From positions 1 to 29,592 of IMG/VR virus record IMGVR_UViG_3300042400_000168: 29,592 nucleotides of DNA; one strand, given 5' to 3'. The notes beneath the pieces were generated by a model, which was given only the letters and a program-made list of their open reading frames with translations, was not told where the DNA came from and made no database searches. The translations under genes were made by a program, and so were the position numbers. The stretch comes from a virus. Of this stretch, positions 1 through 29,592 are shown one piece after another; position 1 is the first letter of the stretch, and each line of letters begins with the position of its first letter.

Positions 1-1
1 C

Positions 2-541
2 CTAATTTACGGAGCCACTTTGGAGCAAGCCTCCTACGCCACCTCGTACATCCCCACATTGGGAACGAGCGTTACAAGGGTTGCGGATGCTGCTTCAAAG
101 ACGGGCATTAGCTCATTGATTGGGCAGACGGAGGGGACTTTCTTTTTGGAGTTGGCCGCATTGTCTAATTCAGTCGTAAACGAGCAAATAAGTTTAAGCG
201 ATGGCACCGACAACAATACAATTAAATTTGTAATGGGTTCCGTTGTGGGTGGAGTTAAAGCCGAAGGTAAGGTGGCTGGAGCTGGACAATTTGGTATTAC
301 AAAATCAACGAGCGACTATTTAAGCACTAAAAAAATAGCAGTTGCATATAAGGCCAACGACTTTGTGTTTTATTACGATGGCGTTTTAATTGGTTCGGAT
401 ACCAGCGGGTCTGTTCCAGCAATGAGCGTTTTTAATTTTGCGGCTGGGTCTGGAGTATTCCCGTCAAACATCAATGTAAAACAAATGCTCGTTTTCAAAA
501 CCCGTTTAACTAACGACCAACTGGCTGAACTAACCGCATAA
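2..541 (+). CDS. Tail-fibre-like structural protein, C-terminal part (5' end outside window)
   Basis: The frame is open from base 2, so the gene starts upstream of the window; the TTG at 20 is an internal codon. The first visible residues include GATLEQASYATSYIPT, a signature common in phage tail and receptor-binding proteins just before a concanavalin/LamG-like beta-sandwich. The following ~150 residues are rich in short beta-type segments, with a Y-Y-D-G turn near 'FYYDGVLIG' and a hydrophobic C-terminal strand 'VKQMLVFKTRLTNDQLAEL', as expected for a LamG-like lectin fold. Probable role: glycan or receptor binding at the virion surface. The next gene follows 11 bases after the stop. The family assignment is from motif recognition only; the exact fibre type and the length of the missing N-terminus cannot be seen. 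Confidence 0.7.
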   Translation, partial: LIYGATLEQASYATSYIPTLGTSVTRVADAASKTGISSLIGQTEGTFFLELAALSNSVVNEQISLSDGTDNNTIKFVMGSVVGGVKAEGKVAGAGQFGITKSTSDYLSTKKIAVAYKANDFVFYYDGVLIGSDTSGSVPAMSVFNFAAGSGVFPSNINVKQMLVFKTRLTNDQLAELTA

Positions 542-552
542 TTCAACACACG

Positions 553-945
553 ATGAAACCACTTAAATACGAGTTCACGCCTACGCAATGGGCAACGGCT
601 AAAGCAAAGATTGAGTTGACGGGTACCGACCCCGAAGGCGAAACCTACACTTACTACAACCCCGAATTAGTTACTGCCGTAGTGGAACTCGGGCATCTAT
701 GCACCCAATGGGGAACCGATGCCGAAGGCAACCAAGTGTGTGAGGTAACGTCACCAAAGTACGCAGTTGACATTTTGTGGACTGCCGAACCAATGACAAC
801 TTCGTTTGCGTCTTATGTCGTATGGCCAGCCCCGTGCGGGGTTCATATCTTTGCAGGATGGGAATCAGCATACGAGTCAGAGTACTGCGTAGCGAACCCC
901 GATGCAGCATACTGCCAGCCTCCAGTTCCTCCAGTAATTGAGTAA
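553..945 (+). CDS. Hypothetical tail-associated protein, 130 aa
   Basis: An ATG start 11 bases after the fibre gene gives 130 residues. It begins MKPLKYEFTPTQWATAKAKI and has a central region with several Cys (LGHLCTQWG, NQVCEVTS, APCGVHIF) and a Pro-rich C-terminus (CQPPVPPVIE). No membrane segment or signal peptide is seen. I do not recognise a named family. Its position between a fibre gene and the lysis genes suggests a virion-associated or fibre-accessory protein, and the even number of Cys in the second half could form disulfides outside the cell. Both of these are inference. The ATG at 948 of the next gene follows immediately after the stop. Confidence 0.65.
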   Translation: MKPLKYEFTPTQWATAKAKIELTGTDPEGETYTYYNPELVTAVVELGHLCTQWGTDAEGNQVCEVTSPKYAVDILWTAEPMTTSFASYVVWPAPCGVHIFAGWESAYESEYCVANPDAAYCQPPVPPVIE

Positions 946-947
946 CG

Positions 948-1121
948 ATGACAAAGGAGTCAGCAGATAGCGTAATCACGTCTTGGTCTTTAACGGGAGC
1001 AGGACTTCTCGTAAGCTACGCCCATCAAGCGTTAGGTCTTTTGGTTCTGATAACCTCACTTGCGTACACTCTTTGGAAGTGGCGAAGGGACTATCTCAAA
1101 CTAAAGAGCGATGCTAATTGA
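948..1121 (+). CDS. Small membrane protein, holin candidate (57 aa)
   Basis: ATG three bases after the previous stop. The 57-residue product has a polar N-terminus (MTKESADSVITSW), one long hydrophobic stretch at about residues 15-43 that could hold one or two short membrane helices, and a positively charged tail (KWRRDYLKLKSDAN). Size, membrane content and basic tail fit a phage holin or antiholin, which would form inner-membrane pores and time lysis. The gene overlaps the start of the next small membrane protein by 11 bases and lies upstream of an endolysin and spanin-like gene. The holin role is inferred from context; no family signature is visible. Confidence 0.6.
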   Translation: MTKESADSVITSWSLTGAGLLVSYAHQALGLLVLITSLAYTLWKWRRDYLKLKSDAN

Positions 1122-1311
1122 GCGTATCTTCAAGAACCCCAAGACCACCATCTTGGGGCTTCTTATTATAGCACTATGCTTCACACTCGTTTGGGGAGGC
1201 CGTGCGACTTTAACGGAGGTCTCGACTTTTATGGTCGGGGCTTTCGCCCTTATGTTTTTTAAAGACGGCAAAGATGGCGAAACAACAGGCGGTAAGCCAA
1301 CGAATAAGTAA
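1111..1311 (+). CDS. Small membrane protein, second holin/antiholin candidate (66 aa)
   Basis: The ATG lies inside the end of the previous gene, consistent with translational coupling. The product has a short basic N-terminus (MLIERIFKNPKTT), a hydrophobic helix at about residues 14-29, a short polar linker with Gly/Arg, a second hydrophobic segment at about 38-50 and a charged Gly/Lys tail (KDGKDGETTGGKPTNK). Two membrane helices plus a charged cytoplasmic tail is the class II holin layout. Two adjacent small membrane genes could be a holin/antiholin pair. Which one does which cannot be read from sequence. The 3' end overlaps the next tiny gene by 38 bases. Confidence 0.6.
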   Translation: MLIERIFKNPKTTILGLLIIALCFTLVWGGRATLTEVSTFMVGAFALMFFKDGKDGETTGGKPTNK

Positions 1312-1405
1312 GAGCAAGAAGCGAGGCAAGCACTCCAAGAGTGCAAGCAGCAACAAGGCGAGTAAGAACTACTCCAAGCCCTACAAGTCGCAGGGTCGCT
1401 CGTAA
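1274..1405 (+). CDS. Tiny Lys/Arg/Ser-rich basic protein (43 aa)
   Basis: A short frame from ATG 1274 to TAA 1405 encodes 43 residues, about a third of them Lys or Arg, with many Ser and a C-terminal aromatic/basic tail (NYSKPYKSQGRS). It has no hydrophobic segment. It overlaps the preceding membrane protein by 38 bases in another frame. Its composition resembles short nucleic-acid-binding or packaged basic peptides. From memory, similar K/S-rich tails ending in a Gly-Gln-Gly-Arg-like motif occur in small Bacteroidota phage proteins, but I cannot check this. Function unknown; being a coding gene is supported by its conserved-looking composition and tight packing rather than by homology. Confidence 0.5.
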   Translation: MAKQQAVSQRISKSKKRGKHSKSASSNKASKNYSKPYKSQGRS

Positions 1406-1669
1406 CAAATCTGCTATGTTTTTTGTCACAGTTCGGAGATTGTCCGAGTTATACTCCGCCAAATGGCAGTGAATAAACCCGATTTGGCAGAATATAGATG
1501 AACCCTTTATCGTGCATTATAATGCTCTATATCCGATAATGTACGTTTTAATGTACATTATGACTACAAATTGTGCAATTAAATATACATTAAGCAATAT
1601 GCAAAAAGTGCAAAGTGTAAACTCAAATGCGCATAATGTGTAAAATGTCCAACTTTTGATATTAAAAAC
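1406..1669 (+). promoter_or_regulatory. AT-rich intergenic region before the endolysin, with palindromes
   Basis: This 264-base gap has no convincing gene. It contains a perfect 12-bp palindrome GCATTATAATGC (1514-1525), a perfect 9-bp inverted repeat ATAATGTAC/GTACATTAT (1536-1544 and 1553-1561, 8-nt loop), and further ATAATG/ATACATTA-like words at about 1587 and 1631. A weak match to the Bacteroidota -7 box (AACTTTTG, 1651-1658) lies 11 bases before the GTG start at 1670, but no good -33 partner is visible. It could be an operator/promoter region controlling the endolysin and spanin genes separately from the holin candidates. Confidence 0.45.
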
Positions 1670-2095
1670 GTGACCAAGAACTTTACCCTCGCAGAACTGA
1701 CTGCTACAAAAACAGGGCTTCCTAACGCTTTACCCAAGCACTTGGAACCCAACCTCCGTGCGCTTGCAGAAAACGTCTTACAACCCACGAGAGATGCATT
1801 AGGTGCGGTGAAAGTAACGAGTGCATACCGCAGCCCTGCGGTGAATAGCAAAGTAGGGGGAGCAAAGACCTCGCAGCACACGCAAGCACAAGCTGCTGAC
1901 CTAAAGTTTGATGGAGGCAACGATGTGCTTTTCCATTGGATAAAGGACAATTTAGACTTCGACCAACTCATTTGGGAATTTGGCTCTGATACTGCGCCAT
2001 CGTGGGTTCACGTTAGTTATTCTAATACCAAGAACCGAAAACAAATCCTAAAAGCAGTAAAGCACAATGGCAAAACCAAATACCTCCTCTTTTGA
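1670..2095 (+). CDS. Endolysin, peptidase M15-type (D-Ala-D-Ala carboxypeptidase/L-Ala-D-Glu peptidase-like)
   Basis: The GTG start gives 141 residues, about the full length of single-domain M15A-type phage peptidases. The Zn-binding layout is visible: SAYRSPAVN (51-59), then SQH70-TQAQAA-D77, corresponding to the HxxGxAxD motif with Gly replaced by Ala73, and WVH114VSY as the third Zn ligand. E103 in LIWEFG is the candidate catalytic acid. The enzyme is expected to cut peptidoglycan stem peptides at lysis. There is no signal peptide, so release would depend on a holin such as those encoded at 948-1311. The stop overlaps the start of the spanin-like gene by 4 bases. No other in-frame start gives a better N-terminus. 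Confidence 0.88.
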   Translation: MTKNFTLAELTATKTGLPNALPKHLEPNLRALAENVLQPTRDALGAVKVTSAYRSPAVNSKVGGAKTSQHTQAQAADLKFDGGNDVLFHWIKDNLDFDQLIWEFGSDTAPSWVHVSYSNTKNRKQILKAVKHNGKTKYLLF

Positions 2096-2514
2096 TGAAT
2101 GGCTTAACAAACTTGAGGATGCCCCTCAACCGACTTGCAATGTGGACAATCCTGCTGACTGCGACTCTTGCGGCTCTTAGCAGTTGCGCTACTGTGAAAC
2201 CAGTCCTTCAGAGTGTAGTTGTAAGGGACACGGTAATTGTCACCAAGACAAAGTACCTAACCGACACTCTGGAACTTTACAAGGACACGACAATTTACCA
2301 AGACAAGGTAAGGCTTCAGCTCCAGTACATAGACCGAAAGGTGTACGTTGAGGCAACCTGCTTGCCCGATACCATCCGAGTCACTCAAACCAAGATTCTA
2401 ACGAAGGAGAAGAAGCAGAGGGGATGGACTCTTGAGGGAGGAGCAGTTTTGCTTATGCTTATTTTGGTGGGTGGCTACATCGTGAAGCGTTGGGTGGATA
2501 AACTCACCGAGTAA
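2092..2514 (+). CDS. Putative unimolecular spanin (lipoprotein with C-terminal membrane anchor)
   Basis: The 140-residue product has an N-terminal signal (RMPLNRLAMWTILLTATLAA) ending in a lipobox L29-S30-S31-C32, so Cys32 would be lipidated and sent to the outer membrane. The middle (about 40-105) is rich in alternating Val/Thr/Tyr/Lys beta-type segments rather than coiled coil. Residues about 112-131 form one membrane helix followed by a positive tail (KRWVDKLTE), which suits a cytoplasmic C-terminus. Lipoprotein plus C-terminal helix plus beta-rich linker is the layout known for u-spanins such as phage T1 gp11. It directly follows the endolysin with an ATGATGA overlap. It would join inner and outer membranes at the last step of lysis. 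The start may instead be Met10. Confidence 0.72.
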   Translation: MMNGLTNLRMPLNRLAMWTILLTATLAALSSCATVKPVLQSVVVRDTVIVTKTKYLTDTLELYKDTTIYQDKVRLQLQYIDRKVYVEATCLPDTIRVTQTKILTKEKKQRGWTLEGGAVLLMLILVGGYIVKRWVDKLTE

Positions 2515-2567
2515 TTATACTCTTTAAGGTACATTAGAGCCGTTCTAAGCGACTTTATACGCTAAGG

Positions 2568-2583
2568 GGTATAGTTCTATACC
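2568..2583. repeat. Perfect inverted repeat GGTATAG-TT-CTATACC
   Basis: Two 7-bp arms (2568-2574 and 2577-2583) with a 2-base centre form a near-palindrome. It is not followed by a T-run, so it is more likely an operator site for a dimeric regulator than a terminator. It lies between the spanin stop and the AGTTRA cluster. Confidence 0.5.
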
Positions 2584-2656
2584 TTGAGGTATTTGGATGC
2601 GTTAGAACGCAACTTCTTTCTTTTTCTTTGTTTAGTTTCTTTAAGTTGTTTGGTAA

Positions 2657-2738
2657 AGTTAAGAGTTGACTAACTACTAACTAAAGTCAAGTTAATAGTT
2701 GATTAAGTAGTTAAGTTAAGTAAGTTAACTATTCAACT
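2657..2738. repeat. Iteron-like cluster of AGTTRA hexamers with a 17-bp direct repeat
   Basis: Seven copies of AGTTAA or AGTTGA on the + strand start at 2657, 2664, 2690, 2697, 2709, 2714 and 2723, with reverse copies at 2725-2730 and 2733-2738. The first two pairs make a longer direct repeat, AGTTAAGAGTTGACTAA (2657-2673) and AGTTAATAGTTGATTAA (2690-2706), matching at 15 of 17 positions and 33 bp apart, about three helical turns. This suits a protein-binding array (origin iterons or repressor sites). Confidence 0.5.
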
Positions 2739-2759
2739 TTGATAAAAAACAAAATAAAA

Positions 2760-2788
2760 TTGACATACGCAAGTCCTTATGCTAATAT
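2760..2788 (+). promoter_or_regulatory. TTGACA-17-TAATAT sigma70-like promoter candidate
   Basis: TTGACA at 2760-2765 and TAATAT at 2783-2788 are separated by exactly 17 bases, close to the classical E. coli-type promoter. Bacteroidota primary sigma factors normally prefer TTTG/TAnnTTTG, so this may be chance in AT-rich DNA, or may be read by another sigma. Transcription would start about 55 bases before the replication operon. Confidence 0.3.
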
Positions 2789-2850
2789 GTAATGATTCTA
2801 AATAATGAATGACCACATCTACATTTATTGGGATGATGTACCTTTGAACA

Positions 2851-3120
2851 ATGACACCAAAGTACTACATCGGCAAGACGTTGAAGATAGAGGCGAAGGA
2901 TGTGGTGATGGACTTCCAACCTGATAATTACAATCTTGGAACTGCCCTCACCTACCTAATGCGAGCAGGGAAGAAACCTCACAACCCTATCTGCGATGAC
3001 ATCAGAAAAGCCATCGCTCACCTAAATTTTGAACTTGAACGCCAAGATGAGCAGCAAACCATTAGCGCAACAAGCGAAGGAAGCCAAACAACAACAGGAA
3101 AGTATGCAGTACTATACTAA
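2851..3120 (+). CDS. DUF3310-family protein
   Basis: 89 residues. The core at about residues 20-65 (DFQPDNYNLGTALTYLMRAG, then K-x-x-x-x-x-x-C-D-D-I-R-K-A and LNFELERQ) matches the DUF3310 pattern of phage proteins: Asn-Leu-Gly...Tyr-Leu-x-Arg-Ala-Gly followed by Asp-x-x-Lys-Ala...Leu. These proteins are common in early phage operons; a nucleotide-metabolism role has been proposed but not established. The last ~20 residues (Ser/Thr/Gly/Gln-rich) overlap the next gene in another frame and may be poorly constrained. A TACCTTTG -7-like box ends 4 bases before the ATG, so the mRNA may be nearly leaderless. First gene of the replication operon. Confidence 0.72.
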   Translation: MTPKYYIGKTLKIEAKDVVMDFQPDNYNLGTALTYLMRAGKKPHNPICDDIRKAIAHLNFELERQDEQQTISATSEGSQTTTGKYAVLY

Positions 3121-3304
3121 CCCTGCCAAACGCAGGAAGATAGACTTCATCCTTGAGGAATGCGCTACGCTGATGTCTAACTGCGAAGCCACATACCAAG
3201 CTCGCCAACAGGCGAAGTACAAAGAACAAGAGCTACTGGGTGAGATTGCCAAGATAGACCTGCACTTTGCCATCCAATGCGGCTATCTGATACCCGACAA
3301 TTGA
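3047..3304 (+). CDS. Hypothetical protein, 85 aa
   Basis: I place the start at ATG 3047; a TTG at 3029 and an ATG at 3104 are also in frame. The latter would cut the overlap with DUF3310 from 74 to 17 bases and gives MQYYTNPAKRRKIDFILEEC as the N-terminus. The product is mostly helical and charged, with Gln/Lys/Glu-rich segments and three Cys (FILEECATLMSNCEA, FAIQCGYL). No family is recognised. It sits between DUF3310 and a RusA-like resolvase, and its stop lies inside the next gene. A role in DNA replication or recombination is possible only from context. Confidence 0.6.
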   Translation: MSSKPLAQQAKEAKQQQESMQYYTNPAKRRKIDFILEECATLMSNCEATYQARQQAKYKEQELLGEIAKIDLHFAIQCGYLIPDN

Positions 3305-3657
3305 CATACAAGATTGTAGTCGGTAAGGTTCCAAGCCTCAACGCCTTCTACGCATCAAAGCATTGGACTGCCCGTGTGAAGGCAAAGGAGTTGGTATCAA
3401 AAGAGGTAATGTCGCAGCTTGAGAAGTACGACCTGCAAGAGATAAAGGATGTCCACATCCATTGCAAGGTCAATTACCGATACGATATTGACAATGCTAT
3501 TATGGCGGTGAAGTTTGCCCTTGACACATTTAAGACTTGGGGTGGCGTAAAGGATGACTCCCGAAAATATGTGCATTCCTTAAAGTTGGTACACGACACA
3601 AGTATTGGGAAAGACACGGCAGAAATTACTTTTAATGGAATTTTGGTCAATTCATAA
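3277..3657 (+). CDS. RusA-like Holliday junction resolvase
   Basis: 126 residues, the usual RusA length. The N-terminus has the 'G-K-V-P-S-x-N' strand (GKVPSLNAFY) expected in RusA. The active-site block is clear: Y-R-Y-D70-I-D72-N73...K79...D83, then V-K-D93-D94-S. This corresponds to the DxDN...K...D...DD pattern whose Asp residues bind metal in E. coli RusA. The enzyme would cut four-way junctions formed during phage recombination and before packaging. ATG 3277 overlaps the previous gene by 28 bases; an alternative TTG at 3301 would make a TTGA overlap and starts closer to the family N-terminus. A promoter for the next unit overlaps its 3' end. Confidence 0.82.
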   Translation: MRLSDTRQLTYKIVVGKVPSLNAFYASKHWTARVKAKELVSKEVMSQLEKYDLQEIKDVHIHCKVNYRYDIDNAIMAVKFALDTFKTWGGVKDDSRKYVHSLKLVHDTSIGKDTAEITFNGILVNS

Positions 3658-3673
3658 TTTTTGTTTATTTTTG
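3642..3673 (+). promoter_or_regulatory. Bacteroidota-type promoter (TTTG-20-TATTTTTG)
   Basis: A -33 element TTTG (3642-3645) is separated by 20 bases from TATTTTTG (3666-3673), a full match to the Bacteroidota -7 consensus TAnnTTTG. The leader that follows contains AAACCAATCAG (3685-3695), a motif shared with other leaders in this window, and leads to the ATG at 3697. Confidence 0.62.
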
Positions 3674-3696
3674 TCAGGAACTTAAACCAATCAGTT

Positions 3697-3837
3697 ATGA
3701 CTCTATCCTTTTCTTCTGACGTATACACCGAAATGGTGCAAGTGCAACAAGCACAAATCCAAGCACTTCAAAACAAGATACAAGAGCTTCAAGCTCGTAT
3801 TGATGTTTTAGAGCAGCAATCAATTCTATTTATCTAA
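3697..3837 (+). CDS. Small coiled-coil protein (46 aa)
   Basis: ATG 3697 to TAA 3837 encodes 46 residues. After a short polar N-terminus (MTLSFSSDVYTE) residues about 13-42 form a continuous heptad-like Gln/Leu/Ile-rich helix (VQVQQAQIQALQNKIQEL, then QARIDVLEQQ), so a short dimeric or trimeric coiled coil is expected. It is the first gene after a good promoter and has the ACCAATC leader motif 2 bases before its ATG. Small coiled-coil proteins at this place may be regulators or assembly partners; nothing more specific is visible. Twelve bases separate it from the next gene. Confidence 0.6.
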   Translation: MTLSFSSDVYTEMVQVQQAQIQALQNKIQELQARIDVLEQQSILFI

Positions 3838-3849
3838 AACCAATCTATT

Positions 3850-4278
3850 ATGCCTAAAATTATTTCAATCACACCAACAGGTCAATGGCAAGATTTATTC
3901 AAACTCGAAGTTCGCTTTGACAATGGAGACTTCGGTACTGCCTTTGCCAAATCACAAACCCCTCCCTACGCAGTGGGCGATGAGGTTGAGTACACCAAGA
4001 ACGAAAAGGGTACGGTGAAAATCCAACGCCCTAATCCTTATGGTGCTTCCACAGGAGGAGGATATACACCTTCTTCCCCTAAAAGCAACGATGACCGCTC
4101 TGCTTCTATCATCCGACAGGTTGCTTTGAAGTCAGCGGTGGAGTACGCTTGTGCTGCACAACACGATGTGAACACCATCCTTGCTAACGCAGAAACCTTT
4201 AACGCTTGGATGACAGGACAGAGTGCTGCTCCTGCATCACACACCGAGCATTTCGCAAATCGCAACGACCCTTTCTGA
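3850..4278 (+). CDS. Possible OB-fold single-stranded-DNA-binding protein with SSB-like tail
   Basis: 142 residues. The N-terminal ~60 residues look like a small beta-barrel (PKIISITPTGQWQ, FKLEVRFDNGDFGTAFAKS, VGDEVEYTKN, GTVKIQRP), followed by a flexible Gly/Ser/Pro linker (residues about 62-80), a helical segment (about 83-120) and a tail ending HFANRNDPF. The final Asp-Pro-Phe recalls the acidic -D-x-P-F tip that bacterial SSB uses to recruit partners. With a helicase directly downstream, an SSB-type role is plausible. No direct SSB signature is seen, so the call is tentative. AAACCAATC lies just before the ATG, and a strong terminator follows 28 bases after the stop. Confidence 0.5.
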   Translation: MPKIISITPTGQWQDLFKLEVRFDNGDFGTAFAKSQTPPYAVGDEVEYTKNEKGTVKIQRPNPYGASTGGGYTPSSPKSNDDRSASIIRQVALKSAVEYACAAQHDVNTILANAETFNAWMTGQSAAPASHTEHFANRNDPF

Positions 4279-4306
4279 TTGGTTTTTTAATGGCCGTTGC
4301 GTAGAG

Positions 4307-4331
4307 CCTCCCTTCGGGGAGGTTTTTTTTT
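4307..4331 (+). terminator. Rho-independent terminator
   Basis: CCTCCC (4307-4312), TTCG loop, GGGAGG (4317-4322), followed by nine T (4323-4331). The UUCG tetraloop with a GC stem makes this a strong terminator, separating the SSB-like gene from the helicase operon. Confidence 0.88.
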
Positions 4332-4359
4332 GCTTTATTAAAATTTTTGTTTATTTTAG
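4329..4359 (+). promoter_or_regulatory. Bacteroidota-type promoter (TTTG-19-TATTTTAG)
   Basis: TTTG (4329-4332) overlaps the terminator T-run and is followed 19 bases later by TATTTTAG (4352-4359), one mismatch from TAnnTTTG. The leader carries ACCAATCAG (4364-4372) before the helicase ATG at 4378. This would restart transcription straight after the terminator. Confidence 0.5.
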
Positions 4360-4377
4360 CCGTACCAATCAGAAATA

Positions 4378-5310
4378 ATGATACATCCCGACCTCCTTTC
4401 AAACGAATCTTCGTTACCATATCTTCAACGTGCCCTTAAGGGCAAATACTACGACACGGGTAAGCTCGGTGTCTATGAAGTAGACCAATACCTGCGCCTA
4501 AAAGAAGGTGAGTTTGTAGTCGTAGTTGGCCACGCCAACGTAGGCAAGACCCACACGCTTCTATACCTTATGCTCTTGCAGTCGTATAACTTCGGCAAGA
4601 AATGGCTGATATACTCCGCAGAGAACGAAGTGCCAAGCCTTAAGCGAAAGCTGATAGAGTTCCTTGTCTGCAAACCCATACAGGGAATTGATGAGGGGAT
4701 GATGTACCGCAAGTTGGACTTCATCAACGAGTACTTCCAATTCATAGACGGCAACAGGCTATTTACCGCATTTGAACTTCTTGAGATAATGAACTCCATC
4801 AAGAACGAATGGAACTATACAGGTGCTTTGATAGACCCCTACAATTCTTTAAGTACGGACCAAAAGAAATTAGGTAAGACAGGGATGCACGAATACCACT
4901 ACGAGGTAGCCTCTGCGCTTCGGGTATTTGCACATCAGAATAACGTCACCACAATAGTCAATGCTCACCCAGTTACGGAGGCGATGCGCAAGACATTCTA
5001 CAAAGGCCACAAGTACGAGGGGATGGCGATGCCTCCCAACACATCAGATATTGAAGGTGGCGGTAAGTGGGGCAACAGGTCGGACTGTGTAATCGTGATT
5101 CACCGATTCGCTGCACACGAAACCGATTGGATATACACCCACATCCACGTTCGTAAGGTCAAGGAGATGGAATCGGGAGGGCGCATCACGCCCCTTGAAA
5201 CACCCTTAATCTTGCAGAGCGTGTTAGGTAATGTTGGCTTTGTGATAAACGGCCGTAACTTGCTGCCAATTAAAATGGATGAAACACCTGCGAGCGATGT
5301 ACCCTTCTGA
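4378..5310 (+). CDS. DnaB/RecA-fold replicative helicase-like ATPase
   Basis: 310 residues with one RecA-like ATPase core and no primase domain. Walker A is G51-HANV-G56-K57-T58; a candidate catalytic Glu lies in SAENE (81-84); Walker B is GALID153PYNS; a sensor-type H197 lies in IVNAHPV; and a DnaB motif-4-like EGGGKWGNRSDCVIVIHR (226-243) precedes a basic strand. The product would unwind the fork as a ring or load recombination factors. Length and motifs fit short phage DnaB-like helicases of the KaiC/RecA superfamily. The extreme C-terminus, DETPASDVPF, resembles an SSB tail. It is the first gene after a terminator/promoter pair and overlaps the next gene by 32 bases. Confidence 0.78.
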   Translation: MIHPDLLSNESSLPYLQRALKGKYYDTGKLGVYEVDQYLRLKEGEFVVVVGHANVGKTHTLLYLMLLQSYNFGKKWLIYSAENEVPSLKRKLIEFLVCKPIQGIDEGMMYRKLDFINEYFQFIDGNRLFTAFELLEIMNSIKNEWNYTGALIDPYNSLSTDQKKLGKTGMHEYHYEVASALRVFAHQNNVTTIVNAHPVTEAMRKTFYKGHKYEGMAMPPNTSDIEGGGKWGNRSDCVIVIHRFAAHETDWIYTHIHVRKVKEMESGGRITPLETPLILQSVLGNVGFVINGRNLLPIKMDETPASDVPF

Positions 5311-5608
5311 TGACTCCCACGACCTTTACATAAGGGAGAAGCAGCTGATGCTTGCAGGTACTGCGATGTGGTTGGCGCAGCAAGCAGCAGACAAGGCAAA
5401 AGGCAGAGAAGTACAAGATGACATCCTGCACCACGTTATGAGCTGCCATTACGCAGACCTACTCCTTCAGCAGTTTATTGACTACCGCCAGTTCACCGAA
5501 GGCAAGATGAACGAGATGTACCTTGCCAACGCCAAGCTACGGATTGATAGTGAGCAAATGATTTACGAGATACAACGGCTGCAAGGGATAATTGAGGACA
5601 CGCTATGA
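5279..5608 (+). CDS. Hypothetical helical protein (up to 109 aa)
   Basis: Two in-frame starts are possible: ATG 5279 and ATG 5297. The second lies closer to the helicase stop and gives MYPSDDSHDLYIREK. The product is nearly all helix, Gln/Ala/Leu-rich, with a likely coiled coil in the last third (FTEGKMNEMYLANAKLRI, then QRLQGIIEDTL). A Cys/His pair (HHVMSCHY) is present without a recognisable metal motif. No family is identified. It is translationally coupled to both neighbours (overlap upstream, ATGA overlap downstream), so it probably acts with the helicase operon. Confidence 0.6.
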   Translation: MKHLRAMYPSDDSHDLYIREKQLMLAGTAMWLAQQAADKAKGREVQDDILHHVMSCHYADLLLQQFIDYRQFTEGKMNEMYLANAKLRIDSEQMIYEIQRLQGIIEDTL

Positions 5609-5835
5609 AGCAAATTCTCTCACCCTTCCAGAAGTACGAATGCTTCTCCGTTGACGGCCACGACTACCTCGTGGTAGACTACACCATAATCCAAGACAAG
5701 GATGACAATTTAGTGGAATGGGCAAGTGAGATGAAGTTTAAAAGACTTTCGGACCACAAGCACTTCACTATGCCAATCACCAAGATATTAACCAATCACA
5801 AAGAAGGCAGAGCTAAACACTGCAAATGCAAATGA
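5605..5835 (+). CDS. Hypothetical protein, 76 aa
   Basis: It starts at an ATGA overlap with the previous gene. The fold appears beta-rich and small: YECFSVDGHDYLVVDYTIIQ, a turn (DKDDN), then LVEWASEMKFKRLSDHKHF and ITKILTN. The tail is basic and Cys-rich (KEGRAKHCKCK). No named family is recognised. Position suggests an accessory role in replication. The stop overlaps the preferred start (5832) of the DnaA-domain-like gene by 4 bases. Confidence 0.55.
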   Translation: MKQILSPFQKYECFSVDGHDYLVVDYTIIQDKDDNLVEWASEMKFKRLSDHKHFTMPITKILTNHKEGRAKHCKCK

Positions 5836-6245
5836 GACCATTTGAACTACGCCAATTAAAAGTAAGTAAAGAGCAATACTTCGCCCGTCTTGGATTCCAA
5901 GACAATGGAAGCCGTGCGCATAAAGAAAGCACCGCAAGAGCAGCATTCGTATCAGCATTTAGAAACCACGCCACGCTGCACGAACTTGGTGAGGCTATTG
6001 ACAAAGACCATTCAAGCGTAGCCTATGCCGTAAGGATGCACAAAGACCGCCTTATCTACGGGGACTATCAGCACTACTACAAGGTCGCTTGCTGCGTTCT
6101 TGAGGAGAACCCGATGGCAACGATTGACAAGCCCGACTTTCAAGCGTTGGAGCAGGAACTAAATAAACTCAACGAGGTGGTAGCGGAGTTATCTAAGTAT
6201 AAAGAACTATACTTAACTCTTAAACGCACCTTTGATGAATTTTAG
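5832..6245 (+). CDS. DnaA domain IV-like (helix-turn-helix) protein with C-terminal coiled coil
   Basis: I choose ATG 5832 (ATGA overlap) over ATG 5826, giving 137 residues. In numbering from 5826, residues about 33-80 contain LHELGEAIDKDHSSVAYAVR, which mirrors the DnaA domain IV signature: a helix, 'IG..F...DH(T/S)(T/S)V' with D61-H62-S63-S64-V65, then a recognition helix and a Lys/Arg. A Leu/Glu-rich coiled coil follows (about 105-137). There is no AAA+ ATPase domain, so it is not DnaA but a stand-alone DNA-binding domain, possibly an origin-binding or initiator protein. The AGTTRA cluster upstream of the operon is a candidate site. Homology is inferred from the motif only. Confidence 0.6.
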   Translation: MRPFELRQLKVSKEQYFARLGFQDNGSRAHKESTARAAFVSAFRNHATLHELGEAIDKDHSSVAYAVRMHKDRLIYGDYQHYYKVACCVLEENPMATIDKPDFQALEQELNKLNEVVAELSKYKELYLTLKRTFDEF

Positions 6246-6393
6246 CGTGAACATTTGGCCTATCACAGGATTGCTCTTGGGTGTAAACTACGCCTCAACA
6301 ACTGACCTTGATGGCGAGGACTTACAACACGAACTTCAGTTTGCCTTGTTTGTAATAATTTTTGAAATTAGTTGGAACTCCTCGCAGTATTAG
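6235..6393 (+). CDS. Small hydrophobic-tailed hypothetical protein (52 aa)
   Basis: ATG 6235 overlaps the end of the DnaA-like gene and TAG 6393 lies inside the next gene. The 52 residues start MNFSVNIWPITGLLLGVNY, contain an acidic loop (TDLDGEDLQHE) and end with a hydrophobic stretch FALFVIIFEISW, which could be a short membrane or amphipathic helix. I recall short Bacteroidota phage proteins with this two-part shape, but cannot verify it. Function unknown. Confidence 0.5.
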   Translation: MNFSVNIWPITGLLLGVNYASTTDLDGEDLQHELQFALFVIIFEISWNSSQY

Positions 6394-6908
6394 CAAAGCG
6401 GCAGACCGATTGGATTCGGATGTGCAAGAGCTTCGGGGCGAGTGATGACCTTGCCCAAGAGCTTGTGCAGGAGATGTACGTCAGACTGTACAAATACGTT
6501 GATGATGCCGAGAAAATAATGTACAACGAGACGGAGGTCAATACCTTCTTCGTGTACGTTACGCTGCGAAATATGTACGCTACCTTGATGCGCCAGAGAG
6601 CAAGGTTTGAGTTTGTAGATGTGGACATCCTTGAGGAGTTTATATACGAGGAGGCCAACGAAGATGCAGAGGTACAACTGATTCAACTCTACGACAGGGT
6701 ATGGTCAACCCAAACTGACTGGCACTGGTACGACAAAAAGATATTTGCACTATACCACAACACCGATATGTCCATTCGCACGTTAGCGAATGAGACCAAG
6801 ATTTCAGCACGTTCCATATTCAACACACTAAAAAATGCAAGAGAGCGAATCCAAGAAGACTGCCAAGACACCTACGAAGCGTACAAAGAAGCCAAGCGGC
6901 TTGGGTGA
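6372..6908 (+). CDS. Phage sigma-70-family (ECF-like) RNA polymerase sigma factor
   Basis: The TTG start at 6372 gives 178 residues, a normal ECF size; Met17 is a fallback. Region 2 is visible at about 22-75: GASDDLAQELVQEMYVRLYK followed by TFFVYVTLRNMYATLMRQR, which has the expected Asp-x-x-Gln-x...Trp/Phe...N-x-x pattern. Region 4 at about 122-160 has a helix-turn-helix: 'YDKKIFALYHNTDMSIRTLA' then NETKISARSIFNTLKNARER. Between them is an acidic linker. It would redirect host RNA polymerase to phage promoters, perhaps late genes. The start lies inside the previous small gene and the 3' end overlaps the next gene by up to 74 bases. Confidence 0.75.
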   Translation: MELLAVLAKRQTDWIRMCKSFGASDDLAQELVQEMYVRLYKYVDDAEKIMYNETEVNTFFVYVTLRNMYATLMRQRARFEFVDVDILEEFIYEEANEDAEVQLIQLYDRVWSTQTDWHWYDKKIFALYHNTDMSIRTLANETKISARSIFNTLKNARERIQEDCQDTYEAYKEAKRLG

Positions 6909-7239
6909 TACCATAGAGCAAATCACAACCGCCACAGGCATTAAGGCTGCGGTGGATTGGTTTAGCGAAGCCACAGGCGTGGACTGCGGTTGCGATGCGC
7001 GTAAGGAGAAACTGAACAAGCTATTTCGGTACAGAAAGCCTGAATGCTTGACCAAAGAAGAATACGAGTTTGTTGACACGATGCGAGGCAGGAACACCGT
7101 GACCGCCATTGAGCAGACGGAGGTGAATAGAATCTACAACCGAGTCTTTAAGGATTCGGTAAAGCCCACCAACTGCGGCTCGTGTCTTCGTGGTAGGTTG
7201 CAGGAGCTTGAGACCCTATACAACGCTTATGTCAGTTAG
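6835..7239 (+). CDS. Hypothetical Cys-containing protein (134 aa)
   Basis: ATG 6835 gives a Lys/Thr-rich basic N-terminus (about 1-22) in the overlap with the sigma gene; a TTG at 6901 would start just before the sigma stop and remove this tail. The body has C51-G-C53 (GVDCGCDARKEK), C71 and C114-G-S-C117 (TNCGSCLRGR), so a small metal site is possible but its spacing is not a standard zinc finger. The rest is helical. No named family is recognised. It ends 11 bases inside the next gene. It may act with the sigma factor or in DNA metabolism; this rests on position only. Confidence 0.6.
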   Translation: MQESESKKTAKTPTKRTKKPSGLGDTIEQITTATGIKAAVDWFSEATGVDCGCDARKEKLNKLFRYRKPECLTKEEYEFVDTMRGRNTVTAIEQTEVNRIYNRVFKDSVKPTNCGSCLRGRLQELETLYNAYVS

Positions 7240-7735
7240 TAACGAGCGCAGGGTTTACTCCAATCAAGTTGGGGACATCACCGCAAAGAGGTTTGTAGAG
7301 GCTTGCGAAGCCATCGGCTACTCGTGTGAGAAGTCAGACCGCAACACCGACATCTACGACCACATTGACTACTTCGTTACACGGCTAAACGGAACAACAT
7401 CCGTAGACGTAAAAGGGGGCAACCACCCCAACACCATTTGGGTGGAGTTCAAGAACGTAAAAGGTGACAATGGATGGATGTACGGCAAAGCCGAGTACAT
7501 TGCATTTGATATGCCAGAGCTTGGAGGGTTTGTGATGGTGAGAACGCAGGAGCTTGCACGGCTATGTGAGCAGATTGTAGAGCCTGTGTTTGTCACAAAG
7601 CAAGATGCTACAAGAAAATACTACCAAAGAGAAGGCAGGGAGGATGTGATAAGCAGACTTGAGTTGCCAGACATTCAAAGATTAGTTTCATTTAAAGTTT
7701 TAACCTATGCCAATCCCTCAACCCAAAAGTGGTGA
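7229..7735 (+). CDS. Putative PD-(D/E)XK-fold nuclease-like protein
   Basis: I choose ATG 7229 (168 aa, 11-base overlap) over the earlier in-frame start at 7190. A short helix (QVGDITAKRFVEACEAIGYS) is followed by D44-H-I-D47-YFV, then a strand SVDVKGG with D60-V-K62, then WVEFKN with E73/K75. This is the 'D...(D/E)xK' order of restriction-endonuclease-like folds. A Gly/Trp-rich turn (GDNGWMYGKAEYIAFD) and a C-terminal helical region follow. It may be a structure-specific or repair nuclease of the phage. The reading is from motif order only, and the fold could be inactive. It overlaps the next tiny gene by 29 bases. Confidence 0.5.
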   Translation: MSVSNERRVYSNQVGDITAKRFVEACEAIGYSCEKSDRNTDIYDHIDYFVTRLNGTTSVDVKGGNHPNTIWVEFKNVKGDNGWMYGKAEYIAFDMPELGGFVMVRTQELARLCEQIVEPVFVTKQDATRKYYQREGREDVISRLELPDIQRLVSFKVLTYANPSTQKW

Positions 7736-7844
7736 AAAGCAATCCGAATACATCCAACGCTGCTTGGAGGCTATCGGGAGCGAGTACCCAGACAAAGACC
7801 AAGCAGTAGCAGTTTGCTACACGCAATTCAGAGAGGGCAAGTAG
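7707..7844 (+). CDS. Short conserved-looking phage protein (45 aa)
   Basis: ATG 7707 to TAG 7844 encodes 45 residues beginning MPIPQPKSGEKQSEYIQRCL and containing EYPDKDQAVAVCYTQF. The pattern 'P-x-P-K-x-x-E-x-x-x-x-F/Y-I-x-R-C...FPD...Q-x-x-A-V-C' is one I recognise from short phage proteins and from extensions of structural proteins, but the role is unknown. The two Cys, ~18 residues apart, may pair. The stop codon is inside the hairpin of the terminator that follows. Confidence 0.6.
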   Translation: MPIPQPKSGEKQSEYIQRCLEAIGSEYPDKDQAVAVCYTQFREGK

Positions 7845-7857
7845 TCCTCTTTTTTTT
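7832..7857 (+). terminator. Rho-independent terminator overlapping a stop codon
   Basis: AGAGGG (7832-7837) pairs with TCCTCT (7845-7850, one G-U pair) around a 7-base loop that holds the TAG stop, followed by a run of T (7850-7857). It ends the operon that began at the helicase. Confidence 0.65.
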
Positions 7858-7867
7858 ATTTATTTTT

Positions 7868-7899
7868 TTTGGTTGTTTAAAACTTTTGCTTTATTTTTG
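7868..7899 (+). promoter_or_regulatory. Bacteroidota-type promoter (TTTG-20-TATTTTTG)
   Basis: TTTG (7868-7871) and TATTTTTG (7892-7899) are 20 bases apart, with the -7 box identical to that at 3666. The leader contains ACCAATCAG (7913-7921) directly against the ATG at 7922. Confidence 0.65.
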
Positions 7900-7921
7900 A
7901 AAAACATTTAATACCAATCAG

Positions 7922-8107
7922 ATGAAAAACTCAGAATACTTTTCTTACCTTGACAACTGTCTTATTGACCATAATGGCTTTAAGGCGGCATATGGTGTAA
8001 CCGCCTATACAAAGCGTGACGCGCAGCGTATTTTAAGCAAAGCAAAACTTTACTACACAGGCAGCTACAAGTTAGATAGCAGTCGCTTTCATATAACAGT
8101 AAAATAA
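7922..8107 (+). CDS. Hypothetical protein, 61 aa
   Basis: First gene after a good promoter. The protein is small, basic and Tyr-rich, with a helix-like segment TKRDAQRILSKAKLYY and a short C-terminal strand (RFHITVK). No family is recognised. It is separated from the next gene by 24 bases that hold two copies of the ACCAATC motif. Promoter-proximal small genes like this are often early accessory or host-takeover genes, but that is only context. Confidence 0.5.
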   Translation: MKNSEYFSYLDNCLIDHNGFKAAYGVTAYTKRDAQRILSKAKLYYTGSYKLDSSRFHITVK

Positions 8108-8131
8108 AACCAATCTCTAAAACCAATCAAA

Positions 8132-8452
8132 ATGTTTAATAAATACAAATGGCTCGAAGAGCAAAAGGAATCGTTAAAGGAATATATTAACGCAGAAGTT
8201 GCCAATGGCAATACTCCCGATTACGGCGAGCTTTGCGAGCAGCTTCAGAATGACATTGACAACGATGTTATTTACTACAACGTTTGTTGGGATATTTGCA
8301 AAGAGCTTGCTCAGTGCAACGAGTGGGACAAGATGGAATTTGGTCCGATAACGAGCCTTGCTCAACTTGCATACGTATCCTTATATGAATACGCTAACGA
8401 GAATTTAGACCTTGAGGAATTACTTACCGAAACACTTAACGAAAATGCATAA
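8132..8452 (+). CDS. Hypothetical acidic protein, 106 aa
   Basis: The product is strongly acidic, helical and Asn/Glu/Asp-rich (NDIDNDVIYYNVCWDIC, EYANENLDLEELLTETLNEN). Two Cys sit in VCWDICKELAQC. Such acidic small proteins can be DNA mimics or antirestriction-type proteins, but no specific family (for example ArdA) is evident, so no function is claimed. The ATG is preceded by AAACCAATC...AAACCAATCAAA. The 3' end overlaps the next tiny gene by 8 bases. Confidence 0.55.
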   Translation: MFNKYKWLEEQKESLKEYINAEVANGNTPDYGELCEQLQNDIDNDVIYYNVCWDICKELAQCNEWDKMEFGPITSLAQLAYVSLYEYANENLDLEELLTETLNENA

Positions 8453-8549
8453 TCTAAAAGTTCTTATTGCCAAGACAATCGCCTCTGTTACGATTATCTT
8501 TTGCCTTATCGGTAGCCTTGCCTTTGTTGAATTTCTAATTAACCTGTAA
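8445..8549 (+). CDS. Tiny membrane peptide (34 aa)
   Basis: ATG 8445 to TAA 8547-8549 gives 34 residues: a short basic head (MHNLKVLIAK) and one hydrophobic helix (about residues 11-32: TIASVTIIFCLIGSLAFVEF). It overlaps the previous gene by 8 bases and ends 1 base before the next ATG. The size and single helix fit a membrane microprotein. The role is unknown; it might inhibit a host membrane process or act as an accessory lysis factor. Confidence 0.5.
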   Translation: MHNLKVLIAKTIASVTIIFCLIGSLAFVEFLINL

Positions 8550-8550
8550 G

Positions 8551-8877
8551 ATGATATTCACATACAACGACCTGAAGTTTTGGCTCGAAGATGCCGACCT
8601 GCTACCGCAGTCTTATTGGGATGCCCTTGAGGACTACAACCCAGACAATAAGAACTCTGATGAGATTCTTGCCAAGTGGCTCGGCTTTGCCCACGTTGCC
8701 GACTTCTACGAGTACGAGATGCAAATCACATACATAGAGGAGTCATACAACGAGGATGGCTATACCAACACCACCGCATACCCTACCACATCCATTTACA
8801 GGGATATACCAAACCTTGCCAATGACATCTACATCAAGTGGATGAACTGGGCAACAACCGTAGCATCCGAAGAATAA
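8551..8877 (+). CDS. Hypothetical acidic protein, 108 aa
   Basis: 108 residues, Asp/Glu/Tyr/Trp-rich and acidic throughout (WLEDADLLPQSYWDALEDYN, YEYEMQITYIEESYNEDGY). It has no membrane segment, signal or metal motif. No named family is recognised. It follows the membrane peptide by one base and precedes another small unknown by 10 bases. The high net negative charge makes a DNA-mimic or inhibitor role conceivable; this is speculation from composition. Confidence 0.55.
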   Translation: MIFTYNDLKFWLEDADLLPQSYWDALEDYNPDNKNSDEILAKWLGFAHVADFYEYEMQITYIEESYNEDGYTNTTAYPTTSIYRDIPNLANDIYIKWMNWATTVASEE

Positions 8878-8887
8878 AAAAATAATA

Positions 8888-9112
8888 ATGGAAAAAGAAA
8901 TAATATACATTGAGCCTAATGCCATATTTTCATATGGCTATAACCCCGACCACCTTGCGGTCCTACTGCACTTTGATGGGCATAGAGCAGGGGCAGATGC
9001 TGCTGAGGAGTTTATGATTGACTTCCCAATGCACGAAGACTACTACGATGCAATGAAATACTACTGCAGTCGGTACGAAGAACATATGATTAAAAAATTT
9101 GCTGAGAAATGA
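8888..9112 (+). CDS. Hypothetical protein, 74 aa
   Basis: Small alpha/beta protein beginning MEKEIIYIEPNAIFSYGYNP, with an A-rich 'HRAGADAAEEFMID' turn and a Tyr-rich C-terminal helix (YYDAMKYYCSRYEEHMIKKF). No family is recognised. The A-rich leader AAAAAATAATA before the ATG suits Bacteroidota translation initiation. The stop overlaps the next start by 4 bases (ATGA). Confidence 0.5.
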   Translation: MEKEIIYIEPNAIFSYGYNPDHLAVLLHFDGHRAGADAAEEFMIDFPMHEDYYDAMKYYCSRYEEHMIKKFAEK

Positions 9113-9291
9113 AATACCAAACTATATCCCAACTACTCCGAGAGCTGAAGTCGGTTGACTTGTCTGAGTCAATCATCAAAGACATAGAGACTATTGAGCA
9201 GGTACACTTGCGCTTCGCCTACCACGATGCGTTAATTCGTGTGCCTTTTGAAGAGTGGTACGAATCAACATTCCAAACACAAACAAAATGA
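9109..9291 (+). CDS. Hypothetical protein, 60 aa
   Basis: Starts at an ATGA overlap. Helical 60-residue protein (SQLLRELKSVDLSESIIKDI, then EQVHLRFAYHDALIRV). No family is recognised. The stop overlaps the start of the exonuclease by 4 bases, so it is probably translated together with it and might be a partner, though nothing in the sequence shows this. Confidence 0.5.
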   Translation: MKYQTISQLLRELKSVDLSESIIKDIETIEQVHLRFAYHDALIRVPFEEWYESTFQTQTK

Positions 9292-10058
9292 AAATCATAG
9301 AACTTTTAGACGGCAGCACTTGGGATATGGAGACAGTCCTTGAGAAGATGCACGATGATGACTTTTACTACGGGGTACTCGGCAAGAACGCTCTATCCTC
9401 CAGTGCTTGCAAACTCCTGCTGACATCACCCAAGACGTACCACTACGTTACGAAGTACGGCAGCGAGGACTCCGATGCGTTTGCAGTAGGCCGCCTCGTT
9501 CACCTTATGGCTCTTGAGCCGCACAGGGTAGCGGACTACGAAGTGATTGAGGTGCAAAGCAAGAACGCAAAGGCTTGGCAGGATGCGAAGGGAAAACGTA
9601 ACCTATGCACCCGTAAAGAGTACAACGAGGCGCAACGCATCTCTGATGCGCTCCTGCGTAACGAGAACGTGCTTGGTCTTATCACAGGCTGCGAGTTTGA
9701 AGTACCAAAAATTGGTATGATTGGCGGCCTGCCCTTTAGGGCGAAGGCTGACATCTATGCTGAAGGATTCTTGGCTGATTTGAAAACAACAACCGACCTA
9801 CGAGCATTCCCTTATTCTGCAAAGAAGTACGGCTACGATGTGCAGGCGTTTATCTACACCCGATTGTTCGGAGTGCCGATTGACAAGTTCTTTTTTATCG
9901 CTATTGACAAAGGAAGTTTGGACATAGGCATCTATGGAGTTAGCCCCGAGTTCGTGGCAGAGGGAGAACGCAAGACCCTTGAGGCTATTGAAATGTACAA
10001 GCAGTTCTTCATCTTGGGTGAGGACTTGGATTCGTACACAGTTGTGGGTACGTTATGA
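9288..10058 (+). CDS. PD-(D/E)XK exonuclease, RecE/RecB-family (DUF3799-like)
   Basis: I choose ATG 9288 (ATGA overlap) rather than the upstream GTG 9255, giving 256 residues. The RecB-type motifs are in order: VGRLVH72, D155 in RAKADIY, D164-L-K166 in FLADLKTTTD, and Q186xxxY190 in YDVQAFIYTR. The N-terminal segment 'LSSSACKLLLTSPKTYHY' matches the lead-in of exodeoxyribonuclease VIII C-terminal-type proteins. The enzyme would resect double-strand ends to give 3' single strands for recombination. No RecT-like annealing protein is visible in the window. The last 4 bases overlap the next small Cys-rich gene. Confidence 0.8.
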   Translation: MKIIELLDGSTWDMETVLEKMHDDDFYYGVLGKNALSSSACKLLLTSPKTYHYVTKYGSEDSDAFAVGRLVHLMALEPHRVADYEVIEVQSKNAKAWQDAKGKRNLCTRKEYNEAQRISDALLRNENVLGLITGCEFEVPKIGMIGGLPFRAKADIYAEGFLADLKTTTDLRAFPYSAKKYGYDVQAFIYTRLFGVPIDKFFFIAIDKGSLDIGIYGVSPEFVAEGERKTLEAIEMYKQFFILGEDLDSYTVVGTL

Positions 10059-10207
10059 CCGACATCACCAAATGCACAGGCGAAGGTTGCCCTCTAAAAG
10101 AAACCTGCTACCGCTTCACCGCCCCTACGGATATGTACCAATCGTTCTTTGTTGGCATACCCATCAAGCACGGACAATGCGAATACTATTGGAACACCAA
10201 ACTTTAA
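10055..10207 (+). CDS. Small Cys-rich protein (50 aa), exonuclease neighbour
   Basis: ATG 10055 (ATGA overlap with the exonuclease) to TAA 10207. It has C7, C12, C18 and C42: ITKCTGEGCPLKETCYRFTA ... HGQCEYYW. The first three are closely spaced (5- and 6-residue steps), with the fourth far away, so a small Zn or Fe-S site is possible. The motif CPLxExCYRxTAP with a later C-E-Y-Y-W recalls small phage proteins I have seen without known function. Coupling to a RecB-family nuclease, some of which bind Fe-S clusters, makes a joint role worth testing. Confidence 0.55.
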   Translation: MTDITKCTGEGCPLKETCYRFTAPTDMYQSFFVGIPIKHGQCEYYWNTKL

Positions 10208-10220
10208 CATAAAACCAATC

Positions 10221-10237
10221 GTTGCATTTTTTGCAAC
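10221..10237 (+). other. Leader hairpin GTTGCA-TTTTT-TGCAAC
   Basis: Two 6-bp arms (10221-10226, 10232-10237) with a 5-T loop lie just after AAAACCAATC (10211-10220) and 20 bases before the ATG at 10258. There is no T-run after the stem, so it is not a standard terminator in this direction. It may be a leader structure. Confidence 0.35.
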
Positions 10238-10257
10238 ACCTCAAATACCAAAGAATA

Positions 10258-10413
10258 ATGCAAGACCAATTTATGAGGATAGCAATGGCGCAGCTCCGTA
10301 GCACCTACCCCTTCAAGCCCCAACGCAGAGCAGTAGCTGCTCAGATGTGGGTGAAGTTTCTTGAGCGCAAAGCGATGGCGCAATGGTTCAAAGACCAAGA
10401 GGCTAATGTATGA
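10258..10413 (+). CDS. Small basic hypothetical protein (51 aa)
   Basis: I place the start at ATG 10258, since the earlier in-frame start at 10222 lies inside a hairpin. The 51-residue product is helical and basic, with MRIAMAQLRSTYPFKPQRRA and a Trp-containing amphipathic segment (AAQMWVKFLERKAMAQWF). No family is recognised. The composition would suit nucleic-acid or membrane-surface binding. The stop overlaps the glycosyltransferase start by 4 bases (ATGA), so it may be coupled to the modification cassette. Confidence 0.5.
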   Translation: MQDQFMRIAMAQLRSTYPFKPQRRAVAAQMWVKFLERKAMAQWFKDQEANV

Positions 10414-11348
10414 TTAGACCCTTTGTACTCGCGTTCCACAAGCAAAACTCTGGTGTATCACACCACAGGACATTTGCACCCTTGATATGCCACAAGGATG
10501 CCGATGTCTTTTTTATTGAGAAGATAACGGATATTGACCCAGAGATATGGCCGAAGGTCACTCACATTTTTACCTCAAGGATATTTCCTGTCGAGCCTTT
10601 TGATGACTTTGTAAAGCTCTGCCGTAAGGAGGGCATCAAGCTAATCGTTGACAATGATGACTGGTGGGTGCTGCCCCCAACGCATCCTTTGCTTGAGGTA
10701 TATTCAGACCAAATGAAGATGAAGATTATCCGCTCTATGAAAGCAGCGGATGAGGTATGGGTAACAAACAAGCACCTTGCCTCAAAGGTCAAGAAGTACA
10801 ATAGCAACATCCGAATCATCCCAAACGCCATCAGCGTTCCAACGTGGCAGGTAGAGAGAGAGCCAAGCAAAGAAGTACGCTTCGGGTATATCGGAGGCAA
10901 CCATCACGCAGCAGACGTAAGGGAGTCCACAATCAACCTTGAAGGCTATCAAGGGTATGTGGCAGAGGTAGACGGCTACCCCGATATTATGAAGGCAAGC
11001 CATAGGCTACCTACTATGCCACCAACACACTACCATAAACTCTATGAGTTCTTTGATGTGAGCCTCGTGCCGCTTACGACATCTGAGTTTGCCAAGTGCA
11101 AGTCGCACCTAAAGATGCTTGAGGCAGGGTTTAGCAAGTGCGCTCTGATAGTGAGCAACACACAACCTTATTCACCATACATCACCAAAGAGAACTGCAT
11201 TGCCATCAAACACCCAAGCGAATGGGCAGGAGCAATCAAGAGGCTCAAAGAAAACCCCAACCAAGTGGCTGACCTAACGGAATCGTTATACGAGTATGTG
11301 CAGGACTTCACGATGGACAAAATAAACGAACTACGATGCTTTACATAG
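10410..11348 (+). CDS. GT-B fold glycosyltransferase (GT4-like)
   Basis: 312 residues. The C-terminal half carries the family-1-type donor-binding features: VWVTNKHLASKVKKY and IRIIPNAIS, then FGYIGGNHH (about 158-166), and KSHLKMLEAGFSKCALIVS (about 231-249), which matches the 'K...E-A...G.P-V-I' donor-site block. The N-terminus has IKLIVDNDDWWVLP. It would transfer a sugar from an activated donor to an acceptor not visible from sequence: phage DNA bases, a host surface glycan or a virion protein. It is coupled to the genes before (ATGA) and after (13-base overlap). Co-location with a TET-like enzyme makes modified DNA a candidate acceptor. Confidence 0.75.
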   Translation: MIRPFVLAFHKQNSGVSHHRTFAPLICHKDADVFFIEKITDIDPEIWPKVTHIFTSRIFPVEPFDDFVKLCRKEGIKLIVDNDDWWVLPPTHPLLEVYSDQMKMKIIRSMKAADEVWVTNKHLASKVKKYNSNIRIIPNAISVPTWQVEREPSKEVRFGYIGGNHHAADVRESTINLEGYQGYVAEVDGYPDIMKASHRLPTMPPTHYHKLYEFFDVSLVPLTTSEFAKCKSHLKMLEAGFSKCALIVSNTQPYSPYITKENCIAIKHPSEWAGAIKRLKENPNQVADLTESLYEYVQDFTMDKINELRCFT

Positions 11349-11863
11349 TCACGCCCTGCTCACGCCCTCATAACCTTGTAAGGCTAAAACAACATATCCC
11401 TGCGTATGCAACGTGGGTGGTGATGATAGACGCAAATTGCGACTTCAAGGGAGCAACAGGCGCAAACATAACCCACTACTCAAGTCGCACGGGGGATATG
11501 GGTAACCCTTTACGCAATGAGTTTCTTGACTTGTATGCTGACTCCTTTACCAAAGAGGATTGGGTTTACTATTTGGATGATGATAACGTGCTGCACCCAA
11601 AGTTCCTTGAGGAGTGGAACAACCTAAACGCTTTGGACTGTTCTATCGTAACGTGGGGGCAAGTAGGTAGGCTCCGCCCTACCGACCAACCAAGAGTCGG
11701 CAACATAGACACCGCCTGCTATATGTTCAAACCATACGACTTGCCCAACCTGCGCTTTGAGATGGCCTATGAGGCAGACGGCATCTTTGCCCAAGCAGCA
11801 TCCGAGCAAGGAACACTTATCTGCGTAGAGCAGTACCTTTGTTATTACAACGCCCTAAAATGA
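11336..11863 (+). CDS. GT-A fold glycosyltransferase
   Basis: 175 residues, short for a GT-A enzyme. It starts MLYIVTPCSRPHNLVRLKQ, the beta-1/alpha-1 type lead-in of GT2-like enzymes, and contains a DxD-type metal/nucleotide-sugar site in WVYYLDDDNVLHP (D81-D83). A conserved-looking acceptor side follows: IDTACYMFKPYDLPNLRFEM, then YEADGIFAQ. Acceptor unknown. It is the second glycosyltransferase in a row, overlapping the first by 13 bases and the methyltransferase by 4 bases, which suggests that the three act on the same product (for example, addition and capping of a sugar). Confidence 0.72.
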   Translation: MLYIVTPCSRPHNLVRLKQHIPAYATWVVMIDANCDFKGATGANITHYSSRTGDMGNPLRNEFLDLYADSFTKEDWVYYLDDDNVLHPKFLEEWNNLNALDCSIVTWGQVGRLRPTDQPRVGNIDTACYMFKPYDLPNLRFEMAYEADGIFAQAASEQGTLICVEQYLCYYNALK

Positions 11864-12387
11864 AAACGAGCAAACAAATAGACGGGTGGTTCAACCACCA
11901 AGCAGCATACGACTACCTACTTGCCAATATGCCCGAAGACGGCACCTTCGTAGAGCTGGGTGCTTGGCTCGGTAAGTCATCAGCATACCTATGCGACAAA
12001 GCAACACACCAAAACATCACAATCATAGATACTTGGAAGGGTTCACCAAACGAACTCACAACCACCCACAAGCTCGCAACGGAGGTAGACATCTACGACC
12101 TGTTCTTAGAGAATATGGGAGAGCGTAAGTACAATGTAATCAAAGGAACATCCAAAGTTGCTGCAAAAATGTTTCTCAAGGAATCGTTAGACGTGGTATT
12201 CATAGACCTCACCCATACCTATGAAGCGGTAAGGGAGGATATCAAGCTATGGCTACCTAAAGTCAAGAAGGGAGGCTACATAGCAGGAGACGATTACCAC
12301 GAACATTGGAAGGGAGTAATCCAAGCGGTAGATGAACTGCTGCCCCGAGCTACGTTCATTGATGACTGTTGGATATACCAACGATGA
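11860..12387 (+). CDS. Class I SAM-dependent methyltransferase
   Basis: I choose ATG 11860 (ATGA overlap) over TTG 11839; 175 residues. Motif I is FVELGAWLGKSSAYL (30-44), followed by an acidic strand-2 end, ITIIDTWKGS. A motif like VVFIDLTHTYEAVREDI and then LPKVKKGGYIAGDDYHEHW (about 128-146) match the Methyltransf_24 type, whose members often methylate sugars or small hydroxyl groups. It lacks the PCQ and ENV motifs of DNA cytosine-C5 methyltransferases, so it is unlikely to make the 5-methylcytosine that a TET enzyme needs. It might O-methylate a transferred sugar. Coupled to the genes on both sides. Confidence 0.75.
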   Translation: MKTSKQIDGWFNHQAAYDYLLANMPEDGTFVELGAWLGKSSAYLCDKATHQNITIIDTWKGSPNELTTTHKLATEVDIYDLFLENMGERKYNVIKGTSKVAAKMFLKESLDVVFIDLTHTYEAVREDIKLWLPKVKKGGYIAGDDYHEHWKGVIQAVDELLPRATFIDDCWIYQR

Positions 12388-12647
12388 AGAACCACACAAA
12401 GGTCTACCTCAAAGGGATGGGCTACACCACAACTGACTTTATCCCCTGCGAGGTATGTCAAGGCCAAGCCGTAGACATCCACCACATAGAACCAAGAGGG
12501 ATGGGTGGAAGCAAAATTGCTGATACCATCGAGAACCTTATGGCATTATGCAGAACTTGTCACCACGAGGCTGACTTCGGAACTAAACTAAAGAAAGATT
12601 ACCTTTACGAAGTTCACAACCACCATTTATCAAAAAGAGTTATTTAG
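12384..12647 (+). CDS. HNH endonuclease
   Basis: I choose ATG 12384 (ATGA overlap), giving 87 residues. The zinc and active-site pattern is clear: P-C22-E-V-C25, then V-D-I-H33-H34-I-E-P (catalytic His), GMGGSK, N51-L-M-A-L-C56-R-T-C59-H60-H61-E. This is the small CxxC...HH...N...CxxCH type of HNH nuclease common next to phage packaging genes, where some assist terminase cleavage; others are homing nucleases. Here it lies between the methyltransferase and the ParB-like gene, about 2.2 kb before the terminase genes. Role at packaging, or in cutting unmodified DNA, cannot be told apart from sequence. Confidence 0.82.
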   Translation: MKNHTKVYLKGMGYTTTDFIPCEVCQGQAVDIHHIEPRGMGGSKIADTIENLMALCRTCHHEADFGTKLKKDYLYEVHNHHLSKRVI

Positions 12648-12649
12648 TT

Positions 12650-13234
12650 ATGCAAAGAGCAACAATCGGTACAATCATACCAAACCCCAAGAATCCAAGA
12701 ATCATAAAGGATGACAAGTTCAAGAAGCTTGTAAAGTCCATACAGGAGTTCCCACAGATGCTTGAGCTGCGCCCAATCGTAGTAGATAGCAATATGGTAG
12801 TGCTTGGGGGGAATATGCGCCTTAAGGCTTGCATAGCCGCAGGACTGAAGGAAGTACCCATTATTGTTGCGGACCAACTGACGGATGCGCAGAAGGATGA
12901 ATTCATAATCAAAGACAATGTAGGCTTTGGTGAATGGGATTGGGACTTGCTTGCCAACGAGTGGGAGGTAAAGGATTTGTTTAATTGGGGAGTAGATATT
13001 CCATCGGCATATTTTGACGATGACAAAGAGCCTGAGTTTGACAAGGATATGCTTGACGAGGCTCTTGATGGATACATAAACTCAAAGGTCAAGCAGATAA
13101 CCCTGTATTTTGACAACCAACAATACGAGTATGTCCTCCAAAAACTTGAGGGCATTGCAAAAGAAAATCAATTAGAAAGCAATACAGACGTAATTATCTA
13201 TTTACTTGAAAGCAATAGCAATAATCCCAAGTAA
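12650..13234 (+). CDS. ParB/Srx-fold domain protein
   Basis: 194 residues. The N-terminal ~75 residues follow the ParB-N pattern: I-x-PNPKNPRIIKDD, K-F-K-K-L-V-K-S-I-x-E-F, then LRPIVVDSNMVVLGGNMRLK, where GGNMR replaces the usual G-E/D-R-R block, and GLKEVPIIVA. The next segment (QKDEFIIKDNVGFGEWDWDL) is common in phage ParB-like proteins found with DNA-modifying enzymes. The last ~60 residues (KVKQITLYFDNQQYEYVLQK) form a second small domain. It is not a partition protein in the classical sense, since no HTH is evident. Phage ParB-like proteins often sit with base-modification genes. It overlaps the TAGT gene by 29 bases. Confidence 0.75.
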   Translation: MQRATIGTIIPNPKNPRIIKDDKFKKLVKSIQEFPQMLELRPIVVDSNMVVLGGNMRLKACIAAGLKEVPIIVADQLTDAQKDEFIIKDNVGFGEWDWDLLANEWEVKDLFNWGVDIPSAYFDDDKEPEFDKDMLDEALDGYINSKVKQITLYFDNQQYEYVLQKLEGIAKENQLESNTDVIIYLLESNSNNPK

Positions 13235-13922
13235 GCAACGACCTGATGTATTTCAGAAAGTCTGCCGACCCTTTGTTGACTCATTGGGAATTGATACAAT
13301 CGTTATATTAGAAAAGGAGGACTACGAAAAGTATGACTACCCAAACAAACTAATGCTTGAAAGAAGCAATGCAGGTATTTCGTATGCGTTGTCGGAAGGT
13401 AAAAAGTACGCGGAGCAAAACGGCTATGACATTATTTTTAAGATAGACGATGACGTTTCGGCAGTTGGAAATATATCTGAAGACCTGCAGGATATGCTTG
13501 CATACTTTTCAAAACATAAGTCGTTAGGTGCCATTGTGTTCCCTTATGACTTCGAGTTTTATGCAAAAAGCAAGAAGCTATTTACGCACATAAACAAAAG
13601 AGTGCAAACTTGCTATTTAATTAGAACCTCCTCCTTTAGGCCTCGTGAGGATGTAAATACATTTGAAGACTTTTATCAGTTCTTCCAAATGGTAAACAAT
13701 AATGAGTTTACTTTATTCTGCGCACGGCACGCTATAAAGTGTAAACCCGTTGGCAGCGGAGCAGGCGGTCATCAAGCATTTGACAGAAAGCAACAGGCGG
13801 CAAATGAAATAAAGATATTTCAATCCATTGACCCAACTGTTAACGTAATTGTTAAGGAAGATAAAAGATGGTACTATGAACCCAAACTTGTAGGGGAGCA
13901 ATACAAGTCAAAGAAATTATGA
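13206..13922 (+). CDS. TET-associated glycosyltransferase (TAGT-like, GT-A fold)
   Basis: The start is TTG 13206; no ATG occurs before residue 50. 238 residues. It opens with AIAIIPSKQRPDVFQKVCRP, the GT-A first strand and 'S-x-x-R' helix, then NAGISYALSEGKKYAEQNGY, and the metal/nucleotide-sugar motif IIFKIDDDVSAV (D81-D83). A C-terminal GAGGHQAFDR stretch is a candidate acceptor-side loop. The gene is joined by an ATGA overlap to a TET/JBP dioxygenase. This pairing is the reason the TAGT family was named and predicted to put sugars on oxidised pyrimidines. The reaction is inferred from that association; sugar and base are unknown. Its AT-content is raised like that of the TET gene. Confidence 0.78.
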   Translation: MKAIAIIPSKQRPDVFQKVCRPFVDSLGIDTIVILEKEDYEKYDYPNKLMLERSNAGISYALSEGKKYAEQNGYDIIFKIDDDVSAVGNISEDLQDMLAYFSKHKSLGAIVFPYDFEFYAKSKKLFTHINKRVQTCYLIRTSSFRPREDVNTFEDFYQFFQMVNNNEFTLFCARHAIKCKPVGSGAGGHQAFDRKQQAANEIKIFQSIDPTVNVIVKEDKRWYYEPKLVGEQYKSKKL

Positions 13923-14815
13923 AACGCATAGACCTTGAGCGCAAGCCAATAGACAAGGATAAGTTCAGGAAACGAACTGCTTTGCTTTCGGATGTAAACA
14001 CAACAATCAAAGAAGACTGCATTATTTATGTCAACAACGAACCTGTTGTCTTTTACAAAAAATTAGAAACCGACACTTCTGCTTTGCGGTGGGCAGTTAA
14101 AAATCAGAAATACTCAACGGGCAAAAGAAGCAGAGGACTTGAATCAACATCCAATATATTCGGATACTCCCCAAGAATTGCAATGCGCCACGACTATTGC
14201 ACCGTTACGGCAATGGCTAAAAACTACCCGAAGCAACATTACATAATTACAAACTTCGTAAGTGAGTTGGTTGACTACTACAAAGAGTACTTCCCTCAGC
14301 AATACGAACACCACACAGAAACTGTTAAGGAACGGGTGATGAGTGATTGGACAATAGGAGCATCACCATTTACAAGTGGCATAGTAAATAAAAACAATCA
14401 GCTTAAATATCACTATGATGCAGGGAACTTCAAAGGAGTGCTTTCAAATATGGTTGTATTCAAAAGCGACATCATTGGTGGTCACCTTGTAATTCCCGAG
14501 TTAGACATTGCTCTTGAGGTTGCGGACAACACCTTAACAATTTTCAACGGACAAGATATTCTTCACGGGGTATCTGACATACAATACAAAAACGATTCAT
14601 CGTACAGGTATTCTGTTGTTTACTATTCCCTTGAGCAAATGTGGAAGTGCGAACCTTTGGATGGTGAGATAAAGAGAATCCGTAAGGTAAAAACAGAACG
14701 AGAGAAAAAAAGATTAGACCCTGTTCATATGGATTCTTTGAAAAAAAGACAAGAGGAACTGAAGTCATATTCTGATAAAGAATTTTTTAAATCAGCAGAG
14801 AAGAATGACAAGTAG
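13919..14815 (+). CDS. TET/JBP-family 2-oxoglutarate, Fe(II)-dependent DNA base dioxygenase
   Basis: 298 residues, ATGA overlap with the TAGT gene. The double-stranded beta-helix is clear in the C-terminal half: iron ligands H165-Y-D167 in LKYHYDAGN, distal H216 in GQDILHGV, and R230 in SYRYSVVYYSLEQMW, the likely 2-oxoglutarate salt bridge. Between them FKGVLSNMVVFKSDIIGGHL and IALEVADNTLTIFNGQD match phage TET/JBP proteins, followed by a charged helical tail (KRIRKVKTEREKKRLDP). Such enzymes oxidise 5-methylcytosine or thymine in DNA, often to hydroxymethyl forms that are then glycosylated. All predicted catalytic residues are present, so activity is expected. Which base it uses cannot be told here. 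It overlaps the small terminase gene by 11 bases. Confidence 0.88.
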   Translation: MKRIDLERKPIDKDKFRKRTALLSDVNTTIKEDCIIYVNNEPVVFYKKLETDTSALRWAVKNQKYSTGKRSRGLESTSNIFGYSPRIAMRHDYCTVTAMAKNYPKQHYIITNFVSELVDYYKEYFPQQYEHHTETVKERVMSDWTIGASPFTSGIVNKNNQLKYHYDAGNFKGVLSNMVVFKSDIIGGHLVIPELDIALEVADNTLTIFNGQDILHGVSDIQYKNDSSYRYSVVYYSLEQMWKCEPLDGEIKRIRKVKTEREKKRLDPVHMDSLKKRQEELKSYSDKEFFKSAEKNDK

Positions 14816-15152
14816 TGACATCCATAAAAAGGCAATGCTTGATGCGTTGGAGAAATCTCTCGGGGTAGTTACGTCTGCTTGCAAAAGCGTTGACCTGTCA
14901 AGGCAAACGCATTACCGATGGATGCAAGAGGACAAAGAATACAAAGCAGCAGTCGAAGAACTATCAGACGTAGCCATTGACTTTGCAGAGAGCCAACTGC
15001 ACAAGCAGATAAAGGAGGGCAACTCAACCGCTACTATCTTCTTTCTAAAGACCAAAGGCAAGAAGCGTGGGTACGTGGAACGCCAAGAGGTAGACGTATC
15101 TTCGGGCAAGCTATTTCAAATTGAGGTGCTTGGCGAAGATTCAGACCAATAA
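14805..15152 (+). CDS. terS: Terminase small subunit-like HTH protein
   Basis: 115 residues. The N-terminal part is a helix-turn-helix: KKAMLDALEKSLGVVTSACK, then VDLSRQTHYRWMQEDKEY. A helical oligomerisation part follows (FAESQLHKQIKEGNSTATIF) and ends FFLKTKGKKRGYVERQEV. The 'F-x-L-K-T/K-x-x-x-K-R-G-W/Y-x-E-R' ending is a well-known small-terminase signature. It recognises packaging sites on phage DNA and works with the large subunit encoded by the overlapping next gene. If bases near the packaging site carry TET/TAGT modifications, recognition may depend on them; this is a suggestion only. Confidence 0.82.
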   Translation: MTSSDIHKKAMLDALEKSLGVVTSACKSVDLSRQTHYRWMQEDKEYKAAVEELSDVAIDFAESQLHKQIKEGNSTATIFFLKTKGKKRGYVERQEVDVSSGKLFQIEVLGEDSDQ

Positions 15153-16287
15153 AGTATATAACCACCTAAAGCGCAGCGACAAGAAGATAGTCGTTGAGCA
15201 GGGCGGTACTCGTAGCGGAAAGACTTACAACATCCTGCTATGGGTAATTTTCTATTATAGCACACGAGAAACCAACAAGACCATCACCATCTGCCGTAAG
15301 ACGTTCCCTTCGCTTCGTGCTTCGGTGATGCGGGACTTCTTTGAGATACTTCGTGCCAACGACCTGTACAACGAGAGCTACCACAACAGGTCAAGCCACG
15401 AGTATTATCTGAATGGCAACCTTGTGGAGTTCATAAGCCTTGACCAACCGCAGAAAATACGAGGGCGCAAGCGCAACCTCCTGTACATTAACGAAGCCAA
15501 CGAGCTGACGTTTGAGGATTGGCAGCAGCTTATAATGCGGACCGAAGACAGGGCAATCCTTGACTACAACCCTTCGGATGCGTTCCATTGGATTTACGAT
15601 AAGGTGGTAACCCGTGATGACTGCGACTTTTTTCAGACCACGTACCTTGATAACCCGTTCTTGGATGCCTCAATTGTTGAGGAGATAGAGAGGCTGCAAC
15701 ATACGGACAATGACTATTGGAGAATCTACGGACTCGGAGAACGTGGTATGAGCCGAGCCACCATCTTCCAATACGGGCAGGCAGAGATACCAAGCGATGC
15801 CACGCTCTTATGTCACGGGATGGACTTCGGGTACACCAACGACCCCACCGCACTTGTGGCGGTGTATAAGTCGGGGGACAATCTTTATGTGGATGAGCTT
15901 ATTTACCGCACGGGTATGACCAACCCCGACATCAGCAACGTACTTGCCTCTCTTGGCCTTGATAGACGCACGGAGGTATTTGCTGACTCTGCTGAACCCA
16001 AATCTATTGAGGAGCTGCATCGTATGGGATGGAACGCGAAACCCACGCAGAAGGGCGCAGATAGCGTCATAGTGGGTATTGACGTACTGAAGCGGCACAA
16101 GCTATTCGTAACCCCACGAAGCAGCAACCTAATCAAGGAACTTCAGAACTACAAGTGGGTAGAAGACAAGAACGGCAACCTGCTCAACAAACCGATAGAC
16201 GCATTTAACCACGCCATTGATGCGCTCAGATATGCTACTTACAACAAACTAAGCCGCCCTAACTTTGGCAGGTATGCCATACGTTAA
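15121..16287 (+). CDS. terL: Terminase large subunit (PBSX/Terminase_3-like)
   Basis: 388 residues from TTG 15121; TTG 15130 is another possible start, and no ATG lies near. Walker A is GGTRSGKT (28-35), Walker B LLYINEAN (120-127) with E125 as the catalytic Glu. The RNase H-like nuclease triad is D235 (HGMDFGYTNDPTAL), D289 (EVFADSAEPKSI) and D367 (NHAIDALRYA). Length and layout match PBSX-type TerL proteins. It pumps DNA into the procapsid and cuts concatemers. It overlaps the small subunit gene by 32 bases and starts the structural region. Confidence 0.93.
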   Translation: MRCLAKIQTNKVYNHLKRSDKKIVVEQGGTRSGKTYNILLWVIFYYSTRETNKTITICRKTFPSLRASVMRDFFEILRANDLYNESYHNRSSHEYYLNGNLVEFISLDQPQKIRGRKRNLLYINEANELTFEDWQQLIMRTEDRAILDYNPSDAFHWIYDKVVTRDDCDFFQTTYLDNPFLDASIVEEIERLQHTDNDYWRIYGLGERGMSRATIFQYGQAEIPSDATLLCHGMDFGYTNDPTALVAVYKSGDNLYVDELIYRTGMTNPDISNVLASLGLDRRTEVFADSAEPKSIEELHRMGWNAKPTQKGADSVIVGIDVLKRHKLFVTPRSSNLIKELQNYKWVEDKNGNLLNKPIDAFNHAIDALRYATYNKLSRPNFGRYAIR

Positions 16288-16290
16288 AAC

Positions 16291-16304
16291 TAAAAGGTTA
16301 TTTA
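16291..16304 (+). repeat. Leader repeat TAAAAGGTTATTTA, copy 1
   Basis: This 14-base sequence is identical to 27008-27021. Here it ends 4 bases before the ATG at 16309; the other copy ends 6 bases before the ATG at 27028. A looser version, AAAAGAGTTATTTA, occurs at 12633-12646 before the ParB-like gene. Candidate translation enhancer or late-promoter element. Confidence 0.45.
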
Positions 16305-16308
16305 AACA

Positions 16309-17031
16309 ATGAAACTCTTTGTACCCAATCAAATGAACGAGATAAAACTCGTTGACTACCAAAAGTTCATACGTCTTGAAGGCGATGAGGAGTTCCTTTC
16401 ACGGAAGGCAATAGAAATCTTTTGTGGGTTGTCTATGAATGTCATATTGCAGATGAAGGCCTCAAGCCTTGCCAAGACCTCAGCAGTACTATCAAAGGCA
16501 TTCGCTGAAAAGCCAACCTTAATACAAAGATTCACATTGGGCAATACCGAGTTTGGGTTTATACCTTCTCTTGATGAAATCACCGTTGGCGAACTGCACG
16601 ACATTGATGAATACATATCTGATATGCAGACTATGCATAAAGCAATGGCGGTATTGTATCGCCCTGTAATCGCAAGAGTCGGCAATAGGTACGACATTGA
16701 GTCTTATGAGGGTTCTGCTAAATACGCAGAGCAAATGCAACAAGCACCCCTTGATGTGGCAATAGGAGCAATGGTTTTTTTTTGGACTTTAGGAAAAGAT
16801 TTGTCGCACGTTTTCCTGAAATCTTTAGCGACCGAGAGTCCGATGAATTTAGTCCCGCTAATCAATTTTCTAAAAAGTGGGGTTGGCTACCCATATACCA
16901 CCAACTTGCAGGCGGAGATGCTCTTAAATACGACCAAGCGTCAAAGCTTACCGCAGGCTTCGCCTTCACGTTCCTCACTTTTGAAAAAGACAGGCTCGAA
17001 ACCGAAAACAGAATCCTTGAAAAACAACTAA
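16309..17031 (+). CDS. Tail assembly chaperone candidate, zero-frame product (240 aa)
   Basis: Zero-frame product of 240 residues. The first ~157 look like normal coding sequence (EGDEEFLSRKAIEIFCGLSM, TLGNTEFGFIPSLDEITVGE, PLDVAIGAMVFF) and have a helical, acidic character typical of the gpG-like part of siphovirus tail chaperones. Codons 156-158 read GTT TTT TTT inside a run of nine T. After this the zero frame goes on, but ends in a Ser/Lys/Pro-rich stretch (SLPQASPSRSSLLKKTGSKP) that looks non-native, while the -1 frame becomes protein-like. I infer that a -1 shift makes the longer partner. Tail chaperones usually sit just before the tape measure; this one is about 5 kb upstream, so the identification is moderate. 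Confidence 0.6.
   Translation: MKLFVPNQMNEIKLVDYQKFIRLEGDEEFLSRKAIEIFCGLSMNVILQMKASSLAKTSAVLSKAFAEKPTLIQRFTLGNTEFGFIPSLDEITVGELHDIDEYISDMQTMHKAMAVLYRPVIARVGNRYDIESYEGSAKYAEQMQQAPLDVAIGAMVFFWTLGKDLSHVFLKSLATESPMNLVPLINFLKSGVGYPYTTNLQAEMLLNTTKRQSLPQASPSRSSLLKKTGSKPKTESLKNN
16776..16782 (+). other. Putative -1 slippery heptamer T TTT TTT
   Basis: The run of nine T at 16775-16783 gives, in the zero frame, the heptamer T_TTT_TTT (16776-16782), the X_XXY_YYZ form needed for simultaneous -1 slippage. The -1 frame has a stop at 16752-16754 and is then open to 17039, with no ATG near its beginning. Reading it by a shift gives a 243-residue fusion. A T10 run, if the tract was miscalled, would fuse the frames outright. 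Confidence 0.55.
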
Positions 17032-17039
17032 AACGATGA
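16782..17039 (+). CDS. Tail assembly chaperone, -1 frame extension (gpT-like)
   Basis: About 85 residues in the -1 frame. They read like a real domain: RKRFVARFPEIFS, then NQFSKKWGWLPIYHQLAGGD, LKYDQASKLTAG and a charged C-terminal helix (ETENRILEKQLKR). The 'F-x-K-K-W-G-W...I-Y...L-A-x-G-D' motif is typical of tail proteins from Bacteroidota phages. The stop (17037-17039) makes an ATGA overlap with the next gene at 17036, which the zero-frame stop (17029-17031) does not, supporting translation of this frame. A TTG at 16782 could also serve as a direct start, giving a separate small protein instead of a fusion. Confidence 0.6.
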   Translation: MDFRKRFVARFPEIFSDRESDEFSPANQFSKKWGWLPIYHQLAGGDALKYDQASKLTAGFAFTFLTFEKDRLETENRILEKQLKR

Positions 17040-17503
17040 GACAGTTCTACGATATCACCACCAAGATAAAGGATACCCTTGAGGCGAATAGCCAAGTAAA
17101 CGTGGTAACAACAGGGGATGTCTATGACGTTGACCTAAACAAGCAGACCATCTTTCCTTTGGCGCACATTATGGTAAACCAAGCAACATTCGATGGCCAA
17201 GTAGTACGGATGAGTATGAGCCTTATTTGTATGGACTTGGTAGATGAAACCAAAGAGAACCCACGCTTACAGGCAGAGCCTTTCTACGGAACGAGCAACG
17301 TGCAAGATATTCTAAACACGCAGCTTGCGGTAATAAACGATTTAGTTCAAGAATTACGCAGGGGTACCCTATATAAGAACCTTTACCAATTAGACGGTAC
17401 GCCAACTTGCCTGCCTTTTACCGAGAGGTTCGAGAACCTGCTTGCGGGATGGACTGCCACGTTTGACGTACTTCTTTCAAACACAGAAATCAGCGTCTGC
17501 TAA
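17036..17503 (+). CDS. Neck/tail-terminator-type protein (155 aa)
   Basis: 155 residues starting at an ATGA overlap. It begins with an amphipathic helix (MRQFYDITTKIKDTLEANSQ), then beta segments (VNVVTTGDVYDVDL, FPLAHIMVNQATFDG, VVRMSMSLICMDLVDE), a helical stretch (NTQLAVINDLVQELRRG) and a final strand, GWTATFDVLLSN. The order helix, strands, helix, strand and the position before an HK97 gp10-like gene fit a tail terminator (gpU/gp17-like) or head-tail completion protein. No definitive signature is seen. Predicted to cap the tail tube and join it to the head. Confidence 0.55.
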   Translation: MRQFYDITTKIKDTLEANSQVNVVTTGDVYDVDLNKQTIFPLAHIMVNQATFDGQVVRMSMSLICMDLVDETKENPRLQAEPFYGTSNVQDILNTQLAVINDLVQELRRGTLYKNLYQLDGTPTCLPFTERFENLLAGWTATFDVLLSNTEISVC

Positions 17504-18064
17504 ATGCTTCTCCGACAAGATTTTATTCGGGCAAGCCTTGAGAAGTTCGCCAATGGGGTTGTTGAGCAAGCAAGGGCTAACCTTGTTCGTGAAAATAAAA
17601 ACGTAACGGGAAACCTATCTCAGTCCCTGCAATACTACATAGAAGTAAACCCTAATTCAATCGCCCTACGTTGGGAGATGGATGAAACCGCACCATATTG
17701 GAAATTCCAAGACTATGGCGTAAGGGGCAAGACATCTTCAGACAAGGCACCAAATAGCCCGTATAAGTTTGGCACAGGCAGCGGTATGGCAGGTGGCCTT
17801 ACAAGGGCTATCAATGAGTGGGTTAGGGCAAGGCGTTTTCAATTTCAAAGCAGGTCAGCAGGGTCAAAGGGACAATTCTTGAGCTATGACTCTACTGCGT
17901 TTCTAATTAGCCGCAGCATTTATAACAAAGGAATTAGAACTACAAACTTTTTTACTAACCCTTTTAGGTTAAATTTTGAGCAATTACCTGCTGAAATTGC
18001 AGAGGCCTATGCGCTTGATATAAGGGAATTTTTAGAATTTACATTGAAGCAACCAAAGAAATGA
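17504..18064 (+). CDS. HK97 gp10-like head-tail joining/tail completion protein
   Basis: 186 residues, starting one base after the previous stop. Features expected for the gp10 family: an N-terminal helix with Arg/Ala (QARANLVRENKNVTGNLSQS), then a strand IALRWEMDETAPYWKFQDYG with the 'Y-x-x-F/Y-Q-x-x-G' loop, and a Gly-rich insertion (GTGSGMAGGL). A basic region (VRARRFQFQSRSAGSKG) follows. It would fill the connector between head and tail. Somewhat longer than HK97 gp10 itself. The stop overlaps the next start by 4 bases. Confidence 0.65.
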   Translation: MLLRQDFIRASLEKFANGVVEQARANLVRENKNVTGNLSQSLQYYIEVNPNSIALRWEMDETAPYWKFQDYGVRGKTSSDKAPNSPYKFGTGSGMAGGLTRAINEWVRARRFQFQSRSAGSKGQFLSYDSTAFLISRSIYNKGIRTTNFFTNPFRLNFEQLPAEIAEAYALDIREFLEFTLKQPKK

Positions 18065-19335
18065 GTACACCTATACTTGGCACCCCAAACTTGACCCTGC
18101 CAAACATTATGCCCACCAAGATACCAATCTACATTGGGGGTAAAAACAACACGCTCACCAATGATGAGCTATATGAGATGTCTCTTGCTTTAAAAATATA
18201 TGCAGGGCCAAAGACGTATCCAGCCACCGCAGCAAACTACACCTTAAATAAGAATTATGCGGTTAATAATGTCATCAACTTTGATGTATCTAAACTGCTT
18301 CAGGGAATGTTTGTTCCTGATTTTGGGCAGACATCTGGTTACGGCTTCCAAACCCTAACTACGAATGAAGTGTTTTGGGTTGCCCCGACAGGTGACTGGG
18401 AGTATTCTAATAACGGAGACCCTGCTGCCTCTGCGCAATGGGGTAGTGGTAATACTTACGCCTTCTTGGTAAGCAATGGGTGGAAGTTTAACAACGTCTA
18501 CGGAGCAGGTGAATATGGCATATCAAGCCCTAACCTGTTCCCGATGCGAGAGCGTTATGTGCTGCCTAATCAATACGGGGCTTTTGCCCTTAACAACGTA
18601 TATATAAGAAACGAGGAAAGCCCGCTTATTTATTTGTACTTTATTTTGATAGAATGGAATAGCGATGGAAATTTAGAGGCATTATACAACACCGCTACTA
18701 ACCCATACTTTCCTGCGTTTAACAATGACTCAACAAAATCAGTAGTTTATAGCGGTGTCTACCCTAAGAACTTAAATGAAAACCCGTACTTAATTGATTC
18801 CGCAAAACCAAGTCAGCATCAAGTTGGTGAATACTACGACATTTTAGTTTGCGATTCAAATGGCGATGTCGTATTCACTCAGCGTTTTGTTTTAACCTGC
18901 GAGCCAAAGTACACGCCATACATTGTGCATTATGTAAATCGCTATGGCTTTATTGATACACTTACGTTCTTTAAGCGCAGCGATACAAGCGGTCAGTTCA
19001 CCGAAGAATCCTACAAACGCCAGTTAGACTCTAACGCATTTAACTGGGGAGACCCTGATGCTTTTTGGGCAACACAAGGCCAGTACGTTTCTTACAACAT
19101 CAACTCAAGGAACTCCCACAGACTAAATACTGGGTTTGTTGGCGAAGACCACAAAGACGTAATTGAAGACATACTGATGAGTGACTTCGTGGTGTTTGAG
19201 CAATCGGATGGAACTTTCACTCCTGTTGTTCCAGAGCGAGGTAGCATTGAATACCAAAAGCACGTCAACCAAAAGCTTATCAATTACACTATAACCTTCC
19301 GTGATGCTTACGACCAACGCTGGGGTGCATTATGA
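18061..19335 (+). CDS. Large tail/baseplate structural protein (424 aa)
   Basis: 424 residues, rich in Asn, Tyr, Thr and Ser with many short beta segments (KIPIYIGGKNNTLTNDELYE, ALKIYAGPKTYPATAANYTL), as in virion proteins. A middle part has repeated N/Y/G motifs (NGWKFNNVYGAGEYGI), and the C-terminal third contains YIVHYVNRYGFIDTLTFFKR, a block I recognise from tail proteins of Bacteroidota phages. No enzymatic motif is seen. Coupled to both neighbours by ATGA overlaps. Likely part of the tail tip or baseplate, acting with the 727-residue protein that follows; exact part unknown. Confidence 0.6.
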   Translation: MSTPILGTPNLTLPNIMPTKIPIYIGGKNNTLTNDELYEMSLALKIYAGPKTYPATAANYTLNKNYAVNNVINFDVSKLLQGMFVPDFGQTSGYGFQTLTTNEVFWVAPTGDWEYSNNGDPAASAQWGSGNTYAFLVSNGWKFNNVYGAGEYGISSPNLFPMRERYVLPNQYGAFALNNVYIRNEESPLIYLYFILIEWNSDGNLEALYNTATNPYFPAFNNDSTKSVVYSGVYPKNLNENPYLIDSAKPSQHQVGEYYDILVCDSNGDVVFTQRFVLTCEPKYTPYIVHYVNRYGFIDTLTFFKRSDTSGQFTEESYKRQLDSNAFNWGDPDAFWATQGQYVSYNINSRNSHRLNTGFVGEDHKDVIEDILMSDFVVFEQSDGTFTPVVPERGSIEYQKHVNQKLINYTITFRDAYDQRWGAL

Positions 19336-21515
19336 ATAATGTAGATATTTACGTCAACGGATATAAGTTGGACTTGTTTGGTGATGAGGAAATCACCATC
19401 AACCTATCGGTGCAGAACGTGCAGGACATCAGCAAGGTCTTCACGGACTTTACGCAAGCGTTCACCGTGCCTGCTACTGCTTGGAATAACTCTATCTTTC
19501 AGCACTACTATAACTCAAATATAGATACATCAACAATCGGGAGAACCACCTTTACCGATGCCGATAGTTTGTTTGCTATGTACTCAGCGAGGGTTTCTCG
19601 TGACGGTGGGAAGATTGAAGGTGGGGAGTGCTGCGTTGATAAACTAAAAGAGCTTGGCCCAGCCTCCGCATCTACGAGCGCAGCGGTTACGTTTGATGGT
19701 CGCTTGCGACAGGAAGCAAGAATTGAAATCAACTCCTTGCCATTCCGCACGGGGGTTGTAGAGCTTGAGAATACGCAGCTCAAAGGCGCAGAGCCGTATG
19801 CCTATACCTTGACGTTCTATGGGGATGTGGTAACGCTTACGGACTTATTTGGCGAGGACTATCTGTACGACCTTGACTTCAGCACCTACGACCATCCTTA
19901 TACCGATGCAGAAATCTTTGCGAGGCTCACTACGGATGCCTATGCTCCGTTGTTTTATCCTTTGATGAGTCCTGTGAAGAATTGGTTTTACCAAAGCGGC
20001 AGTGGTGGTGGTGCTGACAATGAAAACAACATAGCGCATAGGGAGGGTGGAGAAAGTCAACAAAGTCGAGGCATCCGCTACTTTGAGTTAAAGCCTGCTC
20101 TAAAGGTTTATACCATTATAGAAACCATTGGGACAAAGTACGGCATCACCTTTACGGGTGAGTTTGTCAACTCTGTTCCGTTTCAAGACCTGTCGCTATG
20201 GCTTCACCGCAAGGAGGGGTGGATGTACCAAGACCAACCGAACGCAGTAACCTATCAAAAGATAAACTTCCAAACAAGAACGGGTACTCATTTTGACCTT
20301 GCGAATGATACTTTTGACATAACTGCTGACGGAAAGTATAATTTCACCGTTTTTGTCAATACCTTAAGCGTAGAGGCCAATGTTGGATTATTTGTAAATG
20401 GAGCTTATCGGTCATCGGTCGTACTGCCAACCATTGCCGCAGGTAACCTTGTTGCATTACAAGGATTTGATTGTCGTGCGGGAGATAGGGTTTCGTTAAG
20501 GATTAAGCCTAATCAAAATTCAACGGCTCTTACCTATCGCTTCACATCGTGGCAAGCAACTCTGTTCCCATCTACTTCTATTGGAACTGCCTCAATGTCA
20601 TCATCCGCTACCATTACGGCAACGGTGAGAGTATCGGAATTGATGCCAGAGATAAAGGTAAAAGACTTCTTGGCAGGGGTTCTGAAGATGTACAATATGG
20701 TAATCGTACCAACTACGACTAACACCTTCTTGCTTCAGCCTTTAGATGGTTGGTACGCAGCAGGAACCGACCAAAACTATCAGAACTACCTTGACATCAC
20801 GGAGTACACCATAGACCGCCCACCGCTATACAAAGAGATAGAATTTAAGTACCAACCCACAGAGCAGATACTTGGATTCCAATATCAGCAGACTAATGAC
20901 GTAGGGTTTGGGGACTTAAACACCACCTTTACTTTTGATGGCGAGGAGCTGCTTATTGAGGTGCCGTTTGAATGTCCGCTATTTGAAAGGTTAACAGACC
21001 AACATCCACCCACAAGTCTTACCAACGTAATCGTTTACAAAAGCATTACAACAGATGCAAATGAGGCAGGTGTATTCAACCCGTATTTGGGCGCACCTAT
21101 CTTATTCTATGGCTACTTTGATAATTACGATTTAAACGAAAACCCAATCACGTTTGTAAACGAAGGTGGGGATAGTCACGAAAGAGTTGACATTGCTTGG
21201 TATGCCAATACGTCAAACCGCTATTCAAGTGCAGCAGACTCCTACTCTATTTGTTTTGGCGGAGATATAGACCCGTTCCATTTTGAATCGGTAAACCAAA
21301 GTTTATACTATACCCAATGGTCAGACTACATCACCGACCTATACTCCAAGCAGCGCAGGGTGTACAACGTAGAAGCGGTCTTGCCCATCGGCAAAATCAT
21401 AACGCTGAACCTCCAGAACGCAATCATTTGGAACAACGCCAAGTACATCATAAACAACGTGAGCCTGAATATGACCACAGGCAAAGCATCATTTGAACTC
21501 CTTAACGTAGTATGA
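19332..21515 (+). CDS. Large tail hub/baseplate protein with C1q-like insertion (727 aa)
   Basis: 727 residues. The start, VDIYVNGYKLDLFGDEEITI then FTDFTQAFTVPAT and SIFQHYYNSNID, matches the opening of large baseplate proteins in Bacteroidota phages. Residues about 309-412 look like a C1q/TNF-type jelly roll (NDTFDITADGKYNFTVFVNT, GLFVNG, DCRAGDRVSLRI), often used for binding or trimerisation. The rest (SELMPEIKVKDFLAGVLKMY, ITEYTIDRPPLYKEIEFKYQ, ITLNLQNAIIWNNAKYIINN) resembles gp27/tail-hub-like segments. Likely forms the tail-tip hub and perhaps a host-binding surface. The stop overlaps the next small gene (ATGA). Confidence 0.62.
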   Translation: MNNVDIYVNGYKLDLFGDEEITINLSVQNVQDISKVFTDFTQAFTVPATAWNNSIFQHYYNSNIDTSTIGRTTFTDADSLFAMYSARVSRDGGKIEGGECCVDKLKELGPASASTSAAVTFDGRLRQEARIEINSLPFRTGVVELENTQLKGAEPYAYTLTFYGDVVTLTDLFGEDYLYDLDFSTYDHPYTDAEIFARLTTDAYAPLFYPLMSPVKNWFYQSGSGGGADNENNIAHREGGESQQSRGIRYFELKPALKVYTIIETIGTKYGITFTGEFVNSVPFQDLSLWLHRKEGWMYQDQPNAVTYQKINFQTRTGTHFDLANDTFDITADGKYNFTVFVNTLSVEANVGLFVNGAYRSSVVLPTIAAGNLVALQGFDCRAGDRVSLRIKPNQNSTALTYRFTSWQATLFPSTSIGTASMSSSATITATVRVSELMPEIKVKDFLAGVLKMYNMVIVPTTTNTFLLQPLDGWYAAGTDQNYQNYLDITEYTIDRPPLYKEIEFKYQPTEQILGFQYQQTNDVGFGDLNTTFTFDGEELLIEVPFECPLFERLTDQHPPTSLTNVIVYKSITTDANEAGVFNPYLGAPILFYGYFDNYDLNENPITFVNEGGDSHERVDIAWYANTSNRYSSAADSYSICFGGDIDPFHFESVNQSLYYTQWSDYITDLYSKQRRVYNVEAVLPIGKIITLNLQNAIIWNNAKYIINNVSLNMTTGKASFELLNVV

Positions 21516-21670
21516 AAACCAAATATGTAAGTTACTTAATAGAGGTGCTTCAGTCGGAGGATTGGTATGGCGTAAGTGCGGCAGTTGATATTGCCAAAGG
21601 AAAATACGCCTTACCAAGAAATTGGGCAGAGGGATTCAAATTGATTAGAAGGGAATGGCAGAAGAAGTAA
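21512..21670 (+). CDS. Small tail-region protein (52 aa)
   Basis: ATG 21512 (ATGA overlap) to TAA 21670, 52 residues, ending 16 bases inside the tape measure gene. It is basic and Trp-rich: LIEVLQSEDWYGVSAAVDIA, then LPRNWAEGFKLIRREWQKK. No family is recognised. Its position directly before the tape measure is where tail assembly chaperones often sit, so an accessory role in tail assembly is possible, although it is far shorter than a typical chaperone. Confidence 0.6.
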   Translation: MKTKYVSYLIEVLQSEDWYGVSAAVDIAKGKYALPRNWAEGFKLIRREWQKK

Positions 21671-23658
21671 ATATCAATATTAATGTTACGTCAAATGTTG
21701 TATCAACAACAAGCGAGGTAACAAAAAAGATTGATGGTATAAAGAAAAGCGCTGAAGGCGCAACTACTGCCCTTGATGAAACGGGTAGTGTTGGCAACGC
21801 TGCCATTAAGCTAATTGACAAAGCAACGGGCGGGCTTGGAACGAAGTTCGTACAAATCATTAAATACTCTAAAGAGCTTGGAACGGGCCTGCTCACTTCG
21901 TTTACGAGTGGGGTCAAGGCAGTAAAAACTTTTGGCACTACGCTTGTAACTGCATTGCGGGGGGGCACCGTAGCGGCAAATACCCTTAAAGGTGCGCTTA
22001 TTGCCACAGGCATAGGGGCGTTGGTGGTTGCCGTAGGCTCACTAATAGCATATTGGGATGACATTAAAGCCGCAATAGGCGGTGCTTCTCAAGAACAAAA
22101 GACCTTACTTAAAGATGCAGAGTCCAACGTAGAAGCGCAAGAATCTGCGGCAGCAGCGTTAGCACTTCAAGAAAACTCACTACGCTTGCAGGGCAAGAGC
22201 GAAAAGGAGATACGCGACCTTAAAGTTCAGCAAACGAATGAAACTATAACTGCGTTAGAGGCTCAGCTTGTTGCGCAGGAGTCTATCAAGAAATCACAGA
22301 TTGAGGCAGCTAAAAGAAATAAGGAAATACTGCAAGCCGCTATACGCGCCATAACACTTCCTGTGGCAGCATTGCTTGGAAGCATTGATTTGATTGGTAA
22401 AGCACTCGGTAAGAACTTTGGTCTTGAGGAGGGGTTTTCGGGCGGGCTCGCTAAACTTGTTTTTGACCCTGAAGAAGTAGCGACTGCTGCCGATGAAACT
22501 ATTGAGGAAACAAAAAAACAACTTGCCACGCTAAAAAGCACACGAGATGGTTTTATAGTTGCCAACAACGCAGAGGCTGCTGCAAATGCAAAAGCAGCTG
22601 CTGACAAGGCTGACAAATCCGCAGCTGATGCACTTGCCAAAGAGAAGGAGCGCCTTGCGGCTCTTGCAGCCCTTCAAAAAGAAACTGCTGACATAATTGA
22701 TGCCAACGAAGAAGCTGCTATCAAAAATGAAGTGGAGCGTGAAAACGCTCGCTTTAAGAACCTACAAGAAAAACTTCAACGTGAGCGTGATGAACAAGTA
22801 AAGGCAGCAGAGGGTGACCAAGTGCTAATTGCCGCTATTAACGCTAAGTACAACGCCTTAGGCGAGCAGGCTACACTAAACCACCTTGCGGCTATAGAGG
22901 GTTTTACAAAAGCATCGGAAGACAAACTAAAGGCGCAAAAGGAGCAGATTGCTAATATCAATATTGGCCTAATTGAAAATGAAACTACCCGAGCCCTTGC
23001 TGCACTTAAATTAAAATATGATGCAGAGTATGCCGCCGCCGAAGGTAATGCCGAACTTCAATTAGCCCTTCAAAAGCAATTTATTTCAGAAGGAGCTGCC
23101 ATTCAAAAGTCCGCAGATGATAAAGCTAAAGATGACAAGCGTAAGCAAACTGCTGAAATAAAAGACCTTGTTGTAGGGAGTGCTACTGCAATCATTGATA
23201 ACTTGCTTTCGTTAAACAACCTTTACGATAAAAATGACGAGGCAGCGGCTAAACGTGCTTTTGAAAGAAGCAAGAAACTACAAATCCTGCAAGCCATTAT
23301 TAATACTGCTTCAGGCATAATGGGTGCGCTTGGCACCCCAAACGTAGGCGATGTTCTTACAGGGGCTAACTTTATTAAAGCAGGCGTTATCGCGGCTACG
23401 GGCGCTGCGCAAATTGCTACTATTGCTGCACAACAATTTGACGCAGGTGGTGGCACCACCCCTGATGCACCGAACGCGCCAAGCGCGCAATCGTTACAAC
23501 CACAATTTAACATCGTAGGTCAAAGTGGAACAAACCAACTTGCGCAAAGCATAGGCGGTCAGTTTGACCAACCCATCCGTGCCTATGTCGTAGGTCAGGA
23601 TGTAACGACCTCACAACAACTACAACGCCAAAGAGTAAGAACCGCAACATTCGGATGA
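21655..23658 (+). CDS. Tape measure protein
   Basis: 667 residues. Typical tape measure composition: long Ala/Lys/Glu/Gln-rich helices with heptad character (about 140-210, 290-500), a central-N-terminal membrane-type segment at about 113-133 (LIATGIGALVVAVGSLIAYW), and an Ala/Gly-rich hydrophobic region at about 550-590 (IINTASGIMGALGTPNVG, AATGAAQIATIAAQ). It sets tail length; at about 0.15 nm per residue this gives a tail near 100 nm, which points to a siphovirus. Repeats of 'ALAALQKETADIID...EEAAIKNE' type are irregular. The stop overlaps the next start. Two ATG codons (21655 and the downstream frame) are not in conflict. Confidence 0.9.
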   Translation: MAEEVNININVTSNVVSTTSEVTKKIDGIKKSAEGATTALDETGSVGNAAIKLIDKATGGLGTKFVQIIKYSKELGTGLLTSFTSGVKAVKTFGTTLVTALRGGTVAANTLKGALIATGIGALVVAVGSLIAYWDDIKAAIGGASQEQKTLLKDAESNVEAQESAAAALALQENSLRLQGKSEKEIRDLKVQQTNETITALEAQLVAQESIKKSQIEAAKRNKEILQAAIRAITLPVAALLGSIDLIGKALGKNFGLEEGFSGGLAKLVFDPEEVATAADETIEETKKQLATLKSTRDGFIVANNAEAAANAKAAADKADKSAADALAKEKERLAALAALQKETADIIDANEEAAIKNEVERENARFKNLQEKLQRERDEQVKAAEGDQVLIAAINAKYNALGEQATLNHLAAIEGFTKASEDKLKAQKEQIANINIGLIENETTRALAALKLKYDAEYAAAEGNAELQLALQKQFISEGAAIQKSADDKAKDDKRKQTAEIKDLVVGSATAIIDNLLSLNNLYDKNDEAAAKRAFERSKKLQILQAIINTASGIMGALGTPNVGDVLTGANFIKAGVIAATGAAQIATIAAQQFDAGGGTTPDAPNAPSAQSLQPQFNIVGQSGTNQLAQSIGGQFDQPIRAYVVGQDVTTSQQLQRQRVRTATFG

Positions 23659-24590
23659 TGAAACTAATTGAACTAATACTTGATGAATCAATGCTGCTCA
23701 CGGGCATTGATGCCATCTCCCTTGTAGAATACCCTGCGATTGAGGAGGACTTCATTGCGCTCAACTCACAACGGATAGAGTTCGCTACGCAGAGCGATGA
23801 GAAGCGCATCCTTATGGGAGCAGCACTCGTACCCAACAAGCCCATCTACCGAGCCGAAGGGCAGGAGGAGTTCTACGTTTACTTTAGTGAAGCCACCATC
23901 CGCAAAGCCAGCGAGATGTTCTTTCAGAAGTCCAAGCAGAACAACGCTACGCTTGAACACGAGGTAGGCATCAACGGACTCACGGTTGTAGAGTCTTGGA
24001 TTATCGAAGATGAGGTACACGACAAGAGCAAGAAGTACGGCTTTGATTTACCCGTAGGCACTTGGATGGTATCTATGAAAGTCAACAACCCCGAGATTTG
24101 GACAAACTTTGTCAAGACAGGAAAGGTCAAAGGCTTCTCTATTGAGGGGTACTTTGTGGACAAGCTAAACCTTGCCAAGCAAGAGATGGCAATTCTTGAG
24201 GAGCAGGAAGCAGCGTTGATGCTTGCACAGATTGTGGCTATCATAAAAAGGGATGGCCGTAAGAAGTCGGGAACACGCACCGAGATGGAATCGTTCTCTG
24301 ACTACCCTGATGCGGTAAAGAACAACGCCAAGCGTGGTATTGAACTAAACGAGAAGAACGGCAACAAGTGTGCAACGCCTGTCGGTAAGGTAAGGGCGCA
24401 GCAGTTAGCACAGGGCAAGCCTGTGAGCGTAGAGACCATCACACGGATGTACTCGTACCTATCAAGAGCCGAAGAATACTACGATGAGAACGACACGCAA
24501 TCCTGCGGCACAATATCGTTCCTGCTATGGGGCGGTCTTGCAGGTAAGCGTTGGGCAGAATCTAAACTAAAAGAACTTAACAATGAATAG
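23655..24590 (+). CDS. XkdF-like prohead protease/capsid maturation protein with extra C-terminal domain
   Basis: 311 residues, starting at an ATGATGA overlap. Residues about 20-170 match the XkdF-type phage serine protease: SLVEYPAIEEDF, RILMGAALVPNKPIYR, H102 in ATLEHEVGI, VESWIIED, and GFS162IEGYF, in which H102 and S162 are the candidate catalytic pair. A second domain (about 205-311) contains YPDAVKNNAKRGIELNEKNG, QQLAQGKPVSVETITRMYSY and a C-terminal WGGLAGKRWAESKLKEL, a block also found at the ends of other phage head proteins. The protease cleaves scaffold and capsid in the procapsid. Placed directly before the scaffold and capsid genes, as expected. Confidence 0.75.
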   Translation: MMKLIELILDESMLLTGIDAISLVEYPAIEEDFIALNSQRIEFATQSDEKRILMGAALVPNKPIYRAEGQEEFYVYFSEATIRKASEMFFQKSKQNNATLEHEVGINGLTVVESWIIEDEVHDKSKKYGFDLPVGTWMVSMKVNNPEIWTNFVKTGKVKGFSIEGYFVDKLNLAKQEMAILEEQEAALMLAQIVAIIKRDGRKKSGTRTEMESFSDYPDAVKNNAKRGIELNEKNGNKCATPVGKVRAQQLAQGKPVSVETITRMYSYLSRAEEYYDENDTQSCGTISFLLWGGLAGKRWAESKLKELNNE

Positions 24591-24744
24591 ACCACAAAAA
24601 CTCCCTGTTGCTTCCCCACGAGGTGGAAGGCGTGGATGCTTATGTCCAGACAACACCTACAAGTCCAACTGCTGCGATGGCTCCCTGCAAGCACAGGGTG
24701 TTGGCTCGCTTGTCGGACAAGGCACGGTAGTTATCAATCCTTAA
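24583..24744 (+). CDS. Small Cys-rich virion-region protein (53 aa)
   Basis: ATG 24583 overlaps the protease stop by 8 bases; TAA 24744. It has SPRGGRRGC19LC21, then KSNC30C31DGSLQAQGVGSL, a pattern 'R-G-C-L-C...C-C-D-G-S-L-Q-x-Q-G' that I recognise from short proteins of Bacteroidota phages and prophages. Function unknown. The four Cys in two pairs suggest disulfides or a metal site. The next gene follows 40 bases later. Confidence 0.6.
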   Translation: MNRPQKLPVASPRGGRRGCLCPDNTYKSNCCDGSLQAQGVGSLVGQGTVVINP

Positions 24745-24784
24745 AAATGTTACAAATAATCAAAACCCCTTTAATTAGTTAGAT

Positions 24785-25363
24785 ATGAAAGCAAACAATA
24801 TCCTAAACCGCATCCTTGCCGAGCTATCCTCCATCCGTGAGGTTAAGTTCGAGCAAATGACACTTGAGAACGGAGCCGTTCTTGAGGCAGAATCATTTGA
24901 AGCAGGTAACGAAGTATTTGTCATTAGTGGCGAAGACCGCGTTGCTGCTCCAGTTGGCGAACACCTACTTGAAGATGGTCGTGTACTCGTCATCACCGAA
25001 GAAGGCGTTATCGCTGAAATTAAAGAAGCATCCGCTGAAGCAGAGGTAGAAGTTGAGGTTGAGACCGAAGAGCCTACTGAACTTGCTGAAGTGGAAGTAA
25101 AAGAAGAAGCCCCTGCGGTTGTCGCAATCATTGAGAAGGTTCTCGAGGAGATTGCAATGATGCGTGAGGAGATGAAAGGAATGCGTGAGGAGATGGGCGG
25201 CTACGCCAAGAAGGAGGAGATGTCAGCTATGAAAGCTGAACTATCTGCCGCACCTGCTGCGAAAGCCATCAAGCACAACCCCGAAACAAAGCAAGTCCAA
25301 AAGATGAGTGCCAACCGCCCCGAAAGAGCGATTGACCGAGTCCTTGCACGAATCAACAAATAA
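24785..25363 (+). CDS. Capsid scaffolding protein
   Basis: 192 residues. The N-terminal half has EQMTLENGAVLEAESFEAGN, FVISGEDRVAAPVGEHLLED and VLVITEEGVIAEIKE, a small beta-rich part, followed by a very Glu/Val/Ala-rich acidic stretch (about 80-115) and a long charged helix with repeated M-R-E-E-M (IAMMREEMKGMREEMGGYAK). The basic C-terminus (NRPERAIDRVLARINK) suits capsid binding. This order (acidic linker, coiled coil, basic tail, just before the capsid gene) is typical of phage scaffolds removed by the protease upstream. Confidence 0.7.
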   Translation: MKANNILNRILAELSSIREVKFEQMTLENGAVLEAESFEAGNEVFVISGEDRVAAPVGEHLLEDGRVLVITEEGVIAEIKEASAEAEVEVEVETEEPTELAEVEVKEEAPAVVAIIEKVLEEIAMMREEMKGMREEMGGYAKKEEMSAMKAELSAAPAAKAIKHNPETKQVQKMSANRPERAIDRVLARINK

Positions 25364-25373
25364 CAAATAAACA

Positions 25374-26300
25374 ATGGCTACAACCACTTCAATCACCACT
25401 TCGTACGCTGGCCAATTTGCCAGTAAGTACATCTCTGCTGCTCTTTTGAGCGCAAACACTTTGGACAAAGGTCTCATTGAGATTCTTCCCAACGTAAACT
25501 ACCGCACCACCCTTCAGAAGGTGAACACTAACGACATCGTAAAAGATGCCACTTGTGATTTTGATGCAACTTCTACTTTGACCTTGACTGACCGCATCCT
25601 TGAGGTTGAGCCATTTCAAGTGAACTTGCAGCTTTGCAAGAAGGACTACTACGATTCTTGGATTGGTGGTCAAATGGGATTCTCTGCTTACGATAGCATT
25701 CCTGCTTCTTTCGCTGACTTCCTTATCGCCCACGTTGCTGCAAAGACTTCACAAAAGATTGAGCAGAACATTTGGAACGGAGCTGCTGCTTCTGCGGGTG
25801 AGTTCTCAGGATTCCTTTCTTTGATGACTGCTGACTCTGACGTTATTGACGTAACTGCCACAACCGTGACGGCTGCAAACGTAATCACCGAACTTGGTAA
25901 AGTTGTAGATGCTATTCCTTCTGCCCTTTATGGCAAGGAAGACCTTCAAATCTTTGTCCCACAAAACGTAGCAAAGGCTTATGTCCGTGCGCTTGGTGGA
26001 TTCGGAACTTCAGGTCTTGGAGCGAATGGTGTTGACAACAAAGGCACTACTTGGTACGGCAACGGAGACTTGTTCTTTGATGGCATCAAGGTTGTTATGT
26101 GTAACGGATTACCTTCAAACAAGATGGTCGCTGCTCAAGCTTCAAACCTATTCTTCGGAACTGGTCTTTTGAACGAGCGTAACGAAGTTCGCGTTCTTGA
26201 TATGGCTGACCTTGACGGTTCAGACAACATCCGCGTTATCCTACGCTTCTTCGCAGGAGTGCAGTACGGAATCGGAGCTGACGTAGTCCTTTACTCTTAA
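25374..26300 (+). CDS. Major capsid protein (HK97-fold)
   Basis: 308 residues, ten bases after the scaffold stop, and followed by a strong terminator. Segments expected in an HK97-fold capsid protein: an N-terminal arm (TTSITTSYAGQFASKYISAA), E-loop-type strands (YRTTLQKVNTND, TLTDRILEVEPFQVNL), a spine-type helix (SFADFLIAHVAAKTSQKIEQ), and P-domain strands (DGIKVVMCNGLPSNKMVAAQ, RVILRFFAGVQYGIGADVVL). Codon use is more uniform than in neighbours (frequent CTT, GCT, AAC), as in highly expressed genes. Forms the icosahedral shell. Confidence 0.88.
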   Translation: MATTTSITTSYAGQFASKYISAALLSANTLDKGLIEILPNVNYRTTLQKVNTNDIVKDATCDFDATSTLTLTDRILEVEPFQVNLQLCKKDYYDSWIGGQMGFSAYDSIPASFADFLIAHVAAKTSQKIEQNIWNGAAASAGEFSGFLSLMTADSDVIDVTATTVTAANVITELGKVVDAIPSALYGKEDLQIFVPQNVAKAYVRALGGFGTSGLGANGVDNKGTTWYGNGDLFFDGIKVVMCNGLPSNKMVAAQASNLFFGTGLLNERNEVRVLDMADLDGSDNIRVILRFFAGVQYGIGADVVLYS

Positions 26301-26321
26301 TCCGAGTTAATGTAAATCAAG

Positions 26322-26355
26322 AGGGGGCTTGGGCTATGTCCTCGCCCCCTTTTTT
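26322..26355 (+). terminator. Rho-independent terminator after the capsid gene
   Basis: AGGGGGC (26322-26328) pairs with GCCCCCT (26344-26350) across a 15-base loop, followed by a T-run to 26355. It limits read-through from the highly expressed capsid gene to the tail tube gene. Confidence 0.82.
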
Positions 26356-26378
26356 AATTCTAATAAAACAAACAAACA

Positions 26379-26942
26379 ATGGCGTGTGATATTACTTTAG
26401 GCAGGGCAATTCCCTGTAAAGACGTAGTCGGAGGAATCAAAAGTGTAATCTTTGTCAATTATGATGCTTTGCGTCCTGTTGTACTTACTGCTGATGACTC
26501 TATTGCGAGCATTAGCGGCACTGCTTCAGGCGGTGTCTTTTCAGGATTTGAATATGACGTAAAAGGAAATAGCTCTTTTGAGCAAACCTTTAACTCAAGC
26601 CGTGATAACGGAACTACGTTCTTCACTCAAACCTTGAACTTGACTTTAACCAAGTTGAGCAAAACTGATAACAAGCAGCTAAAATTGCTTGCTTACGGTC
26701 GGCCTTACGCTTTCGTAACAGACTACAACGGCAACACATTTATGATGGGTCGCTTGAATGGTGCTGAAGTTACGGGAGGAACGATTGTAACTGGTGCTGC
26801 AATGGGTGACCTATCGGGTTACACTTTGACAATGGAAGGACAAGAGGTAACTCCTGCTAACTTCTTAGATGGCTCAACTGCTACCAACCCATTTGCAGGA
26901 GTTAACGCTACTGCGGTAATTGTTACGGGCTCAAACTCGTAA
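26379..26942 (+). CDS. Tail tube/major tail protein
   Basis: 187 residues. It opens MACDITLGRAIPCKDVVGGI, a start I recognise from major structural proteins of Bacteroidota phages, and is mainly beta: GVFSGFEYDVKGNSSFEQTF, FTQTLNLTLTKLSKTDNKQL, FMMGRLNGAEVTGGTIVTGA, YTLTMEGQEVTPANFLDG. The 'T-x-x-G-x-G-x-x-Y-T-L-T-x-E-G-x-E' part resembles the tube-protein C-terminal half. It has its own transcription stop (terminators on both sides), which fits a high-copy structural gene. It would form the tail tube measured by the tape measure. Confidence 0.65.
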   Translation: MACDITLGRAIPCKDVVGGIKSVIFVNYDALRPVVLTADDSIASISGTASGGVFSGFEYDVKGNSSFEQTFNSSRDNGTTFFTQTLNLTLTKLSKTDNKQLKLLAYGRPYAFVTDYNGNTFMMGRLNGAEVTGGTIVTGAAMGDLSGYTLTMEGQEVTPANFLDGSTATNPFAGVNATAVIVTGSNS

Positions 26943-26965
26943 CCTACCGCAAGGTAAAATAGTTG

Positions 26966-26985
26966 AAGGGGCGTAAGCCCCTTTT
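26966..26985 (+). terminator. Rho-independent terminator after the tail tube gene
   Basis: AAGGGGC (26966-26972), GTAA loop, GCCCCTT (26977-26983) with T's, and outer arms AAAATAG (26956-26962) and CTATTTT (26986-26992) that extend the stem. Close GC stem with a GNRA-type loop. Confidence 0.78.
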
Positions 26986-27007
26986 CTATTTTCAAACAAA
27001 TCTGAAT

Positions 27008-27021
27008 TAAAAGGTTATTTA
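27008..27021 (+). repeat. Leader repeat TAAAAGGTTATTTA, copy 2
   Basis: Identical to 16291-16304. It begins 23 bases after the tail tube terminator T-run and ends 6 bases before ATG 27028, so the element marks the start of a new transcription or translation unit in both places. Confidence 0.45.
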
Positions 27022-27027
27022 CTTAAG

Positions 27028-27462
27028 ATGCATATCCTTCAAGTATCAGCTTCACCTCAAACCATTACGGTCATCCCTCGTGAGTTCGTTTACTCATCAG
27101 AGGACTTGGAACTTTACTTCGAGCGTGTGTTGCTTGATGGTGGCACTTTAGAGGCCACAGGATGCGTTACAAGCGCAGTTAACGACCTTGATGGCGTTAC
27201 GCTATATTTGATTGATGAAAGCACCAACACAGAGCAAGAAATCAATCCCACAATAACAGAGGGCAATGGCTTTATGGAACTGACGGCAGTCTATACATTA
27301 GTCAACAACCGATTCTACGGCCTCAAATTAATATACGATGGTGACCTTATCTACCGAGATAGGGTATTCGTAACTTCGCAAACAGATTTCGACAAATTTA
27401 CGGTGAACGAAAACGTCTACACCGAAGAAACAAGCTACAATAATGAGTACATCATCATCTAA
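27028..27462 (+). CDS. Hypothetical head/tail-joining region protein (144 aa)
   Basis: 144 residues, mainly beta-type: HILQVSASPQTITVIPREFV, then VTLYLIDESTNTEQEINP and FYGLKLIYDGDLIYRDRVFV. It begins directly after a terminator and leader repeat, and overlaps the portal gene by 20 bases. No named family is recognised; the shape (small all-beta protein with an acidic C-terminus, NVYTEETSYNNEYIII) would suit a minor head or tail protein, but this is inference from position. Confidence 0.55.
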   Translation: MHILQVSASPQTITVIPREFVYSSEDLELYFERVLLDGGTLEATGCVTSAVNDLDGVTLYLIDESTNTEQEINPTITEGNGFMELTAVYTLVNNRFYGLKLIYDGDLIYRDRVFVTSQTDFDKFTVNENVYTEETSYNNEYIII

Positions 27463-29206
27463 AGTCCACGTTGTGAACTTCAGTTCCTACACCACACCTG
27501 TTGTAAAAGAGGTGCAGGGTAAGGACTACGTTGAATACGGAGATAACAACGACTACTTCGGCTACCTAATTGACCGCTACAACGGCTCACCTACCAATAA
27601 CGCTATCCTCAACTCTTTGATGGATATGACCTTTGGCAAGGGACTGGATGCAACGGACTCTGCCAAGAAGCCAAGTGAGTACGCAGCGATGCGCGGCTTG
27701 TTCACAAAGTCCTGCTTGCAGAAGGTCGTAGCTGACTATGTGATGATGGGGCAATGCTCTTTTCAAGTGGTGTACTCCCAAGACCACAATATGATTGTAG
27801 AGGTGCAGCACATCCCCGTAGAGACGCTCCGAGCCGCAAGGTGCAACGAAGAGGGCGAGATTGAGGCATACTACTACGCAAAGGATTGGAACGATGTAAA
27901 GAACAGAAAAGAGACTGCGGTACGCATCCCTGCATTTGGCACAAGCCGTGAGGGATTAGAGATTCTATACATCAAGCCATACCGAGCAGGATTCTACTAC
28001 TACTCCCCCGTTGACTATCAAGGTGGCCTACCCTATGCAGAGCTTGAAGAGGAGATTGCCAACTACCACATCAACAACATTCAGAACGGCCTTTCGCCTT
28101 CTATGCTTATTAACTTCAACAACGGAGTACCGAGCGAGGAAGAGCGCAGAAGCATTGAGCAGCAGATAGCCACGAAGTTTAGCGGTAGTTCAAACTCTGG
28201 CAAGTTCATCCTTGCGTTTAACGATAACAAAGACCTTGCTGCAACGGTTGACCCTGTGCAGTTATCGGATGCCGCAGAGCAGTACCAATTCTTGAGTGCT
28301 GAAGCAACGCAGAAGATAATGGTTTCGCATCGTATCGTAAGCCCTATGCTTTTAGGTATCAAGGACAATTCAGGACTTGGCAACAACGCAGAGGAACTGA
28401 AGACCGCATCTACACTTTTAGATAACCTTGTAATCCGACCCAAGCAGGAGATTATCATTGACGGCATAGATATGATTCTTGCGTACAATGACATCAGCCT
28501 AAACTTGTACTTCAAGACCCTTCAGCCTTTAGAGTTTACCGAAGACGTGGTAACGCCTATGGATATGGAGACTCGCGAGGAGGAGACTGGCGTTAAATTG
28601 TCAAGCCAAGAGCCGAGCGATGAGATGTTTGAGGAGGCGTTTGCTGCTTTAGAAGAAGTAGGCGAGGTCGTGAATATGGATGAGTGGGAGCTTGTAGATG
28701 AAAGACCAGTTGACTACGATGCGGAGCAGGCATTAAGCAAGTACGCATTCGCATCAACAGGCAGCGCATTCCCTAACGCCAAGAGCGACCAAGACGGAGT
28801 TACTGAAGAAGGCAAGAGGTACAAGGTTCGTTATGCTTACGCTCCCGAAACTACAAAGACCAATAGCCGTGAGTTCTGCAAGAAGATGGTATCAGCAGGC
28901 AAGGTCTACCGCAAGGAGGATGTGCTTCGTATGAGCAGCCAAGCGGTAAACGCAGGTTTCGGTGTAGAGGGAGCAGCAACCTATTCAATATGGTTATACA
29001 AGGGCGGTGCAAGGTGTCATCACTTTTGGATGCGCAAGACCTACTTGGCAAAAGGCGAAGGCGTAACTCCCGATGTAGGCAACCCCAACGCAGAGGTGAG
29101 TGTAAACAAGGCAAAGAAGGAGGGCGTGGTACTTGAGACCAATCCTACAAACGTAGCGAAGCGACCTGTTGATATGCCCAATCAAGGATTTGTAAACCCA
29201 CGATAA
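27443..29206 (+). CDS. Portal protein with extra C-terminal domain
   Basis: 587 residues. Residues about 25-370 are portal-like: DYVEYGDNNDYFGYLIDRYN, the ILNSLMDMTFGKGL segment, a clip/stem-type region (YIKPYRAGFYYYSPVDYQGG), ELEEEIANYHINNIQNGLSP, and SHRIVSPMLLGIKDNSGLGN, NAEELKTASTLLDN. An acidic linker follows (about 375-430), then a separate basic domain (455-587) with SREFC479KKMVSAGKVYRKED, ARC525H526H527FWMRKTY and a Pro/Asn-rich end. The core forms the dodecameric DNA channel at one capsid vertex. The added domain is unusual for a portal. The gene comes after, not before, the capsid gene. Confidence 0.78.
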   Translation: MSTSSSKVHVVNFSSYTTPVVKEVQGKDYVEYGDNNDYFGYLIDRYNGSPTNNAILNSLMDMTFGKGLDATDSAKKPSEYAAMRGLFTKSCLQKVVADYVMMGQCSFQVVYSQDHNMIVEVQHIPVETLRAARCNEEGEIEAYYYAKDWNDVKNRKETAVRIPAFGTSREGLEILYIKPYRAGFYYYSPVDYQGGLPYAELEEEIANYHINNIQNGLSPSMLINFNNGVPSEEERRSIEQQIATKFSGSSNSGKFILAFNDNKDLAATVDPVQLSDAAEQYQFLSAEATQKIMVSHRIVSPMLLGIKDNSGLGNNAEELKTASTLLDNLVIRPKQEIIIDGIDMILAYNDISLNLYFKTLQPLEFTEDVVTPMDMETREEETGVKLSSQEPSDEMFEEAFAALEEVGEVVNMDEWELVDERPVDYDAEQALSKYAFASTGSAFPNAKSDQDGVTEEGKRYKVRYAYAPETTKTNSREFCKKMVSAGKVYRKEDVLRMSSQAVNAGFGVEGAATYSIWLYKGGARCHHFWMRKTYLAKGEGVTPDVGNPNAEVSVNKAKKEGVVLETNPTNVAKRPVDMPNQGFVNPR

Positions 29207-29209
29207 GAT

Positions 29210-29592
29210 ATGGCAACGGCATTATTCATCAAAAGAGAGGACTTGGTTCGCAACACCGCAATAGGCGGTAACGTGGACACGGACAAGTTCATCCAGTTCA
29301 TCAAGATAGCACAGGAGATACACATCCAAAACTATACAGGCACAAAGTTGTATGACAAGATAAGCGATGACATCATCGCCAATACTCTTGCCAATCCCTA
29401 CCTCGCTCTTGTAAACGACTACCTTCAGCCGATGCTTATCCATTGGGCGATGGTGGAGTACTTGCCTTTTGCTGCTTATACCATCGGCAACGGTGGGGTG
29501 TTCAAGCACAACTCCGAGAATAGCACTACCGCAGAAAAGATTGAGGTGGACTATTTGGTCGGCAAGGCTCGTGACTTAGCGCAGTACTACAC
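29210..29592 (+). CDS. Head-tail connector protein, N-terminal part (3' end outside window)
   Basis: Begins 3 bases after the portal stop and runs off the window. The visible 127 residues are helical, starting MATALFIKREDLVRNTAIGG, then DKFIQFIKIAQEIHIQNYTG, LALVNDYLQPMLIHWAMVEY and LPFAAYTIGNGG. This all-helical layout with 'I-H-x-Q-x-x-x-G-x-x-L-Y' and a C-terminal helix matches the gp6/gp15-like adaptor proteins (DUF6712-type) that follow portal genes in Bacteroidota phages. It would form the ring below the portal. Confidence 0.72.
   Translation, partial: MATALFIKREDLVRNTAIGGNVDTDKFIQFIKIAQEIHIQNYTGTKLYDKISDDIIANTLANPYLALVNDYLQPMLIHWAMVEYLPFAAYTIGNGGVFKHNSENSTTAEKIEVDYLVGKARDLAQYY

Follow-up and report, generated by a model that had tools for sequence, protein, structure and literature searches.

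Phage tail genes in which the reading frame shifts are well known, and the G protein of phage lambda terminates a short way past the slip. Chaperone genes of the lambda type are known to rely on ribosomal -1 shifting (PMC5009743), and published transcriptional realignment involves T runs longer than 8 (PMC3711429). We analysed a gene, lying next to a terminase gene in a viral DNA, in which a run of nine Ts separates a shared N-terminal domain from two overlapping endings in different frames. In the part of the literature that we searched, no described case of a second overlapping ending of such size was found. The reading that we favour, with a probability of about 0.65, is that this is an overprinted structural gene with two isoforms that works like the lambda G/GT chaperones, most likely through polymerase slippage. 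The conserved frames and run, and the signature of dual coding, are directly observed.

Layout of the gene and its surroundings

The window, by which we mean the whole stretch of 29,592 nucleotides, is a 29.6-kb IMG/VR virus record carrying terminase, neck-type, tape measure, protease and portal genes. The features considered here are the following.

15121..16287 (+), terminase large subunit gene, the upstream neighbour (PHROG 2, E 8e-46)
16309..16782 (+), N domain, 158 codons common to both products (PHROG 32199, function unknown)
16775..16783 (+), slippage run of nine Ts, with the in-phase heptamer T_TTT_TTT at 16776-16782
16782..17039 (+), T ending in the -1 frame, 85 codons and a TGA stop at 17037-17039
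16783..17031 (+), Z ending in the zero frame, 82 codons and a stop at 17029-17031
17036..17503 (+), next gene downstream, function unknown, with an ATGA overlap between its start and the T stop
17504..18064 (+), Neck1 or HK97 gp10-like gene (PHROG 5, E 6.5e-5; Pfam HK97-gp10_like slightly under the cut-off)
21655..23658 (+), tape measure gene (PHROG 24676, E 6.6e-18)

The zero-frame codons over the run are GTT TTT TTT TGG, and the slippery heptamer that the initial annotation placed in the nine Ts was found in phase. Its other statements on the layout also held: the zero-frame ORF (16309-17031) gives 240 aa, while reading the zero frame to 16782 and the -1 frame from there to 17039 gives 158 + 85 = 243 aa. 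The -1 frame is open from 16755, 21 bases 5' of the heptamer, with no ATG ahead of the run, and the T stop is shared with the start of the next ORF at 17036. The description of the zero frame as open for more than 80 codons is true of the window and its nearest relatives, but not in general, as many close relatives stop at codon 47. The conserved part of Z is approximately its first 47 codons (16783-16923), and the last 35 codons in the window are unconserved and peculiar to its closest relatives. Structures were predicted for N and T as separate models; the fold of N was predicted confidently (pLDDT 93.5), and the T model was weaker.

The tape measure gene lies approximately 4.6 kb 3' of the two-frame gene, with four genes between them. 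Of 220 relatives whose sequence extends far enough, 208 have a counterpart of the 17036-17503 gene downstream, and in most relatives the two genes that follow the two-frame gene are both downstream of it. In the isolate Nonlabens phage P12024S the order terminase, two-frame gene, next four genes and tape measure gene is kept as a whole.

Other features of the window were also recorded. ORFs at 12650-14815 match ParB_N, a TET-associated glycosyltransferase family (just under the cut-off) and a Tet_JBP oxygenase domain, and by these matches may form a DNA base hypermodification cassette. The only other T9 run, at 4323-4331, is intergenic and lies 3' of the GC-rich inverted repeat CCTCCC TTCG GGGAGG; it resembles a normal intrinsic terminator. 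An AT-rich segment at 7850-7870, outside the listed ORFs, contains two T8 runs separated by five bases.

Conservation of the run and of the frame relation

With N, with T and with alignments of relatives as queries, we scanned IMG/VR and assembled 283 distinct homologous junctions from IMG/VR contigs and phage P12024S. N and T stood in the -1 relation in all 283. The run was T9 in 266, T10 in 15 (by substitution) and T8 in one (L206), so that 281 of the 282 measured junctions held nine or ten Ts. The -1 open frame had no ATG ahead of the run in 201 of 202 cases, and the T ending was 77-93 codons long. In P12024S, from a marine flavobacterium, a T9 run occupies the equivalent place, the N part is 31.6% identical to that of the window, and the counterpart is annotated as two separate genes. 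Isolate phages P12024S and P12024L both carry T9 or T10. So do seven Bacteroidota genome contigs, including those of the isolates Flagellimonas onchidii and Galbibacter pacificus, and T9 copies were found in two further genomes from a family-wide search. Even a very divergent relative (L041) retains T9.

These observations bear on the suggestion that the run is a homopolymer miscall, or the gene a decayed one, whose true form is a single continuous N-T frame. One added T would indeed join the frames, and homopolymers are prone to error. Nevertheless, the same run and frame relation recur in 283 distinct sequences from many assemblies, in an isolate phage and in bacterial genomes, with a single T8 as the exception, and stops are actively avoided in the zero frame (see below). 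We therefore exclude sequencing error and regard this explanation as having a negligible probability. The expectation in the initial annotation that T10 would simply fuse the frames was not borne out, as the relatives with T10 retain the -1 relation; frames are never fused within the family. Its proposal to align homologues and see which frame is conserved after the run had a clear outcome: both are, with N and T always in the -1 relation.

The family belongs to a large group of Bacteroidota phages, most of them uncultured. Two members (L362 and L365) sit inside long scaffolds of the isolate flavobacteria F. onchidii and G. pacificus, and some of these phages are therefore probably temperate. 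In one contig (L100, 180-662 onward) the T ending becomes unrelated sequence past approximately codon 39, probably by a rearrangement or an assembly join, and it was omitted from later tests. A tblastn search for more phage isolates gave only P12024S and P12024L as credible matches, those in Campylobacter phages being weak (E near 1). The first scan of genome contigs gave no match, and a scan with another alignment gave the seven relatives mentioned above. The divergent L041 used as query returned itself alone, PHROG 166 as a candidate wider family had no match in 201 genomes, and a phylum-wide profile search found one of 396 genomes, already known.

Dual coding in the overlap

The number of zero-frame stops expected if T alone were preserved was obtained by simulation, keeping the T protein and drawing synonymous codons at random. 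Among 123 representatives with N identities below 80%, which share ancestry so that the counts are not independent, 122 were free of zero-frame stops over the first ~47 codons, compared with 20.8 expected. Stops over the first 46-47 codons numbered 0.00-0.03 against an expected 1.5-1.7 (0.03 vs 1.53 per 46 codons). The exception was P12024S, with a zero-frame stop after 25 codons. The third frame was at expectation (4.70 stops observed, 4.75 expected), and in the N domain, used as a control, both alternative frames matched expectation. An independent replication set of 33 representatives fetched later gave 33 of 33 stop-free, against 3.9 expected. Z thus ranged from 25 to 92 codons overall and was at least 47 codons long (47-92) in 122 of the 123; in two still more divergent relatives it measured 40 codons (L369) and 36 codons (L041).

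Synonymous codon conservation was approximately 1.0 of expectation through N, rose exactly at the slip to 1.2-1.84 up to codon 23 of T, the constraint reaching to about codon 24, and fell back to 1.0-1.1 at codons 26-32. A second block of constraint was seen at about codons 35-52 (1.3-1.5 at codons 35-50), with a value of ~1.1 by codon 59. In close pairs, the third-position rate of the -1 frame was 0.146 over codons 2-25, compared with 0.22-0.23 farther on. Zero-frame residues were conserved beyond the demand of T in both raised blocks, the motifs being [YW].LG.[ED]L with YLE, and L.E.LQDL. Only the overlap shows avoidance of stops together with constraint on synonymous sites, with control frames and regions at expectation. 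Taken together with the conserved Z residues, these sequence patterns indicate that both endings, Z and T, are under selection, and the dual coding that the initial annotation had offered as one of two possibilities is supported.

We considered whether N-T alone matters, with Z a by-product held open by an RNA element or by avoidance of early termination before the next gene. The wide range in zero-frame length, the unconserved end of Z in the window and the apparently single-frame distant cousins described below would fit such a view. The hydrophobic and acidic motifs of Z, in contrast, go beyond what T demands and fall in two separate blocks, RNA folding does not exceed that of synonymous shuffles, and the frames have never fused, though one base would suffice. 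We consider it very unlikely that Z is a by-product, and retain the reading in which both endings are selected.

Route of the frame change

RNA polymerase slipping on T9 would yield a share of transcripts with ten Us. The run has the features by which transcriptional slippage is recognised, about nine or more A or T and a conserved length. At least nine Ts were present in 131 of 132 representatives, and a T lost at one flank is compensated on the other side. Where the 5' T was lost (four representatives), three carried an extra 3' T, compared with 9 of 128 others (Fisher P 0.002); where the 3' T was lost (two representatives), both carried an extra 5' T. The nine-T floor is moderate evidence for polymerase slippage, because a T8 relative (L206) exists and because in both frames the residues that flank the run favour Ts.

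Ribosomal -1 slippage on U_UUU_UUU is a close rival, and both processes may act. Were the ribosome alone to make both selected products, two phenylalanine tRNAs would re-pair on U_UUU_UUU; -1 shifting by ribosomes is established for chaperone genes of the lambda type (PMC5009743). An in-phase X_XXY_YYZ heptamer was present in every relative examined, the T8 one included. However, any T9 run automatically holds such a heptamer, which is thus uninformative and does not decide between ribosome and polymerase. Seven Ts would suffice for the ribosome, yet nine or more are kept, with compensation, and no conserved stimulator was seen upstream or downstream. A Shine-Dalgarno-like motif was found in only 10 of 86 cases, and folding z scores in relatives were near 0 on both sides of the run, showing no excess over synonymous shuffles. 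The hosts of these phages are said to have weak Shine-Dalgarno signals. Two candidate stimulators in the window were rejected: AGGAG at 16764-16768, as a Shine-Dalgarno-like element, is not conserved, and a hairpin of AGGAAAA with TTTTCCT after the slip is absent from the predicted minimum-energy fold, with no excess folding over shuffles in relatives. Given the nine-T floor and the lack of a conserved stimulator, we lean towards polymerase slippage, alone or together with the ribosome, as the probable driver of the frame change; that the ribosome acts alone is possible, though we think it the less probable route.

Possible distant cousins and the origin of the endings

The family-wide search also returned two bacterial genomes with single-frame ORFs, 218 and 191 aa long (L373:1015-1668 and L374:1093-1665). 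Each ORF is flanked by a terminase-like ORF and a gp10-like gene and has a T-like C-terminal part, and a long T run is missing from the corresponding position. Based on a modest T match and the gp10-like neighbour, the N part not being confidently alignable, these may be prophage cousins with the T-like end in one frame. Matches to both models, N and T, were also seen for several BFVD proteins 226-267 aa long (for example A0A6J5N0W0 and A0A516L611), and these hint at further one-frame cousins. If this is right, T would be the older ending and Z overprinted on it. The initial annotation had named homologues with both parts in one frame and no slippery run as evidence against its reading. Such cases may exist among very distant prophage cousins, in which only the T-like end is recognisable, and never occur within the family.

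A more specific proposal is that, throughout a large family of Bacteroidota phages, polymerase slippage rather than the ribosome sets the isoform ratio of a chaperone-like gene, and that Z was overprinted on an older T, giving each isoform a selected domain of its own. We put this forward tentatively, at somewhat less than even odds.

Proposed role of the two products

A single gene would give rise to two proteins sharing the 158-aa N domain and differing in their endings, straight reading yielding N-Z and a -1 change at the nine-T run yielding N-T. N-Z would be the commoner product and N-T the rarer one, recruiting tail subunits, in a ratio set by slippage as in lambda G/GT. Production of both proteins, the ratio between them, the identity of the slipping machine and the role as a chaperone are all points that we infer. 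Working like G/GT is our best guess by analogy, since two isoforms set by slippage in a structural module is the logic of lambda-type chaperones (PMC5009743). The conserved gene order with the tape measure gene downstream counts for a chaperone-like role, and the first ORF is joined close to its end, by a conserved frameshift, to a second ORF without its own start, as expected of such genes.

Other features differ from those of the chaperone class, and we do not claim formal membership of the lambda G/GT class. The gene follows the terminase gene instead of directly preceding the tape measure gene, and its unshifted product is not short, running 47-92 codons past the slip in 122 of 123 representatives. 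Neither sequence nor fold similarity to known chaperones was detected: searches of Pfam and PDB sequences gave no credible match for N or T, and fold searches with N gave no relative in the PDB and many uncharacterised viral ones in BFVD, a single weak match being named tail assembly chaperone (E 0.13). The tail-chaperone reading of the initial annotation is therefore plausible by place and logic, but has no match to a known chaperone behind it.

The lack of a match to chaperone families or folds would fit a real two-isoform gene with another structural role, such as connector or neck assembly, rather than tail assembly with the tape measure protein; the gene adjoins the terminase and a neck-type gene and lies four genes ahead of the tape measure gene. 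On the other hand, tail chaperones typically show two-isoform recoding within the structural operon (PMC5009743), and no other small candidate chaperone ORF lies directly ahead of the tape measure gene. We consider another structural role rather unlikely, and continue to favour a chaperone-like one.

Comparison with known systems

If our reading is correct, this would be a clear case in a DNA phage of long, selected, overlapping endings chosen by slippage on nine Ts, a layout better known from RNA viruses. It would make it possible to test whether phage tail assembly can run on polymerase slippage instead of ribosomal frameshifting. In annotation, the T ending is split off as a gene of its own in P12024S, and the N domain is without function in PHROGs.

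Among phage isolates, Nonlabens phages P12024S and P12024L (genes _38/_39 and _40/_41; PHROG 32199) have the same N domain, T9 run, -1 T ending and place after the terminase gene. Their counterparts are annotated as two separate hypothetical genes, and Z in P12024S is only 25 codons long. Potyvirus P3N-PIPO resembles the window gene in that homopolymer slippage gives an alternative ending from a region coding in both frames (PMC7618844), but the virus, gene and polymerase are unrelated. Bacterial genes with transcriptional slippage (Shigella mxiE and spa13; Thermus dnaX) share a run of approximately nine A or T and two-frame products without a strong stimulator (PMC5009743, PMC3711429); unlike the gene described here they are not phage structural genes, and slippage in the window family is inferred. 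Lambda G/GT and other -1 recoded chaperones share with the window gene a common N part, a -1 shift close to the end of that part that leads into a second one, a location in a structural module and, as expected here, two products in a fixed ratio. There is no detectable similarity to lambda G/GT in sequence or fold, and the slip run here is T9. In the window family, moreover, the zero frame stays open for 47-92 codons with a selected ending, and the gene does not lie beside the tape measure gene.
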